Below, one piece after another: positions 1 to 64,000 of a stretch of 64,000 nt of DNA (positions are counted from its first letter, which is position 1; each line of letters starts with the position of its first letter). Source of the DNA: Duganella dendranthematis (GTDB lineage Bacteria > Pseudomonadota > Gammaproteobacteria > Burkholderiales > Burkholderiaceae_D); contig NZ_CP051684.1 in NCBI RefSeq assembly GCF_012849375.1, forward strand, positions 1,116,001 through 1,180,000, read 5' to 3'. A program made the position numbers and the translations under genes. A model generated the notes under the pieces. It worked only from the letters and a program-made list of their open reading frames with translations. It made no database searches and had not been told where the DNA came from.

Positions 1-92
1 GAAATCCCAATGAAATGAAGGGAATATGCTTGTTTAGTGGAGCAGATATGGTGTCAAATGTAGCCAAACAACAAGCGCTGAGACTTAACTAC

Positions 93-2534
93 ATGAAAAT
101 CACCCCGTTCACCGCCCTGGCCGCCGCCACGCTGCTGGCCAGCCTGCCCGCCCACGCGCAAAACGCCGACCGCAAGTTCGACGGCGTCACCCAGCGTGAC
201 GGCCATCTGGAAGTCCGCACCAGCGACGGCAGCTACCTGATCACGCCCTACTCGGCCGGCATTATCGAAACCACCTTCGTGCCCAAGGGCGAAAGCGCCG
301 ATCCGGCCTCGCACGCGGTGGTGCTGGCGCCGGCCGCCGTCAAGACCACGCTGAAACAGAAGGCCGGCGCCATCGAATACGCCACGCCGGGCCTGACCGT
401 GATCATCACCAAGTCGCCGTTCAGGATCGCCTACGCTTACAAGGGCAAGCCGCTGGTGGCCGAAAAACGCGGCTACATCCACGTCACCGACGACGTGGCC
501 AAGGGCAGCAAGGATATCAACAAGGGCGAGCCGCGCACGCTGGAGGCCATCGAGTTCGCGCTCGATAAAACCGAAGCCCTGTACGGCGCCGGCTCGCGCG
601 CGGTCGGCATGGACCGTCGCGGCTACCGCTTCACACTATATAACAAGGCGCACTACGGCTACGGCGAACACTCGGAGCTGATGGGCTACACCATGCCGGT
701 CGCGCTGTCGTCGAAGATGTACGCGATCCACTTCGACAATCCGCAAACTGGCTACCTCGATTTCGACAGCCGCAAGGACAACACGCTGACCTATGAAGCG
801 ATCGGCGGACGCAAGACCTATCAGGTGATCGCCGGCGACAGCTGGGCCGACGTGGTGGGCAACTACACCAGCCTGACCGGCAAGCAGCCATTGCCGCCAC
901 GCTGGGCCTTCGGCAATTTCGCCATGCGCTTCGGCTACCACAATGAGCAGCAGGCGCGCGACACGGTCAACCAGTTCATCGCCGACGACATTCCGCTGGA
1001 CGCCATCGTGTTCGACCTGTTCTGGTTCGGCAAAGAGATCAAAGGCACCATGGGTAACCTGGCCTGGGACAAGAATAACTTCCCCAATCCGCAGGCGATG
1101 ATCGCCGACTTCCAGAGCAAGGGCGTGCAGACGGTGCTGATCTCCGAGCCGTTTGTGCTGGATACCTCCAGCCGCTGGCAGGAGGCGGTCGACAAAAAGG
1201 TGCTGGCCACCGGTGCCGACGGCCAGCCGCTGGCCTACGACTTCTACTTCGGCCACACCGGCTTGATCGACATCTTCGGCGCGCAGGGCAAGGACTGGCT
1301 GTGGGATATCTACAAGGGCCTGCACCAGCAAGGCGTCAAGGGCGTGTGGGGCGATCTCGGTGAACCGGAAGTGCATCCGACTGCGGCGCGCCACGCCACC
1401 GGCAGCGCGGACCAGGTGCACAACATCTACGGCCATCAATGGGCGCGACTGGTGGCGGAAGGCTACCAGCGCGACTTCCCGAACGAGCGGCCGTTTATCC
1501 TGATGCGCGCCGGCTATTCGGGCACGCAGCGCTACGGCATCATGCCGTGGTCGGGCGATGTCAATCGCGGCTGGGACGGACTGCAATCGCAGCCGGAAAT
1601 CTCGCTGCAAATGGGCATGCAGGGCGTCGGCTATATGCACTCGGACCTGGGCGGCTTCGCCAACCCGGTGCTGGACAACGAGCTGTATCAGCGCTGGCTG
1701 CAATACGGCGTGTTCCAGCCGGTATTCCGCCCGCATGCGCAGGAAGAAGTGCCGTCCGAGCCAGTCTATCGCGAAGCAAAAACCAAGGCGCTGGCGCGCG
1801 AGGCGATTCGCCTGCGTTACCGCCTGCTGCCGTATAACTACACGCTGGGCTTCGACAACAATCAGCAAGGCTTGCCGCTGATGCGTCCCATGCTGTACGA
1901 GGAGCCGGGCAACGCCAAGGTGCGCGCCATGTCGTCCACCTACTTGTGGGGCAAGGACTTCCTGGTCACGCCGGTGATGAAGCCTGGTGCCACCACGGCC
2001 GACGTCTACTTCCCGGCGCGCAGCGCGTGGTTCGACTTCTACACCGGCGAGAAGCAGGCCGGCGGGGCCACGCGCTCGGTCGCGCTGACGCCCGACCACG
2101 TACCGGTCTACGTCCGTGCCGGCGCCTTCATCCCGATGACGAAAGTGGTGCAGACCACGCGCGACTACAACACGCGTCAGCTGGAACTGCACTACTGGCA
2201 CGACCCCTCGGCGCCAGCCGGCAGCGGCAAGCTATATGACGACGACGGCCTGACCGCGCAAGCCTACGAACAAGGCAAGTATGAGCTGGTGCGCTTCGCC
2301 AGCAAGCTGCAAGGCAAGGCGCTGTCGCTGCGGGTGGAGTCGGAAGTCGGCCAGCACTACCAGCGGCCGGAACGTGCCATCGCGCTGACCGTGCATAACG
2401 TCACGGCCGCGCCATCGTCGGTACGCGTCGATGGCAAGATCGCCGTCTATGCGTGGGACGAGGCGGCCAGGCTGCTCACCGTCGACCTGCCGGCCAGCGC
2501 GCAGGCCAGCCGCAGCGTCGAGATCGCGCTGTAG
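93..2534 (+). CDS. Secreted GH31 alpha-glucosidase
   Basis: Glycoside hydrolase family 31 enzyme of 813 residues, expected to release glucose from the non-reducing ends of malto-oligosaccharides in the periplasm or outside the cell. An N-terminal signal peptide ends in a typical ...PAHAQ site. The catalytic nucleophile lies in VWGDLGEPE (Asp about 421) and the acid/base in PWSGDVNRGW (Asp about 489), both classic GH31 positions. A beta-sandwich C-terminal part follows the barrel. The frame is open from base 15, but the ATG at 93 is chosen because the signal peptide begins there. The stop abuts the stop of the convergent helicase gene. It fits functionally with the amylase locus at 8450-16038. 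The exact substrate (maltose, isomaltose or xylose-type) cannot be read from sequence. Confidence 0.9.
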   Translation: MKITPFTALAAATLLASLPAHAQNADRKFDGVTQRDGHLEVRTSDGSYLITPYSAGIIETTFVPKGESADPASHAVVLAPAAVKTTLKQKAGAIEYATPGLTVIITKSPFRIAYAYKGKPLVAEKRGYIHVTDDVAKGSKDINKGEPRTLEAIEFALDKTEALYGAGSRAVGMDRRGYRFTLYNKAHYGYGEHSELMGYTMPVALSSKMYAIHFDNPQTGYLDFDSRKDNTLTYEAIGGRKTYQVIAGDSWADVVGNYTSLTGKQPLPPRWAFGNFAMRFGYHNEQQARDTVNQFIADDIPLDAIVFDLFWFGKEIKGTMGNLAWDKNNFPNPQAMIADFQSKGVQTVLISEPFVLDTSSRWQEAVDKKVLATGADGQPLAYDFYFGHTGLIDIFGAQGKDWLWDIYKGLHQQGVKGVWGDLGEPEVHPTAARHATGSADQVHNIYGHQWARLVAEGYQRDFPNERPFILMRAGYSGTQRYGIMPWSGDVNRGWDGLQSQPEISLQMGMQGVGYMHSDLGGFANPVLDNELYQRWLQYGVFQPVFRPHAQEEVPSEPVYREAKTKALAREAIRLRYRLLPYNYTLGFDNNQQGLPLMRPMLYEEPGNAKVRAMSSTYLWGKDFLVTPVMKPGATTADVYFPARSAWFDFYTGEKQAGGATRSVALTPDHVPVYVRAGAFIPMTKVVQTTRDYNTRQLELHYWHDPSAPAGSGKLYDDDGLTAQAYEQGKYELVRFASKLQGKALSLRVESEVGQHYQRPERAIALTVHNVTAAPSSVRVDGKIAVYAWDEAARLLTVDLPASAQASRSVEIAL

Positions 2535-4169
2535 TCAGATGCGGTCGAGCAGCTGCTGCTCGGCCCTTTCGCTCAGCACCAGCACCAGCTTCAGGCGCGC
2601 GCGCGTCATGCCGACGAACAGCTTGCGCAGCACCAGCTGATCCATCTCCTCGAAATCGATCTCGGTGAAGATGATGGCCGGCGCCGACTGGCCCTTGAAG
2701 CGGTACACCGATTCCGCCAGCAGGCCGCCGTCGCGGTATTGCGGATTGCCGAACAAATCGTATTCGCCGGTGAAGGACTTCAGCGTGTGCACATCGCTCA
2801 GCTGGTCGAGGTGCAGGATGGCCGATTTCTCGCGGCCGCGGAAAGACGCGATGGCGATGTCCTCGCGCGTAAAGCCGGCGCCCAGGCATAGTGTGACGGC
2901 GCGCCGCGTTTGCGCCAGCATCGCCTCGGTGTCGCCTTCCGGATACACCAGTTCCTCGATATCGGCGCCCTTGAACGGGCTGCCCGCTTCCACCGGCGTG
3001 TCGGTGGCGCCGATGGTCGCCAGTAGTTCGACGATCTGGCGCGGACTGCGGTAGTTGGTGTCAGAGTGCAGCGTTACCCAGCCAGGCAAAGGAACACTCT
3101 CCTTGCCGTACAGGTTTTGATTCGGATCTTCCAGCCAGATTGCGCGGCCTTCGGGCCTGAGCATGCGCAGCAAAATGTCGCGCCAGGCGGACGAGAAATC
3201 CTGCCCTTCGTCGACGATCAGCACATCGTATTGCCAGTTCGCCGGCAGCGGCGACACTGTCATTTCTGCTTCGATTTTTTCCCATACATCCGGCGCGGCA
3301 TAGTTGGGCGTATTGCCCTGCTCACGCGCGAAGGCGTCGCTCAGCATGTGGAAGCTGGTCACGCGGCCGCCGTCCGGTACCAGCGTCTGGATATGGTCGG
3401 CCAGCGGCCGGTTGTAGCACACGTACAGCGGACACAGGCCCGCTTCGATGGCGGCCGCGTATTCCGACAACGCCAGCTGCGTCTTGCCACTGCCGGCGGT
3501 GCCCATCACGCGCAGGCGAAACGGCGCGAACTCCAGCCGGTGCGCCCACGTTGCCAGGCCGCCCGACAGCCGCGCCACCATGCGCGCGGCATTGCCGATC
3601 ATCGCGCTCGGGTCGGGACGGAGGCTGAGCATATTGCCAAGGAAGCGCGTGACCTTGTCGAACTGCGCGTCGGCTGGCGCATCGCCCACCGGCAGGATGT
3701 CGCGCACCATTTGCGCCAGCAGGTGCTTGTTGCTGGCGTCGATGATGTGGCGCGGGTCCAGCCCGGCCAGGTGCGGATCGCGCACCAGGTAGTCCGGGCA
3801 ATACAGTACGTAGTCGATCGACAGCTCGCTGCCAAAGCGCTCGGTCAGCACGCGGATCGAACGCATGATGTGCTGCGCCACGCGGCGCGGCTTGCCGGCG
3901 TACTGCTTGACTAGGCCATCCGGCGTCTCGTTGAGGAAGCCGGCGATCTGCTCGATCAGCAGCACCCGGCCGTTCGGCGCCACGATCACAAAGTCAACCT
4001 GGTCAAACGCCGAGTAGCCCTTCTCCACATTAGTCCAGTGGACGCCGTGATAGATATGGTAGGGCGATTCCGCCAGCGTCGCATTCAGATACGCCAGCGT
4101 TTCAATCTCGCGCGCCGCCGCGCCAGTCGCCGACATCTCTTGCCAGCCGGTGGGATGAAGATGAGCCAT
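2535..4169 (-). CDS. NERD-like UvrD/Rep-family helicase
   Basis: Superfamily 1 helicase-like ATPase of 544 residues. The first 130 or so residues look like a NERD (nuclease-related) domain around VDFVIVAPNGRVLLIEQIAG. The motor has a Walker A GTAGSGKT, a Walker B/DExQ-like VLIVDEGQDF, a motif IV-like NYRSPRQIV, and C-terminal motifs V and VI (ESVYRFKGQSAP and FVGMTRAR). In a working PD-(D/E)xK nuclease the ExK lysine would follow the Glu of LLIEQI. Here it is Gln-Ile, so nuclease activity is doubtful. A second Met at residue 12 is a possible start. It ends exactly where the alpha-glucosidase ends, tail to tail. A role in DNA repair or defence is inference only. Confidence 0.8.
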   Translation of the reverse strand: MAHLHPTGWQEMSATGAAAREIETLAYLNATLAESPYHIYHGVHWTNVEKGYSAFDQVDFVIVAPNGRVLLIEQIAGFLNETPDGLVKQYAGKPRRVAQHIMRSIRVLTERFGSELSIDYVLYCPDYLVRDPHLAGLDPRHIIDASNKHLLAQMVRDILPVGDAPADAQFDKVTRFLGNMLSLRPDPSAMIGNAARMVARLSGGLATWAHRLEFAPFRLRVMGTAGSGKTQLALSEYAAAIEAGLCPLYVCYNRPLADHIQTLVPDGGRVTSFHMLSDAFAREQGNTPNYAAPDVWEKIEAEMTVSPLPANWQYDVLIVDEGQDFSSAWRDILLRMLRPEGRAIWLEDPNQNLYGKESVPLPGWVTLHSDTNYRSPRQIVELLATIGATDTPVEAGSPFKGADIEELVYPEGDTEAMLAQTRRAVTLCLGAGFTREDIAIASFRGREKSAILHLDQLSDVHTLKSFTGEYDLFGNPQYRDGGLLAESVYRFKGQSAPAIIFTEIDFEEMDQLVLRKLFVGMTRARLKLVLVLSERAEQQLLDRI

Positions 4170-4474
4170 GTAGTGAGCGCCGCCCTAATAAAAAATACAT
4201 TGTAAGTTATATACCCACGGGAGCCCGATCTACGCCCCTGTGGCAATCCTTCTATTTTCGCCCCTATTTTTCACTATTTTCTTCTGCTTTTTTCTATTAA
4301 GTGGGCTGCAGAACCAAACAGAGAAAAATAGAAGGAAATAGAAGGCCAAATAGAACGAAATCCACAGGGAGCGGGGGACGGTCCACCTACCCGATATAGA
4401 CCGCCTTCGACCATGTATCATTACTCATCGCCGCCGTCGTGCGATGACCAACACCAATACCTCGGGAGATGTCT
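4170..4474. repeat. Non-coding divergent region with an AT-rich dyad
   Basis: This 305-base gap separates the helicase gene (leftward) from the M2 peptidase (rightward). It contains a 134-base imperfect dyad bounded by CCCTGTGG (4236-4243) and its reverse complement CCACAGGG (4362-4369). Inside, CCTTCTATTTT (4248-4258) is mirrored exactly by AAAATAGAAGG (4325-4335). That copy is repeated in tandem as AAATAGAAGG (4336-4345) and AAATAGAA (4348-4355). The interior is markedly AT-rich in a GC-rich genome. No credible ORF lies here. It may be a miniature element or an iterated binding site. Which is unknown. Confidence 0.55.
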
Positions 4475-6286
4475 GTGACACCAAAAATTATCAGCACGCT
4501 GCTGGCCTCCGCCCTCGCAGCCACCAGCGTTACCGCGCTGGCCGCACCCGCTGCCAAACCCACCGCCGCCGAAGCCGAACGCTTCCTTGCCGACACTGAA
4601 GCCAGGCTGAATAAGCTGAACAACGAACAGTCGCGCGCCGCCTGGGTCGGTTCCAACTTCATCACCGACGACACCGAAGGCATCGCCTCCTACTTCGCCG
4701 AACGCTACCTGACCGCCTCCGGCGAAGCCGCCATCGGCGCGCGCCGCTTCAACGGCGTCAAGCTGCCGGCGGAATCCGCGCGCAAGATCATGCTGCTGCA
4801 GCAAACGCTGGTCTTCGCCGATCCGAAGGAACGCGAACAGTACGCCCAGCTGCAAGCCGCCATGAACGGCGCCTACGGCAAAGCCAAATACTGCTCCACG
4901 CCCGACAACTGCATGGCGCTCGGCGAAATGGAAAAAGTCCTGGCCACCAGCCACGACGAAGCCAAACTGAAGGAAATGTGGGTCGGCTGGCACGCCCAGT
5001 CGCCGTCGTACAAACAGAAATACATCGACTACGTCGCCCTGTCCAACAAAGGCGCGCAGCAGATGGGCTTTGCCGATACCGGCGTGATGTGGCGCTCGCA
5101 GTACGACATGCCGCCGGAAGCCTTTGCCGCCGAGATGGAACGTCTGTGGCAGCAGGTCAAGCCGCTGTACGACTCGCTGCTGACCTACACCCGCTACAAG
5201 CTGCGCGCCACCTACGGCCCGGACGTGGTGCCGCTGGACGGCCCGATTCCGTCGCACCTATTCGGCAATATGTGGGCGCAAAACTGGTCCAACCTGTACC
5301 CGCTGTTGAAACCGACGACGGGCGCCAGCAGCTACGACCTGACCAAGGTGCTGGAGCAACGCAAGACCGATGCCAAACAGATGACCCAATATGCCGAGGG
5401 CTTCTACACCTCATTGGGCATGCAGAAGCTGCCGACATCGTTCTGGGAACGCTCGCTGCTGACCAAGCCGCGCGACCGCGACGTGGTGTGTCACGCGTCG
5501 GCCTGGCCGTTGAATGAGAAGGACGACGTGCGCATCAAGATGTGCATCACGCCGACCGCCGAAGACTTCACCGTGATCCACCATGAACTGGGCCACATCT
5601 ACTACTTCCTGGCCTACACCAAGCAGCCCTTCCTGTTCCGCAACGGCGCCAATGACGGCTTCCACGAAGCCATCGGCGACACCGTCGCGCTGTCGATCAC
5701 GCCGAGCTACCTGAAGCAGATCGGCCTGATGGACCAGGAACCGGACGTCACCGCCGACATCCCGCAACTGCTGGAACGCGCGCTGAGCAAGGTGGCGATC
5801 CTGCCGTTCGCCTACTCGGTGGATAAATGGCGCTGGGACGTCTACTCCGGCAAAACCAAGCCGGCCGACTACGACAACAGCTGGTGGCAGCTGCGTGAGC
5901 AATACATGGGCATGAAGCGCCCAGTGCCGGCCAACGGCACCAGTGGCTTTGACGCCGGCGCCAAGTACCACGTAGCGGCCGACGTGCCGTATGCGCGCTA
6001 CTTCCTGGCCGACATGCTGCAATTCCAGTTCCACCGCGCGCTGTGCCGCGAAGCTGGCTACACCGGCCCGTTGAACCGCTGCTCGGTGTACGGCAACGCC
6101 AAGGCCGGCGCCAAGCTGCAACAGATGCTGGCACTGGGCGCCAGCAAGCCATGGCCGGAAGCCTTGAAAGCCATCTCCGGCGAAGACAAAATCGACGGCA
6201 ACGCGCTGCTCGAATACTTCGCGCCGCTGAAAACCTGGCTGGATCAGCAGAACGCCGCGCTGGCGGCGGCAGAGAAGAAGTCGTAA
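4475..6286 (+). CDS. M2 family peptidyl-dipeptidase (ACE-like)
   Basis: Zinc metallopeptidase of the angiotensin-converting-enzyme family, about 603 residues, which removes C-terminal dipeptides from peptides. A signal peptide (TLLASALAATSVTALAAPA) points to the periplasm. The zinc site is HHELGH (His and His of HEXXH near residues 370-374) with the third ligand Glu in GFHEAIGD about 28 residues on. The frame also has an ATG at 4469, but GGGAG at 4464-4468 would sit flush against it. The GTG at 4475 has the ideal 6-base spacing, so I prefer it. A palindromic repeat follows 24 bases after the stop. The length matches bacterial M2 enzymes. Confidence 0.88.
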   Translation: MTPKIISTLLASALAATSVTALAAPAAKPTAAEAERFLADTEARLNKLNNEQSRAAWVGSNFITDDTEGIASYFAERYLTASGEAAIGARRFNGVKLPAESARKIMLLQQTLVFADPKEREQYAQLQAAMNGAYGKAKYCSTPDNCMALGEMEKVLATSHDEAKLKEMWVGWHAQSPSYKQKYIDYVALSNKGAQQMGFADTGVMWRSQYDMPPEAFAAEMERLWQQVKPLYDSLLTYTRYKLRATYGPDVVPLDGPIPSHLFGNMWAQNWSNLYPLLKPTTGASSYDLTKVLEQRKTDAKQMTQYAEGFYTSLGMQKLPTSFWERSLLTKPRDRDVVCHASAWPLNEKDDVRIKMCITPTAEDFTVIHHELGHIYYFLAYTKQPFLFRNGANDGFHEAIGDTVALSITPSYLKQIGLMDQEPDVTADIPQLLERALSKVAILPFAYSVDKWRWDVYSGKTKPADYDNSWWQLREQYMGMKRPVPANGTSGFDAGAKYHVAADVPYARYFLADMLQFQFHRALCREAGYTGPLNRCSVYGNAKAGAKLQQMLALGASKPWPEALKAISGEDKIDGNALLEYFAPLKTWLDQQNAALAAAEKKS

Positions 6287-6310
6287 AGCCACCCCGCACG
6301 GCAACGCAAA

Positions 6311-6355
6311 GGTCTGACTCCGTACGGAGTCAGACCCCGAGCGCAAGCCTCGGGG
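6311..6355. repeat. Two-hairpin dispersed palindrome, copy 1
   Basis: A perfect 26-base palindrome at 6311-6336 has arms GGTCTGACTCCG and CGGAGTCAGACC around TA. It is followed at once by a second hairpin, CCCCGAG (6335-6341) and CTCGGGG (6349-6355). The same layout recurs at 22598 and 51618. This copy sits between two convergent genes (stops at 6286 and 6379), so it may also end transcription from both sides. Confidence 0.8.
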
Positions 6356-6378
6356 AGCGCAGTGCTAATACCGCCCAA

Positions 6379-6849
6379 TCAACAATCCGATCCCGCCACA
6401 ATCCCCTTCTTCTGCTGCTCGCGGCAACGAGGAGAATCACGCGCCATGGTGCGCTGGTTTTCTTCCTTCAGGCGCTCCGCCTCGCGCGCGCGTGCTTCCA
6501 TGATCGGCTGCGCCGCCGCCTGATCCTGCTCCAGCCCCGGCACATTGGCCGGACGCGTGATGGTCGCCGCCAGATCGGCAAACACCGGCAGGTTGGTCCA
6601 ATAAGTATTCTTCGCGCCGCTGACCCACACCGCCGTCACTTCCGGCGTGGCGATGCTGCTCACCCCATCCGGATATTGATAGGTGCGTACCACTGGCGCC
6701 ACGCCCAGCGCCTTGCCGTTTTCGTAAATGGTGGCGCCGACCGGCATGCTGTCGTAGGTCAGCATCGCGGTGCGCGCACCTGGCGCTGCACAGCCGCTAA
6801 AAACTGCCACTACCGCAGCCGCCATGGCGACGCGAACGATTTTTTTCAT
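6379..6849 (-). CDS. Small PEGA-like lipoprotein coupled to halogenase
   Basis: Lipoprotein of 156 residues. The signal segment ends in the lipobox VFSGC near residue 19, predicting lipid attachment at the outer or inner membrane. The segment TYDSMPVGATIYENGKALG resembles a PEGA domain, a small beta fold often found in surface proteins. The C-terminal third is charged and helical. The start at 6849 is fixed by GGGGAG just upstream and by a 4-base ATGA overlap with the halogenase stop, which implies translational coupling. No enzymatic residues are visible. The coupling suggests that it works with the halogenase or the TonB receptor, which is inference. Confidence 0.75.
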   Translation of the reverse strand: MKKIVRVAMAAAVVAVFSGCAAPGARTAMLTYDSMPVGATIYENGKALGVAPVVRTYQYPDGVSSIATPEVTAVWVSGAKNTYWTNLPVFADLAATITRPANVPGLEQDQAAAQPIMEARAREAERLKEENQRTMARDSPRCREQQKKGIVAGSDC

Positions 6850-8372
6850 TGTTTTCTCCCCTCGGTTTTTATAATAGGCGCCGCACAATGTGCGGCGATA
6901 AACGCGGCCTGCGTCGGCATCGCGCCCACGCAGTTCCGGATCACACTTTCCACTTCCTTCAGCAAACCATCGATCTGCGCCTCGCCAGTCAGGCCCACCA
7001 GCGGATGACTGGCGCGCGGCCGCACGCGCTGGCCATGCAGCACCTGCAGCCAGTTATGCTGGGTGAACAGCTCCAGCCCATCGCGGAACACCCGGCCGTG
7101 ACTGCGGAACAAATCGATCCGGTGCTGCAAATCTTCCGGCACCTCCATCTGCCGGCAGTAGTTCCAGAAGCGCGTGTCATCGCGCTCGGTGGCTTTGTAG
7201 TGCAGGATAACGAAATCGCGCGCCCAGCGGTATTCCTCATCCATCACCCGATTGTACTGCCGGATGTCGGCCGCCTCGAAACCGCCCGAGGGGAAGTAGC
7301 TGATCAGGTGCGCGATCGCCATTTGGATCAGATGAATGCTGGTCGGCTCCAGCGGCTCGATAAACCCGCACGACAGCCCGATCGACACCACGTTGCCATG
7401 CCACGCCTTGCTACGCTTGCCGGTGCGGAAACGGAGGGTGCGCGGTTCGGCCAGCGCCTCGCCATCCAGATTATTCATCAGAATGGACTGCGCCTCGTCC
7501 GCGCTCATGAACTTACTGGAGAACACATGGCCATTGCCGATGCGGTGCTGCAGCGGGATGCGCCACTGCCAGCCGGCGCCATGCGCGGTGGCGCGCGTGT
7601 ACGGCGTCAACTCCGGCGCATTCGCGCACGGCACCGCAATCGCCGTATCGCACGGCAGCCAGTGCGACCAGTCCTCGAACGGCGTATTCATCGCGCCTTC
7701 GATCAGCAGCGCGCGGAAGCCGGAACAGTCGATAAACAGATCGCCCGCGATCACCGTGCCGTTTTCCAGCACCACGGCGGTGACGTGGTTGTCCGCATCG
7801 CGCTGGCGCACCTGGGTGATCTTGCCCTCCACCCGCTGCACGCCGCGCGTCTCGCTGAAATTGCGCAGGAAGCGCGCATACAGCGAGGCGTCGAACTGGT
7901 ACGCATGGACGATCTGCGACAGCGGCGAATTGCCCAGCTCCGGCCGCGCGCGCGTGAACTTGTTGTGCATGGCGGCGACATTGTTGATCGAGTAGTGCTC
8001 CAGCGCCGACGCCTTGCCGGCCAGGTACTGCTGCAGCCAGTGCTGGTAGAAATCCACCGTCCAGCCATCCTGGCCGATCACGCCGAACCCGTGCACATAG
8101 CGGTCGCCGATGCGTCCCCAGTTGACAAACTCGATGCCCAGCTTGAAGGTGCCCTGGGTCTGCCGCATGAAATCGTCCTCGTCGAGGTCGAGCATGCGGT
8201 TGAACAGGTTAATCATCGGGATGGTGGCCTCGCCGACGCCGATGGTGGCGATCTGGTCGGATTCCACCAGCTTGATGTTGTACTGGCCCTTCAGCATCTT
8301 CGACAGCGCTGCAGCCGTCATCCAGCCGGCGGTGCCGCCACCGACGATGACGATGTCTTTTAATGGTTGCAT
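6846..8372 (-). CDS. FAD-dependent tryptophan halogenase-like protein
   Basis: Flavin-dependent halogenase of the PrnA/BrvH type, 508 residues. It has the N-terminal dinucleotide fold GGGTAGW (residues 11-17), the catalytic lysine in GTFKLG (Lys77, equivalent to Lys79 of PrnA), the halogenase signature WQWRIP (268-273), and CGFIEPLEP near residues 336-343, which carries the conserved Glu region. These enzymes make hypohalous acid from FADH2, oxygen and halide and pass it to the lysine. No flavin reductase or tryptophan pathway gene is nearby. It lies downstream of a TonB receptor in a glucan locus, a context known for BrvH-like genes of unknown natural substrate. The SD GGAG precedes the ATG. 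Confidence 0.9.
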   Translation of the reverse strand: MQPLKDIVIVGGGTAGWMTAAALSKMLKGQYNIKLVESDQIATIGVGEATIPMINLFNRMLDLDEDDFMRQTQGTFKLGIEFVNWGRIGDRYVHGFGVIGQDGWTVDFYQHWLQQYLAGKASALEHYSINNVAAMHNKFTRARPELGNSPLSQIVHAYQFDASLYARFLRNFSETRGVQRVEGKITQVRQRDADNHVTAVVLENGTVIAGDLFIDCSGFRALLIEGAMNTPFEDWSHWLPCDTAIAVPCANAPELTPYTRATAHGAGWQWRIPLQHRIGNGHVFSSKFMSADEAQSILMNNLDGEALAEPRTLRFRTGKRSKAWHGNVVSIGLSCGFIEPLEPTSIHLIQMAIAHLISYFPSGGFEAADIRQYNRVMDEEYRWARDFVILHYKATERDDTRFWNYCRQMEVPEDLQHRIDLFRSHGRVFRDGLELFTQHNWLQVLHGQRVRPRASHPLVGLTGEAQIDGLLKEVESVIRNCVGAMPTQAAFIAAHCAAPIIKTEGRKQ

Positions 8373-8387
8373 CTTCGCTCCAGAAGA

Positions 8388-8427
8388 GAAAAAGCCCCTT
8401 GCCGAACAAATCCGGTCAAGGGGCTTT
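8388..8427 (-). terminator. Rho-independent terminator after TonB receptor
   Basis: Read on the minus strand, the hairpin has stem AAAGCCCCTTGaCCG pairing with CGGCAAGGGGCTTT, and a T-rich end (GGCTTTTTCTC). It lies in the 77-base gap between the TonB receptor stop (8450) and the halogenase start (8372), so it should reduce halogenase expression relative to the receptor. Confidence 0.75.
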
Positions 8428-8449
8428 CACTTTACCTCACAACTTCAGC

Positions 8450-11254
8450 TTACATCTTGTAGCTGAGGCTGAAGAACAGGGTGCGGCCGGTCTGCGTGCG
8501 GGTCTTGGTCGAACCGTCGGCATTCGACTCCACGTAGTAAGGGCTGTTCAGGTTGTTACCCTCGACGCGGAACGACAGTCCTTTCATCGGACCTTCCTGG
8601 ATCTCGTAGCCGATCTGTGCCGACAGCCACTTCTGCGACTCGATGTACACCAGCGATGGGAAACCGCCGACCGTATCATTCGCGACGTTACCCACGTAAC
8701 GCGAACGGTAGTTGGTGGCCACGAAGGCGCTGAAGCCTTTCTTCTCGAAGTACACCTGCAGCTTGGCGTTGGTCTTCGACAGGCCTGGCAGCGGGATGTT
8801 GCCGGCGTCAGCCGCCTGGTCCGGATTCTTGCCGATGATGTTAGGCAGTTGCACCGAGCTGAACGTCGACGAGTAGCTGCCCGAGGCGCCGAAGCCATTC
8901 AGGATCGGATGAATCAGCTCGAACGGCGCCGATGCGGTCAGCTCGAAGCCCTTCAGGTTGCCGCCGTTACCATTGGTGGTGGTGGTGTAGATACCCTTGT
9001 TACCACCGGCTGGAGTCGACAGGCCGAAGGTGGTCAGGTACGGCGAGAAGTCGAAGTCCGAAATCGTCTGCGGCACGATGTAGCTGTTCAGCTTTTTGTA
9101 GAACAGCGCGGCGCTGACGTAGCCCTTCTTGGCGAAGTATTTCTCCAGCGAGAAGTCCAGCGCATCGGCACGGAACGGCTTCAGGTTCGGATTGCCGGCC
9201 GAGCCTTCAAAGCGGGCCGGCGGCACCACGCCATTGACGGCGGTTGGCGTATTGTTCACGGCGAAGCTGAACGAATTGCGCATGTCGGTCATGTTCGGAC
9301 GCGCCACCTGTTTCGACGCGCCGAAACGCGCCAGGTAGCTGTTACCCAGATCGAAATTCAGGTTCAGCGACGGCAGGAAATCGTTGTAGCTGGTGCCATC
9401 GGTCACCAGGCCGGTCGATGGGTCGTTCAGCACTGGCGACGAACCCACGGCAGCGTGGTAGCCGGTCGCTTCCTGCTTGGTGTGCACCGCCTGGAAGCCG
9501 ACGTTACCGCTGACCGGGATCTCGCCCACGCGGCTGTCGATATCCAGCTTGGCGTAGACCGTGCTCAGTTTTTCCTGCACGCCGTAGGATTTCGACAGAA
9601 TGTCGTTGGCGTACTTGCGCTGCACTACCGCGCCCGGGATCAGGTCCACCTGTGGATCGAACACCAGCATGCTGATGCCGGTGCCGCCGACATTGCTGGC
9701 CACGGTCGAACCGCTCGGGAACGGCACGCGGTCGTAGCCGTCGTTGGTGGCCGACTGGATCACACCTTCATCGGCCACGCGCTTCTTGGTGCGGTCGGTA
9801 AAGTTGACGCCAAAGCGCAGGTTCGAGAAGTAGTTATTCTCCGGGATTTCGTACTTGGCTTCGGCGCGGATCGCATTGACCTGGTCGCGGATCGTCGGGC
9901 CCTTGTAGTAGCCGGCTTGCGACACCGAACCGCAGGCCGAGGTATTGGCGATGCCGGACCAGCCGCACTGGTTACGCACGGCCATGGTGTTTGGATCGGT
10001 CAGGCTGTTACCGTAGCTCATGCTCGGGATGTGGCCATCCAGGCCGGTCAGCGTCAGCGCAGCGTTGGTCGGGGTGCCGCCGTAGTATTCCACGTCGCGC
10101 TCAACACGGTCGGCCGAATTGTGGCTCAGGTCAACCATGGTGCTCCAGCCGTTACCCAGCTTGAGGTTGGTTTTCCAGCCGATCGACTTGATGGTGTCGT
10201 TGTCCAGAATACCTTCGTTGCGGTCGATCAGGCCGACATTGTTCATGGTGGCCGAGGTGGCGATGCCGTTGGCCACCGTGGCGTTGGTGAACACGCCGGT
10301 GCCTGGCACCTGGATCTGGCTCAGCTTGGTGTAGTCGTCGATCTTCGACCAGAACATATCGATCTGGCTGTTGAAGTCGCGGCTAGGCTTGAAGGCGATG
10401 ATCGCCGCCACGCCCTTGCGGTCGTCGCGCACATTGCGGGTGCTGGCGTTATAGCCCGAGCCACCCGGTACTTTGGCGGTGACGGTATTGCCGGCGGTGT
10501 CGGTGACGGCACCGGTGTAGTCGCCCCAGGTGCCGAATTCATATTGCGAGGAATCGTTGGTCTGACGCACGAAGCCGACCGCCACGCCCAGCGTGCGGTT
10601 CAGGAACTGGTCGATGTAGGTGACGCTCTCGCGGTGGCCCTTGCCCTGGGCTTCCAGGCCCAGACCGTTCTTGGTGCGCTGGAACTTGGCGGCGATGGTG
10701 CGCTTGCCGAAGGCCAGCGGATCGATCAGCTGCTGGTCGATGGTACCGGCCAGGCCCGCACCCATCACGGTCGAATCGGTGGTTTTATAAACGGTGGCGC
10801 CGGCGATCAGTTCAGCCGGGTACGCGCTCAGGTCGACCGCGCGGCTGTCGCCGGTGCTGGTCTGTTCGCGGCCATTCAGCAGGTAGCCGGCGAAGTCCGG
10901 GCCGAGGCCGCGGATGCTGACGGTGGAGGCGTTGCCGTCCTTGGTACGCTGGGTGGTCAGGCCCGGCAGGCGTGCCAGCGATTCCGCGATGGTGGTGTCC
11001 GGCAGCTTGCCGATATCTTCCGCCGAAATCGCTTCCACGATGGAGCTGGCGTCTTTCTTAACCGAAATCGCGTCCTCGATGCCGCGGCGGATGCCGGACA
11101 CGGTCACGCTCTGCACGCTGTCGGCGCTTGGCGCGGTCTGCGCAAACGCAGGCTGGACCAGAGTCGACAGCAAGACGGCGCAACCAGCTGCGACCGGGCT
11201 CAATTTAAATACAACGGCCTGGGCGGCGCCGCGCTGGTTAACGGAATTCTTCAT
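8450..11254 (-). CDS. TonB-dependent receptor (maltodextrin-type)
   Basis: Outer-membrane active transporter of 934 residues, energised by TonB. A long signal peptide ends near PAFAQ. A TonB-box-like SVTVSGIRR follows, then the plug domain (SAEDIGKLPDTTIAESLARL; VSIRGLGPDFAGYLLNGR). The rest is a beta barrel ending in FFSLSYKM, with the C-terminal aromatic expected of outer-membrane proteins. The plug style is the one found in carbohydrate receptors of Xanthomonas and Caulobacter. Divergent transcription from a secreted amylase suggests that it imports maltodextrins. The ATG at 11254 has GAGGGG upstream. The promoter region holds five operator-like boxes. Confidence 0.9.
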   Translation of the reverse strand: MKNSVNQRGAAQAVVFKLSPVAAGCAVLLSTLVQPAFAQTAPSADSVQSVTVSGIRRGIEDAISVKKDASSIVEAISAEDIGKLPDTTIAESLARLPGLTTQRTKDGNASTVSIRGLGPDFAGYLLNGREQTSTGDSRAVDLSAYPAELIAGATVYKTTDSTVMGAGLAGTIDQQLIDPLAFGKRTIAAKFQRTKNGLGLEAQGKGHRESVTYIDQFLNRTLGVAVGFVRQTNDSSQYEFGTWGDYTGAVTDTAGNTVTAKVPGGSGYNASTRNVRDDRKGVAAIIAFKPSRDFNSQIDMFWSKIDDYTKLSQIQVPGTGVFTNATVANGIATSATMNNVGLIDRNEGILDNDTIKSIGWKTNLKLGNGWSTMVDLSHNSADRVERDVEYYGGTPTNAALTLTGLDGHIPSMSYGNSLTDPNTMAVRNQCGWSGIANTSACGSVSQAGYYKGPTIRDQVNAIRAEAKYEIPENNYFSNLRFGVNFTDRTKKRVADEGVIQSATNDGYDRVPFPSGSTVASNVGGTGISMLVFDPQVDLIPGAVVQRKYANDILSKSYGVQEKLSTVYAKLDIDSRVGEIPVSGNVGFQAVHTKQEATGYHAAVGSSPVLNDPSTGLVTDGTSYNDFLPSLNLNFDLGNSYLARFGASKQVARPNMTDMRNSFSFAVNNTPTAVNGVVPPARFEGSAGNPNLKPFRADALDFSLEKYFAKKGYVSAALFYKKLNSYIVPQTISDFDFSPYLTTFGLSTPAGGNKGIYTTTTNGNGGNLKGFELTASAPFELIHPILNGFGASGSYSSTFSSVQLPNIIGKNPDQAADAGNIPLPGLSKTNAKLQVYFEKKGFSAFVATNYRSRYVGNVANDTVGGFPSLVYIESQKWLSAQIGYEIQEGPMKGLSFRVEGNNLNSPYYVESNADGSTKTRTQTGRTLFFSLSYKM

Positions 11255-11705
11255 CTGTGTCCCCTCATCATCAAAAAAATACCCGCGACACCACGGCCGG
11301 CTCTGGCTACATCGACTACACGGGTTCCAAGGAATATGAACGCTCTTTAGGACGTTCTAAACAGAATTTTGTACTAAAACTAGATTCTGTGTCAATCAAG
11401 CTTCTGTAATCCTACGGCGTCATAGGTGCGCCAGCCCTTGCTTCTCCTATGAAAACCGCGATGTCGTTGTATTTCGGCTACAGAAGTGTCGTCATCAAAC
11501 TGTAGTGGAACTACATTTTAGTGGCCGGCAAGCTGCAATTCTGTGGCATTTCCTACCTGTCAACCCTTCGCCACCACGCACGGCACCGCCCTCGGTCGAA
11601 TATCTGTATTAAAACTAGAAATTCAGCCGGATTCCGTAGTATTCTCGCCAAAAACCATCAAAACGCATCTGTAGTACAACTACCACGGGTGCTTCCGGAG
11701 ACCAT
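11255..11705. promoter_or_regulatory. Divergent control region with five 15-base boxes
   Basis: This 451-base region without credible ORFs separates the TonB receptor and amylase genes. Five related 15-mers lie in it. They are TGTACTAAAACTAGA (11370-11384), TGTATTTCGGCTACA (11468-11482), TGTAGTGGAACTACA (11501-11515), TGTATTAAAACTAGA (11605-11619) and TGTAGTACAACTACC (11670-11684). The third is an exact dyad, TGTAGT-3-ACTACA. All keep TGTA-n-T-nnn-n-CTA. The last box overlaps the region just before the amylase SD and is well placed to block transcription. Such a dyad suits a LacI- or similar-family sugar regulator, but none is encoded in this window. Confidence 0.7.
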
Positions 11706-13550
11706 ATGCACAAGATTCTCGCCGCCCTGCTGGCGCTGCTGCCGCTCAGCGCCACCGCCGCCCCTTATCAGATCGACCACATGGACCCGCCGCTGTGGTG
11801 GACCGGCATGCACAACAGCCGGCTGCAACTGATGGTGCACGGCCAGCAGATCGCCGACCTGGAACCGGCGCTGGCCTATCCAGGCGTGCGCATCGCCTCG
11901 GTCAGCCGCGTCGCCAACCGCAACTACCTGTTTGTCGACCTGGAGATCGCCCCCGACGCCAAGCCCGGCAAGATCGACCTGACCTTCCAGCGCGGCAGCC
12001 AGAACGTCCACTACAGCTACCAGCTGCTGGCGCGCGCACCCGGCTCGGCACAGCGCGCCGGCTTCAGCAGCAAGGACGCGATCTACCAGGTGATGCCGGA
12101 CCGCTTCGCCAACGGCGACCCGGCCAACGACAACGCCGCGGGCATGCGCGAGCGCGCCAACCGCGCCGAAGGCGGCGGCCGCCACGGCGGCGACATCCGC
12201 GGCATGGCCCAGCACCTCGACTACATCGCCGGCATGGGCTTCACCATGCTGTGGCCGACGCCGCTGCTGGAGTCGAACATGCCGGCCTACTCCTACCATG
12301 GCTACGCCACCACCGACCATTACCGCATCGACCCGCGCTACGGCAGCAACGCCGAATACCGCGACTTCGTGGCGGCCGCGCGCGGCAAAGGGCTGGGCGT
12401 GATCCAGGACGTGGTGCTGAATCACATCGGTTCCAGCCATTGGTGGCTGCAGGACATGCCAACCCCGGACTGGCTGACCTATCAAGGCAAATACGTGCCG
12501 ACCGAGCACCACCGCGTGGCGTTGCAGGACCCGTACGCATCGGACGAAGACAAGCGCAACTTCACCGACGGCTGGTTCGTGCAAAGCATGCCGGACCTGA
12601 ACCAGGCCAATCCCTACCTGGCCACCTACCTGATCCAGAACGACATCTGGTGGATCGAATACGCCGGCCTGGCCGGCCTGCGGGTGGACACCTACGGTTA
12701 CTCGAACACCGACTTCCTCAGCCGCTGGTCCGGCGCGCTGATGGCCGAGTACCCGCACCTGAATCTGGTGGGCGAGGAATGGAGCACCATGGCGCCGGTG
12801 GTGGCTCACTGGCAGCAGGGCAAGCGCAACTTCAACGGCTACGAATCGCACATGCCGAGCATGATGGACTTCCCGCTGACCGACGCCATGCGCCGCGGCC
12901 TGGCCGCCGCCGATGGCGACGAGCGCAGCCTGACCACGCTGTACGAAGCGCTGTCGCTCGACTACCTGTACCCGAATCCGGGCAACCTGGTGCTGTTCGA
13001 GGGCAACCATGACATGTCGCGCATCTTTAGCGAACTGCATGGCGATGAAAACCTGTTCCGCATGGCGATGGCCTTCGTCGCCACCGCGCCGCGCATCCCG
13101 CAGTTCTATACCGGCAGCGAGATCCTGATGACCAGCACCGTCAAGCACCGCGACGACGCCTCCTACCGCCTCGACTTCCCCGGCGGCTGGAGCGGCGACA
13201 CCGTCAACGCCTTCACCGGCCAGGGCCTGACGCCACAGCAGCTGGCGGCGCAAGCCTACGTCAAGCGGCTGTTCAACTGGCGCAAGAACGCCACCGTCAT
13301 CCACAACGGCAAGATGATGCACTACGGTCCGGAGCAGAACACCTACGTCTACTTCCGCTATGACGGCACGCACAAAGTCATGGTGGCCTTCAACAAGAAC
13401 CAGACCGACACCGTGCTGAAGACCGGCCGCTTCCACGAAATGCTGGACGGCGTCAGCGCCGGCACCGACGTCATGACCGGTCAGCGCGTGTCCTTGGCGG
13501 GCGAAGTCAGGCTACCGGCGCGCTCGGTGATGATCCTGGAGATCCAATAA
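11706..13550 (+). CDS. Secreted GH13 cyclomaltodextrinase/neopullulanase-like amylase
   Basis: Alpha-amylase family enzyme of 614 residues with a signal peptide ending at ATAAP. An N-terminal beta domain (about 20-115) of the cyclomaltodextrinase type precedes the catalytic barrel, which starts at DAIYQVMPDRFANGD. The catalytic triad is visible: nucleophile Asp328 in GLRVDTYG, acid Glu357 in LVGEEW and Asp436 in EGNHDMSR. A C-terminal beta domain follows. It resembles SusA-type periplasmic neopullulanases that trim imported maltodextrins. GGAG precedes the ATG. It overlaps the next gene by one base (TAATG), so the two form an operon under the five-box region. Confidence 0.9.
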   Translation: MHKILAALLALLPLSATAAPYQIDHMDPPLWWTGMHNSRLQLMVHGQQIADLEPALAYPGVRIASVSRVANRNYLFVDLEIAPDAKPGKIDLTFQRGSQNVHYSYQLLARAPGSAQRAGFSSKDAIYQVMPDRFANGDPANDNAAGMRERANRAEGGGRHGGDIRGMAQHLDYIAGMGFTMLWPTPLLESNMPAYSYHGYATTDHYRIDPRYGSNAEYRDFVAAARGKGLGVIQDVVLNHIGSSHWWLQDMPTPDWLTYQGKYVPTEHHRVALQDPYASDEDKRNFTDGWFVQSMPDLNQANPYLATYLIQNDIWWIEYAGLAGLRVDTYGYSNTDFLSRWSGALMAEYPHLNLVGEEWSTMAPVVAHWQQGKRNFNGYESHMPSMMDFPLTDAMRRGLAAADGDERSLTTLYEALSLDYLYPNPGNLVLFEGNHDMSRIFSELHGDENLFRMAMAFVATAPRIPQFYTGSEILMTSTVKHRDDASYRLDFPGGWSGDTVNAFTGQGLTPQQLAAQAYVKRLFNWRKNATVIHNGKMMHYGPEQNTYVYFRYDGTHKVMVAFNKNQTDTVLKTGRFHEMLDGVSAGTDVMTGQRVSLAGEVRLPARSVMILEIQ

Positions 13551-16038
13551 TGAAGCCCGTCCGCACCGCGCTCTGCGCCGCGCTGCTGCCGTTATTCGCC
13601 CACGCGGCCGCCGGCACTAGCACCGCCACTGCCAGCTACCCGACCTGGGACGGCAAGCAGGAAACCGTGCGCTACGCCACCCCGGACGCCGGCGCCGCGC
13701 AGCGCAGTTACACCCAGTCGACCACCATGAAGGTGCGCGAAGGCGGCAAACAAGAAATCAGCTACAGCGAAAGCGCGTCGCTGCCAACGGTCCGCAGCGG
13801 CAACCTCGCCTTCGACGCCCTGTTCGCGCTGGCCGGCGCCGAAATGAAGCTGGACTCCGTCAGTGAAATCCGCGACGGCAGCTACAACGGCGGCAACGCC
13901 ATCCCGTGCGACTGCTTCGAAACCGGCGAGTTGTGGCACTACGTGTGGACGCGCGACCTGTCCTACGCCGCCTTGCTGGGCCTCGGCATGCTCGACCCGC
14001 AACGCACCCGCAACTCGCTTGCCTTCAAACTTGCCGGCTACCGCGATGGCGTCACGGCTGGCGCCCACGCGGTCGGCGACGGCTACCAGATCGTGCAGGA
14101 CACCGGCAGCGGCGGCAGCTGGCCGGTCAGCACCGATCGCGTCAGCTGGGCCTTCGGCGCTGACGAAGCCTTGAAAGCGCTGCCGCCGGCCGAACGCCAG
14201 GCCTTCGCACAACAAGCCTTGCACGCCCTGCGCAACACGCTGGACAACGACCGCATCGCCATCTGGGACGCCGCCGACGGCTTGTACAACGGCGAAGAAT
14301 CCTTCCTCGACTGGCGCGAACAAAGCTACGCCGCCTGGCTGCCGAACGAGCTGTCGTACATGGCCACGTCCAAGGCGCTGTCCACCAACGCCGCCCACTA
14401 CAAGGCGCTGACGCTGGCCGCGCAACTGGCCAAGGAACAGGGCGACACCGCCACCGCCGCGCGTTACAACGGCTGGGCCACCGCATTGAAGACCGCCATC
14501 AACCGGCGCTTCTGGCAAGCCGACAGCGGCATGTACAGCAGCGTCACCGCCGGCCACTTCGACGGCGCGGCGCTGTACAAATACGACTGGCTGGGGCAGT
14601 CGCTGGCCATCGTCACCGGCATCGCCGATCAGCGCCAGACGGAAAGCATTCTGGCCCACTATCCGCATGGCCCGTTCGGCGCGCCGGTCATCTGGCCGCA
14701 GCAGGCCAATACCGCCGTTTATCACAACCGCGCCATGTGGCCGTTCGTTACCGCGTACGGCTTGAAGGCGGCTGCCATCGGCGGCAACGTCGCCGTGGCA
14801 GATGCGGCCTACGCCACGCTGATGCGCGGCGCAGCCACCAACCTGTCCAACATGGAAAATCTGGAATGGCTGTCCGGCCAGCCGATGCTCGACGACGGCA
14901 AACTGAGTGGTCCGGTAGTCAATTCGCGCCGCCAGTTGTGGTCTGTCGGCGGTTACCTGGGCATGGTGGTGGGCAGCGTGTTTGGCGTGCAGACCACCAA
15001 CGACGGCATCGCCGTGCGGCCGTTCATCACGGCGCGGCTGCGGCGCGAGACATTTGTAGGCAGCGATGCGATCACGCTGAATCAACTCACGCTTCGCGGC
15101 AAGCGCATCGCCGTGCGCGTGCAACTGCCGACCGCCGTTGCGGGCGATGGCTACTACGCAGTCGCCGGCATCACGTTGAACGGCAAGCCTGCCAGCGCGG
15201 CGCTGGCATGGGATGCGCTGGGCGACGACAACAGCATCGAGATCCGCCTCGGCAAACTGCTGCCGGGCCAGCAGGCCAAGCGCAGCGTGACCGCCAAACC
15301 ACTGGCGCACGACGCCGCCGTCTACGCACCGGTCGAACCGCGCATCACCAAACTGGAACGCGGCGCCTACGGTTTCCCGACGCTGCACATCGACGGCGGT
15401 GCGACTGGCGGCGCGGGTGACAAGGCGGCCGGCGATGCCATCACCTACAACATCTACCGCAACGGCCAGTTGGTCGGGCCGCGCATCAGCGCCAGCATGT
15501 GGTCCGACCGCCACGCCGGCAAGGAAGGTAATGCCTGCTACGCGGTGGAAGCCGTGTACACGCGCTCTGGCAACCGCAGCCACCACAGCATGCCCGCATG
15601 CCTGAACAACGGCCAGGAAATCGACGTCTCCCGCGCCGGCTGGGGCGCGCCGGCGGACACCTTCGCGCAAGCCTTCAAAGTAGACAGCGCCGGCGACTAC
15701 GCGGTGCAAATCAAATACCGCAACACCGCGCACCAGATCAACCTGGGCATCAGCGGCGGCGTCAAATGGGCCTCGCTGAAAGACAGCAGCGGCGCCACAG
15801 TCGCCAGCGGCATAGTCCAACTGCCGCACTCCCCGGCCAGCGAAGGCGCCAAATACTCGACGCCACTGCGCGCCGCGTTAAAGCCCGGCAGCTACACGCT
15901 GCAACTGGAAGACTTCTACAACATGAGCTACATGAAAAACAACGCCACCTACAGTGATGCAGGTGGCGTCCGGGGCCATCCAACAAGTTCGACATCGACG
16001 CCGTGCGCATCATGCCGGCTGCGCAAGTCAAGAAGTAA
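13550..16038 (+). CDS. Six-hairpin glycosidase-like protein, frameshifted end
   Basis: Secreted protein of about 829 residues with an (alpha/alpha)6-barrel glycosidase character. Recognisable stretches are ELWHYVWTRDLSYAALLGLG, WLPNELSYMATSK and PVIWPQQANTAVYHNRAMWP, followed by C-terminal beta domains. The family is often annotated as six-hairpin or amylo-glucosidase-like. The true activity is unproved, but the operon with the amylase points to alpha-glucans. The frame breaks at 15971-15981: the read frame runs on to 16312 as nonsense. A -1 shift gives SNKFDIDAVRIMPAAQVKK and a stop at 16036-16038. Adding one C to GGGGCCAT restores the natural end. This is either an assembly error or a recent mutation affecting only the last 20 residues. 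Confidence 0.75.
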
Positions 16039-17481
16039 GCGCTGCCGCCACCTGCTGCTGGCCGCCCGCCAGCAGCAGCTCCACCTCATCCGCCGGCACC
16101 GCCGCGCTGATGCAGAAACCAAACGCCTCGTCGCACGCCATCTGCTGCAACTGCGCCAGCTGATCGGCGGTTTCCACGCCGGCCGCAATCACCTGCATGT
16201 CGAGTGTATGCGCCATCTCGATAATCGCCCGCACCATGGCCCGCCGCGCGCCAGATCATCGACAAACGACTTATCGATCTTCACCACATCCACCGCAAAA
16301 CGCCGCAGATAATTCAGCGACGCATAACCGGTGCCGAAATCGCTGATCGCAATCCGCATACCCAACTGTTTGAACTGCTGCAGGATCTCCTCCGCGTTTT
16401 GGTTTTTATCGATCAGCATAGCCTCGGTGATTTCCAGCTCGATGCAACGGCCCGGCACACCGGCCTTCTCCAGTATCGCCGCAAAACTCGGCACGATATC
16501 CTTGTGGAAGAACTGACGCTGCGACAGATGCACCGTCACCGTCAGCGCCCTGCCCTGCTCCAGCCAGCGGCGCGCCTGCTCGGCCGCCGTCGCCATCACC
16601 CACGCCCCCACCGGCATGATCAGCGAACTCTGTTCCAGCACCGGCAGAAAATCCAGCGGCATCACCACGCCTAACTCCGGATGCTTCCAGCGCAGCAGCG
16701 CCTTCACGCCGGTGATCTGCTGCCGCTTCAGATCCAGCTTGGGCTGATAAGTAAGAATAAACTCATCGTTGTCCAGCGCGTGGCGTAGCGCCGTCTCCAG
16801 GATCAGCCGCGAATAAGCCTTGGCCTGCATGCTGGGCAGGAAGCGCAGGCTGGCGCCCTTGCCGCGCTGCTTGGCCGCATACATCGCCAGATCCGCCTTC
16901 TCGATCAGCGTCTCGATATCGTCGTCGTCATCCGGATACACCGCCACGCCGATGCTGGCCGCCACGTCCAGCAGATCGCCATTGACCACAAACGGCTCGG
17001 CGATGGTGTTCATGATCTTCTCCGCCACCTGCTGCGCATCGGCGCCGTTGTGCAGCTCCGTCAGCAGCACGATGAACTCATCGCCGCCCTGGCGCGCCAC
17101 CGTATCCACCTCACGCACGCACTGGCGCAGGCGCTGGGCAAACTGCACCAGCACCTGGTCGCCGGCGTCATGGCCCAACGTATCGTTAATGGTTTTAAAG
17201 CGGTCGATATCGACAAACAGCACCGCCAGCAAACTCTCGTGGCGGCGCGCATAGGCCACGCCATGCTCTAGCTGCATCTGGAACTGCAAGCGGTTGGGCA
17301 GGCCGGTCAGGCTGTCGTGATGGGCGATGAAATCCAGCCGCATCTCATTGTCGCGCTGCGCCGCCAGCGCCGCCTGCAACTGGGTGCAGCGCGCGCGCAG
17401 GCCGCGCGTCTGCCATTGACCGGCCAACAGCGCCAGCAAACATGGCGCAACGCCGGCCGCTACCGGCCATATGCTGTTCAT
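16028..17481 (-). pseudogene. GGDEF-EAL protein, frameshifted, degenerate EAL
   Basis: Membrane-anchored c-di-GMP protein of about 484 residues if repaired. A transmembrane N-terminus is followed by a GGDEF domain with an intact RQGGDEF active site and an exact I-site (REVD five residues before it), then an EAL domain. The EAL domain has lost key residues: KALLRW instead of EALLRW, SDFGTG instead of DDFGTG, and AAGVET instead of AEGVET. Phosphodiesterase activity is therefore unlikely. The frame breaks at 16238-16242. Upstream codes up to SFVDDLARGG and the continuation MVRAIIEMAHTLDMQV lies in another frame. One added base (GGCCC to GGGCCC) would repair it. It overlaps the end of the convergent glycosidase gene by 11 bases. 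Confidence 0.75.
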
Positions 17482-17595
17482 GCTGTCCCTCTTCGTCGGC
17501 TGCAGTGCGGAAGAGGGAATGATAGTGGATCGGGCTGCGCCCGATGAGCCGTTCAGCCGCCCGCTTGAGGCACGTCAAACGGCTTGTGGCAATTT

Positions 17596-19218
17596 TCAGC
17601 CAGCCAGCTGCAAGGTGCGGCGGCGCGATGGCGCTAATGCCACCACCGGTCCGTGCAGCTTGAAGATGCTGACCGCCTCCGACAACCTGGCCGCCTGCTG
17701 CTCCAGCGACTCGGCGGCGGCGGCGGCCTCCTCCACCAGCGCCGCGTTCTGCTGCGTCACGCTGTCCATCTGATTGATGGCGATGCTGATCTGCTCAATG
17801 CCGTCGCGCTGCTCGCCGCTGGCCACCGAAATATCGCCGATGATGGCGGTGACGCGCTGCACGCTGGCCTCGACCTCGCTCATCGTCTCGCCAGCCTGGC
17901 CGACCAGCCGGCTGCCCGCCTCTACCCGACCGACCGAGGTGCCGATCAGCTCCTTGATCTCGCGCGCCGCCGCAGCCGAGCGCTGCGCCAGCGTCCGCAC
18001 TTCCGACGCCACCACCGCAAAGCCGCGCCCCTGTTCGCCGGCGCGCGCCGCCTCCACTGCCGCATTCAGCGCCAGGATATTAGTCTGAAAGGCGATGCCA
18101 TCGATTACGCCGATAATGTCGGCGATCTGGCGCGAACTGTCGTTGATCTCGCCCATGGTGCGCACCATCTGGGCCACCGCGTTGCCGCCACGCGCCGCCA
18201 CCTCGCGCGCGCTATCGGCCAGGCGGCAGGCTTCGGCCGCGTTCTCGTTATTCTGCTTGACGGTGGCGGTCAGCTCCACCATGGCCGCCGCCGTCTCCTC
18301 CAGCGAGCTAGCCTGCTCCTCGGTGCGGCCCGACAGATCCAGATTGCCCGCGGCAATCTCGACCGAGGCGCCGTGGATCGTCTCGGTTCCCGTGCGCACC
18401 TTGCCGACGATGGAACTCAGATTACTCTGCATCAGCTTCAGCGCCCCCAGCAGGTCGCCGATCTCATCCTTGCTGTCGACCCGCACCTCGCTGCGCAGGT
18501 CACCGGCGGCCACCGTTTGCGCCACGCTGACCGCGGCATCCAGCGGCCGCGTGATGCTGCGGATCAGCGACGTCACCGTCAGCACGCCCACCACCACCGT
18601 CACCAGCAGTGTCACGCCCATGGTAATCAGCGTCTGCCGGTAAGCAGCGCTGCTTTCCTCTTCGATCGCGCCGATCAGCCGCACCGACTCCTTGCCGATG
18701 AAGGCCACGATGTCATCGATTTTCTTGGTCGGCTCGCGGTCCATGCCCTTGACCAGGTTGTCCACCAGGTGCGCGCTGTCGGGATTGGCGGCATCGTATT
18801 TCTTCAGCGCCTCCATATAGCGCGCCACCAGCTCGTTCTGGGTTTGTATCGCCTCATCCACCAGCGGCGTTTTCAGGCCCAGCTTGCTGAGCAGGCCATC
18901 GAGCTTTTGCAGCTCGCCGCGCGTGGTTTCGCCGCCCTTGACGAAGGCCTTGCTGTATTTGTCGAGTTGGGCGGGATCGTTGCCGCGTACCAGGATGTTC
19001 TTCCATTCCTGCACCTGAATTTTGAATTCCACCTGCGCGCTGCGCGCGGTGTCGATGGCCTGGCTCAGCGCCACCGAACGCGCCAGCGCTTCTGCGCTGC
19101 GCGTGTTACTGCTGTCCAACGCGCGCCAGCCGGCCAGCGCCACGATCGCCAGTGCCAGGAAGAAGAACGCCCCCAACAGGCCCAAGCGCACACCGATCTT
19201 TAGATTGGCGAGTTTCAT
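17596..19218 (-). CDS. Methyl-accepting chemotaxis protein
   Basis: Chemoreceptor of 540 residues. TM1 lies at about 11-33, a four-helix-bundle-like periplasmic sensor follows, and TM2 lies at about 196-219 ([20 protein letters not shown]). A HAMP segment precedes the cytoplasmic signalling domain, whose hairpin tip contains the invariant [20 protein letters not shown]. It would relay ligand binding to CheA/CheW. The frame opens at a TTG at 19233, but the ATG at 19218 starts the usual [13 protein letters not shown] and has GGGG upstream. No che genes are nearby, so it is a stand-alone receptor. The ligand cannot be inferred. Confidence 0.9.
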
Positions 19219-19354
19219 GACTACCCCTTTCAAGAATTCAATTCAGACAAGCTTGCTGTGCTTAATTGGTTCCGTTGTTTGGGGAACGGGCAATACTCAA
19301 TACCCGGAGTCCATCTTGCTATATCGCGCTGAAAAAATCTATCAAATCTCCACG

Positions 19355-19867
19355 CTAGGAGAGCGCGAGTCGGTAAATGTTGGTAGGACGATTATCGGGC
19401 GGCAGCGGTTTGTGTTCAATAAACGTCAGGCCAAGCTTGGCCAGCAGTTTGATCGATACCGTGTTGTGCGGGTTGGTGATGCCCATCAAGCACTTCATGC
19501 CGAGCACATCGCGCGCATATGCCACCACTGCCGACGCCGCCTCGTACGTATAGCCCTGGCCAAAATGCGCCGGCCGGATGGCGTAGCCGATATCGACATC
19601 CGGCAGGCTGTCGCGCTTGATCAGTCCGCACAAGCCCAGCGCCTGGCCATCGCTCTTGCGTTCCATCACATACAGCGAATGCCCATGGCGCTGCTGCATC
19701 GCGCACGGCCCATCAATGATAGCGATGCGGGCGCCCTCCACGCTGCGGATACCCTTGTCGCCGATATGCTCGATCCAGGTCGGATCGTTGACCAGCTCAT
19801 AATAGAACGCCGCGTCGTCGGGCGTAATGGTGCGCAGGCACAGGCGTTGCGTTTCAAGTATCTTCAT
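19355..19867 (-). CDS. GNAT acetyltransferase, RimJ/RimL-like
   Basis: Acetyl-CoA-dependent N-acetyltransferase of 170 residues, starting MKILETQRLCLRTITPDDA, which is typical of the RimJ/RimL branch. The acetyl-CoA loop region is IRPAHFGQGYTYEAASAVVA (an altered R/Q-x-x-G-x-G/A) and the C-terminal part GITNPHNTVSIKLLAKLG is standard. The start at 19867 overlaps the upstream acetyltransferase stop in an ATGA, so the pair is translationally coupled. The same frame is open further upstream but that stretch is a shadow of the neighbour. The substrate is unknown. Confidence 0.85.
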   Translation of the reverse strand: MKILETQRLCLRTITPDDAAFYYELVNDPTWIEHIGDKGIRSVEGARIAIIDGPCAMQQRHGHSLYVMERKSDGQALGLCGLIKRDSLPDVDIGYAIRPAHFGQGYTYEAASAVVAYARDVLGMKCLMGITNPHNTVSIKLLAKLGLTFIEHKPLPPDNRPTNIYRLALS

Positions 19868-20385
19868 GCGTCCGGCCAGTGTGAAGGATCCTCCAGCAAC
19901 TGGTACATGACATACACATCGACAAAGCCGAGATACTGGTGGCGGTACGCGCGCGGCAAGGTGCCGACGATGGAAAAGCCCAGCTTCTTCCACAGCAGCA
20001 CGGCCGGCATATTCGAGCTGACCACGTAATTGAACTGCATCGCCAGATAACCCTCGGCGCGGGCCCGTTCCAGGCAATCGGCGCCCAGCAGCTTGCCGAC
20101 GCCGACGCCCTGCGCCGCCGGGCTGACCATAAACGAAGCATTCGCCACATGGGCGCCGCGGTCGCGCTGGTTGGGCATCAGCCGGTACATGCCGACCAGT
20201 CGTTCGCCGTTGTGGATGGCCACGTAACTGTCGATGCCGGGACCGAACCAGTAAGCGTGGCAATCCTCGCGGCTGGTATCGGCGGCAAAATAATAGGTGT
20301 CGCCGCTGGCGATCAGTTCCTGAAATATGTCCCACATGGCGCCGAAGTCGGCTTCCGTGGCGGGGCGGATGGCGATTTCTTTCAA
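19864..20385 (-). CDS. GNAT acetyltransferase
   Basis: N-acetyltransferase of 173 residues, beginning MKEIAIRPATEADFGAMWDI. The acetyl-CoA-binding motif A is VSPAAQGVGVGKLLG (Q-x-x-G-x-G), and the final strand-helix SNMPAVLLWKKLGFSIVGTL is typical of phosphinothricin-acetyltransferase-like proteins. It overlaps the following GNAT gene by 4 bases and lies 68 bases after the CodA-like deaminase gene on the same strand. Co-transcription of the three is plausible. The natural acceptor is unknown. Confidence 0.85.
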   Translation of the reverse strand: MKEIAIRPATEADFGAMWDIFQELIASGDTYYFAADTSREDCHAYWFGPGIDSYVAIHNGERLVGMYRLMPNQRDRGAHVANASFMVSPAAQGVGVGKLLGADCLERARAEGYLAMQFNYVVSSNMPAVLLWKKLGFSIVGTLPRAYRHQYLGFVDVYVMYQLLEDPSHWPDA

Positions 20386-20453
20386 GGCAACTCCAAGCGC
20401 ATTAAACAGTGTTCAATTGTCATGGATTTCCCCGCCCAAGTCCAGCACGCATG

Positions 20454-21728
20454 CTAGCGGTTCAGACGGAAATTCACACTGTCCGGCCGGTCCGGCAAGC
20501 TCAGGCGCGCATGGGCGCGTGGCGACTCTGCAATAATTTTTCCTCGACGCATCACCATGCGGCGCGCGGCGCGCAGGCGGATCGCCTCCACCGGGTCGGC
20601 AGCATCCAGCAACACCAGATCGGCATGGCAGCCGGGCGCCACGCCATAGCCTTGCAGGCCGAGGATGGCGGCCGGCGTGCTGGTCACGGCGCGGAAGCAA
20701 TCGCGCATCGCCTCCTGCCCCGTCATCTGCGCCACGTGCAAGCCCATCTGCGCCACCTCCAGCATATCGGCCGAGCCCAAGCTGTACCAGGGGTCCATCA
20801 CGCAATCGTGGCCGAAGGCGACCGGCACGCCGGCCGCCAGCAACTCCGGCACGCGCGTCATGCCGCGCCGCTTCGGATAGGTATCGTGGCGGCCCTGCAG
20901 CGTGATATTGATCAGCGGATTGGCAATAGCGTTGACGCCGGCCTCGCGCATCAGCGGCAGCAGCTTGCTGACATAGTAGTTGTCCATCGAATGCATCGAG
21001 GTCAGGTGCGAGCCGGTCACGCGGCCGTGCAGGCCGAGACGGTTGCTCTGATAGGCCAGCGTTTCGATATGGCGCGACATCGGATCGTCCGACTCGTCGC
21101 AATGCATGTCCACCATCAAGCCCTGGTCGGCAGCGTATTCGCACAGGATGCGCACCGACTCGGCGCCATCGGCCATGGTGCGTTCGAAATGGGGAATGCC
21201 GCCCACCACATCCACACCCATGCCGATCGCGCGCTTCAGGTTGATCAGCGCATTCGGCGCGCGCAGCACGCCATCCTGCGGAAACGCCACCAGCTGCAAA
21301 TCCAGATACGGCGCCACGCGGCGCTTGACCTCCAGCAGCGCTTCCACCGCCAGCAAACGGTCGTCGCAGATATCGACATGGGAACGGATCGCCAGCAGGC
21401 CGCGCGCCACCGCCCAATCGCAATACTGCAAGGCGCGGTCGATCAGCGCCTGCTGTGTCAGGTGCGGCTTCAGCTCGCCCCACAGCGCGATGCCTTCCAG
21501 CAGCGTGCCGGACGCATTGACGCGCGGCAGGCCGTAGCTGAGCGTGGCGTCCATGTGAAAGTGCGCGTCCACAAATGGCGCGCTCAGCAGATCGCCGTCG
21601 GCATCGATTTCCTGTCCGGCCTGCACCGCCAGACGCGGCCCGACCTCGACGATACGGCCGTGCTCGATGGCCACATCCACACCCTGCTGGCCATCGGCCA
21701 GATTGGCGTTGCGTATCACGACATCCAT
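20454..21728 (-). CDS. Cytosine deaminase-like amidohydrolase
   Basis: Metal-dependent amidohydrolase of 424 residues, closely resembling E. coli CodA. It has the metal ligands DAHFHMD (HxH), the segments HCDESDD and LQGRHDTYPKRRGMTRV, and FGHDCVMDPWYSLGSADML. In CodA the last segment reads GHDDV. Here the second Asp, which contacts the pyrimidine in CodA, is Cys, so the substrate may differ from cytosine (for example isocytosine or another azaheterocycle). The start at 21728 (MDVVIRNANL) is chosen because GGGAG lies 7 bases upstream. The frame opens earlier without a ribosome site. It is transcribed away from the phasin gene. Confidence 0.85.
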   Translation of the reverse strand: MDVVIRNANLADGQQGVDVAIEHGRIVEVGPRLAVQAGQEIDADGDLLSAPFVDAHFHMDATLSYGLPRVNASGTLLEGIALWGELKPHLTQQALIDRALQYCDWAVARGLLAIRSHVDICDDRLLAVEALLEVKRRVAPYLDLQLVAFPQDGVLRAPNALINLKRAIGMGVDVVGGIPHFERTMADGAESVRILCEYAADQGLMVDMHCDESDDPMSRHIETLAYQSNRLGLHGRVTGSHLTSMHSMDNYYVSKLLPLMREAGVNAIANPLINITLQGRHDTYPKRRGMTRVPELLAAGVPVAFGHDCVMDPWYSLGSADMLEVAQMGLHVAQMTGQEAMRDCFRAVTSTPAAILGLQGYGVAPGCHADLVLLDAADPVEAIRLRAARRMVMRRGKIIAESPRAHARLSLPDRPDSVNFRLNR

Positions 21729-21787
21729 CTGCGCTCCCATTGATTTCAAGTAAAACCATTGTAGACATATTCAACAAAATACAGCAA

Positions 21788-21892
21788 TTGTTGCATTGCA
21801 CTAAGGCTTATATATTTCCTGCATGCACATGGTAGAAAAAATAACTTTCCATCGCCAAAAATCGTCGTTAGAATGGGCTTATTGCGTTGCAT
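21788..21892. promoter_or_regulatory. TGCA-rich boxes upstream of phasin
   Basis: TTGTTGCATTGCACTAA (21788-21804) has a near-palindromic TGCA-T-TGCA core. A related TTGCGTTGCAT lies at 21882-21892 just before the phasin SD. Phasin genes are commonly repressed by PhaR, whose sites are rich in TGC/GCA. Assignment to PhaR is a guess from position and composition. Confidence 0.3.
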
Positions 21893-21911
21893 CATAATTT
21901 CAGGAGAAACC

Positions 21912-22725
21912 ATGTCTTCGATCACCGAACAGTTTTCCGCAGCCACGAAATCGCAACTAGAAGCGCAATTCCAGATCTTCAACACCATCGCCAGCGCGGC
22001 GGTCGAGAGCGCAGAAAAAGTCATCGCGCTCAACATCAACGCCACCAAGGCTTCGGTAGAAAAATCCTCGGCCGCCGCCAAGCAATGGCTGGCCGTCAAG
22101 GACCCGAAAGAACTTTTCGCCTTGGGCGCGCAGCCGACGGGCAGCTTCGACAGCCTGCTGGCCTATGGCCGCGAACTGGCCAGCATCGCCTCCGCCGCCC
22201 AGGCCGAGCTGATCAAAAGCGCGCAGAGCAGCTTCAAGCAGGTGAGCGACCTGGCGGCGACCAAGCCGACTGTGCTGGCGCCGTCCGCGCCAACAGCGCC
22301 AGCGGCGCCGGCCGCGCCTTCGGCGCAGTCGATTCCTGAGGCGGCGCCGGCGCTGGCCGCAGCGGTCAGCGCGGCGGTCATCGCCGCCAACGAACCGATC
22401 GCCACCCCGCCGAAACCGCCAAAAGCCAAACCAGCCGCCGCGCCGATCCCGGAGCAGCAAGAATTCATCGAAGTCAAAGCCCAGGTCAAGCCAAGCTTCC
22501 CGGCGCCGCCGCCAAAGCCGATCGCCCTGGCGCCGGAAACCAAGCCTGCCAAATCCGCCCCAAAGCCAAGAAATAAACCAGCTGCCCCCGAACGAAAGGG
22601 TCTGACCCGGCACGGGTCAGACCCTAGCCGCAGCGCAGTGCGGGGTGCGCAGCAGCCGTTGGCTTTTACGCCTTTTTTGTGCATGTTGTATCCTAGCGGG
22701 CTATACGCTTTTCAAGGCAACATGC

Positions 22726-22733
<8 letters not shown>
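21912..22733 (+). CDS. phaP: Phasin with repeat-derived C-terminal tail
   Basis: Polyhydroxyalkanoate granule-surface protein of the PhaP/Phasin_2 family, 273 residues as read. The first 115 residues are the amphipathic helical core (SSITEQFSAATKSQLEAQFQ; ASVEKSSAAAKQWLAVKDPK). A long Pro/Ala/Lys-rich linker follows. From about residue 228 the frame runs straight through a dispersed palindrome (22598-22643) and into the leader of the next gene, ending at 22733, 8 bases inside the ABC gene. The last 45 or so residues are therefore probably not ancestral. The ATG at 21912 has AGGAG 6 bases upstream. It implies that the host makes PHA granules. Confidence 0.82.
22598..22643. repeat. Two-hairpin dispersed palindrome, copy 2
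   Basis: Arms GGGTCTGACCC (22598-22608) and GGGTCAGACCC (22614-22624) flank GGCAC. A second hairpin follows, CCGCA (22628-22632) and TGCGG (22639-22643). It lies inside the phasin reading frame and about 80 bases ahead of the ABC exporter start. As in the other copies, AA precedes the first arm and the centre reads G-pyrimidine-ACGG. Confidence 0.8.
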
Positions 22734-24469
<1,736 letters not shown>

Positions 24470-24480
<11 letters not shown>

Positions 24481-26266
24481 AATGAAGTCTGAAACCGCCA
24501 ATCCACGCGGCCAGCTGCGCCAGGCGCTGTCCCTGCTGCGCCGCGCCGCCCTGCCCGACCAGCACCATCTCGGCTGGGCAGTCCTGTGGCTGGTCGCCGC
24601 CGCGCTGCTGGAAGTAATGGGCCCCATCATGGGCAAGGCGCTGATCGACGAGCACCTGCTACCGCATCACCTGGACTGGCCGCGCATGGCCGCGCTGCTG
24701 GCCGGCGTGGTGCTGACCGGCTGGATCGCCAGCGGCCTGCGCTACCTGCAACTGGTGCGACTGTCCGGCCTCGCCATGCGCTCGGTGATGCGGCTGCGGC
24801 AGATGGTCTACACCCACGTGCTGCTGCTGCCGATGTCGTTCTTCGACCGCGCCATCACCGGCCAGCTGGTCTCGCGCGTGACCAACGATACCGAGGCGGT
24901 GAAGAGTCTCTATATCCAGGTGCTGTTCGTGATGCTCGATTCGACCATCGTGTTGATCGGCACCGTCTGCGCCATGGCCTTCCTCGACTGGCGCCTGATG
25001 CTGATCGTGCTGGCGCTGTTGCCGGCGGTGCTGCTGATCGTCTGGCTGTACCAGCGCTGGAGCGCGCCGGCCGTGACCCGCGCCCGCGCGCTGCGCAGCG
25101 AGATCAATGGCCAGATGGCCGAATCCATCGGCGGCATGAGCGTGCTCCAGGCCAGCAACGCCGAGGCGCGCTTCGGCCAGCGCTTCGCCAACACCAACCA
25201 GGACCACTACACCGCGCGCCTGGCCGAACTGCGCGCCAACGCCTGGCTGCTGCGGCCCGCGCTGGACATGTTCAACATCATCCTGCTGGGCGCCGTGATC
25301 TTCATGTTCGGCCAGCGCGAAATGACCGCCACCGAAGTCGGCATCCTGTACGCCTTCATCAGCTACCTGGCGCGCGTGATCGAACCGCTGATCCAGATCA
25401 CCATGCAGTTCAGCCAATTGCAGCAATCAGTGGTGGCCAGCGCGCGCGTGGCGACGCTGCTGGAAGAAGGCGCGGCACAGGAACACGCCAGCAACCGCGC
25501 CAGCGCCGGCCAGGCCGCCGCCAACGACAGCAGCGCGCCGGCCGTCTCGATCAGCCACCTGGACTTCGCCTACAACCCCGGCCAGCCGGTGCTGCACGAC
25601 CTGTCGCTGGAGATCCCGCAGGGCGATTTCGTCGGCATCGTCGGCCACACCGGCAGCGGCAAATCGACCTTGCTGTCGCTGCTGCTGCGCTTCTATCCGG
25701 CGCCGCACGGCAGTATCCTGATGCACGGTGTGCCGCTTGACGATATCGACAATGAACGCTTCCGCGCCGAAGTGGGCCTGGTGCCGCAAGACCCCTTCCT
25801 GCTGGCTGCCTCCGCGCGCGAAAACATCGACATGGGCCGCGGCCTGACGCAGCCGCAGATCGAAGCGGCCGCCCGCGCCGCCCACGCGCATGACTTCATT
25901 GCGGCGCTGGACCAGGGCTACGACACGCCGCTGGGCGAAGGCGGCTCGCGCCTGTCGGTCGGCCAGAAGCAGCTGATCGCCATCGCCCGCGCGCTGGCCG
26001 GCGCGCCGCGCATCCTGCTGCTGGACGAAGCCACCTCGCACATCGATTCGCAAACCGAGCAGATCGTGCAAGTGGCGCTGGATGAACTGCGCGGCAAGGT
26101 GACGGTGATCGCCATCGCCCACCGCCTGTCCACCATCCGCGACGCCAACCGCATCATCGTGCTCAATCACGGCCGCATCACGGAAACCGGCCCGCACGAG
26201 CAGCTGATGCAGATCGACGGCGGCTTGTATCAACGCCTATACCTTTTGCAGCAACTAGCTGCTTAA
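24470..26266 (+). CDS. ABC exporter half-transporter B (MdlB-like)
   Basis: Partner half-transporter of 598 residues, with a six-helix membrane domain followed by an ATPase domain. It has Walker A GHTGSGKST, signature LSVGQKQLIAIARAL and Walker B ILLLDEATSHID. The catalytic Glu is present here, so the heterodimer would have one canonical and one degenerate ATP site, the known MdlAB/TM287-288 arrangement. The start at 24470 (MKPEMKSE) follows GGAAG at 24455-24459. An alternative ATG lies at 24482. The 11-base overlap with the A subunit indicates coupled translation and fixed stoichiometry. Confidence 0.88.
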
Positions 26267-26291
26267 TGTAGTTGAAAAGCCATTGAAAACT

Positions 26292-26316
26292 GTGCGATTT
26301 TGAGGAAAAATCGCAC
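26292..26316. terminator. Hairpin after ABC exporter genes
   Basis: A perfect 10-bp stem, GTGCGATTTT (26292-26301) and AAAATCGCAC (26307-26316), closes a GAGGA loop 25 bases after the exporter stop. No T-run follows, so it is either a weak terminator or an mRNA-stabilising hairpin. Confidence 0.5.
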
Positions 26317-26346
26317 GCTCAAGGGCGTTCTCGACTGCAACACGCC

Positions 26347-26352
26347 TATAAT
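26347..26352 (+). promoter_or_regulatory. Consensus -10 box before TPR-GGDEF gene
   Basis: A perfect TATAAT at 26347-26352 predicts transcription start near 26359. No good -35 lies at the usual distance. Its position supports the TTG at 26389 rather than 26368 as the gene start, because only the former leaves room for a ribosome site in the message. Confidence 0.45.
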
Positions 26353-26388
26353 TGTCTAGACATTGCGTTGCGTTTTGGGGGCGTCAAG

Positions 26389-28494
26389 TTGGCTGGATCA
26401 AGAAACGGTGGATGGTGGCATAGCAAGCGGCTGGCCGTGGCGGCAGCCATGGCGTTGACGCTGGCGCCGGCGTGGGCGCAAACTCCGGCCACGCTGGACG
26501 ACCGCATCCTCGACATCCGCGAACAAAGTCGTTTCGTGCCCGACAAGGCGCTGGCGCAACTGCAAAAGCTGCAACCGGAACTGCGCGACGCGCCGCCCCA
26601 TACCCGCGCCGAATTCCTCACCCAGATGAGCGCCGTGCGCATGCGACTGGGCCAGAACGACAGGGCCATGGAAACGGCCGAGCAGGTCATCACGCTGGGT
26701 CAATCGCTGCGCGACAACACCATCATCGCCAAGGGCATGCTGGCCAAGACCTATGTGCTGTTTGCGCAGGCCGACGTCGACGCCGCGCACCGCCTGGCGT
26801 TCGATTCCGAGGCGCTGGCGCTAACCACCAGCGACATCGGGCTCAAGGTCCAATCGACCATCACCGCCGGACAATCCTACGCCGAACAGGGCAACTTCCC
26901 GGCCGCGCTGCTCAAGCTGCAGCATGCGGTGGACCAGGCGCGTCCGCCGGCCGGCGACGCCATCAGCCTGGTGGCTGCGCTCAATGCGCTGACCAAGCTG
27001 CACGTGCAAATGAAGGAATACGAAAACGCCGCCGAAACACTGAAAGAGCTGCTGGCGGAAACCGAAAAACTCGATTCGCCCGGCCGCATGGCGATGGCCA
27101 AGAACACCGAGTACGGACTGGCCATCGACTCGGGGCAGCCCAAGCGCGCCTTGCGCGTGCTGGAGGAAAGCCTGGCGCTGGAACGCAAGCTGGGGGCGGA
27201 ACGCATGGTCGGCATCACGCTGGTCAATCTGTCGGACAACGCCTTGAAGCAGCGCGACTTTGCACGCGCCGCGCAGTACGCGCAGGAGTCGCTGCTGTCG
27301 GCGCAAAAGACCGGCGACAAAACCACCGAAGCGACGGCGCGCGTCAACCTGGGCCAGACTTACCTCGGCACCGGGCGGCTGGCCGAAGGCAAGCGGCAGT
27401 TCGAAATGGGCCTGGCGCGCATGGAGCAGGAGAACAACAAGCCCGATCTGCAAGCGGCGCTGCGCGAATATGGCGAAGCGCTGGAGCGTGCCGGCGACCT
27501 GGCCGGCTCGCTGTCCGCCTATCACCGCGAACGCAATATCTCCAACGAGCTGTTTGAAAAGCGCCGCCAGCAGGCCATGCTGGAACTGCAGGAAAAGTAC
27601 GAGACCGAGAAGAAGCAGCGCCAGATCGAACTACTGAGCCGCGAGAACCAGGTCAAGGGCGCGGAGATCGACAACCGCCGCCTGCAACAGCGCGTGTGGT
27701 GGCTGCTGGCACTGGTGTTTGCGCTGGCGGCGGCGGTGGTCGGCCTGTTGTACCGCAAGGTGCGGCACACCAACGCCCAGCTGGAGGTGAAGAACCTGGA
27801 GCTGAAGGCGCAGTCCACGCTCGATCCACTGACGTCGCTGTACAACCGTCGCCACTTCCAGGACTATATGCGCGGCCTGAAAATACAGGAGCGCTCCGAC
27901 GACGTGGTCGGCGCGCTGTTCCTGCTGGACGTCGACCACTTCAAGCATATCAACGACAACTACGGCCACGCGGCCGGCGATGCGGTGCTGAAGATGATCT
28001 CCGAGAATCTGCGCATCGCGCTGCGTGAAACCGACATGATCGTGCGCTGGGGCGGCGAGGAATTCCTCGCCTTCCTGCCGGCGATACCGCGCCATGGCAT
28101 GGAAGAAGTGGCGCGCCGCATCCTCACCAGCATCTCATCGCAGTCGCTCCAATACGGCGAGCATGAGATCAGCGTGAATGTGTCGGTGGGCTTCTCGCCG
28201 TTCCCGCTGATGCCGGACGGCGTGCCGCTGGTGTGGGAACGCGCGGTCAACCTGGTCGACATGGCGCTGTACCTGGCCAAGGCGCACGGCCGCAACCGCG
28301 CCTACGGCGTGCGCGGCTTCGAGAACTTCCATCTGACCTCGATGGAGGCGATCGAACGCGATCTGGAACGTGCCTGGCGTGCCGGCTTCGTCGACCTGAG
28401 CGTGGTGCTGGGCGGCGATCCGGACACGCACCCGCCTGCCCCGAGCGAGCACCTCAACGTGGTCTCGATCAAGCAGGCCGGGCATAAACACTGA
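26389..28494 (+). CDS. TPR-sensor diguanylate cyclase
   Basis: Predicted membrane-bound diguanylate cyclase of about 701 residues. A signal peptide ends near PAWAQ. Some 390 residues of TPR-like helical repeats follow, expected in the periplasm, then one membrane helix (VWWLLALVFALAAAVVGLLY), a short coiled coil and a GGDEF domain with the active site RWGGEEF. The inhibitory I-site RETD lies five residues before GGEEF, so feedback inhibition by c-di-GMP is expected. The start is unclear: TTG at 26368 opens the frame, but TTG at 26389 has GGGGG 7 bases upstream and is preferred. It ends 10 bases from the convergent lipoprotein gene. Confidence 0.85.
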   Translation: MAGSRNGGWWHSKRLAVAAAMALTLAPAWAQTPATLDDRILDIREQSRFVPDKALAQLQKLQPELRDAPPHTRAEFLTQMSAVRMRLGQNDRAMETAEQVITLGQSLRDNTIIAKGMLAKTYVLFAQADVDAAHRLAFDSEALALTTSDIGLKVQSTITAGQSYAEQGNFPAALLKLQHAVDQARPPAGDAISLVAALNALTKLHVQMKEYENAAETLKELLAETEKLDSPGRMAMAKNTEYGLAIDSGQPKRALRVLEESLALERKLGAERMVGITLVNLSDNALKQRDFARAAQYAQESLLSAQKTGDKTTEATARVNLGQTYLGTGRLAEGKRQFEMGLARMEQENNKPDLQAALREYGEALERAGDLAGSLSAYHRERNISNELFEKRRQQAMLELQEKYETEKKQRQIELLSRENQVKGAEIDNRRLQQRVWWLLALVFALAAAVVGLLYRKVRHTNAQLEVKNLELKAQSTLDPLTSLYNRRHFQDYMRGLKIQERSDDVVGALFLLDVDHFKHINDNYGHAAGDAVLKMISENLRIALRETDMIVRWGGEEFLAFLPAIPRHGMEEVARRILTSISSQSLQYGEHEISVNVSVGFSPFPLMPDGVPLVWERAVNLVDMALYLAKAHGRNRAYGVRGFENFHLTSMEAIERDLERAWRAGFVDLSVVLGGDPDTHPPAPSEHLNVVSIKQAGHKH

Positions 28495-28504
28495 CAAACA
28501 CTGA

Positions 28505-28843
28505 TTACTTCTTGGCCTCGCGCTCGTCGGCGGCGGTCTGCATCTTCTCGCCGGCCCGTTCCAGTTTGCGGCCGGCTTCCTTGGTGGCCTCGTTCAACTT
28601 CTCGCTGGCCGTATCGGCCGCCTTGTCGAGTTTCTGGCTGGTGTCCTTGGCGGCGTCGCTCAGTTGCTGATTGGCTTGCTGCGCGGCGTTGTCCAGCTTC
28701 TGGCCGGCTTGCTGCGTGGCTTCATCCAGCTTGCGGCCGGCGCGTTCGGCAGGACCGGCTTCGCTCGGATCGTCCTTCTTCTGGCAGCCGCCGAGCAGCG
28801 CCAGCGCCGTCAACGTCACCGCTACATAACGGATCATCATCAT
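28505..28843 (-). CDS. Small LEA-like repeat lipoprotein
   Basis: Lipoprotein of about 112 residues with the lipobox LALLGGC. The mature part is a run of short amphipathic repeats (KLDEATQQAGQKLDNAAQQA; KLDKAADTASEKLNEATKEA) of roughly 11-residue period, as in LEA or apolipoprotein-like stress proteins. It should form a long charged helix lying on a membrane. Three consecutive ATG codons (28843, 28840, 28837) follow GGAG, and the first or second is used. The actual role is unknown. Related sequences are usually envelope-stress or desiccation associated, which is inference. Confidence 0.7.
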   Translation of the reverse strand: MMMIRYVAVTLTALALLGGCQKKDDPSEAGPAERAGRKLDEATQQAGQKLDNAAQQANQQLSDAAKDTSQKLDKAADTASEKLNEATKEAGRKLERAGEKMQTAADEREAKK

Positions 28844-28927
28844 CGTCTCCTGAAAGAATGAATTCTTGCCAAGAGCATACAACGTCCTACTGCTTCGCAG
28901 CGCACGCCTAACCAGAATTGCGGATTG

Positions 28928-29377
28928 CTATTCGACGATTTTCTTCGGTGGTGGGGGTGGCGTGAAAACGACGTTTTCCGATTCCGGCCCGCCGTCCAGC
29001 ATCTCGGACTTTTCCAGCCAGTTGCGCAGCTTTTCCATGCGGCGGATCAGGATGCCCTTGCTGCTGATGTAACCCACCTGCTCAAAATTCTCCGGCTTGC
29101 TGACCATCTTGGAGACGGTCGGCAGATTCTCCGCCAGCCGCTCAAACGCCTTGCGCGCTTTCTGCTCCCATTTGACCAGGTTCGGCTCGTTGAAGCGGTT
29201 GCTTTCGTAATAAATCGTCAAGGTACGATCGTGGTTGCCATAACCGACAATTGCCGCCCCCATCCGCACCGTCTCCAGCACATCGCCCTTGATCGATGCC
29301 GTCGGCACAAACAATGCGGCCCGCCCGGTCATATCCGGTCGTTCCAGCGGCAAATCCTGTCCCATTAATACGGTCAT
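28928..29377 (-). CDS. Hypothetical protein with proline-rich C-terminus
   Basis: Soluble protein of 149 residues that I do not recognise. It begins MTVLMGQDLPLERPDMTGRA and has a mixed alpha/beta composition. A helical part near residues 70-110 contains NLVKWEQKARKAFERLAENL. It ends in a charged tail with five consecutive prolines (FTPPPPPKKIVE). No signal peptide or membrane helix is visible. GGAAG at -5 to -9 supports the ATG at 29377 over the upstream opening at 29401. It is transcribed away from the M29-like peptidase gene. Confidence 0.65.
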   Translation of the reverse strand: MTVLMGQDLPLERPDMTGRAALFVPTASIKGDVLETVRMGAAIVGYGNHDRTLTIYYESNRFNEPNLVKWEQKARKAFERLAENLPTVSKMVSKPENFEQVGYISSKGILIRRMEKLRNWLEKSEMLDGGPESENVVFTPPPPPKKIVE

Positions 29378-29472
29378 CACGCTTCCTGTTGTTATCGCCA
29401 CGGAGTTGCCGGTAGGCTATTTTTTAATTCTATATCGCTCTTTTCTCTATTACAAGAAGAATGCGTGTCAGC

Positions 29473-29500
29473 GTGGCATTGCCGACAACTACCTTATAAT
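29473..29500 (+). promoter_or_regulatory. Promoter for M29-like peptidase gene
   Basis: A consensus TATAAT (29495-29500) is preceded after 16 bases by GTGGCA (29473-29478), a 4/6 match to the -35 box. The start of transcription near 29507 would leave a 20-base leader before the ATG at 29528. Confidence 0.4.
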
Positions 29501-29527
29501 GCGGGCTGATCCCAATATCGCCTCACC

Positions 29528-30589
29528 ATGACGTCCTCCGCTTCCCCCACCCTGTCCCGTTTCGGCGCCATTCCCGAAGCCGCCGTCGACCAGGCCGCAC
29601 GCCACCTGCACGACACGCTGACCATCGCCATCGAACACCGCGCACCGCACGCCGCGCTGATCGTCTACGACACCCGCACCGACCTTAATCGCGCGCTGAC
29701 GGCAGCCTATCGCCGCGCCGCGCCGGACGCCCAGTTCATCGACTTCGACAGCACCGAGCCGGCCGCCACCCTGGCCACCTTCGAGCGCCTGCAAGCCGGC
29801 GACCTGGTGGTGCTGGTGCAATCGACCAGCTTCCGCATGGACGCCTACCGCATCCGCATCGAGCTGTTCAAGCGCGGGCTGAAAGTGATCGAGCACGTCC
29901 ACCTGTCGCGCATGCCGGGCGAACAGGGCCTGCACTACATCAACTCGCTGGCCTACGACCCGGCCTATTACCGCGGCGTCGGCCACGGCCTGAAGGCGCG
30001 CATCGACCGCGCGCAACGCGGTGTGGTCGACAGCGGCGACGGCGCGCAGCTGGTGTTTGCCTCGCCGTTTGAAGCAGCCAAGCTGAATATCGGCGACTAC
30101 AGCGGCATGACCAACGTCGGCGGCCAGTTCCCGCTGGGCGAAGTGTTTACCGAAGCGCAGGATCTGGAAGCGGTCAGCGGCCGCGCTCGCATCTTCGTGT
30201 TTGGCGACACCAAATTCCTGGTCAACCGCCCGGCCGCGCCGATTACCATCGTCGTAGAAAAAGGCCGCGTGGTCGGCACCGAAAACAGCACGCCCGAATT
30301 CGACGAAATGCTGGCCATCATCCGCGAACACGAAGGCGAAGTGTGGCTGCGCGAACTGGGCTTCGGCATGAACCGCGCCTTCGCGCGCGACCGCATGGTG
30401 GACGACATCGGCACCTACGAGCGCATGTGCGGCATCCACCTGTCGCTCGGCGCCAAGCACGGCGTCTATATGAAACCGCAGCTGAAACGCAAGGACGCCC
30501 GCTACCACATTGACGTCTTCGCCGTCACCGACGGCGTCTACCTCGACGACCAGCGCGTGTACCAGGACGCCGCCTGGCAGCTCCCCTGA
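29528..30589 (+). CDS. M29-like aminopeptidase family protein
   Basis: Protein of 353 residues that looks like the leucyl-aminopeptidase/thermophilic metalloprotease (M29) fold, which also includes NicX-type dioxygenases. Supporting stretches are LQAGDLVVLVQSTSFRMDAY in the first domain. In the second are FDEMLAIIREHEGEVWLREL, GFGMNR (in place of the family's G-x-N) and GIHLSLGAKHGVYM near the C-terminus, with several His and Glu candidates for metal binding. No signal peptide is present, so it is cytoplasmic. Whether it cleaves peptides is not established by the sequence. Confidence 0.6.
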   Translation: MTSSASPTLSRFGAIPEAAVDQAARHLHDTLTIAIEHRAPHAALIVYDTRTDLNRALTAAYRRAAPDAQFIDFDSTEPAATLATFERLQAGDLVVLVQSTSFRMDAYRIRIELFKRGLKVIEHVHLSRMPGEQGLHYINSLAYDPAYYRGVGHGLKARIDRAQRGVVDSGDGAQLVFASPFEAAKLNIGDYSGMTNVGGQFPLGEVFTEAQDLEAVSGRARIFVFGDTKFLVNRPAAPITIVVEKGRVVGTENSTPEFDEMLAIIREHEGEVWLRELGFGMNRAFARDRMVDDIGTYERMCGIHLSLGAKHGVYMKPQLKRKDARYHIDVFAVTDGVYLDDQRVYQDAAWQLP

Positions 30590-30648
30590 CGCCGGACGAA
30601 GGGCTGTGCTAATGTTGCGCTGGTCACATTTTTCCAGATAAGGATGTC

Positions 30649-32154
30649 ATGCCCCGCTCACCAGTTTCCAGCCTGCTTCGCACCGCCGCGCTTGCGACGT
30701 TGCTGATCGCCCTGCCCGTTGTTCACGCCGCCGATACGCCACCGGCAGCCGACGCCAAAGCCAAATCCGACCTCGAACTGCCGCCGCTGCCGGACGACAA
30801 AACCATCCACCAGACCATCCGCCTGAACGGCAAGCCGTTCAATTACGATGCCACGGTCGGCACCATCAAAGTGCGCGACGCCAAAGGCAAAGTGATCGGC
30901 GAAGTGGTCTACACCGCCTACACGGTGCCGGGCAGCAGCCCCAACCGGCCGGTCACCTTCGCCTTCAACGGCGGTCCAGGCGCCTCGTCGGTGTACCTGA
31001 ACCTGGGCGCCATCGGCCCGCGCCGCGTGCAGTTTGGCGCCGCCGGCGATACGCCGTCCGACTCGTCGGAACTGCAGGACAATCCGCACACCTGGCTGGA
31101 CATGACCGACCTGGTCTTCATCGACCCGATCGGCACCGGGTTCAGCCGCGCGCTGGAAGAACCGGCCAAGGCCAAGGCCGACTTCTACGCCACCGAACCG
31201 GACATCAAATACCTGTCGCGCACCGTGTATGACTGGCTGGTCAAGAACGGCCGCCTGCGCTCGCCGAAATTCCTGATGGGCGAATCCTACGGCGGCTACC
31301 GCGCGCCGCGCCTGGCCCGCGAGTTGCAAACCCAGCTGGGCGTCGGCATCAAAGGCCTGTTCATGGTCTCGCCGTATCTGGACCCGGCCGCGATTGGCGA
31401 CGACACCGCGCTGTCGCCGCTGCCATGGATGATCAACCTGCCGTCGATGGCGGCCTCGCACCTGGAAGCGCAGCAACGCCTGACGCCGGAGGCGATGCGC
31501 AGCGTGGAAGCCTACACCCGTGGTCAGTTCGCCACCGACCTGCTGGCGGGCCGTTCCGATCCCGGCGCCATCACGCGCCTGGTGGGCAAGGTCAGCGAGC
31601 TGACCGGCATCGACGCCGTCACAGTGGGCCGCCTGGACGGCCGCCTCGACATCCAGACCTTCCTGCGCGAACTGCATCGCAACGACCGCAAGATCGGCTC
31701 CGTGTACGACGCCAACGTCACCGCCTACGACCCGTTCCCGGCCTCGGCCGAGCGCAAGTCGGGCGACCCGATCCTGAACGCGCTGATCGCCCCGACCACC
31801 AGCGCCATGGTCGATTTCATCACGCGTGAAGTCGGCTGGAAAACGGACGCCCAGTACAAGGCGCTGTCGTATGAAGTGAATGCCGCCTGGGACCGTGGCG
31901 CCAGCCAGGACAAGCCGGTGAGCGACTTGCGCCAGGCTATGGCCAACGATCCGAAAATGGGCGTGCTGATCGCGCACGGCTACAACGACCTGTCGTGCCC
32001 GTACTTCACGTCGTCGCTGATCCTCGATCAGATGCCAGCCGCCATGGCCACCCCGGCGAAACTGGCCGTCTACCCAGGCGGCCACATGTTCTACAGCCGC
32101 GATGGTTCGGCACTCTCCTTCAAGCGCGACGCGCAAGCCTTATTCGCGAAGTGA
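30649..32154 (+). CDS. S10 family serine carboxypeptidase
   Basis: Secreted serine carboxypeptidase of 501 residues. The signal peptide ends near VVHAA. The oxyanion region is FAFNGGPGASSVYLNLGAIG. The catalytic Ser213 is in MGESYGGYRAP, Asp447 in HGYNDLSCPY and His479 in PGGHMFYSR, a complete triad. It would remove C-terminal amino acids from peptides in the periplasm, complementing the M2 dipeptidase elsewhere in the window. AAGGA precedes the ATG. A strong hairpin (32181-32206) lies just after it, inside the end of the convergent LysR gene. Confidence 0.9.
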   Translation: MPRSPVSSLLRTAALATLLIALPVVHAADTPPAADAKAKSDLELPPLPDDKTIHQTIRLNGKPFNYDATVGTIKVRDAKGKVIGEVVYTAYTVPGSSPNRPVTFAFNGGPGASSVYLNLGAIGPRRVQFGAAGDTPSDSSELQDNPHTWLDMTDLVFIDPIGTGFSRALEEPAKAKADFYATEPDIKYLSRTVYDWLVKNGRLRSPKFLMGESYGGYRAPRLARELQTQLGVGIKGLFMVSPYLDPAAIGDDTALSPLPWMINLPSMAASHLEAQQRLTPEAMRSVEAYTRGQFATDLLAGRSDPGAITRLVGKVSELTGIDAVTVGRLDGRLDIQTFLRELHRNDRKIGSVYDANVTAYDPFPASAERKSGDPILNALIAPTTSAMVDFITREVGWKTDAQYKALSYEVNAAWDRGASQDKPVSDLRQAMANDPKMGVLIAHGYNDLSCPYFTSSLILDQMPAAMATPAKLAVYPGGHMFYSRDGSALSFKRDAQALFAK

Positions 32155-32172
32155 ATCACGCTTAACGAGGTG

Positions 32173-33117
32173 TTATCGACGACGCCTTCGCCTGCGCGAA
32201 GGCGTCTTTGCCGACAAGCGCGCCAGCGCTCCTTCCTGTAATGTCGGATCGCGGCCAAACGCTTCGGCGATGAAGTCCATGAACACAGCGGCGCGCCGTG
32301 GCAGCAGGCGATGCGCGGAATAAATGATGTTGATCGGTACCGCCGGCGCATAGTGGTCAGCCAACAGCATGCGCACGCTGCCGTCGAGTATCTCGCGCTC
32401 GAACATCCATTGCGGCCCGTAGCCGATTCCCAGCCCATCCATGACAGCGCGATGCACGCCATCCAGCGTATTCGAGCGAAAACTACCGCGCACCGGCACT
32501 TCGCCCTCACGGAAGCGCCAGCTGATGCCTGAATTCATCAGCGTGTAGACAATGCAGTGATGCTGCTGCAGGTCGCCCGGCGTTTGCGGCGCCGCGCGTC
32601 CGGCCAGATACGCGGTACTCGCCACGCAGACCCGCTCCGACATGCCGATGCGGCGCGCGCGCAGCGCACTATCTTCCGGCACGCCAACCCGTATCGCCAG
32701 GTCGACGCCATCTTCCACCAGATCGATATAGCGATCGCTCAGTTGCAGGTCCAGTTCCATCTCGGGATAGCGGGCCAGCAGTGCCCCTACATGCGGCAAT
32801 AGATGCACGCGTCCCAGCACGGTCGAACAACTGACCCGCAACAGGCCGCTCGGCTTGCCCTCCCCGCGTGCATTGGCGTCGGCTTCCTCGGCGGCATCGA
32901 GCACCCGGCGCACCTCGACGTAGTAGCGCTCACCCTCCGGGGTTGGCGTCAGCTTGCGGGTGGAGCGGTGCAGCAGCCGCGTGCCCAAATGCTGCTCCAG
33001 CGCCGCGATATTGCGGCTGATGTTGGGCTGGCCGGTGCCCAGTTCGCGCGCGACGGCGGAAAAGCTGCCGGTTTCGACGGCGCGGACATAGCAGTGCATC
33101 AAAAGAAAGCGGTCCAT
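32173..33117 (-). CDS. LysR-family transcriptional regulator
   Basis: LysR-type regulator of 314 residues with an N-terminal winged helix (FSAVARELGTGQPNISRNIA, recognition helix) and an effector-binding domain from about residue 90. The branch is the one containing many LysR proteins divergent from oxidoreductase genes. It is divergent from the SDR gene at 33276 and probably controls it. Its tail, SAKTPSRRRRRRR, is seven arginines encoded by the two arms of a hairpin (32181-32206). The sequence thus serves as coding end and, on the other strand, as a likely terminator of the carboxypeptidase gene. Confidence 0.9.
   Translation of the reverse strand: MDRFLLMHCYVRAVETGSFSAVARELGTGQPNISRNIAALEQHLGTRLLHRSTRKLTPTPEGERYYVEVRRVLDAAEEADANARGEGKPSGLLRVSCSTVLGRVHLLPHVGALLARYPEMELDLQLSDRYIDLVEDGVDLAIRVGVPEDSALRARRIGMSERVCVASTAYLAGRAAPQTPGDLQQHHCIVYTLMNSGISWRFREGEVPVRGSFRSNTLDGVHRAVMDGLGIGYGPQWMFEREILDGSVRMLLADHYAPAVPINIIYSAHRLLPRRAAVFMDFIAEAFGRDPTLQEGALARLSAKTPSRRRRRRR
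32181..32206 (+). terminator. Hairpin terminator within LysR 3' end
   Basis: A perfect 11-bp stem, GACGCCTTCGC and GCGAAGGCGTC, around CTGC is followed by TTTG on the plus strand, 27 bases after the carboxypeptidase stop. It overlaps the codons for the LysR arginine tail on the other strand. Confidence 0.55.
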
Positions 33118-33275
33118 TAAATCACTCCAAAATACGCCGATTCATGCTTCTGAGGAATGAGCATTATACGGCGGCATTGACTTATCAATTCTGGCCCGGA
33201 TCTCGATACTGCTGGTCATGGTGCAGCGGAATAGCCGGCTCACCAGCTTTATCAACTCATTAAAGGAGCAACAAC

Positions 33276-34031
33276 ATGGGCAAGCTTCAACTGGAAAGCA
33301 AAATCGCCGTCATCACGGGCGGCAGCAGCGGCATCGGTCTGGCGACCGCGCAGCGTTTCGTTGCCGAAGGCGCACATGTGTTCATCACCGGCCGCCGTCA
33401 GGTCGAGCTGGACAAAGCCGTCGAACTGATCGGTGCCAATGTCACCGCCGTGCAAGGCGACGTCAGCAAGCTGGCCGACCTGGACCGCTTGTACGCCACG
33501 GTGAAAGCCAGCAAAGGCCGGGTGGACATCCTGGTGGCCAACTCCGGCATCGTCGATCCGACCGGCATCGACGACGTCACCAGCGAGCACTACGACAAGA
33601 CCTTCGACATCAACGCCAAAGGCTTGCTGTTCACGGTGCAAAAAGCGCTGCCACTGATGGGCAAAGGCGGCGCCATCGTGCTGACCGCGTCGATCGCCTC
33701 GGTCAAGGGCATGCCAGGCTACGGCACCTACAGCGCCAGCAAGGCTGCCGTGCGTTCGTTCGCGCGCACCTGGACCATAGAATTGAAGGAGCGCGGCATC
33801 CGCGTCAACACGCTCAGCCCAGGGCCGGTGGATACGCCGATCATCGACAGCCAGGCCAGCGACCAGGCCAGCGCCGATCAGCTACGCAATATGTTCTCGA
33901 CAATGATCCCACTCGGCCGCATGGGCCGTCCGGAAGAAGTCGCCGCCGCCGCGCTGTTCCTGGCGTCGGATGAGAGCAGCTTCGTCGCCGGCATCGACCT
34001 GAGCGTGGACGGCGGCATGGCGCAGGTTTAA
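33276..34031 (+). CDS. SDR family oxidoreductase
   Basis: Short-chain dehydrogenase/reductase of 251 residues. The NAD(P) motif is TGGSSGIG near residue 14, the structural NSG (usually NAG) is present, and the catalytic Ser-Tyr-Lys is seen in YGTYSASKAA. The C-terminus FVAGIDLSVDGGMAQV is standard for classical SDRs annotated as 3-oxoacyl-ACP reductase-like. AAGGAG precedes the ATG. Arg in TGRRQ after the second strand suggests NADPH. It lies divergent to a LysR regulator, its likely activator. The substrate is unknown. Confidence 0.88.
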   Translation: MGKLQLESKIAVITGGSSGIGLATAQRFVAEGAHVFITGRRQVELDKAVELIGANVTAVQGDVSKLADLDRLYATVKASKGRVDILVANSGIVDPTGIDDVTSEHYDKTFDINAKGLLFTVQKALPLMGKGGAIVLTASIASVKGMPGYGTYSASKAAVRSFARTWTIELKERGIRVNTLSPGPVDTPIIDSQASDQASADQLRNMFSTMIPLGRMGRPEEVAAAALFLASDESSFVAGIDLSVDGGMAQV

Positions 34032-34053
34032 GGCTAAGGAAACAGGGTCCGCC

Positions 34054-34611
34054 TCAGCGGTATGCGGAGAAGGAGAAATTTGGCACGTCCCCGGCCAACA
34101 GCTTCTTCTTCCATAAGGCCAGCCACACATCGCCGCTCTTCCAAAAGACGCGGCATTGTTCCAGGTAGGTGAGGACGGCGCTGAACTCGCCCTGCTTAGC
34201 CAAGGCCTTGGCGAGTTGCATCGACGGACCGAAGGAATTCAGTTGCGGCGACCCTGGCGTCTCGCCAGCCTGGTGAAGCCGGGTCAACGCCTCGTCGGCT
34301 TGGCCGTTGTGCAGCGCGCATAGTCCAAGGGCGGTATGGCCAAAGTGCAGCGCATTCCCATAGTTCCAGTCGTCCGTAAAGTTTGGCGCAATGGCGAGCG
34401 CTTTTTCTGCCAGGCTGATGGCAAGGTCGATTTTTCCGAGATGCCACGCGCCCATGGCGCCATGAGGCAATGCGTAAAACAAGTCCAGGTCCGTCGCCGC
34501 CCTGTCCACTGTGGCCAGTTCTCCAGGTGCCCGTTCAATCGTAAGCCTGCGTAACGCTTCCATCTGGGCGTCAGTAAGCGGAGTTAGTTCTGAGTCTTCT
34601 TCGAAGCTCAT
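34054..34611 (-). CDS. TPR-like hypothetical protein
   Basis: Soluble protein of about 185 residues. Helical pairs typical of TPR repeats are visible (GAWHLGKIDLAISLAEKALA; YGNALHFGHTALGLCALHNG; SMQLAKALAKQGEFSAVLTY). No signal peptide, membrane helix or enzyme motif is seen. The start is either GTG at 34617 or ATG at 34611; AAAGG lies upstream of both. It lies 35 bases after the phosphatase-like gene on the same strand, so they may be co-transcribed. Function is unknown, perhaps a protein-interaction adaptor. Confidence 0.65.
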   Translation of the reverse strand: MSFEEDSELTPLTDAQMEALRRLTIERAPGELATVDRAATDLDLFYALPHGAMGAWHLGKIDLAISLAEKALAIAPNFTDDWNYGNALHFGHTALGLCALHNGQADEALTRLHQAGETPGSPQLNSFGPSMQLAKALAKQGEFSAVLTYLEQCRVFWKSGDVWLALWKKKLLAGDVPNFSFSAYR

Positions 34612-34646
34612 AATCACATTACCTTTCCACTGAATTCATTCACCGT

Positions 34647-34970
34647 CTAGCGTAGAAAACGACCAGCTTTGACCTCCAGCAGCTTGATCAACGCCGGCTG
34701 CATATAGTCGTAATCATCAGGGATATCGAGACAGATAATGCGCTTGCCGTTAAGGTGAGAGCGGAACCTGGTCGACAAGCGATTCCGATGGGCTTTTTCC
34801 ATCACGAAGATGATATTGGCCCACGCAATCTGCTCGCTTGACAGCGGCACATTCGCATCGCCGCCCAAGCCGGCCGAGTCGGTCTCCACATCAGGCCACG
34901 TAGAAAATATCTGCTCGGCCGTCGGGCTTCGCAGACGGTTCTGGCTACAGATGAACAAGGCTCGTTTCAA
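34647..34970 (-). CDS. Low-molecular-weight phosphatase-like protein
   Basis: Small protein of 107 residues resembling the predicted protein-tyrosine phosphatases of COG4551. The N-terminal ALFICSQNRLRSPTAEQIF has the C-x5-R(S) loop of low-molecular-weight phosphatases. A later DIPDDYDYM supplies candidate general-acid Asp residues. The frame opens at GTG 35003, but a GGAG there overlaps that codon. TTG at 34970 gives MKRALFICSQNRLRSP and the usual family length. Phosphatase activity is a prediction. No kinase or capsule cluster lies nearby. Confidence 0.65.
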   Translation of the reverse strand: MKRALFICSQNRLRSPTAEQIFSTWPDVETDSAGLGGDANVPLSSEQIAWANIIFVMEKAHRNRLSTRFRSHLNGKRIICLDIPDDYDYMQPALIKLLEVKAGRFLR

Positions 34971-35041
34971 TCGATTTCGCCAATAATAAAATTCAAAGAT
35001 CACTCCAAGCTAGAAAACGCCATAGTGCTGCTTCATGGGTT

Positions 35042-35212
35042 TATTAAGAAATCGCAGCGGACACCTGCGACTGAACCTGATGGAGGAAGGCTTGCTGGAA
35101 GAAGCGGCAGCGGTCGCAGTAAAGCGCATTATTGCGTGGCAGAAAAAATCAAGATCGAGCTTGTGCCAACCTAATCTATGTAACCCCAATCATGGAAATG
35201 TTGACGATTAGA
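35042..35212 (+). pseudogene. Remnant of XRE/HigA-type antitoxin gene
   Basis: One frame codes for LNLMEEGLLEEAAAVAVKRI followed by IAWQKKSRSS, ending at a TAG at 35210-35212. The stretch EEGLLEEAxAVAVKRIIAWQ is characteristic of small XRE-family antitoxin-like regulators, just before their helix-turn-helix. Here the helix-turn-helix is missing and the downstream residues look random. It is therefore a decayed fragment. The ATG at 35081 could still make a 43-residue peptide, but I see no SD. The neighbouring gap bases hold nothing else recognisable. Confidence 0.4.
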
Positions 35213-35256
35213 ATAACACTTTACTCAATCCAAGAAATACGCGCATTTCCACCGGC

Positions 35257-36192
35257 TTAACGCAATATGCCGGAGGTCTGCAATTCGCGGTCCCACGGCG
35301 GCACGGGATGGTATTCGGCGACCAGGAAGTCGATCAGCGCGCGCACTTTGGGTGATGGCTGGCGGCTGGCCGGATACAGTGCGCTGAGGTGATTCAGCGG
35401 CAGTTCCCAGTCGCCCAGCACCGGCACCAGCGTGCCTTCCATCAGGCTGCGCCAAGCCAGGAAGGTGGTGTTGTAGACGATGCCCAGTCCCTGCTGCGCG
35501 GCCTGTTGCAGCACCAGCCCATTGTTGGCCGTGAAGCTGGCGGCGACGCGCACCGATTGCTGTTGGTCGCCGCGCGTAAAATGCCATTGCGTGCCGTCGG
35601 TCAGGTGGCTGAAGTGCAGGCAGCGGTGCTGCTGCAAATCCTGCGGCGTGGCCGGCACGCCATGCCGCGCCAGGTACGACGGCGATGCGCACAGCACGCC
35701 GCGACACGGCGCCAGCGGCCGCATGGCCAGCGCATGCACGTCCGGTATGCCGCCCACCCGTATCGTCAGGTCGAAGCCATGTTCGATCGGATCGAGCAGC
35801 GCGTCGTCGACGAACAGCATCGGCTCCAGCAAGGGATGCAGCAGTGCGAAGCGCGCCAGCGCGCCGGCCAGCCACTCGCTGCCGAAGCTCGACGGCGCCT
35901 GTATCCGCAGCGGCCCTGCCAGCTCGTCGCCGGCCTGCTGCGCCACTACCCGCGCCGCTTCCTGCGCCTGCGCCACCGTCGCCATGCACGGCGTCAGATA
36001 CGCCTGGCCGACGTCGGTCAGACTCACTTCACGCGTGGAGCGGTGCAGCAACCGCGCGCCCAGATTTCCCTCCAGTTGCAGGATGTGCTTGCTAACCATG
36101 GCGCGCGTCAGTCCCAGGCGGCGGCCGGCCTCGCTGAAGCTGCGCTGCCGTGCCACCTCAACAAATATTTCCATCGCCCGTAATTGGTCCAT
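35257..36192 (-). CDS. LysR-family transcriptional regulator
   Basis: LysR-type regulator of 311 residues. The helix-turn-helix is FSEAGRRLGLTRAMVSKHIL and the effector-binding domain starts about residue 90. The sequence SLTDVGQAYLTPC and the substrate-binding-like fold (GFDLTIRVGGIPD) match the CrgA/DmlR-like branch. It is divergent from the dioxygenase/isomerase pair, and a dyad between them (36199-36221) overlaps its own promoter, so autoregulation and control of the neighbours are likely. Confidence 0.9.
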   Translation of the reverse strand: MDQLRAMEIFVEVARQRSFSEAGRRLGLTRAMVSKHILQLEGNLGARLLHRSTREVSLTDVGQAYLTPCMATVAQAQEAARVVAQQAGDELAGPLRIQAPSSFGSEWLAGALARFALLHPLLEPMLFVDDALLDPIEHGFDLTIRVGGIPDVHALAMRPLAPCRGVLCASPSYLARHGVPATPQDLQQHRCLHFSHLTDGTQWHFTRGDQQQSVRVAASFTANNGLVLQQAAQQGLGIVYNTTFLAWRSLMEGTLVPVLGDWELPLNHLSALYPASRQPSPKVRALIDFLVAEYHPVPPWDRELQTSGILR

Positions 36193-36198
36193 ACCTTG

Positions 36199-36228
36199 AT
36201 TGTCTCCACTTTAGCGACAATGTGTCAA
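36199..36228 (-). promoter_or_regulatory. LysR promoter with ATTGTC-N11-GACAAT dyad
   Basis: ATTGTC (36199-36204) and GACAAT (36216-36221) form an inverted repeat with an 11-base spacer, the size typical of LysR sites. On the minus strand a consensus TTGACA (36223-36228) serves as -35, followed after 18 bases by GACAAT as a weak -10. The dyad thus lies across the regulator's own promoter. Confidence 0.5.
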
Positions 36229-36302
36229 CCTTTTGCGGATTGTGATGGCCCTATCATGTCCGTAAAATGCGATGGATCAAATATCCCGCCATGGAGCCAG
36301 AC

Positions 36303-37142
36303 ATGCTGACAGAATCACAAAAACAACAATATCAACGCGATGGCTTCATCGTCATCCCCGGTTTCAAGAGCGCCGATGAGATCACCAGGCTGCGCGCCCG
36401 CGCCGCGCAGATTGTCAACGATTTCGATCCGGCCGCGCAATCCGGCATCTTCAGCACAATCGAGCAGGAAAAGACCACCGACGATTACTTCCTCGGCTCC
36501 GACAACACCGTGCGCTGCTTCTTTGAAGAAGAAGCCTTCGGCGCCGACGGCCTGCTGAAACAGGCCAAGGAACTATCGATCAACAAGATCGGCCACGCCA
36601 TGCACGATCTCGACCCGGCCTTTCGCGCCTTCACCGCCGACGCCCGTCTGGAAGAATTGGCGCGCGAACTCGGTCTGTCCGATCCAAAAGTCTGGCAGTC
36701 GATGTACATCTTCAAGCAGCCCGGCATCGGCGGCGAAGTGCGCTGGCACCAGGACGCCACCTACTTCGACACCGATCCGGTCAGCGTCACCACCTTCTGG
36801 TTCGCGCTGGAAGACGCCACCCTGGACAACGGTTGCATGTGGGCTGAACCAGGCGGCCATCGCGGCCCGATGCGCGAACGCTTCCTGCGCAACGGCGACG
36901 ACGTGCGCATGGAAAAGCTCAGCGACATGGGCTGGCCGGACAACAGCACCGCCGTGCCGCTGGAATGCAAGGCCGGTAGCCTGGTGTGCTTCCACGGCCT
37001 GCTGCCACACTACAGCGCGCCGAACCGTTCGGCGGTATCGCGCCACGCCTACACGCTGCACGTCACCGACGGCGCCACCCGCTACTCGCCGCAAAACTGG
37101 ATCCAGCGCGACGAAAAACTGCCGGCGCGAGGCTTCCTGTAA
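36303..37142 (+). CDS. Phytanoyl-CoA dioxygenase family protein
   Basis: Non-heme Fe(II)/2-oxoglutarate-dependent oxygenase of 279 residues, PhyH/PHYHD1-like. The iron ligands are the HxD of WHQDATYF and a distal His in FHGLLPHYSAPNRS. An Arg further on would bind 2-oxoglutarate. Upstream ATG codons exist, but GGAG at 36293-36296 is 6 bases before the ATG at 36303 (MLTESQKQQYQRDGF), the usual family start. It shares TAATG with the following isomerase gene. The pairing suggests one catabolic step pair on an unknown, perhaps sugar-like, compound. Confidence 0.85.
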   Translation: MLTESQKQQYQRDGFIVIPGFKSADEITRLRARAAQIVNDFDPAAQSGIFSTIEQEKTTDDYFLGSDNTVRCFFEEEAFGADGLLKQAKELSINKIGHAMHDLDPAFRAFTADARLEELARELGLSDPKVWQSMYIFKQPGIGGEVRWHQDATYFDTDPVSVTTFWFALEDATLDNGCMWAEPGGHRGPMRERFLRNGDDVRMEKLSDMGWPDNSTAVPLECKAGSLVCFHGLLPHYSAPNRSAVSRHAYTLHVTDGATRYSPQNWIQRDEKLPARGFL

Positions 37143-37957
37143 TGCAGATCCAGATTTTCGCCGCCCAGTGGGGCAATAACGAGCTGCCGGCGCCGGTGTT
37201 CATCGAGCGCGTGAAAGCCGCAGGTTTCGACGGCATCGAAATGTCGCTGCCGCTCGACGCCGCCGAACGCGATGACTGGACCCGCCAGATCGCTGACGCG
37301 GGTCTGGGCCTGATCGTCGCCCAATGGGAGACGGTGTTTCACCCGACCTTCGCGCCGCACAAGCAAGCGCTGGCCGAACTGCTGCACAACGCCTGCGCCG
37401 CCAGGCCGCTGCACGTCAATTCGCACACCGGCAAGGACTACTTCACGCCTGCGCAGAACCGCGAACTGCTGGACCTCGCCGCCGACATCTCACGCCAGCA
37501 TGGCGTGCCGATCGTCCACGAGATCCACCGCAGCCGTTTCAGCGGCCACCCGATGCTGCTGATGCCTTACCTTGAACAGATGCCGGACCTGCAGCTGACG
37601 GCCGACCTGTCACACTGGTGCTGCGCCTGCGAATCCCTGCTGGAAGACCAGCCGGAGACGCTGGCCAAAACGCTGCCGCACGTGCGCCACATCCACGCCC
37701 GCGTGGGACACGCGCAAGGTCCGCAAGTAGCCGACTTCCGCGCGCCGGAATCGCAGGCCGCTCTGGAAGCGCACCTGTCATGGTGGGATGAAGTGATACG
37801 CCTGCGCCGCGCCGCCGGTGCATCGCGCATGACGCTGACGCCGGAATTCGGCCCGGTGCCCTACACGCAAACCCTGCCCTACACGCAGAAGGAAGTCTCG
37901 AACGCGTGGGAACTGAACGTGGCAATGCTCCAGCTGCTGCGCCAGCGCTACGCCTGA
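37142..37957 (+). CDS. Sugar phosphate isomerase/epimerase-like TIM barrel
   Basis: TIM-barrel protein of 271 residues of the xylose-isomerase-like (AP endonuclease 2) superfamily. Metal-ligand candidates are Glu in FDGIEMSL, Glu in IVHEIHRSRFSGHP, Asp in LTADLSHWC, His in VRHIHARVGHAQGP and Glu in TLTPEFGP. No signal peptide is present, so it is cytoplasmic. It starts on the last base of the dioxygenase stop (TAATG) and so is translationally coupled. It overlaps the convergent histidine kinase gene by 10 bases. The substrate is unknown. Confidence 0.83.
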   Translation: MQIQIFAAQWGNNELPAPVFIERVKAAGFDGIEMSLPLDAAERDDWTRQIADAGLGLIVAQWETVFHPTFAPHKQALAELLHNACAARPLHVNSHTGKDYFTPAQNRELLDLAADISRQHGVPIVHEIHRSRFSGHPMLLMPYLEQMPDLQLTADLSHWCCACESLLEDQPETLAKTLPHVRHIHARVGHAQGPQVADFRAPESQAALEAHLSWWDEVIRLRRAAGASRMTLTPEFGPVPYTQTLPYTQKEVSNAWELNVAMLQLLRQRYA

Positions 37958-39879
37958 GCCAATTCCTCTTCCGGCGCCAGTGGCAGCACCAGCAGCACGC
38001 TGGTGCCACCGGCCGGCACCGACTCTACGCGGATGGTCCCTTTCAGTACACCGGTCACAATGTTATAAACGATATTCATCCCCAGCCCTGAACCGCCCTG
38101 CCCCATCTTGGTGGTGAAGAAGGGATCGAAGATTTTGTGCAGCACCACGTCGGTCATGCCGATGCCGTCGTCCTTCATTTGCAGCACCACCAGGTCGCGT
38201 CCCTCGCGCCGCGCGCTGATCGCCAGCACACCACTCTCGCGGCCATCGAAGCCGTGCAGCAGCGCGTTGCCGATCAGATTACTCAGCACCTGGCCCAAAC
38301 TCCCCGGATAGGAATCGAACATCAGATCGGCCGGCACGTCCACCGTCACCGTGCAGCAGGCGCGCCGCAGCTGCGCCGCGTAGGTGGCCAGCGTATCGTG
38401 CAGCACCTCGTCCAGCCGGAAGCGGCGGCGCTGGCCGCTGGCCTGGTCCACCGCCACCTGCTTGAAGGACGTGATCAGGTCCGCCGCCCGCGTCAGCGAA
38501 TGCGCCATGATGTCGCAAGCCTTGCGGGCGTCGGCCAGATGCGCCTCCAGCGCCGAACGTTTCAGGCCACCGCCTTCCTGCAAGCGGCGCTCAAAGTCGC
38601 GCACCATGTCGGCCAGCGCGGTGGCGGTCAGCAGGCTGTTGCCGATCGGCGTATTCAGTTCATGCGCCACCCCGGCCACCAGCGCCCCCAGCGACGCCAT
38701 CTTCTCCGAGGTTTGCAGATTGGTCTGCGCTTGCTTCAGCGTCGCCACCACGCGCGACAGGCTGTTGCGCGCCTGCTCGGCATTCTGCTTTTGCAGCGCC
38801 AGTTCATTCAGGCTGAATTCCATGCCGTGCCGCGCATCCGTCTCGCGCCGGTTGACCACCAGCAGCGCGGCGATCAGCGCGCTGATGATCACGCCCGCTA
38901 TCCCGATCAGCACCACCGGCAATTGCGAGCGGCCGTAACGCGCGCCGGCGCGGCCTTCAAACCGCACGATCCAGTGGCGCTGCGCCACCGGCAGCACGGT
39001 TTGCGCCGTCAGTCCAGTCACCTTCTCGCCGCGCTCCTGATGTGTCTCGACCCTGCCGTCGCTGTCGTACAGCAGTGTGTCGACGCCGGGCGCCGGCGGT
39101 TTCCCCTGCTGAAAGCCGCCGTCCTCGATGCGCACGTGCAAATGCTCCAGCAGCGCCGGATCGAGCACCTCGCGCATTAGCGCATTAACGCGAAACACAA
39201 TCGCCACAAAGCCTTCCAGCGCCTCGCGCCGCTGCGCCGTGGTCTCCAGCGGCAGGCCGTTGCGGTACACCGGCGCGCGCGCCACGAAGCCCGGTTCGCC
39301 GCTGGCGTCCTGCACCAGCGTGATGCGCTCGGTGGCGACGATGTCGCCGCTGTCGCGTCCCAGTTCCAGCGCCTTCAGGTGCGGCGCCAGCGCCGCCAGA
39401 TCGAGGCCAAAGGCGTTCTCGTTGCCCTTCAGCGGTTCGGTGTATTCAATGATGTAGTGCAGCGGGCGGCGCGTGGCCGGGTGCACATGAAATTGCGGAT
39501 AGCCTTGCGCTTCCAGCGTAGTGTCCCGCTTCACACGTTCCACAAACGCCGGCAGTTCCGCCTCCGGCACCACGCGCACAAACTGCAAGGCCTGATAGCC
39601 GGGGTAGCGCTTGTCGACCTTCAGTTCATTGACGAAGCGGTGGAAGTGTTTGCGGTCGATGGCATCGATACTGTCACTAAGCGCATACATGCCCTTCATG
39701 CTGTGCAGCGTGTCGAAATAGATTTGCAGCCGGTTCTGCATATCGCGCGCCACCCTCTCGGTGTCGCGCTGGAAGCTGGCCTGCACTTGCTGCTTCTGCT
39801 GTTCCTGAATCACAAAATAGCAGGTCCAGGCTGTCAGGCAGATCCCGACAAAGAAAGCCAGGTAGCCGCGCGCGCGCAT
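37948..39879 (-). CDS. CHASE-domain sensor histidine kinase
   Basis: Membrane histidine kinase of 643 residues. The N-terminal helix (GYLAFFVGICLTAWTCYFVI) and a second helix near residues 310-335 bracket a periplasmic CHASE domain (PGYQALQFVRVVP; HYIIEYTEPLKGN). A coiled linker leads to the phosphoacceptor VAGVAHELNTPIGN and the ATPase domain with G boxes DDGIGM and GGSGLGMNIV. It has no receiver domain. It starts 3 bases after the stop of the HD-GYP response-regulator-like gene, so the two are co-expressed. CHASE domains bind small organic ligands; this one is unknown. Confidence 0.88.
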   Translation of the reverse strand: MRARGYLAFFVGICLTAWTCYFVIQEQQKQQVQASFQRDTERVARDMQNRLQIYFDTLHSMKGMYALSDSIDAIDRKHFHRFVNELKVDKRYPGYQALQFVRVVPEAELPAFVERVKRDTTLEAQGYPQFHVHPATRRPLHYIIEYTEPLKGNENAFGLDLAALAPHLKALELGRDSGDIVATERITLVQDASGEPGFVARAPVYRNGLPLETTAQRREALEGFVAIVFRVNALMREVLDPALLEHLHVRIEDGGFQQGKPPAPGVDTLLYDSDGRVETHQERGEKVTGLTAQTVLPVAQRHWIVRFEGRAGARYGRSQLPVVLIGIAGVIISALIAALLVVNRRETDARHGMEFSLNELALQKQNAEQARNSLSRVVATLKQAQTNLQTSEKMASLGALVAGVAHELNTPIGNSLLTATALADMVRDFERRLQEGGGLKRSALEAHLADARKACDIMAHSLTRAADLITSFKQVAVDQASGQRRRFRLDEVLHDTLATYAAQLRRACCTVTVDVPADLMFDSYPGSLGQVLSNLIGNALLHGFDGRESGVLAISARREGRDLVVLQMKDDGIGMTDVVLHKIFDPFFTTKMGQGGSGLGMNIVYNIVTGVLKGTIRVESVPAGGTSVLLVLPLAPEEELAQA

Positions 39880-39882
39880 GGC

Positions 39883-40968
39883 CTAGCCGGCAGCGTCACT
39901 GTAACGGTTGGCGATGGCCATGAATTCCTCCTCCACCGTCAGCATGGCGTCGACCACGTCCGGGTCGAAATGCTCGCCGCTTCCCTGCCGTATCATCTCC
40001 ATGGCGGTTTCGTGGGTGAAGGCCGGCTTGTAGACGCGCTTGGAAATCAGCGCGTCGTACACGTCGGCCACCGCCATCAGGCGCGCCGACATCGGGATCG
40101 CCTCGGCCGCAAGGCCTTGCGGATAACCGGAGCCGTCAAACTTCTCCTGGTGCGAATAGGCGATCTCGCGCGCGTAGCGCAGGAAGGTGTTGGTGTAGCC
40201 CAGCGTGTTCTCGACGTTGGCGATGGCGTCGCGGCCATACACCGTATGCTTTTTCATGACCTCGAATTCGGCGTCGGTCAGACGGTCCGGCTTGAGCAGG
40301 ATGGCGTCCGGGATCGACACCTTGCCGATATCGTGCAGCGGCGCGGCCTTGAACAGCGCCTTGATATTGGCGTCGCTCAGTTCTTCCTCAAAGCGCTTGT
40401 GATGGCGCAGCTGGCGCGCCAGCGCCACAATGTAGTGCTGCACCCGGCGCAGGTGGTTGGCGGTTTCGTATTCGCGCGTTTCGGCCAGCGACGCCAGCGC
40501 CCAGATCATCGCATCGAGCATCTGGCTCAGTTCCGCCGTCACCTCTTCCACCACGTGTTCCAGCAGATTGCGCTGCTGCTTGAGCAGTTCGCGCGCGTGG
40601 CGCAGTTGCAGATGGGTGTCGACCCGCGCGCGCAGCACGCCGCCCTGCACCGGCTTGGGCACCACGTCGGCCGCGCAGGCGTCCAGCGCGCGCTGCTCGT
40701 CCAGCGCGCGTTGCAGGAAAATGACCGGGATATCGGCGGTGTCGGGGCTGGACTTGAGCTGTTGGCAGACGCTGTAGCCGTCCACGCCGGGCAGGTCGGC
40801 ATTCACCACCACCAGGTGCGGGCGCGGCACGTGCTGCATGATGTCCAGCGCCGCGCGGCCGCTGTTGGCCAGCCGGACTTCGTACTGATCCTCCAGCATG
40901 CTATTCATCTGGATCAGGTTGTCCGTCGCTTCATCGACTATGAGTACGATGGCCTTTTTGACATTCAT
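39883..40968 (-). CDS. HD-GYP protein with phosphosite-lacking receiver
   Basis: Protein of 361 residues with an N-terminal receiver-like domain (1-120) and an HD-GYP phosphodiesterase domain (about 150-345). The HD-GYP part is intact: HDIGKVSIPDAILLKP, YSHQEKFDGSGYP and ADVYDALIS. It should hydrolyse c-di-GMP. The receiver has the acidic pair VDE and Lys in VPKPV, but the phosphoacceptor is Asn56 (LVVVNADLPGVDG) instead of Asp. Classical phosphorylation is thus impossible. It is followed 3 bases on by the CHASE kinase gene. The start (MNVKKAIVLIVDE) is the natural receiver start. Confidence 0.87.
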   Translation of the reverse strand: MNVKKAIVLIVDEATDNLIQMNSMLEDQYEVRLANSGRAALDIMQHVPRPHLVVVNADLPGVDGYSVCQQLKSSPDTADIPVIFLQRALDEQRALDACAADVVPKPVQGGVLRARVDTHLQLRHARELLKQQRNLLEHVVEEVTAELSQMLDAMIWALASLAETREYETANHLRRVQHYIVALARQLRHHKRFEEELSDANIKALFKAAPLHDIGKVSIPDAILLKPDRLTDAEFEVMKKHTVYGRDAIANVENTLGYTNTFLRYAREIAYSHQEKFDGSGYPQGLAAEAIPMSARLMAVADVYDALISKRVYKPAFTHETAMEMIRQGSGEHFDPDVVDAMLTVEEEFMAIANRYSDAAG

Positions 40969-41049
40969 GCGCCGCTGCTCCCGCGAGTATTCTTTCCATC
41001 ATCATAACCGAGCGGATTTGCCGGCCAAAACTATTTTTCCCCGGCGAGC

Positions 41050-41078
41050 TTGCAATTGGATAGTGCACTACCTATACT
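41050..41078 (+). promoter_or_regulatory. Promoter with internal operator for ohrR-like gene
   Basis: TTGCAA (41050-41055) and TATACT (41073-41078) are 17 bases apart. A perfect palindrome TAGTGCACTA (41061-41070) lies between them. The predicted transcription start falls at about 41085, the A of the ATG itself, implying a leaderless message. The palindrome is placed for autorepression by the MarR-type product. Confidence 0.5.
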
Positions 41079-41084
41079 GGGAAG

Positions 41085-41543
41085 ATGGATACGCAAACTA
41101 CCCCCACCTCCGGCGTCCCGCAGCTCGATCAGCAACTGTGCTTCGCTCTTTACTCCACCTCGCTGGCAATGAGCAAGCTGTATCGCAAGCTGCTGCGCGG
41201 CCTGGGTCTGACCTACTCCCAATACCTCGTCATGATGGTGCTGTGGGAGAAAAACGAACTGACCGTGTCGGAAGTCGGCGAACGCCTGTTCCTCGACTCG
41301 GCCACCCTGACGCCGCTGCTCAAGCGCATGGAAGTGGCGGAGCTGATCACCCGCAACCGCGCCGCCAGCGACGAACGCCAGGTCATCATCAAGCTGACGC
41401 CGCACGGCGACGCGCTGCGCCACGAGGCGGCCAAGCTGCCGCCGTCCATCCTGCAAGCCACGCAATGCACGCTGGACCAGGTGGTGGGCATGAAACAGCA
41501 GCTGGACGAACTGCGTTCCAGCCTGATGACCTCGGCCGGTTAA
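41085..41543 (+). CDS. ohrR: MarR-family regulator, OhrR-like
   Basis: Winged-helix regulator of 152 residues closely resembling OhrR. The redox-sensing Cys19 lies in the family motif [16 protein letters not shown]. It is followed by [14 protein letters not shown] and the wing/recognition region [18 protein letters not shown]. OhrR represses the organic-hydroperoxide reductase gene ohr until the Cys is oxidised. No ohr gene is in the window; instead a 2OG-Fe oxygenase follows 5 bases after the stop. GGGAAG touches the ATG with no spacing, so initiation may be leaderless. No other start fits the family better. Confidence 0.85.
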
Positions 41544-41548
41544 CTAAT

Positions 41549-42289
41549 ATGACGACACCTATCTACACGCCACTGGCCGACACCGTGACGGCCCTGCGCC
41601 GCGACGGCTATGCATTGCTACAACCGCAGGACGTGGCCACGCTGGCCGGCCTGCCGCTGGCCGCGCTGGACGCGCTGATCCCCAGCTGGAACGACCTCGC
41701 GACCGACCAGTATCTGAAGGACGGCGGCCGCTACCGGCGCCGCCGCCATTCCTGCTTCATCCAGGAAGGCCGCCACCTGACGCAGACGCCGCACCGCGCG
41801 CACTGGCAGCCGCTGGAATACAACGCCCTGCACGGCGGCATGCACCGGCTGTTCGAGCCGGTGCTGCCGGCCACCGTCACGCAGCAAAGCTGGCCGGCGC
41901 TGATCACCGCCATCGGCCAGTTGTGCAGCGCGGCGCGCGACACTTCCGCGCCTTGGTATGTTGAAGCGCACCAGTTCCGCATCGACACCACCGACGGCAT
42001 CGGCCGGCCCACGCCGGAAGGCGCGCACCGCGACGGCGTCGATTTCGTCGCCGTGATCCTGATCGCCCGCGACGGTATCAAGGGCGGCGAGACGCGCGTG
42101 TTCGAGGCCGATGGCCCGAACGGCAAGCGTTTCACCATGACCGCGCCGTGGACCATGTTGTTGCTGAATGACGCCACTGTCATCCATGAATCCACGCCGA
42201 TCCAGCCCCTGGCGCAACACGGCCATCGCGACACACTGGTACTGACCTGGCGCGCCGGCAGTTTCCAGGGACAGGAAACTTCCCCTTGA
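41549..42289 (+). CDS. 2OG-Fe dioxygenase family protein
   Basis: Protein of 246 residues of the 2OG-Fe dioxygenase type (PF10014-like). Iron ligands are HRDGVDF (HxD-like) and His in LLNDATVIHESTPI. Arg in HGHRDTLVLTWR would hold 2-oxoglutarate. Relatives hydroxylate free amino acids or act in stress or biofilm (BsmA-like) roles. The frame extends far upstream across the previous gene, but the ATG at 41549 follows the ohrR-like stop by 5 bases and fits the family start. There is little SD, so translation may depend on coupling. Regulation by peroxide through the upstream gene is plausible. Confidence 0.78.
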   Translation: MTTPIYTPLADTVTALRRDGYALLQPQDVATLAGLPLAALDALIPSWNDLATDQYLKDGGRYRRRRHSCFIQEGRHLTQTPHRAHWQPLEYNALHGGMHRLFEPVLPATVTQQSWPALITAIGQLCSAARDTSAPWYVEAHQFRIDTTDGIGRPTPEGAHRDGVDFVAVILIARDGIKGGETRVFEADGPNGKRFTMTAPWTMLLLNDATVIHESTPIQPLAQHGHRDTLVLTWRAGSFQGQETSP

Positions 42290-42342
42290 TGGGGTAATCC
42301 GATATAGTTTGCCTAGCCAACTATGCACCAGGAGGGTGGTCT

Positions 42343-43701
42343 GTGGACACCAGTTACGAAATACAGCCAGATGAAATCGAAATACTGATCGTCGAAGACA
42401 GTCCCACCCAGGCCGAACGTCTGCGCCGGCTGATCCAGTCGATGCGCTACAACGCCCGCGTGGCGCCGAACGGCCGCCTGGCGCTGGAAGCCATCCGCGA
42501 GCGCAAGCCGCACCTGGTGCTGTCGGACATCGTCATGCCCGAAATGGACGGCTACACGCTGTGCCGCGCCATCAAGGCCGACCCGGAACTGCGCGACATC
42601 CCGGTGATCCTGGTCACTTCGCTGATGGACCCGAAGGACATCATCCGCGGCATCGAATGCGGCGCCGATAACTTCATCCGCAAGCCGTACGCGGAAGATT
42701 ATCTGCTGAACCGCATCGGCCATATGCTGATGAACCAGAAGCTGCGCAAGAACCAGAATATGGAGATCGGCATCGCCCTGTATCTGGGCGAGCAAAAGCA
42801 CTTCATCAACGCCGACCGCCAGCAGATCCTCGACCTGCTGATCTCCACCTACGAACAGGCGGTGCAGGTCAATAGCGAATTGCAAGCGCGCGAGCGCCAG
42901 GTGATCGAATTGAATATGCGGCTGGCGCACCACGCCGGCGAACTGGAAACCATCAACCGCGAAATCGCGCTGAAGAACCTGGAGCTGGCCGAGGCGAGCC
43001 GCATGAAGTCAGCCTTCATCGCCAATATGTCGCACGAACTGCGCACGCCGCTGAACGCTATCATCGGCTTCACCGGCGCGCTGCTGATGAAGCTGCCCGG
43101 CCCGCTGACGCCGGAACAGGACAAGCAGCTCAACACCATCCGCACCAGCGCGCGCCACCTGCTCTCGCTGATCAACGACATTCTGGACGTGGCCAAGATC
43201 GAAGCCGGCAAGGTCACGCTGGAACTAGAAACCGTGCAGTGCCAGGGCGTGGTCAAGGATGTGGTGGACACGCTACGTCCGCTGGCCGTGCAAAAGAACC
43301 TGACGCTGGAAATGGACCTGGCCGATCCGGCCATCGTGCTGGAGACCGACCGCCGGGCGCTGACGCAGATTCTGCTCAACCTGGGCAACAACGCCATCAA
43401 GTTCACCGAAAGCGGCACCGTGCGCGTGTCGCTGAGCCAGCGCGTGGTCGAGGGCCAGGCGCCGGTGATCGAATTTTCGGTGGCCGACAGCGGCGCCGGC
43501 ATCCGCGAGGAAGACCAGGCCAAGCTGTTCCAGGCGTTCTCGCAGCTGGATTCGACCTCCACCCGGCACGCCGAAGGCGCCGGCCTGGGCCTGTACCTGT
43601 GCCAGAACCTGGCCAACCTGATCGGCGGCTCGCTGTTCTTCAAGAGCGACTTCGGCCAAGGCAGCACCTTCACGCTGGCACTGCCTGCCAGAGGCGTTTG
43701 A
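42343..43701 (+). CDS. REC-histidine kinase hybrid
   Basis: Soluble hybrid of 452 residues. The N-terminal receiver (about 12-125) has Asp62 in VLSDIVMPEMDG and Lys in FIRKPY. A coiled coil follows, and then a histidine kinase core with His231 in ANMSHELRTPLN, an N box (LLNLGNNAIKFTES) and G boxes ADSGAGIREED and GAGLGLYL. No membrane segment is visible, so input comes from phosphorylation of its receiver. The start is GTG at 42343 with GGAGG 7 bases upstream. It stands alone; a predicted small RNA follows. Confidence 0.9.
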   Translation: MDTSYEIQPDEIEILIVEDSPTQAERLRRLIQSMRYNARVAPNGRLALEAIRERKPHLVLSDIVMPEMDGYTLCRAIKADPELRDIPVILVTSLMDPKDIIRGIECGADNFIRKPYAEDYLLNRIGHMLMNQKLRKNQNMEIGIALYLGEQKHFINADRQQILDLLISTYEQAVQVNSELQARERQVIELNMRLAHHAGELETINREIALKNLELAEASRMKSAFIANMSHELRTPLNAIIGFTGALLMKLPGPLTPEQDKQLNTIRTSARHLLSLINDILDVAKIEAGKVTLELETVQCQGVVKDVVDTLRPLAVQKNLTLEMDLADPAIVLETDRRALTQILLNLGNNAIKFTESGTVRVSLSQRVVEGQAPVIEFSVADSGAGIREEDQAKLFQAFSQLDSTSTRHAEGAGLGLYLCQNLANLIGGSLFFKSDFGQGSTFTLALPARGV

Positions 43702-43744
43702 GGATTTTAAAAGATGACAATAATAACAACGTAATTCTACGGTA

Positions 43745-43773
43745 TTGCAGTGCAACATAAAGAGGGGTATAGT
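43745..43773 (+). promoter_or_regulatory. Sigma-70-type promoter for predicted sRNA
   Basis: TTGCAG (43745-43750) and TATAGT (43768-43773) are separated by exactly 17 bases. Transcription would start near 43780, about 67 bases ahead of a strong terminator. Confidence 0.55.
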
Positions 43774-43779
43774 TGGAAC

Positions 43780-43846
43780 TGTCTCCTCCAATCCGTTCGC
43801 TGAACATTGGAATTCAACCCGCGCCACTGGCAGCGGGTTTTTTTTT
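43780..43846 (+). ncRNA. Predicted ~67-nt small RNA
   Basis: This is a short transcription unit in the gap between the REC-kinase and the GGDEF gene, with a promoter of good quality upstream. The RNA would begin with a single-stranded CTCCTCC (43783-43789), complementary to Shine-Dalgarno sequences. It would then form a hairpin TCCAAT (43787-43792) with ATTGGA (43806-43811), and end with a G/C-rich hairpin and nine T. There is no ORF with a ribosome site inside. An alternative reading is that this is only the kinase gene's terminator. The promoter argues against that but is unproved. Confidence 0.45.
43816..43846 (+). terminator. Strong rho-independent terminator
   Basis: Stem AACCCGC-GCC and GGC-A-GCGGGTT (43816-43839) closes an ACT loop and runs into nine T (43838-43846). 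It lies 115 bases after the REC-kinase stop and ends the predicted small RNA. Confidence 0.85.
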
Positions 43847-43983
43847 GCCTGTACCAGGGATGGCGACTGCTGATGCAGCAATGCGACACGGTGAGAAATG
43901 GAGAGTCTTTCCGATACTCAAACATCTATACTTCCAGGCTACATTGTTACCGGCGCCCCATCCCTGCGCCATCCTGCATCGCC

Positions 43984-45174
43984 ATGGATCCCTCTACTCT
44001 GGTCATCTCGACCGCAATGGCCGCCACCATCATGGCCGCCAGCATGTTCCTGTTGCACCGCGCAAGCCCGCGCGAGCGCTGTCTGCTGGACTGGTCACTG
44101 GCCGGGCTGGCCTTCCTCGCATCAAATGGGCTGGCGCTGGGCGCCATCCACCACCGGCTGCCGTTCCTGCTGGTGCCGGGGCTGGCCAACGTCTTCTACA
44201 TCAGCGGTCATTACCTGATACTGGCCGGCGTGCGCCGCCACCTGGGCCGGCGGCCGCGCTTCGACTGGCTGGCGTTGCTGGCGCTGTCACTGCTGGCGAT
44301 CCACACCACCAACTACGCGCACGGCCCGGTCAACCAGCGCCTGGTGATGCTGGCGCCGGCCATCATCGTCATCAACGCCAGCGTAGTCTGGCTGCTGGCG
44401 CGCCGCACCGATCCCGCCATGCGATCGTGCTATCTGCCGCTCATGCTGGTGGAAGCGGTCTTCATGCTGCAGCAGGCGGCGCGCACGATCGTCATGGCGC
44501 AGGACCAGCCCTCGCAGCTGACCTTCATCGGCGCCCAGTGGGTGCAGACCACCGGTTCGCTGGCGGTCCTGGCGTTCCTGTCGCTGGCCACGATGTGCTG
44601 CGCGCTGATCGTCATGCGGCGTCAGGAACTGGCCTTGCACAGCGCCGCGCTGACCGACGCCTTGACCGGCTGGCACAACCGCCGCGCGCTGCAGGAAGCC
44701 GCGGAACCGGCATTCCAGCGCCATCGCCGCAGCGGCGCCGCGCTGCATATGCTGATGTTTGACATTGACCACTTCAAACCGATCAACGATCAATACGGCC
44801 ATGCCGCCGGCGACGCCGCCATTCGCCATGTGGCCGACGTTGCTGCGCAGGCGCTGCGTGGCTACGACGCCCGCTTCCGCATCGGCGGCGAGGAATTCGC
44901 CGTACTGATCGCCGGCAGCAGTCCGCAGCACGCGCTCCAGGTTGGCGAACGCCTGCGCGGGCAGATCGAGACAGCAGCACTGCAACTCAATGATCGTAGC
45001 CTGACGCTGACCGTCAGCGTCGGCCTGTCCGCTTGCATGCGCGACGATCAGCATTGGGAAGACGCCCTGCGCCGCGCCGACCAGGCGCTGTATTACGCGA
45101 AACGCCACGGCCGCAATCGTGTTCGCCTGCATGAAGAAGAATTGAACCAGCCGCCGGCCGCACTCGTGGCCTGA
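43984..45174 (+). CDS. Membrane diguanylate cyclase (GGDEF)
   Basis: Protein of 396 residues. The first 220 residues hold about six or seven membrane helices (LVISTAMAATIMAASMFLL; FDWLALLALSLLAIHTT; LAVLAFLSLATMCCALIVM). A GGDEF domain follows with the active site FRIGGEEFAVLI and the inhibitory RGYD five residues before it. It should make c-di-GMP with product feedback. The frame is open back to 43807 but crosses a terminator, so the ATG at 43984 (MDPSTLVIST), just before the first helix, is chosen; its SD is weak. A TATACT at about 43931 may be its -10. Confidence 0.87.
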   Translation: MDPSTLVISTAMAATIMAASMFLLHRASPRERCLLDWSLAGLAFLASNGLALGAIHHRLPFLLVPGLANVFYISGHYLILAGVRRHLGRRPRFDWLALLALSLLAIHTTNYAHGPVNQRLVMLAPAIIVINASVVWLLARRTDPAMRSCYLPLMLVEAVFMLQQAARTIVMAQDQPSQLTFIGAQWVQTTGSLAVLAFLSLATMCCALIVMRRQELALHSAALTDALTGWHNRRALQEAAEPAFQRHRRSGAALHMLMFDIDHFKPINDQYGHAAGDAAIRHVADVAAQALRGYDARFRIGGEEFAVLIAGSSPQHALQVGERLRGQIETAALQLNDRSLTLTVSVGLSACMRDDQHWEDALRRADQALYYAKRHGRNRVRLHEEELNQPPAALVA

Positions 45175-45275
45175 TCCTTTTCGTTATTTATTTTTCCGAT
45201 CCTGCAATATTGGAGGCGCAGTCGCGTCTACACAGCGGTCAACGCGAAAAACACACTACGACAACAAGGGAAAGC

Positions 45276-46916
45276 ATGAAAGTTTTATTACGCGCGATGG
45301 CCCTGGCCGTCGCGGCGACGTTGAGCGCCTGCGCGGTACAGGGACCGGCGGCGCAAGTGGAAGCGCCAACGCCGCAGCAGTGGCAGGCGCCGTTGCCGCA
45401 TAACGGCAGCCAGACCGATCTCGCCACCTGGTGGCGCGGACAGGCCGATGGCTTGCTGGTGCAGCTGATCGAATCGGCGCAGGCGGTCAGTCCGACCGTG
45501 GCGTCGGCCGCCTCGCGCATTGCGCAGTCGCGTGCCGAGCGGGTGGCCGCAGGAGCGGCGCTGCTGCCGAATGTGGATGCGGCGGCCAGCGTGAACCGCT
45601 CCAACCAGCAGTCGTCGCTGCCGATGGGGACCACCTCGCAAGCAGCGTTGAATGCGTCGTGGGAGGTGGATCTGTTTGGCGCCAACCGCGCGGCGCGCGA
45701 CGCGGCGCAGGCGCGGCTGGAGAGCGCGCATGCGGGCTGGCATGATGCGCGCGTATCGGTGGCGGCCGAGGTGGCGAACCAGTATTACGGTCTGCGCGCC
45801 TGCGAGCAGCTGCTGGCCGTGGCGCAGCAGGATGCAAGGTCGCGCGACGACACCGAGCGGCTGACGGCGCTGAGCGCCAAAGCGGGCTTCCAGTCGCCCG
45901 CCAGCCTGTCGCTGGCCCGCGCCAGCGCCGCCGACGGCAACAACCGTTACCTCGCCCAGCGTGCCGCGTGCGACATCGACGTCAAAGTGCTGTCCGCCCT
46001 GACCGCCATCGACGAACCGGCACTGCGCCAGAAACTCGCGGCCGGCCTACCGAACGATGCGACACGCGTTGCCAGCGGCAGCGGCAGCGGCAGCATGATG
46101 GGCCGCGCTGCGGGCGAAATGCTAAGCGGCGCGGCCGACACAGCAACGGACGCTGTGTATGCGTCCTTCACCGCGCCGGCGATGGCGATTGCCGAGCTGC
46201 CGGCGCGTACCTTAAGTCAGCGGCCGGACGTGTTCACTGCCGAACGCGAAGTGGCAGCCGCCAGTGCCGATGTCGGCAACGCCCAGGCGCAGCGCTATCC
46301 GCGCCTGACCTTATCCGGTTCGGTCGGCGTCGCCAACTTCCGCGCCAGCGGCGACAACACCAAAACCGACACCTGGACCATCGGCCCGGTCGCGCTGTCG
46401 CTGCCGGTGTTCGACGCCGGCCGCCGCCGCGCCAACGTCGACTCGGCCAATGCGCGCTATGACGCCGCCGTCAGCAGCTACCGCGCCACCGTGCGCCAGG
46501 CGGTCAGTGAAGTCGAACAGGCGCTGGTCAACCTGGACAGCACCGCCGCCCGCGCCGGCCACGCCCAGAGCGCGCTGGAAGGCTACCGCGCCAACTACGC
46601 CGCCGTCGATGAGCGCTACAAGAACGGCATGGCCAGCCTGTTCGAACTGGAAGACGCGCGCCGCACCCGCCTCACCGCCGAGCAAGCCGTCATCAACCTG
46701 CAACGCGACCGCAGCGCCGCCTGGGTGGCCCTGTACCGCGCCGCCGGCGGTGGCTTCACACCACCCGCTAGCCCGCAGCCTTCAGCCGCAGCCGCGCCGC
46801 AGCCGACCGCGCCAGTCGGCGGCTTCAGCGCCGCCGACGACGCCACCCGCGCCGCTGTCACGGCAACCACTGGCCGCCCTGCCCAGGTGGCAGCCATCCT
46901 CCGCGTCGCCAACTAA
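45276..46916 (+). CDS. NodT-family outer-membrane efflux lipoprotein (RND set)
   Basis: TolC-like outer-membrane channel of 546 residues with a lipobox LSACAV. The periplasmic helical barrel shows the two repeated halves expected (ASAASRIAQSRAERVAAGAA; AEREVAAASADVGNAQAQRY). A low-complexity Pro/Ala tail ends the protein. GGGAAA precedes the ATG at 45276. It is first in a three-gene operon with an adaptor 15 bases on and a pump 8 bases after that. The order OMF-MFP-RND is less common than MFP-RND-OMF. It would let the pump expel substrates through the outer membrane. Confidence 0.88.
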   Translation: MKVLLRAMALAVAATLSACAVQGPAAQVEAPTPQQWQAPLPHNGSQTDLATWWRGQADGLLVQLIESAQAVSPTVASAASRIAQSRAERVAAGAALLPNVDAAASVNRSNQQSSLPMGTTSQAALNASWEVDLFGANRAARDAAQARLESAHAGWHDARVSVAAEVANQYYGLRACEQLLAVAQQDARSRDDTERLTALSAKAGFQSPASLSLARASAADGNNRYLAQRAACDIDVKVLSALTAIDEPALRQKLAAGLPNDATRVASGSGSGSMMGRAAGEMLSGAADTATDAVYASFTAPAMAIAELPARTLSQRPDVFTAEREVAAASADVGNAQAQRYPRLTLSGSVGVANFRASGDNTKTDTWTIGPVALSLPVFDAGRRRANVDSANARYDAAVSSYRATVRQAVSEVEQALVNLDSTAARAGHAQSALEGYRANYAAVDERYKNGMASLFELEDARRTRLTAEQAVINLQRDRSAAWVALYRAAGGGFTPPASPQPSAAAAPQPTAPVGGFSAADDATRAAVTATTGRPAQVAAILRVAN

Positions 46917-46931
46917 CTCCATCAACCCATC

Positions 46932-48041
46932 ATGAACGCTAAACTGAAACCACTCGCCTACGTCCTGGCCGCCGCTTTTGCAGTAGCCGCCGCCGGCATC
47001 GCCAGCTACGCGCAAGCCGCCGACGACAAGAAAGCCGAAGCGCCGAAAGCCGCGCTGACCGTCACCATCACCCAGCCCAGCGCCGCCAGCCTGCCGATCA
47101 AACTGGCCGCCAACGGCAACGTCGCCGCCTGGCAGGAAGCCAGCGTTTCCAGCGAATCCAGTGGCCTGCGCCTGACCGACGTGCGCGTCAACGTCGGCGA
47201 CATCGTCAAGGCCGGCCAGGTGCTGGCCGTGTTCTCCGCCGACACCGTCAACGCCGACCTCGCGCAAGCCCAAGCCGCTGTCCACGAAGCCGAAGCCAAT
47301 GCCGCCGATGCCGCCGCCAACGCCGCCCGCGCCCGCACCCTGCAAAACTCCGGCGCATTAAGCACGCAGCAGATCAGCCAATACAACACCGCCGAGCAAA
47401 CCGCCAACGCCCGCATCGCCTCTGCCAAGGCGGCACTGGCCAGCCAACAGCTGCGCCTCAAATACACCAAAGTCGTCGCCCCCGACAGCGGCGTCATCTC
47501 GGCCCGCAGCGCCACCGTCGGCGCGGTTTCCGGCGCCGGCACGGAATTGTTCCGCATGATCCGCCAGGGCCGCCTCGAATGGCGCGCCGAAGTCGTCGCC
47601 GCCGACCTGCGCTACCTCAAGCCCGGCGTCAACGCCATCGTCAAAGCCGCCAACGGCAGCGAAGTCACCGGCAAGGTGCGCATGATCGCACCAACCGTCG
47701 ACCCGCAAACCCGCTCGGCACTGGTCTACGTGGACCTGCCGCAAAGCGCCGGCAGCAAGGACGCGCCGTTCAAGGCCGGCATGTTCGCCAGCGGCCAGTT
47801 CCAACTGGGCGCCTCCGACGCCATGACCGTGCCGCAGCAGGCCATCGTGGTGCGCGACGGTTTCAGCTTCGTGTTCCGCCTAAACGCCGACAAGCATGTC
47901 AGCCAGATCAAGGTGCAGCCGGGCCGCCGCCTCGGCGACCGCATCGAAGTGCTGGGCGGCCTCAAAGCCGACACCCAGATCGTGGTGCGTGGCGCCGGCT
48001 TCCTGAACGACGGTGACCTGGTCAACGTCGTCGCCAGCTAA
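46932..48041 (+). CDS. RND efflux periplasmic adaptor
   Basis: Membrane-fusion protein of 369 residues. The signal peptide ends near SYAQA. The lipoyl/barrel-sandwich half motifs are NVAAWQEASVSSESSGLRL and YTKVVAPDSGVISARSATVG. A coiled-coil hairpin at about 95-160 is rich in Ala (AEANAADAAANAARARTLQN). A beta-barrel and a membrane-proximal domain complete the fold. It bridges the RND pump and the outer-membrane channel. It lies 15 bases after the channel gene and 8 bases before the pump gene. Confidence 0.9.
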   Translation: MNAKLKPLAYVLAAAFAVAAAGIASYAQAADDKKAEAPKAALTVTITQPSAASLPIKLAANGNVAAWQEASVSSESSGLRLTDVRVNVGDIVKAGQVLAVFSADTVNADLAQAQAAVHEAEANAADAAANAARARTLQNSGALSTQQISQYNTAEQTANARIASAKAALASQQLRLKYTKVVAPDSGVISARSATVGAVSGAGTELFRMIRQGRLEWRAEVVAADLRYLKPGVNAIVKAANGSEVTGKVRMIAPTVDPQTRSALVYVDLPQSAGSKDAPFKAGMFASGQFQLGASDAMTVPQQAIVVRDGFSFVFRLNADKHVSQIKVQPGRRLGDRIEVLGGLKADTQIVVRGAGFLNDGDLVNVVAS

Positions 48042-48049
48042 GGAACAGC

Positions 48050-51000
48050 ATGAACTTCTCCGCCCTCTCCATCAAGAATCCGATCCCGGCGATCATGCTG
48101 TTTGCGCTGCTGTCGCTGGCCGGCTTCCTGGCCTACAAAGCCAATCCGGTGCAGGACTTCCCGGACATCGAACTGCCGATCGTCACCGTCACCGCCACGC
48201 TGGACGGCAGCGCGCCGGCGCAGCTGGAAACCGAAGTCTCACGCAAGATCGAAGACTCGGTGGCCACGCTGCAAGGCATCAAGAACATCTCCACCACCGT
48301 GCTCGATGGCGTTTCCACCACCACCATCGAATTCATCCTGGAGAAGAACATCTCCGACGCGGTGAACGATGTGCGCGACGCCGTCGCCCGCGTCAAGGCC
48401 GACATGCCGGCCGAGCTGCGCGACCCCAGCGTCACCAAAGCCTCCACCGCCGGCCGCGTGGTGCTGACCTTCACCGCCGCCGCCGCGCCGACCCATGGCG
48501 ACAAAATGGACAGCCAGGAAATCAGCTGGTTCGTCGATAACACCGTCGCCAAGCGCCTGCTGGCGGTGCCCGGCGTCGGCGCGGTCAAGCGCGTCGGCGG
48601 CGTTTATCGCGAAATCCGCGTGGAGCTGGACGACGCCCGCATGGCAGCGCTGCGCGTCTCCGCGCTGGACGTCTCGCGCCAGCTGCATCAGGTACAGAAG
48701 GAAGCGCCAGGCGGACGCGGTGACGTCAGCGGCGCAGAACAATCGGTGCGCACCATCGCCACCGTGCAGACGGCGGCCGAACTGGCGGCCATGGACCTGC
48801 CGCTGCCGGACGGCCGCCGCGTGCGGCTCGATCAGGTGGCAACCGTCACCGACACCGTCTCCGAACCGCGCGCCGTCGCACTGCAAGACGGCGCGCCAGT
48901 GGTCGGCTTTGAAATCTTCCGTACCAAGGGCGCCAGCGAAGTGGCGGTCGCCAAAGGCGCGCGCGCCGCCATCGAAGAGCTGCAAAAGAACAATCCAAAA
49001 GTCGAACTGAAACAGGTCATCGACAACGCCCATCCGGTTGAAGAAAACTTCGACGGCTCGATGGAACTGCTGTACGAAGGCTCGCTGCTGGCGGTACTGG
49101 TGGTGTGGTGGTTCCTGCGCGACTGGCGCGCCACGCTGGTGGCCGCCGCCGCCCTGCCGCTGTCGGTGATGCCGGCCTTCCTCGGCATCTACCTGTTCGG
49201 CTACACGCTCAACACCGTCACGCTGCTGTCGCTGGCCCTGGTGGTCGGCGTGCTGGTGGACGACGCCATCGTTGAAATCGAAAACATCGAGCGCCATCTG
49301 CGCATGGGCAAAACGCCGATGGAAGCGGCGATGGAAGCGGCCGACGAAATCGGCATGGCCGTCATCGCCACCACCTTCGCGCTGGTGGCGGTGTTCCTGC
49401 CGACCGCCTTCATGAGCGGCATTCCCGGCCTGTTCTTCAAGCAGTTCGGCTGGACCGCCGTGATCGCGGTGCTGGCGTCGCTGGTGGTCGCGCGTCTGCT
49501 GACGCCGATGATGGCGGCCTACATCCTCAAGCCTGCCGCGCACAAGGAAGAAAAAGACGGCTGGCTGATGTCGCGCTACATCCGCGTCATGCGCTGGTGC
49601 CTGACGCACCGCCTGGTGACCGCCAGCGCCGCCGCCGTGTTCTTCGTCACCTCGATCATGCTGGTCGGCCTGCTGCCGACCGGCTTCGTGCCCGCCGCCG
49701 ACCGCTCGCAGACGCAGATCAACCTGGAACTGCCGCCCGGCTCCACGCTGGCCGAAACCAGCGTGGTGGCCGAGCGCGCGCGCCAGGCGGCGATGCAGGT
49801 CAAAGGCATCAAGTCGATCTTCAGCTCCATCGGTGGCGGCTCCAGCGGCGACGCCTTCGCCCCCGGCGCCGCAGCCGAAGCGCGCAGCGCCGTGCTGACG
49901 CTGACCACCGTGCACCGCACCGACCGCAAGGAATCGATGGCCGATCTGGAAGCCGAAATCCGCCACAAGCTGGACGCCATTCCCGGCGCCCGCTTCAAGG
50001 TCGGCCCGCCGGACAACGGCGTCAAGATGCAGCTGGTGCTGCGCAGCGAAGACCCGGTGGCGCTGAAAGCCGCCGCACAGAAAGCCGAACGTGAACTGCG
50101 CACGCTGAAGGGCGTCGGCAACGTGCGCTCGACCGCGTCGCTGGTGCGGCCGGAAATCATCGTCAAGCCGGATTTCGCCAAGGCGGCCGACATGGGCGTC
50201 ACCGCCGAATCCATCGGCCAGACGGTGCGCGTGGCCACCGCCGGCGACTACGACACCGACCTGACCAAAATGAACCTGCCGGAGCGCCAGGTGCCGATCC
50301 GCGTCAAGCTGCCGGACGCGGTACGCGCCGACCTGGACGCCATCGGCCGCCTGACGGTGCCGGGCAAGAACGGCCCGGTACTGCTGGCCACCGTGGCCGA
50401 CATCAGCATGGAAAGCGGTCCGGCGCAGATCAATCGCCTCAACCGCAGCCGCAACGTCACGCTGGAAGTGGAGCTGGGCAAACGCGCGCTGGGTGAAGTC
50501 AACAGCGAAGCGCGCGCGCTGCCGTCGCTGAAAAACCTGCCGCCGTCGGTGAAGATCGCGGAACTCGGCGACACCCAGGAGATGGCGTCGCTGTTCGCCA
50601 GCTTCGGCCTCGCCATGCTGATCGGCGTATTGTGCATCTACTGTGTGCTGGTGCTGCTGTTCAAAGACTTCATGCAGCCGGCGACGATTCTGGCGGCGCT
50701 GCCGCTGTCGATCGGCGGCGCCTTCGTGGCGCTGCTGGTGACGCATAGCGCGCTGTCGATGCCGTCGATGATCGGCTTGATCATGCTGATGGGGATCGTG
50801 ACCAAGAATTCAATCTTGTTGGTTGATTATGCTATTCTGGCCCGTCAGGAAGGCATGGGGCGCTTTGAAGCGCTGGTCGATGCCTGCCACAAACGTAGCC
50901 GTCCGATCCTGATGACCACCATTGCGATGGGCGCGGGCATGATGCCACTGGCCTTGGGCTGGGGCGCCGACCCGAGCTTCCGCTCCCCGATGGCGATCAC

Positions 51001-51175
51001 CGTGATTGGCGGCCTGATTACTTCAACGCTTTTGAGCTTGCTGGTGGTGCCTGCCGTGTTCACCTATGTCGACGACTTTGAACACTGGCTGCAGCGCATG
51101 CTGCGCAAGGTGCGCCGCCAGCCGGCTGTTCATGAAGGAGACGTGCATGCAATACGAGATAAAAGAACTGCCTGA
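48050..51175 (+). CDS. RND family efflux permease
   Basis: Inner-membrane proton-driven pump of 1041 residues with the twelve-helix, two-porter-loop layout of HAE1-type transporters. The proton-relay Asp pair is in VVGVLVDDAIVEIENIER (helix 4), and a second gene-duplication half starts at about residue 515. The substrate loops (VKRVGGVYREIRVELDD) are typical. The end overlaps the GyrI-like gene by 29 bases. Substrates (drugs, dyes, solvents or lipids) are unpredictable from sequence. No dedicated repressor lies next to the operon. Confidence 0.92.
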   Translation: MNFSALSIKNPIPAIMLFALLSLAGFLAYKANPVQDFPDIELPIVTVTATLDGSAPAQLETEVSRKIEDSVATLQGIKNISTTVLDGVSTTTIEFILEKNISDAVNDVRDAVARVKADMPAELRDPSVTKASTAGRVVLTFTAAAAPTHGDKMDSQEISWFVDNTVAKRLLAVPGVGAVKRVGGVYREIRVELDDARMAALRVSALDVSRQLHQVQKEAPGGRGDVSGAEQSVRTIATVQTAAELAAMDLPLPDGRRVRLDQVATVTDTVSEPRAVALQDGAPVVGFEIFRTKGASEVAVAKGARAAIEELQKNNPKVELKQVIDNAHPVEENFDGSMELLYEGSLLAVLVVWWFLRDWRATLVAAAALPLSVMPAFLGIYLFGYTLNTVTLLSLALVVGVLVDDAIVEIENIERHLRMGKTPMEAAMEAADEIGMAVIATTFALVAVFLPTAFMSGIPGLFFKQFGWTAVIAVLASLVVARLLTPMMAAYILKPAAHKEEKDGWLMSRYIRVMRWCLTHRLVTASAAAVFFVTSIMLVGLLPTGFVPAADRSQTQINLELPPGSTLAETSVVAERARQAAMQVKGIKSIFSSIGGGSSGDAFAPGAAAEARSAVLTLTTVHRTDRKESMADLEAEIRHKLDAIPGARFKVGPPDNGVKMQLVLRSEDPVALKAAAQKAERELRTLKGVGNVRSTASLVRPEIIVKPDFAKAADMGVTAESIGQTVRVATAGDYDTDLTKMNLPERQVPIRVKLPDAVRADLDAIGRLTVPGKNGPVLLATVADISMESGPAQINRLNRSRNVTLEVELGKRALGEVNSEARALPSLKNLPPSVKIAELGDTQEMASLFASFGLAMLIGVLCIYCVLVLLFKDFMQPATILAALPLSIGGAFVALLVTHSALSMPSMIGLIMLMGIVTKNSILLVDYAILARQEGMGRFEALVDACHKRSRPILMTTIAMGAGMMPLALGWGADPSFRSPMAITVIGGLITSTLLSLLVVPAVFTYVDDFEHWLQRMLRKVRRQPAVHEGDVHAIRDKRTA

Positions 51176-51605
51176 AGTCCGTGTCGCCTACTTGCGCTAC
51201 AAGGGACCGTTCGGTCCCGCCGTCGGCGAGTTCTGGAAGGAAGTGTTCACGCCGTGGCAGCAGGCCATGGGCCTGACCGGCAAAGTGACCTACGGCGTGG
51301 CGCAGGATGATCCGTCCACCACGCCGGCCGCCGAGTGCCGCTACGACGCCTGCGTGGCGGTATCGGCCGAGTATCCGATCCAGCCACCGGCCAAGGAATC
51401 GCACCTGCCGGCGGGGCATTACGCGGTGGCGCCGTTCAAGGGCGCCGGCGCCGACGTCCCGAAAGCATGGGGCGAATTCTTCGGCCAACTGTCGGCCGAG
51501 GGCAAGATCGACGAAGGCGTGTGCTTCGAGCGTTATCCGGCCGAGTACAACATGGACCCGGACACCGGCGTGTTCTCCGCAGAACTGTGCATCCCTGTTA
51601 AGTAA
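51147..51605 (+). CDS. GyrI-like small-molecule-binding protein
   Basis: Stand-alone effector-binding (GyrI/SOUL-like) domain of 152 residues. It begins MQYEIKELPEVRVAYLRYKG and has the repeat-like second half ESHLPAGHYAVAPFKGAGAD and ends FSAELCIPVK. Such domains bind amphipathic drugs, usually as part of AraC or MerR regulators. Here there is no DNA-binding part. GGAG 6 bases before the ATG at 51147 fixes the start, within the last 29 bases of the RND pump gene. Translational coupling to a pump implies a role in drug sequestration or sensing, which is inference. Confidence 0.82.
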   Translation: MQYEIKELPEVRVAYLRYKGPFGPAVGEFWKEVFTPWQQAMGLTGKVTYGVAQDDPSTTPAAECRYDACVAVSAEYPIQPPAKESHLPAGHYAVAPFKGAGADVPKAWGEFFGQLSAEGKIDEGVCFERYPAEYNMDPDTGVFSAELCIPVK

Positions 51606-51617
51606 CCCCAGTCCGAA

Positions 51618-51667
51618 GGGGTCTGACCCCGCACGGGGTCTGACCCCGGCACGCCGCCGTGCGGGGT
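51618..51667. repeat. Two-hairpin dispersed palindrome, copy 3
   Basis: GGGGTCTGACCCC occurs twice (51618-51630 and 51635-51647) around GCAC. The two pair with a single central mismatch. A second hairpin follows, CCCCGgCACG (51644-51653) with CGTGCGGGG (51658-51666), one bulged base. It lies between the convergent GyrI-like and NodT genes, 12 bases after the first one's stop. Confidence 0.8.
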
Positions 51668-51678
51668 AGCGGGCGCCG

Positions 51679-53112
51679 TCACCTTGCACCCAAATCGGCG
51701 CCGCCGACTCGCGGTTGCCATCCCCCGCCCATTACGCGGTACAGGTCCACTGAAGCGACCAGTATCCGCGTCTTCAACTGCAGGCGTCCGACGTCCGCGC
51801 TGTACAGCGTGCGTTGGGCGTCCAGTTCTTCCAGATACGAGGCGTAGCCGTTGCGATAGCGGTTGTGCGCGATGCGCAGCGTTTCCGCCGCCGTGGCGCG
51901 ACGCGCGTCGTTCTGGATCGCCTGTTCACGCAGCCGTACAATCGCGCCAAGACCATTCTCGGTTTCCGAAAACGCCGTCCTCACCGCACTCTCATACGCA
52001 TAGATGCTCTGGTCGCGCTGCGCCGCCACCGAGTCGGTCTGCGACTGCACGCGGCCGCCGTCAAACACCGGCGCGGCCACGGCGGCGGTCAGGTGCCACA
52101 GCGCCGTCGGCGCATTGAGCAGATCGTGCCACTTCAGATTCTGCACGCCACCCGCTGCGGTCAGCCGGAACGACGGCAGCAACTGGTCGCGCGTGGCTTG
52201 CAGGTTGGCGTTGAGGGCCACCAGGTTGTATTCGGCGCGCGCGATGTCGGGACGGCGGCGCAGCAGTTCCGACGGCAGCCCTTCCGGCACCGGCGGCGAT
52301 TGCAGGTCGGCCAATGCGGTGCCGCGCGCCACCGGCCCGGGATTACCGCCGGTGAGGATGGACAGCGCATTTTCCTGTTCAAAGATTTGCCGTTTCAGCT
52401 GCGGCACGGTTTCGGCGGTGGTCTGGTACTCGGCCTGCGCCTGCAGCCATTCCAGCCGCGAGCTGTAGCCGACGTCGAACTGGCGCTTAGCCAGCTTGGC
52501 GGATTCTTCGCGCAGCTTGAGCGTGGCTTCGGTCAGTTCCAGCTGCGCATCCAGCCCGCGCAGGTTGAGATAGCCGGAAGCCACGGTGGCGGCGATCGAC
52601 AGCGCCACCGCATCGGCGTTGGCTTGCTCGGCCTGATAGGTGGCAGTGGCGGCGTCGGTCAGTGCGGCCAGTCGGCCCCACGCGTCGATTTCGTAGCTGG
52701 CCTGGAATTCGGCCTGGTAGACATTGGTCACGTATGGCACGCCGTTGTAGGCCAGCTGGCGCGCGCGGGTCGGCGTCGAGTCGACCGAGACGGTGGGTTT
52801 CTGTCCCGCTTCGGCCACGCCGATCAGCGCGCGGTACTGCGCAACGCGGGCGCGGGCCACGCGCAGGTCGCCGTTGTTTTGTAAGGCTTGGTCGACCAGC
52901 GCCGTCAAGGCGGGATCGCCAAAGCTCTGCCACCACTGCTGCGCCACTGGCCCGCTACCCTGCTGCTGCACCGCCGTGCGCCATGCGGTTGGCACCTGCA
53001 AGGTCGATGCCGGCGGCGGTGCAACAGTCGCCGCGCAGCCAGCCAGAACCAGCGCCACGGCCAACGCCACGCCCGTGGCGCGCGGGCGCCTCCACCAGGC
53101 GCGCCACATCAT
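51679..53112 (-). CDS. NodT-family outer-membrane factor (EmrAB set)
   Basis: TolC-like outer-membrane lipoprotein of 477 residues with lipobox VLAGCAAT. Helical hairpin segments (NGDLRVARARVAQYRALIGV; RTAFSETENGLGAIVRLREQ) and the repeat organisation match the NodT/OprM family. It is last in an emrB-emrA-omf unit and its start overlaps the adaptor stop in an ATGA. It would give the EmrAB-like pump its own exit duct. It is a different sequence from the RND-linked channel at 45276, facing it convergently. Confidence 0.88.
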   Translation of the reverse strand: MMWRAWWRRPRATGVALAVALVLAGCAATVAPPPASTLQVPTAWRTAVQQQGSGPVAQQWWQSFGDPALTALVDQALQNNGDLRVARARVAQYRALIGVAEAGQKPTVSVDSTPTRARQLAYNGVPYVTNVYQAEFQASYEIDAWGRLAALTDAATATYQAEQANADAVALSIAATVASGYLNLRGLDAQLELTEATLKLREESAKLAKRQFDVGYSSRLEWLQAQAEYQTTAETVPQLKRQIFEQENALSILTGGNPGPVARGTALADLQSPPVPEGLPSELLRRRPDIARAEYNLVALNANLQATRDQLLPSFRLTAAGGVQNLKWHDLLNAPTALWHLTAAVAAPVFDGGRVQSQTDSVAAQRDQSIYAYESAVRTAFSETENGLGAIVRLREQAIQNDARRATAAETLRIAHNRYRNGYASYLEELDAQRTLYSADVGRLQLKTRILVASVDLYRVMGGGWQPRVGGADLGAR

Positions 53113-54323
53113 GGCTGGGCTCCCGTCGGCGTTACGGCTGGTGCGGGCTGGCTATGCGCCGTCTCGCGCACCTTGACCGAGGTGTCGATGCTGACCACCA
53201 CCGACATGCCCGGCGCCAGCCGGCGCGCATTGGCCTGGCCCTGGTCGATGCGAATGCGCACAGGAATCCGCTGGGCGATCTTGACGAAGTTGCCGGTGGC
53301 GTTATCGGCCGGCAGCACGCTGAACTCCGAGCCGGTGGCCGGCGATATCCGCTCCACCACGCCGGTCAGCTGCGCGCCATCCAGCGCGTCGACCTTGAAC
53401 GTGGCCGGCTGACCGACCTGCACGCCGTTCATCTGCGTTTCTTTGAGGTTGGCGATCACCCACAGCTGCTTCGGCACCAGCCCCATCAGCTGCGCGCCGA
53501 CGTTGACGTACGCGCCCTTGCGCACCGTCACCTGCCCCAGCTGGCCATCTTCCGGCGCCGTGATGCGGGTATTGTCGAGATCCACCTTGGCCGCCTTCAG
53601 CGCCGCTTCCGCGTTGGCCACCGCCGCCTCTAGCGACAGCTTGTTGACCGTTACCGACAACACCTGCTGCTTGGCGATATCCAGGCCGGCGCGCGCCTGC
53701 GCCACCGCCGCCGAGGTCTGGGCATTGGCCGCGCGCGACGAATCCTGTTCGCGCAGCGACAGCGAACCATCTTCCGCCAGCGAATTGACGCGCTTCAGAT
53801 CGGCCACCGACTTGGCTGCCTGCGCCTGCGCGTTGGCCAGCGTGGCCTGGTTCAGCAGCACACTGGCCTCGGCCGAGCGATGCGCCTGCACCCAGTTTTC
53901 CAGCGCGGCTTTTTGCGCGGCCAGCTGCGCGTGCGCCTGTTCGTAGCGCTGCTGGTAGATGCGGTCGTCGATCTGCGCCAACAACTCGCCCTGCTTAACC
54001 CACTGGAAGTCCTGTACCTTGACGTCCACCACATAGCCGGGCAACTGCGTGCCGATCAGCGTCACCTGGCCGCGCACCAGCGCATTCTCGGTGGAGACGA
54101 TGGCGCTGGTGAATGGCGGCAGCCGCCACGCATACAGCACCACCAGCACGCCCACCAGCGCCACCAGCGCAAACAAGGTTGCGGACAGCACTTGCGCGCG
54201 CCGGTCCGGAGTCTGCGCGGCGGGACTGGACGCCGCCACGGCAGCAGCGGCCGCCGCGGCAGCCATCGCCGCCATGCGGCTGTCGGAAGTGGACGGGGTG
54301 TCGGGAGGTGGAGTAGTGGCCAT
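53109..54323 (-). CDS. emrA: HlyD/EmrA-family adaptor
   Basis: Membrane-anchored periplasmic adaptor of 404 residues. An unusual N-terminus is rich in alanine (nine Ala residues in a row with one Val soon after) before a single membrane helix (ATLFALVALVGVLVVLYAW). The half-lipoyl domains IGTQLPGYVVDVKVQDFQWV and TRITAPEDGQLGQVTVRKGA flank a coiled-coil hairpin. It lies 5 bases after the MFS pump gene and overlaps the channel gene by 4 bases, all on the minus strand. It would link the pump to the outer-membrane channel. Confidence 0.88.
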   Translation of the reverse strand: MATTPPPDTPSTSDSRMAAMAAAAAAAAVAASSPAAQTPDRRAQVLSATLFALVALVGVLVVLYAWRLPPFTSAIVSTENALVRGQVTLIGTQLPGYVVDVKVQDFQWVKQGELLAQIDDRIYQQRYEQAHAQLAAQKAALENWVQAHRSAEASVLLNQATLANAQAQAAKSVADLKRVNSLAEDGSLSLREQDSSRAANAQTSAAVAQARAGLDIAKQQVLSVTVNKLSLEAAVANAEAALKAAKVDLDNTRITAPEDGQLGQVTVRKGAYVNVGAQLMGLVPKQLWVIANLKETQMNGVQVGQPATFKVDALDGAQLTGVVERISPATGSEFSVLPADNATGNFVKIAQRIPVRIRIDQGQANARRLAPGMSVVVSIDTSVKVRETAHSQPAPAVTPTGAQP

Positions 54324-54328
54324 AGGTT

Positions 54329-55960
54329 TCAGCGAGATCCGGAATTGTTAAGAGAAGCAGCCGCCATGCCGGTCTGGGCGTTCTGCACCGATTTCGATTG
54401 ATGGGACACGCAGGCGGTCCACAGGTAATGCGTCAGCATCGCCGCCATCGTAAACAGCGCCAGCACAGTCACGCCGAGGAAGACGTCGTTGTAGGCAAGG
54501 ATGTTGGCTTCGCGCGTGGCCGTCGCACTGAGCGAGGCCAGTCCGCGCGCGCCGCCGGACTGGATGCGCGCCGCCACCTGCGGGTCGAGTAGCGTCAGGT
54601 GCTCAACCAGAATGCTGGAATGGTATTTCTCGCGCCATACTTGGAAGGTGCCGGTCAGCGCCGTACCCAGCAGACTACCCAGCGTCTGCGTGATCGAGAA
54701 CATCACCGAGAAGCTGACCAGGTTGTTCGGCGCGGCGATCACCGCGCCAAAGCCTGAGATGAATGTGGGACCGACAAACAGCGCGCCGCCAAAGCCGAGC
54801 AGGAACTGTGACAAGTACAGGTCTTGCGGCCGCGTCAGATTGGTGGCGTCGGAGTCCAGGTAGGCGCCCAGCGCCATCACCGCCAGCGAGAACAGCAGCT
54901 GACCGGGAATGCGCGACGGCGCAATGTACAGCGCGCTGACCACCAGTCCGGCCACGGCGCCGGCCATGACGATCCACCACAGCGTCAGCATCTGGTCGTT
55001 GTTCAGGCCCAGCGTCTGCAAAAAGCCGACCGTGCCGCTGGCTTCCGACTGCACCACGCGGATCAGCAGTACCGAGGTGGCCAGCCGGGCGATGTTGGGA
55101 TTGATCAGCCAGCGCGTGTTGAGCAGCGGCCGCGCGCGGTTGTGTTCAATCGCCAGCGCGGCGCAGATCAGCGCGATCGAGCCGGCCAGCGCATAGCCGA
55201 CCCACGGCGCGTCCAGCCACCAGACGGTGCGGCCCAGCGCCAGCACGGCCGACAGCAGCGCCACGCCGGGGGCGAACAGGCCGAAAGTCAAAAAGTCCAT
55301 TTTCTCGAACACCTTGATGCGGTCGCCCGGCGGCAGCTTCAACGCCAGCACGCAGGCCAGCGACACCAGCGCCATGCCCAGTTCGAAGAAGTACAGGCCG
55401 CGCCATTCGCCGAAGTCCAGCAGGTCGGACGAGAACAGCCGCGCCATGGGAATCGCCAGCTGAGAAAAGCCGATGCCCAGCACCGCCCCCTTGAGCCGAT
55501 GCTTGGCCGGAAAGGCTTGCAGCGTGTAATACAGGCCGAGTGTGGTCAGCGCCGCACCGCTCATGCCGTGCGCGGCCCGCACGGCGATGGCCGAGCCGAG
55601 GCCATGCACGAACAAGTGGGCCACGGTGACCAGCGCATACAGCACCAGGAACAATTCGGTAAACAGGCGCAGCCCGTACTGCTGGCGGAATTTCACCAGC
55701 AGCAGGTTCATCGACACGTTGGTCATCACATAGGCGGCCGGCAGCCACTGGATTTCGGTGGTGAACACGCCCAGCGAGCCTTGCAGATATGGCAGGTTGA
55801 CCGACACCAGCGCATTGCCGAGGCCGCCGGTGATGGCGACGATGAAGCCCACCACCAGGAAGGCCACCCGCTTCGGCATGGAATGGTCGGGATTGGACGG
55901 CGATCCCGGCAGGGTCGGCCGTTCGTGCGGCTGCCATACTTGAGGGGCGTATACGTCCAT
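54329..55960 (-). CDS. emrB: EmrB-family MFS drug exporter
   Basis: Inner-membrane proton antiporter of 543 residues of the 14-helix DHA2 class. The N-terminal MFS start FLVVGFIVAITGGLGNALVS is followed by TEIQWLPAAYVMTNVSMNLL, matching EmrB's first helix region and loop. Charged linker FEKMDFLTFGLF lies near the middle. A soluble C-terminal loop and final helix end the protein. It heads a three-gene unit with an adaptor and channel. An inverted repeat at 56010-56037 lies 50 bases upstream of its ATG and could be an operator or the terminator of the preceding catalase gene. Confidence 0.87.
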   Translation of the reverse strand: MDVYAPQVWQPHERPTLPGSPSNPDHSMPKRVAFLVVGFIVAITGGLGNALVSVNLPYLQGSLGVFTTEIQWLPAAYVMTNVSMNLLLVKFRQQYGLRLFTELFLVLYALVTVAHLFVHGLGSAIAVRAAHGMSGAALTTLGLYYTLQAFPAKHRLKGAVLGIGFSQLAIPMARLFSSDLLDFGEWRGLYFFELGMALVSLACVLALKLPPGDRIKVFEKMDFLTFGLFAPGVALLSAVLALGRTVWWLDAPWVGYALAGSIALICAALAIEHNRARPLLNTRWLINPNIARLATSVLLIRVVQSEASGTVGFLQTLGLNNDQMLTLWWIVMAGAVAGLVVSALYIAPSRIPGQLLFSLAVMALGAYLDSDATNLTRPQDLYLSQFLLGFGGALFVGPTFISGFGAVIAAPNNLVSFSVMFSITQTLGSLLGTALTGTFQVWREKYHSSILVEHLTLLDPQVAARIQSGGARGLASLSATATREANILAYNDVFLGVTVLALFTMAAMLTHYLWTACVSHQSKSVQNAQTGMAAASLNNSGSR

Positions 55961-56009
55961 GCGTCAGGTATCCTGATTCTTTCTTTTGGTAGAGGCAATA
56001 AAAGCGTTA

Positions 56010-56037
56010 ATGGCGAGCATATCACTATGCTCGCCAT
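56010..56037. promoter_or_regulatory. 12-bp inverted repeat between katE and emrB
   Basis: ATGGCGAGCATA (56010-56021) and TATGCTCGCCAT (56026-56037) form a perfect dyad with a TCAC loop. It lies 31 bases after the catalase stop and 49 bases before the EmrB start, both on the minus strand. With no T-run directly after it, an operator is as likely as a terminator. Confidence 0.5.
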
Positions 56038-56068
56038 CAATGGAACACGTCAATGGTACAGGACGGTT

Positions 56069-58489
56069 TTACAGTGGCACGGCGTCGGTTTCGCGCTGGA
56101 AGTTACGGTGACCGCCCAGCGCCTGCTGGAACTCGCTCAATGCGCTGTCCAACGCGCCGGCAGAAACCTGCCACAGCGCCGGATCAGGCGTGCCGTCGGC
56201 CAGCGCGGCTGGAATGCCGGCCGCCGCCAGCAGCTGCTGACCGTCGCCGATCGCCAGCATCGGCTTGCAGTGACGGTATTGCAGGCGCACGAAGTCGCGG
56301 GCGTCGGCGTCGCCGGCCAGCATCGAGGCGCTGGTGGCGCCGTCGGCGATCACCACCGCGTCATACAGCACGCCGGGACCGGCTTCGATCGAGATCTCGA
56401 CATCCAGACGGCTGCCGTCGGCCGCCGTCAATTGGCCCAGTTGCGGCGCCACCACACGTGGCACGGCGCCGGCCGCCAGCAGCGCGGCATACACTTTTTT
56501 CACGCTGTCGGCGTCAACCCCGTGGCCGGCCAGAATGGCCACCTTGCGCGTCTTGGCGCCGATGGCACCGGGACGGCTCAGCAGCGACAGCGCCGGCGAT
56601 GGCTCGTAGTGCGGCGGCGGCGCGTCGGTCGCCAGCGGCATCGGTGGCGGCACCTCCATGCCCAGTCCCTGCGCCACGCCTTCGGCCAGGATCGGGTCGA
56701 CATTGGCCAGCATCGACAGCAGACGTACGCGGATCGCCGGCACCGTTACCCGGCTCAATTCAAAGCGGTAGGCGTTGACGATGTGGGCCTGCTCGGCCGG
56801 GCTCTGGCTGATCCAGAACAGGCGCGCCTGGGAATAGTGGTCGGCGAACAGTTCCGGCTTGCCGCGCACCTTGTCTTCCAGTGGTTGCGGCATCTGGCTG
56901 AAGGCGGTGGTGAAACCGGCCATGCCGGCCTGGAACGGACAGCCGCCACCCAGCGAGTTCGGCTCATAGGCCACGCGGCCGCGATGTACGGCCTGGCGAT
57001 GCATGCCGTCCCGCTGGTTGTTGTGCACCGGCGCCAGCGGCGCGTTGATCGGAATCTCGTGGAAGTTGACGCCGCCCAGGCGGCTAATCTGCGTATCCAG
57101 ATACGAATGGATACGCCCCTGCAGCAGCGGGTCGTTGGTGAAGTCGATGCCCGGCACGATGTGCGCGGTACAGAACGCCACCTGTTCGGTCTCGGCGAAG
57201 AAATTGTCCGGGTTGCGGTTCAGCGTCATCTTGCCGACCACCTGCACCGGCACCAGCTCTTCCGGCACGATCTTGGTCGGGTCCAGCACGTCGAACGGGA
57301 ACGATGCCGCCTGCTCTTCGCTGAAGATCTGCAGGCCCAGTTCCCATTCCGGATAGGCGCCGGCCTCGATCGCTTCCCATAGGTCGCGGCGGTGGAAGTC
57401 GGGATCGGCGCCGATGATCTTGGCCGCCTCGTCCCACACCAGCGAGTGGGTGCCGCCCACCGGCTGCCAGTGGAATTTGCAGAACACCGAGGCGCCCTGC
57501 GCATTGACCAGGCGGAAGGTATGCACGCCGAAGCCCTGCATGGTGCGGTAGCTGCGCGGGATGGCGCGGTCGGACAGGTGCCACATCAGCATGTGGGTCG
57601 ATTCCGGCATCAGCGTGACGAAGTCCCAGAAGGTATCGTGCGCGCTGGCCGCCTGCGGGATGCCGTTGTGCGGCTCGGGCTTGACCGAGTGGATCAGGTC
57701 CGGGAATTTCATCGCGTCCTGGATGAAGAACACCGGAATGTTATTGCCCACCAGATCCCAGTTGCCTTCGTCGGTGTAAAACTTGACGGCAAAGCCGCGC
57801 ACGTCGCGCACGGTGTCGGCCGAACCGCGCTCGCCGGCCACGGTCGAGAAGCGCACGAACACCGGGGTGCGCTTGCCGGCCGCCGCGAACGGCGCCGCGC
57901 GGGTCAGGTCGCTCAGGTCCTGGTAGCTTTCGAAGTAGCCATGGGCGGCCGAGCCGCGCGCATGCACCACGCGTTCCGGAATGCGTTCATGGTCGAAATG
58001 GGTGATTTTTTCGCGCAGGATGAAGTCTTCCATCGCGGTTGGTCCGCGCAGGCCGACTTTCAGCGAATTCTGGTTGTCGGCGACCGGCACGCCCTGGTTG
58101 GTGGTCAGACGCTGGTCGCTGCCGTCTGCGCGCACACGGTCCAGGTCACCTGCAGGGCACACGCCCAGCGGCGGCGCGCCATTGCCGGTCTTCGGCGATG
58201 GGGTGGTTTCGCCGGCGGTACTGGCGCTGGCCACCGGGTGCGGCACCGGGCAGGTCTGGCCGGGCTGCGGCGTACGTGCGGCTTCGCCGTGTTCGCCGGC
58301 TTTATTGGCGTTGTACGGCATGGCGTCGGCGGCCTGCTGGCCGCCGGTCACTTTGTCGATCAGGGCCTGGTCCTGGGTGCTGGCGCCACCCAGACTGGTG
58401 GGCGGATTGGCGGACGATGGGCCCGCAACGGTGCTCAATACACTACCGGCCCCCATTACGGAGGCCGGCGATTTTTGCTTGGTGGTCAT
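56069..58489 (-). CDS. katE: Large-subunit catalase (HPII type)
   Basis: Monofunctional heme catalase of 806 residues, which turns hydrogen peroxide into water and oxygen. The first 125 residues are a low-complexity extension. The core has His in [19 protein letters not shown], Asn in [20 protein letters not shown] and the proximal heme Tyr in [13 protein letters not shown]. The final 150 residues form the flavodoxin/GATase-like domain of large catalases ([40 protein letters not shown]). AGGAT precedes the ATG. It lies 87 bases after the DUF883 gene on the same strand, consistent with a stress-induced pair. Confidence 0.94.
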
Positions 58490-58576
58490 GGATATCCTTT
58501 GAACGAGACGAACGGAATGCCCTTGCGGACATCACCGGTCGTCCCGGCGATGACACCAGCCGGGCCAACGAAAAAT

Positions 58577-58930
58577 TTACTTGCTGCCGCGCGAACCCAG
58601 CAGCTTGGAGATGCCGTAACCAGCGGCCGCTGCCACCAGTACCGAGATCACCGGATTGGCGCGCACGTGGGTGCGGCTCGCTTCGGTGAAGTTTTTGTAC
58701 GATTCAACGACTTGCTTGCTGCGTGCGGCCAGCGTGTCGGAGGTGCTTTCCACGGTGTCGGCAACTTTGTCGACGCCGGTGTGGGCCTGGCTGGCCAGAC
58801 GGTCGGTGGTCGGCGGCACTTTGTCGGCGACTTTGTCAATGGCAGCGTGGGCGTCGGCGCGCAGGTCTTTGCCGATTTGGGTAACGCCGTCGCGGGTGCT
58901 GTTGATTTTGGTATCGATGCTGTTATCCAT
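58577..58930 (-). CDS. DUF883 (ElaB/YqjD-like) membrane protein
   Basis: Small protein of 117 residues with a long polar helix (DTKINSTRDGVTQIGKDLRA; TGVDKVADTVESTSDTLAAR) and a single C-terminal membrane helix, NPVISVLVAAAAGYGISKLL, ending in basic residues. This is the layout of the ElaB/YqjD family, tail-anchored proteins that in E. coli bind ribosomes in stationary phase. The long frame upstream of 58930 is a shadow. GAGAGGAT precedes the ATG at 58930. The neighbouring catalase supports a stationary-phase or stress role. Confidence 0.82.
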   Translation of the reverse strand: MDNSIDTKINSTRDGVTQIGKDLRADAHAAIDKVADKVPPTTDRLASQAHTGVDKVADTVESTSDTLAARSKQVVESYKNFTEASRTHVRANPVISVLVAAAAGYGISKLLGSRGSK

Positions 58931-59110
58931 AATGCGATCCTCTCGTGGGTTGTTCGGGGTTGGAAGGCTTACGATAGGCTTGACCAGCGCGCTTGACCGT
59001 GCGGGAACACACAGTGTGCAAAATGGCCGGCTATGTGAAATGACACACGGACGCGGCTGCCACATCGGAGCATGCTATACGTGAGCCATACCTACTTTTG
59101 GAGAGCGGCA

Positions 59111-61606
59111 ATGTTTCCCATCTCATCCCTGACGCCATCGGCGACGACGGAGTTGCAAGCGGTCAACCGCGCTTCGGAAACGGCGGCGGTGAATAACGCC
59201 ACCATCAATGCGGTCGGCAGCGCGCTGGATGCGCCACCGGCGGCGTCGGTGACGGTGGATTTGTCGCCGGTAGCGGGCTTTCTGTTGTCGGTGACCAACG
59301 CTCAGCAGCAGTTATCTCAGGTGCAGGGCAACACCTTGCTCGACACTGCGCAACGCGCCGATACCGTCAATACGGCGGTGCAGAATGTGGTGGATGCGTT
59401 CAACCTGCTGCCGACTGTGGATTTCGATCAGGGCCAACCGCTGCAAGGATCTTTGTTGAACAACCTGGTCAGCAGCCTGAACCAGCAGCTCAACGATAGC
59501 ACCACCACGCAGGCGCAGAATCTGGCGCAACTGGGCGTGACCTTGCAGCCGCCGTTGCTGTCGGCACTAACCGGCGGCCTGTCGCTGGAACCGGAGCAAC
59601 TCCGCGCCGCCTTCAACGCCAACAATCAGCAGACCACATCGACGCTGGACAATACCCTGAACAATTTCCGCACGCTGGCAACCGAATTTGCCGAGCAACT
59701 CAGCGTGGCGGGCAGCGCGCAGTTTCCTGCGTTGGGCAGCAATCCGTTCCAGAGTCTGAACGTGCAGCAGCGCGCCGGCTTGACGCCGGAAGAACTGTCG
59801 GCCAATACGCGACTGGACCTGGCGCGACAGGAAATCGATAACCTGTCGCAGAACCCGCTGCCGGAAACGGCGGCCGACCGCTTGTCGGCACAGCGCGCGC
59901 AACTGGAGCAAACGAATACGGCGCAGCAGCCGGAAACGCCATCGCCCATCGTGCAGCAACAGCAGGCGGAAGCGGCGCAACAGGCACAGGCCAACGTCCA
60001 GCAGGCCAATCTGCAACAAGCCCTGCTTGACCAGGCCACCACCGACCAGCAGGCACAAGCCACCCAGCAAGCCAATCTGGCGCAAACCCAGCAGGCTCAG
60101 GCCGCACAGCAGACCAACGCCCAGCAACAGGCCAATCAGGCACTGGCGCAACAGCAATTGCAGGATCAGCAAACCAACGCCCAGCAGCTGCAGGCCAACC
60201 AGTTGACCGCGCAGCAAACCCAGCAAGCCGCACAGCAGGCGCAGGCCGATCAATTGCGGACGGCGCAACTGGCGCAGGCCGACCAGACCGCCGATGCCCA
60301 GCGAGCGCAGTTGCTGCAAGCAGCGACGCAGCAAGCCAACCTGACGCAGGCCCAACAGACGCAGGCGGCGCTCAACCAGCAAACCCAGCTCGACCAGGCA
60401 CGCGCCGCGCAACAAGCGCAAGTGCAGCAGGCGGCCACGCAGGTGCAGAACGCCCAGCAGGCGCAGGCGGCCCAGGTATCGGCCTTGCAGCAAACCTTGC
60501 AACTGAATCAGGCCGCGCAGCAAGCGCAACAGGAGGCTCGCGCCGCACAGGAAGCCCAGGCGGCGCGCCAGGGCCAGCAAGCGCAGAATGCACAGCAAGC
60601 GCAAGGCACGCTGCAAAGCCAGCAGGCACAGACGTTGCAACGAGCCCAAGCCACATTGCAAGGGCAGCAGGCGCAGAACGCGCAGCAAGCCCAGGCCGCG
60701 TTGCAAGGACAGCAGGCGCAGCAGACGCTGGCGGCGCAACGCGCCCAAACCAGTCTGCAGGCGCAAAATGCCCGACAGGCCCAGAATGCAGCGAATGCGG
60801 CGTCGGCACAGCAAGCCCAGCAAGCCGCACCGACCGCCGCCGAGCAGGCGCAGCAAACCGCGCTGACCGCAGCCCAGCAGGCGCAGGCCACCGCACAGGC
60901 GCAAACAGCGCGTCAGCAGGCCACGGCCACCGTCACCACCGCCACCGGCGCCGCACAGCAGGCGCAGCAACAAGCCGTGGCGGCCCAGAACGCCGTACAG
61001 AACATCCCGACCTTGCCGGCCAACGCCACCGCCGCGCAGCAAGCCCAGACCGCGCAGGCCGCTGCCGCCCAGGTGGCGATCGCCAACTCGGCAGCGCAGT
61101 CGGCCGCCGTGCAGGCCCAGGCCGCGCAGAATGCCGCTGACGCCATGGCCGCGCAGAACGCAGCCGCCGTGGCGGCCGCCGCGCAATCTCGCCTGGCGCA
61201 GAATAACGTCGGCACCGCCGATGCCGCCACCACCGCAGCCAACGTCGCCGCGCAACAAGCCGCGGCCGTACAGCAGACCGCCGCCAGCCTGGCCGCCGCC
61301 AACGCTGCCGCCGCCGACGCCAACCAGCAAGCCGCTGCCGCCGCCAATGCCGCTCAGCAGGCAGCCGCAGCGCAAGCCGCCGCCGAGCAGACCAACGCCG
61401 CCCAAGTGGCCGCAGCACAGAACGTCGTCAACACGCCGGCCGATCTGCGCGCCAATCCAGCGCTGGCCGCCGCCATTGCCGCCTACAACGTCAACGACAT
61501 TGCCGGCACCACCGCCAATGCCGCCCGCGCCGCCACCGCCGCGATTCCGCGTGTGGGCGCGGTCAACGCCACCAGCGCCACCCGCAGCATCGGCAACGCA
61601 CCGTAA
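59111..61606 (+). CDS. Giant Gln/Ala-rich low-complexity protein
   Basis: Protein of 831 residues that I do not recognise. Residues 1-240 have ordinary composition (MFPISSLTPSATTELQAVNR; VTVDLSPVAGFLLSVTNAQQ). From about 275 to 790 the sequence is almost only Gln and Ala with Asn, Thr, Leu and Arg, as irregular units such as QQAQNAQQAQ. The tail is Ala/Thr-rich. I find no Lys, Cys, Trp or His in the whole chain and a single Tyr. Strong alpha-helix and coiled-coil propensity is expected. No signal peptide or membrane helix is visible. GGAGAG lies 5 bases before the ATG at 59111; the frame opens earlier without such a site. It is divergent from the DUF883 gene. Confidence 0.8.
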   Translation: MFPISSLTPSATTELQAVNRASETAAVNNATINAVGSALDAPPAASVTVDLSPVAGFLLSVTNAQQQLSQVQGNTLLDTAQRADTVNTAVQNVVDAFNLLPTVDFDQGQPLQGSLLNNLVSSLNQQLNDSTTTQAQNLAQLGVTLQPPLLSALTGGLSLEPEQLRAAFNANNQQTTSTLDNTLNNFRTLATEFAEQLSVAGSAQFPALGSNPFQSLNVQQRAGLTPEELSANTRLDLARQEIDNLSQNPLPETAADRLSAQRAQLEQTNTAQQPETPSPIVQQQQAEAAQQAQANVQQANLQQALLDQATTDQQAQATQQANLAQTQQAQAAQQTNAQQQANQALAQQQLQDQQTNAQQLQANQLTAQQTQQAAQQAQADQLRTAQLAQADQTADAQRAQLLQAATQQANLTQAQQTQAALNQQTQLDQARAAQQAQVQQAATQVQNAQQAQAAQVSALQQTLQLNQAAQQAQQEARAAQEAQAARQGQQAQNAQQAQGTLQSQQAQTLQRAQATLQGQQAQNAQQAQAALQGQQAQQTLAAQRAQTSLQAQNARQAQNAANAASAQQAQQAAPTAAEQAQQTALTAAQQAQATAQAQTARQQATATVTTATGAAQQAQQQAVAAQNAVQNIPTLPANATAAQQAQTAQAAAAQVAIANSAAQSAAVQAQAAQNAADAMAAQNAAAVAAAAQSRLAQNNVGTADAATTAANVAAQQAAAVQQTAASLAAANAAAADANQQAAAAANAAQQAAAAQAAAEQTNAAQVAAAQNVVNTPADLRANPALAAAIAAYNVNDIAGTTANAARAATAAIPRVGAVNATSATRSIGNAP

Positions 61607-61867
61607 CCCCGACGCCTCGCCGGGCGCGGCATTCCGCTCTGGCGACGCGCCGCTCCGTCATTCGCGCCGGGCGGCGCACCGCGACCGTGCGGACCGCGCA
61701 CCGCATGCCGGCGAGTGCACTGGCGCGGGGCGCGCTCGCCACATCGCCCCGCCACCGGCACGGCCGGCCAAATTAAATTTTGAAGACTCCCTGTTTGCTA
61801 GCGCAACTCGCACGATAATATTCTGCGTTTTTAGCGATAATCATCGCATCAACAAACAGGAGATCGC
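61607..61867. promoter_or_regulatory. Gap before livK-like gene, with AT-rich promoter part
   Basis: The first 160 bases are extremely GC-rich and carry only shadow frames. The last 95 turn AT-rich and include GATAATATT near 61813 as a possible -10 and the near-palindrome GCGATAATCATCGC (61834-61847) close before the SD CAGGAG of the binding-protein gene. No gene is seen. Confidence 0.35.
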
Positions 61868-62989
61868 ATGAAATTGAAGCACACCGCCGCCGCCCTGGCC
61901 CTGCTGGCCGCCTTTGGCGCCCATGCCCAGGACACCGTCATCAAAATCGGCCACAGCGGCCCGCTGTCCGGCGCCCAGGCATTTGCCGGCAAGGACAATG
62001 AAAACGGCGCCCGCCTGGCGGTGGAAGAACTCAATGCCAAGCCGATCACCGTGGCCGGCAAGAAGCTGAAATTCGAACTGCTGTCGGAAGACGACCAGGG
62101 CGACCCGAAAGCCGGCATGGCCGCCGCCCAGAAACTGATCGACGCTGGCGTGCACTACGTGGTCGGCCCGTACAACTCGGGTGTCGCCATCCCTGCCTCG
62201 CGCGCCTACAACGACGCCGGCGCGCTGGTGGCCAGCGTCGCCACCAACCCCAAGCTGACCCAACAAGGCTACAAAGGCCTGTACCGCGTCAACGCCAGCG
62301 ACTCCCAGCTGGGCTCGAAAATGGCGCTGTACGCCGCCAATGAAATGAAACTGAAAAACGTCGCCGTGATCGACGACCGCACCGCCTTCGGCCAGGGCTT
62401 GGCGGAAGAATTCAAGAAGCAGGCCAAGGCGTCCGGCATGACCGTGGCCGGCCACGAATTCACCAACGACAAGGCGTTCGACTTCACCTCCATCCTGACC
62501 AAGCTGAAGACCAAGAACGTGCAGGCGATTTTCTTCGGCGGCTACGCGCCGCAAGCCGCGCCGATGGCGCGCCAGATGAAACAGCTGGGCATTACCGCCA
62601 AGCTGCTGGGCGGCGACACCATTTGCACCGCCGAAATGGGCAAGCTGGGCGGCGACACCGTCGGCGACAACGTGCTGTGCTCGCAAGGCGGCGCCATCCT
62701 CGACAAGGCCGCCACCGGCCCGGCCTTCAAGGCCAAGTTCAAGGCCCGCTTCAAGCAGGACGCCGACGTCTACGCCGCCGCTTATTACGATGCGGTGATG
62801 CTGTACGCGCAAGGCATGCAAAAGGCCAACTCGATCGATGCGCAAAAAGTGCAGGCCATCATCAGCGCCGGCTCCTACCAGGGCGTGGCCGGCACCTATG
62901 CTTTCGACGCCAAGGGCGACATGAAGCAGTCGCCGGTGACCATCTTCACCTTCAAGGGCGGCCAGCCGGTGCCGTTGACCAGCTATTAA
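61868..62989 (+). CDS. LivK-type branched-chain amino acid-binding protein
   Basis: Periplasmic type I solute-binding protein of 373 residues. The signal peptide ends at FGAHAQ. The start of the mature part, TVIKIGHSGPLSGAQAFAGK, and VVGPYNSGVAIPASRAYNDA (ligand-binding loop with Ser) match LivJ/LivK. Other conserved pieces are YGVxx-like TFAFDAKGD at the C-terminus. It would deliver leucine, isoleucine, valine or a related compound to a LivHMGF permease, which is not in the window. GGAG lies 5 bases before the ATG. Its end overlaps the convergent heme oxygenase gene by 38 bases. Confidence 0.9.
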   Translation: MKLKHTAAALALLAAFGAHAQDTVIKIGHSGPLSGAQAFAGKDNENGARLAVEELNAKPITVAGKKLKFELLSEDDQGDPKAGMAAAQKLIDAGVHYVVGPYNSGVAIPASRAYNDAGALVASVATNPKLTQQGYKGLYRVNASDSQLGSKMALYAANEMKLKNVAVIDDRTAFGQGLAEEFKKQAKASGMTVAGHEFTNDKAFDFTSILTKLKTKNVQAIFFGGYAPQAAPMARQMKQLGITAKLLGGDTICTAEMGKLGGDTVGDNVLCSQGGAILDKAATGPAFKAKFKARFKQDADVYAAAYYDAVMLYAQGMQKANSIDAQKVQAIISAGSYQGVAGTYAFDAKGDMKQSPVTIFTFKGGQPVPLTSY

Positions 62990-63557
62990 GCAGCCCGATC
63001 AGGCTGTCGAAGGCTTGCTGGGCCCCCTGGCATGCCTGTTCGACCTGCACCGGCGTCACCACGTCGGCGCGCAGGGCGGCCAGGAACTGCTGCCAGCGCG
63101 GGCCGGGCGAGCCCTGTCCGCGCAGATAGCCCAGTGGATGCGGCGCCAATGATGCGGCCAGGCGCTTGTAAAGCACCGCCCCGCCCAGCTGCGAACCTTC
63201 GATGACATAACTGACGCCCCAACGATAGGCGGCACTGGCCTGCGGCGGCCATGGCGGCTGCGCCGCCAGCGGCGTGGCGGCGGGCAGCCCTTGCAGCGAC
63301 GGATCGGCCAGGTCGATACGCAGCTGCGCCAGATAATCGCGGGGCGGCATCTGCTGGCGTGGGCCATCCGGGTAGCTGTCCAGCCACGCTTGCAGCGGCG
63401 CCAGCCACGTCTCCAGCAACTGCAAGTGATCGCGGTAGGCGCGCAGGTCCGGCGCGGCGGCCGCCAGCGGCGTGCGCGAGTCCAGCTCGGCGTGACGGTC
63501 GGCAGTGGCGGCGCGCAGGGCGGTCAAGACATCCAATATATTCCCCAGATTCAACAT
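62952..63557 (-). CDS. Biliverdin-producing heme oxygenase
   Basis: Bacterial heme oxygenase of 201 residues (BphO/HemO-like), cleaving heme to biliverdin, iron and CO. The proximal heme ligand is His in RAATADRHAELDSRTPL, and the distal helix glycines are in YVIEGSQLGGAVLYKR. The usual partner, a bacteriophytochrome gene, is not next to it in the part of the window seen, so biliverdin may serve a distant photoreceptor or iron release. The ATG at 63557 has no clear SD; a TTG at 63536 with GGGGAA upstream is an alternative. It overlaps the LivK-like gene end by 38 bases. Confidence 0.85.
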   Translation of the reverse strand: MLNLGNILDVLTALRAATADRHAELDSRTPLAAAAPDLRAYRDHLQLLETWLAPLQAWLDSYPDGPRQQMPPRDYLAQLRIDLADPSLQGLPAATPLAAQPPWPPQASAAYRWGVSYVIEGSQLGGAVLYKRLAASLAPHPLGYLRGQGSPGPRWQQFLAALRADVVTPVQVEQACQGAQQAFDSLIGLLNSWSTAPAGRP

Positions 63558-63663
63558 GAAGTGACGATTCTACACAGTCATTACCCGCGCACGGTACGCT
63601 ATGGCACCATCGCAGAGGGCCGCGCTCAGGTAAAATTTTAATCATCTTTTTTTTGCCGCGCCC

Positions 63664-64000
63664 ATGAACGACATTCCTGCCTCTTTTTGTTCCGTGCTGC
63701 TGATCGATGACGAAGCCATGGCCGAGGACCTGATCGGCTATCGCCTGTCGCAGCAGGCCGACATCCGGCTGCGCTACGACGCCCGCGCCGAGCTGGCGGT
63801 GAAGCTATGCTGCGAGACCGCGGCCAGCGTGGTGCTGGTCGACCTGCGCATGCCGGGGCCGGACGGCTTCGACGTCATCCGACTGCTGCGCGCCGCCCCC
63901 GAAACGGAACATGTGCCGGTCATCCTGCTGTCGTCCGAGGACGACGCCGATACCAAGGCACGCGCCTTCGCGCTCGGCGCCAACGATTATCTGGTCAAGT
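63664..64000 (+). CDS. Response regulator, WspR-like (5' part)
   Basis: The first 112 residues of a receiver-domain protein are cut by the window end. The acidic pair is LLIDDEAM, the phosphoacceptor is Asp60 in VVLVDLRMPGPDGFD, the switch Ser is in VILLSSEDD, and Lys is in NDYLVK. The ending ARAFALGANDYLVK is typical of WspR-type regulators, whose next domain is GGDEF. A second domain is therefore expected beyond base 64000 but is not seen. It lies divergent from the heme oxygenase gene. Confidence 0.75.
   Translation, partial: MNDIPASFCSVLLIDDEAMAEDLIGYRLSQQADIRLRYDARAELAVKLCCETAASVVLVDLRMPGPDGFDVIRLLRAAPETEHVPVILLSSEDDADTKARAFALGANDYLVK

Follow-up and report, generated by a model that had tools for sequence, protein, structure and literature searches.

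The open reading frame at positions 59111..61606 (forward strand, stop codon included) encodes a protein of 831 residues. Its head is the helical D1 core of FliD, the protein that caps the flagellar filament, without the D2/D3 plate. A low-complexity spacer of free length forms the middle, and a conserved cap, predicted to be helical, forms the end. The frame lies in the window, the whole 64,000-nucleotide stretch of Duganella dendranthematis DNA analysed (NZ_CP051684.1, positions 1,116,001 to 1,180,000). We regard this anatomy of core, spacer and cap as very probable. The gene belongs to an apparently undescribed family of single genes in flagellated Burkholderiales. No description of a FliD-like family from Burkholderiales or Oxalobacteraceae was found in the literature searched, mostly outside subscription journals.

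The gene and its upstream region

The protein is rich in alanine (232 residues, 28%) and glutamine (190 residues, 23%). It contains two methionines, a single tyrosine (residue 792) and no lysine, cysteine, tryptophan or histidine; the count confirms what the original prediction had seen by eye. The mixed codon usage between the repeats was seen correctly as well (CAG 130, CAA 60; GCC 118, GCG 78, GCA 27, GCT 9). The start at 59111 is preceded by the Shine-Dalgarno box GGAGAG (59100..59105, forward strand), of which GGAG is kept in relatives, and coincides with the aligned start in close relatives. An alternative ATG at 59072 would give a longer frame of 844 residues; the extra stretch has variable spacing among relatives. 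The GC content by codon position (0.74/0.49/0.78) and the dN/dS ratio of the head, 0.075-0.082 for the window and the two closest relatives, demonstrate that the gene is under constraint. In all pairs tried, which overlap and in some cases have dS > 1, the ratio was 0.06-0.28 for the head (11 pairs), 0.05-0.29 for the spacer (10) and 0.08-0.39 for the C-terminal 60 residues (9). Unconstrained dN/dS, stops in relatives and absence of the frame had been named as observations that would speak against the gene. The ratios do show constraint, and no stops were observed inside any match listed from genomes of the genus. As to absence, the window head, used as a single-sequence query, found matches in 47 of 74 genomes of the genus (and in 8 of 195 of the family) and none in the other 27 of the genus.

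The gene was expected to have a good Shine-Dalgarno box and an upstream region of its own, and the latter contains a conserved element, TATGTGAAATGACACACGGAC (59032..59052, forward strand), found with at most two mismatches upstream of 32 of the 39 relatives, the window included. In these 32 the element, TATGTGAAnTGnCACACnGAC, lies 50-72 bases ahead of the start; in L073 the best match is at 186. The seven relatives without it are the most distant ones. A second conserved box in the upstream alignment, GCATGCTA (59070..59077, forward strand), is a possible -10 element, and a similar sequence, GCATACTA, precedes members in another genus. When the same genome was scanned, no other place matched the upstream element within two mismatches and four matched with three, so that the element looks gene-specific. 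A regulon was rejected, as the four places at three mismatches compare with two in the control. Sigma-28, sigma-54 and CRP readings of the element, considered by eye only, were not supported. At L066:6250-7825 there is a tandem pair of head proteins, and the element precedes the second copy as well as the first. The first copy has neither spacer nor cap; in the second the head is joined to the cap. The upstream sequence of L073 suggests that this is the same tandem locus after loss of most of the first copy.

The frame is flanked by genes for a small unnamed protein and a catalase on one side, and by genes for a periplasmic binding protein and a heme oxygenase on the other. The small protein is divergent (58577-58948, reverse strand), has a conserved stretch ACCGTGCGGAAGCTAACAA in its own upstream region and adjoins the long catalase gene. 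An antisense open frame of 612 residues (59567-61405, reverse strand) overlies the spacer; to judge from the codon bias of the forward frame, it is probably a shadow.

The head and FliD

The first 51 residues (59111..59263, forward strand) begin with MFPISS and then have no predicted structure (pLDDT <50); they may contain an export signal. A start consisting of M, up to three residues, I/L/V and S/T occurs in 32 of the 34 Duganella-set proteins and in 12 of the other 17, counted without a control. The D1-core-like helical domain covers residues 52-203 (59264..59719, forward strand). It is followed by a linker, residues 204-281 (59720..59953, forward strand), with the motif ETAADRLxAQRAxLEQ kept in the alignment of close relatives. 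An ordinary head of 240 residues had been predicted. The head is there, with its folded core at about 52-203 and conservation up to about 262, but it is the informative part of the protein rather than an ordinary one.

The head could not originally be assigned to any family, and this is superseded by its identification as the D1 core of FliD. Pfam FliD_C matches 17 of the 39 heads of alignment A1 (best E 4e-8), and among the 20 heads for which individual Pfam scores were obtained two pass the curated cut-off of 25.4 bits, L068 (33.4) and the first copy of L066 (25.7). In the more diverse alignment A3 FliD_C is found in 12 of 27 heads. When A3 was compared by hhalign with seven proteins, all carrying Pfam FliD_N and FliD_C, the probability was 97.6% (E 2.8e-12, residues 81-196). 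One head has a weak match to the FliD equivalog (E 0.018). The heads alone were needed, as Pfam, PHROGs and NCBIfam searches with full-length proteins gave nothing useful; a sequence search of the PDB with the head profile returned only a designed protein (E 0.74).

A3 matches two blocks in 10 of 23 FliD-like genes, within 14-117 and 255-459. All ten of these genes carry FliD_C, and nine carry FliD_N. The blocks are 138-207 residues apart in the FliD-like genes and adjacent in the window head, where helices 53-73 and 79-99 of the predicted model are separated by no more than a short turn. The two blocks flank the D2/D3 insertion of FliD. In the VIA-align comparison, which is a second look at the Foldseek list, rows 1-9 are FliD for both models. 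Foldseek itself gave no significant match for either model, and FliD was outside the top 50 for the first.

Two observations were counted against the FliD reading, the lack of matches in the same genome and in the window's own head. The latter has no Pfam FliD_C match, and the D1 core is seen there via the profile and the model. With a limit of E 1, FliD_N (PF02465) matched neither the full protein nor residues 1-240, and no FliD-type start motif was seen by eye in the window protein. A C-terminal helix following D1 as in FliD is not recognisable by sequence; in L072 a helix predicted in the cap region (205-221) follows the core.

The family shares with FliD (HAP2; PF07195/PF02465; PDB 5h5v, 9m6i, 6sih) the D1 helical core with a beta hairpin, the motif LAxxGITxx...LSLDxxxLxxAF, the absence of Cys, the near-absence of Trp and His, and often an N-terminus of the form M-x-I/V-S. 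Unlike FliD, it has no D2/D3 plate, no FliD_N match and no recognisable terminal helices. It adds the spacer and the C-terminal cap, and in the Duganella set Lys and Tyr are nearly lost. The gene is also outside the fliD-fliS locus: the FliD_C, FliS and FliK genes of the genome lie together at about 884-889 kb of contig G000:C1, and the window gene is at 1,175 kb. Two further FliD_C proteins are encoded in the same genome, at about 6,145 kb (L161) and 4,749 kb (L160). The FliD_C frame beside fliS, at L159:4317-6293, has no FliD_N match in the part scanned.

FliD is well studied, and laboratory work has found D1 to be the part that matters (PMC8533109). There, Pseudomonas aeruginosa FliD with D2 and D3 deleted is reported to show only a small loss of motility, whereas removal of 18-69 C-terminal or 19-77 N-terminal residues from Pseudomonas FliD impairs it (PMC8533109). 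The engineered plate-deleted protein keeps both ends, and the natural one has no recognisable ends. Since the plate is nearly dispensable but the ends are needed in Pseudomonas, by analogy the natural protein would not be expected to act as an ordinary cap. A natural D1-core protein, outside the flagellar cluster and fused to a spacer, offers a natural test of D1 alone.

Spacer, cap and residue composition

Most full proteins of the family have a common plan, a head of about 200 residues, a low-complexity middle and a C-terminal cap. In the window protein the middle is a Gln/Ala-rich spacer at about residues 282-775 (59954..61435, forward strand), with boundaries slightly different from those of the stretch of about 500 residues noted originally; both its length and its filling vary. 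In the close set it is of the Gln/Ala type; elsewhere it is rich in Thr/Pro/Ala, Ser/Asn or Ala, or again in Gln/Ala. Diverged tandem units remain in the spacer DNA (45 bp x 3.3 at 74% match, 33 bp x 2.4 at 82%). The repeat length was compared between related strains as had been proposed, and proteins with heads 95% identical are 831, 785 and 760 residues long. The claim that the tract is not a product of fresh slippage is therefore borne out by the mixed codons and weakened by the remaining units and the fast shifts of length. A helical fibre, one of the roles suggested, is unsupported as a coiled coil: plain autocorrelation of residues 271-740 gives no heptad signal, lags 7 and 14 being below background, with peaks at 3, 6, 15 and 24.

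Total protein length ranges from 245 to 862 residues. In L063, the second copy of L066, L072 and L073 the middle is absent and the head is joined directly to the cap; in the first copy of L066 both middle and cap are absent. The spacer is removable, and its absence from four relatives that retain head and cap supports the spacer role, also suggested originally. On the tree the tail-less state of these five rows needs three changes, at least two of them forced by well-supported branches. Tail-less L063, the first copy of L066 and L072 are on long branches, and the branch of tailed L065 is equally long.

The composition, and not the exact sequence, seems to be kept. In six pairs without shared members, none of 31 single-base Gln-codon differences after residue 262 involves Lys or His. 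The corresponding figure for 13 neighbour genes is 5 of 16 (Fisher p 0.003), and that for the heads is 1 of 11, a His. The avoidance of Lys and His in the spacer thus looks selected. Together with the low dN/dS, this upholds the original view of a kept composition. What selection would maintain in the arm is solubility and the absence of Lys, His and aromatic residues, rather than exact order or length. This would be a clear case of a low-complexity region that is a selected spacer and not noise, with length and filling almost free and composition policed.

The C-terminal cap, residues 776-831 (61436..61603, forward strand), is marked by the motif PADLRANPALAAAIAAYNVNDIAG...IPRVGAV...RSIGNAP. 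Each of the 29 tailed Duganella-set proteins that are complete carries the motif, as do four tail-less proteins. The family pattern is (N/D)PxxAAAIAAYxxxD followed by a proline/valine-rich end. L089 has no clear cap motif, and in alignment A5 row L103 was shortened on the C-terminal side. Outside Duganella, L139, L141, L144 and L147 share a hydrophobic C-terminal pattern, such as NIDVNV or VVDVSV.

The composition was counted in 51 complete proteins (29,672 residues), 34 from the Duganella set, from whose 39 members five truncated ones were left out, and 17 further proteins, some of them near-copies (L143 is of the same genus, and the remaining 16 belong to other genera). There is no Cys, with 184 expected at the rates of neighbour proteins, and there are 6 Trp (501 expected), 71 His (679 expected) and 96 Lys (767 expected). 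As the neighbour proteins from the same loci (n=28) contain 0.62% C, 1.69% W, 2.29% H and 2.58% K, these absences are not due to chance. Lys makes up 0.08% of the Duganella set, where Tyr is at 0.20%, and 0.99% outside it. In 19 FliD-like proteins there are no Cys, 2 Trp and 6 His, whereas Lys and Tyr are normal, at 3.25% and 2.31%. Since the FliD-like proteins share it, the lack of Cys, Trp and His is a FliD-type trait and fits export in unfolded form; the loss of Lys and Tyr is new.

Distribution and candidate function

With profile A2, built from 22 heads, 50 of 195 Oxalobacteraceae genomes gave a match, 36 of them a strong one (E 1.2e-16 or better); the 14 low-scoring matches were not counted as family. 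In an order sample of 399 genomes the wider profile A3 found matches in 68; ten of these reached E 1e-20 or better, and the other 58 were likewise not counted. All ten of the low-scoring order-sample matches that were checked carry FliD_C. Matches in G498, G583, G334 and G438 (E 1e-12 to 1e-15) were left uncounted; those in G583 and G334 belong to this group of ten FliD genes. Phage and plasmid collections gave no match. No shared gene neighbourhood across genera was seen by eye among the neighbours listed, which come from a gene caller that reports antisense shadows too and overlooked the family gene in L149, L154 and L156. One relative (L076:5743-8262) sits in an open frame of 1849 residues, with about 1000 codons open before its start.

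All 36 strong positives of Oxalobacteraceae have FlhA, compared with 178 of 195 genomes overall (hypergeometric 0.026), and so do all 10 order-sample positives, compared with 279 of 399 (0.027); these statistics ignore ancestry, and two genomes are in both samples. The co-occurrence is consistent with flagellar dependence without demonstrating it.

Our preferred reading, which taken as a whole has about even odds, is a flagellum-linked accessory that is exported and combines a core for docking, a spacer and an end that is presented. The gene would be an orphan descendant of FliD that has retained a FliD-type N-terminal signal. The co-occurrence with FlhA and the absence of Cys and Trp suggest that the chain is exported unfolded via the flagellar export gate, and such export would account for the missing Cys and the near-absence of Trp and His. 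Outside the cell, the D1 core may dock on a flagellar structure, with the charge-poor Gln/Ala arm keeping the C-terminal helix away from it; the protein might then serve as a tether, an adhesin or an accessory of the cap or filament. If exported, the protein is an unknown component added to the flagella of many environmental bacteria. A bolder version is possible and on balance doubtful, namely that the family forms a separate class of flagellar accessories, FliD minus the plate and the filament-joining ends, which would dock by the D1 core and present the C-terminal helix on a free charge-poor arm. If so, a flagellum-borne tether occurs across Burkholderiales and has been overlooked, since low complexity and missing Pfam matches lead to the label 'hypothetical'.

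Another possibility, which we consider rather unlikely, is a cytoplasmic regulator or decoy. Its D1 core would bind FliD, flagellin or their chaperones within the cell and tune filament assembly, while the spacer would keep it soluble or let it condense. The position outside the flagellar cluster, the separate upstream element and the lack of recognisable terminal helices for joining the cap fit such a role. However, a cytoplasmic protein has no need for the family-wide absence of Cys and near-absence of Trp that are seen in FliD-like proteins.

FliK is an exported protein with a low-complexity stretch. A similar ruler or tape, in which an exported, disordered Gln/Ala middle measures length, is improbable here. 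The head does have weak similarity to the hook-length control domain (Pfam Flg_hook, PF02120), which matches 18 of 39 heads with best E 2e-4 and the window head at about 1e-3. However, the window head is below the cut-off (19.1-19.4 bits against 29.8), whereas the best FliD_C match is stronger and passes its own. Moreover, FliK is found in only 3 of the 27 heads of the diverse set, a separate FliK gene adjoins fliD and fliS in the genome, and the wide range of total length is unlike a ruler.

An injectisome tip-like or secreted protein has a very low probability. The model also resembles SipD, the type III tip protein; however, its score is about 2-4 Z units lower than those of the nine best FliD rows, and no sequence match to it was seen. 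The Pfam list of the heads contains no tip-protein family, HpaP occurring once at E 0.086. Besides, an injectisome seems not to be required, because 8 of the 36 strong positives and 7 of 7 genomes of a further set (the two groups share G063) have a single FlhA-type gene; the window's genome has two.

Finally, it is very improbable that the gene is adrift, with a tail shaped by compositional drift and a protein on its way out: the 27 unmatched genus genomes, the repeated loss of the tail and the long branches would fit, but the head has a low dN/dS among the three closest relatives, the listed genus matches are free of internal stops, and both the upstream element and the C-terminal cap are conserved.
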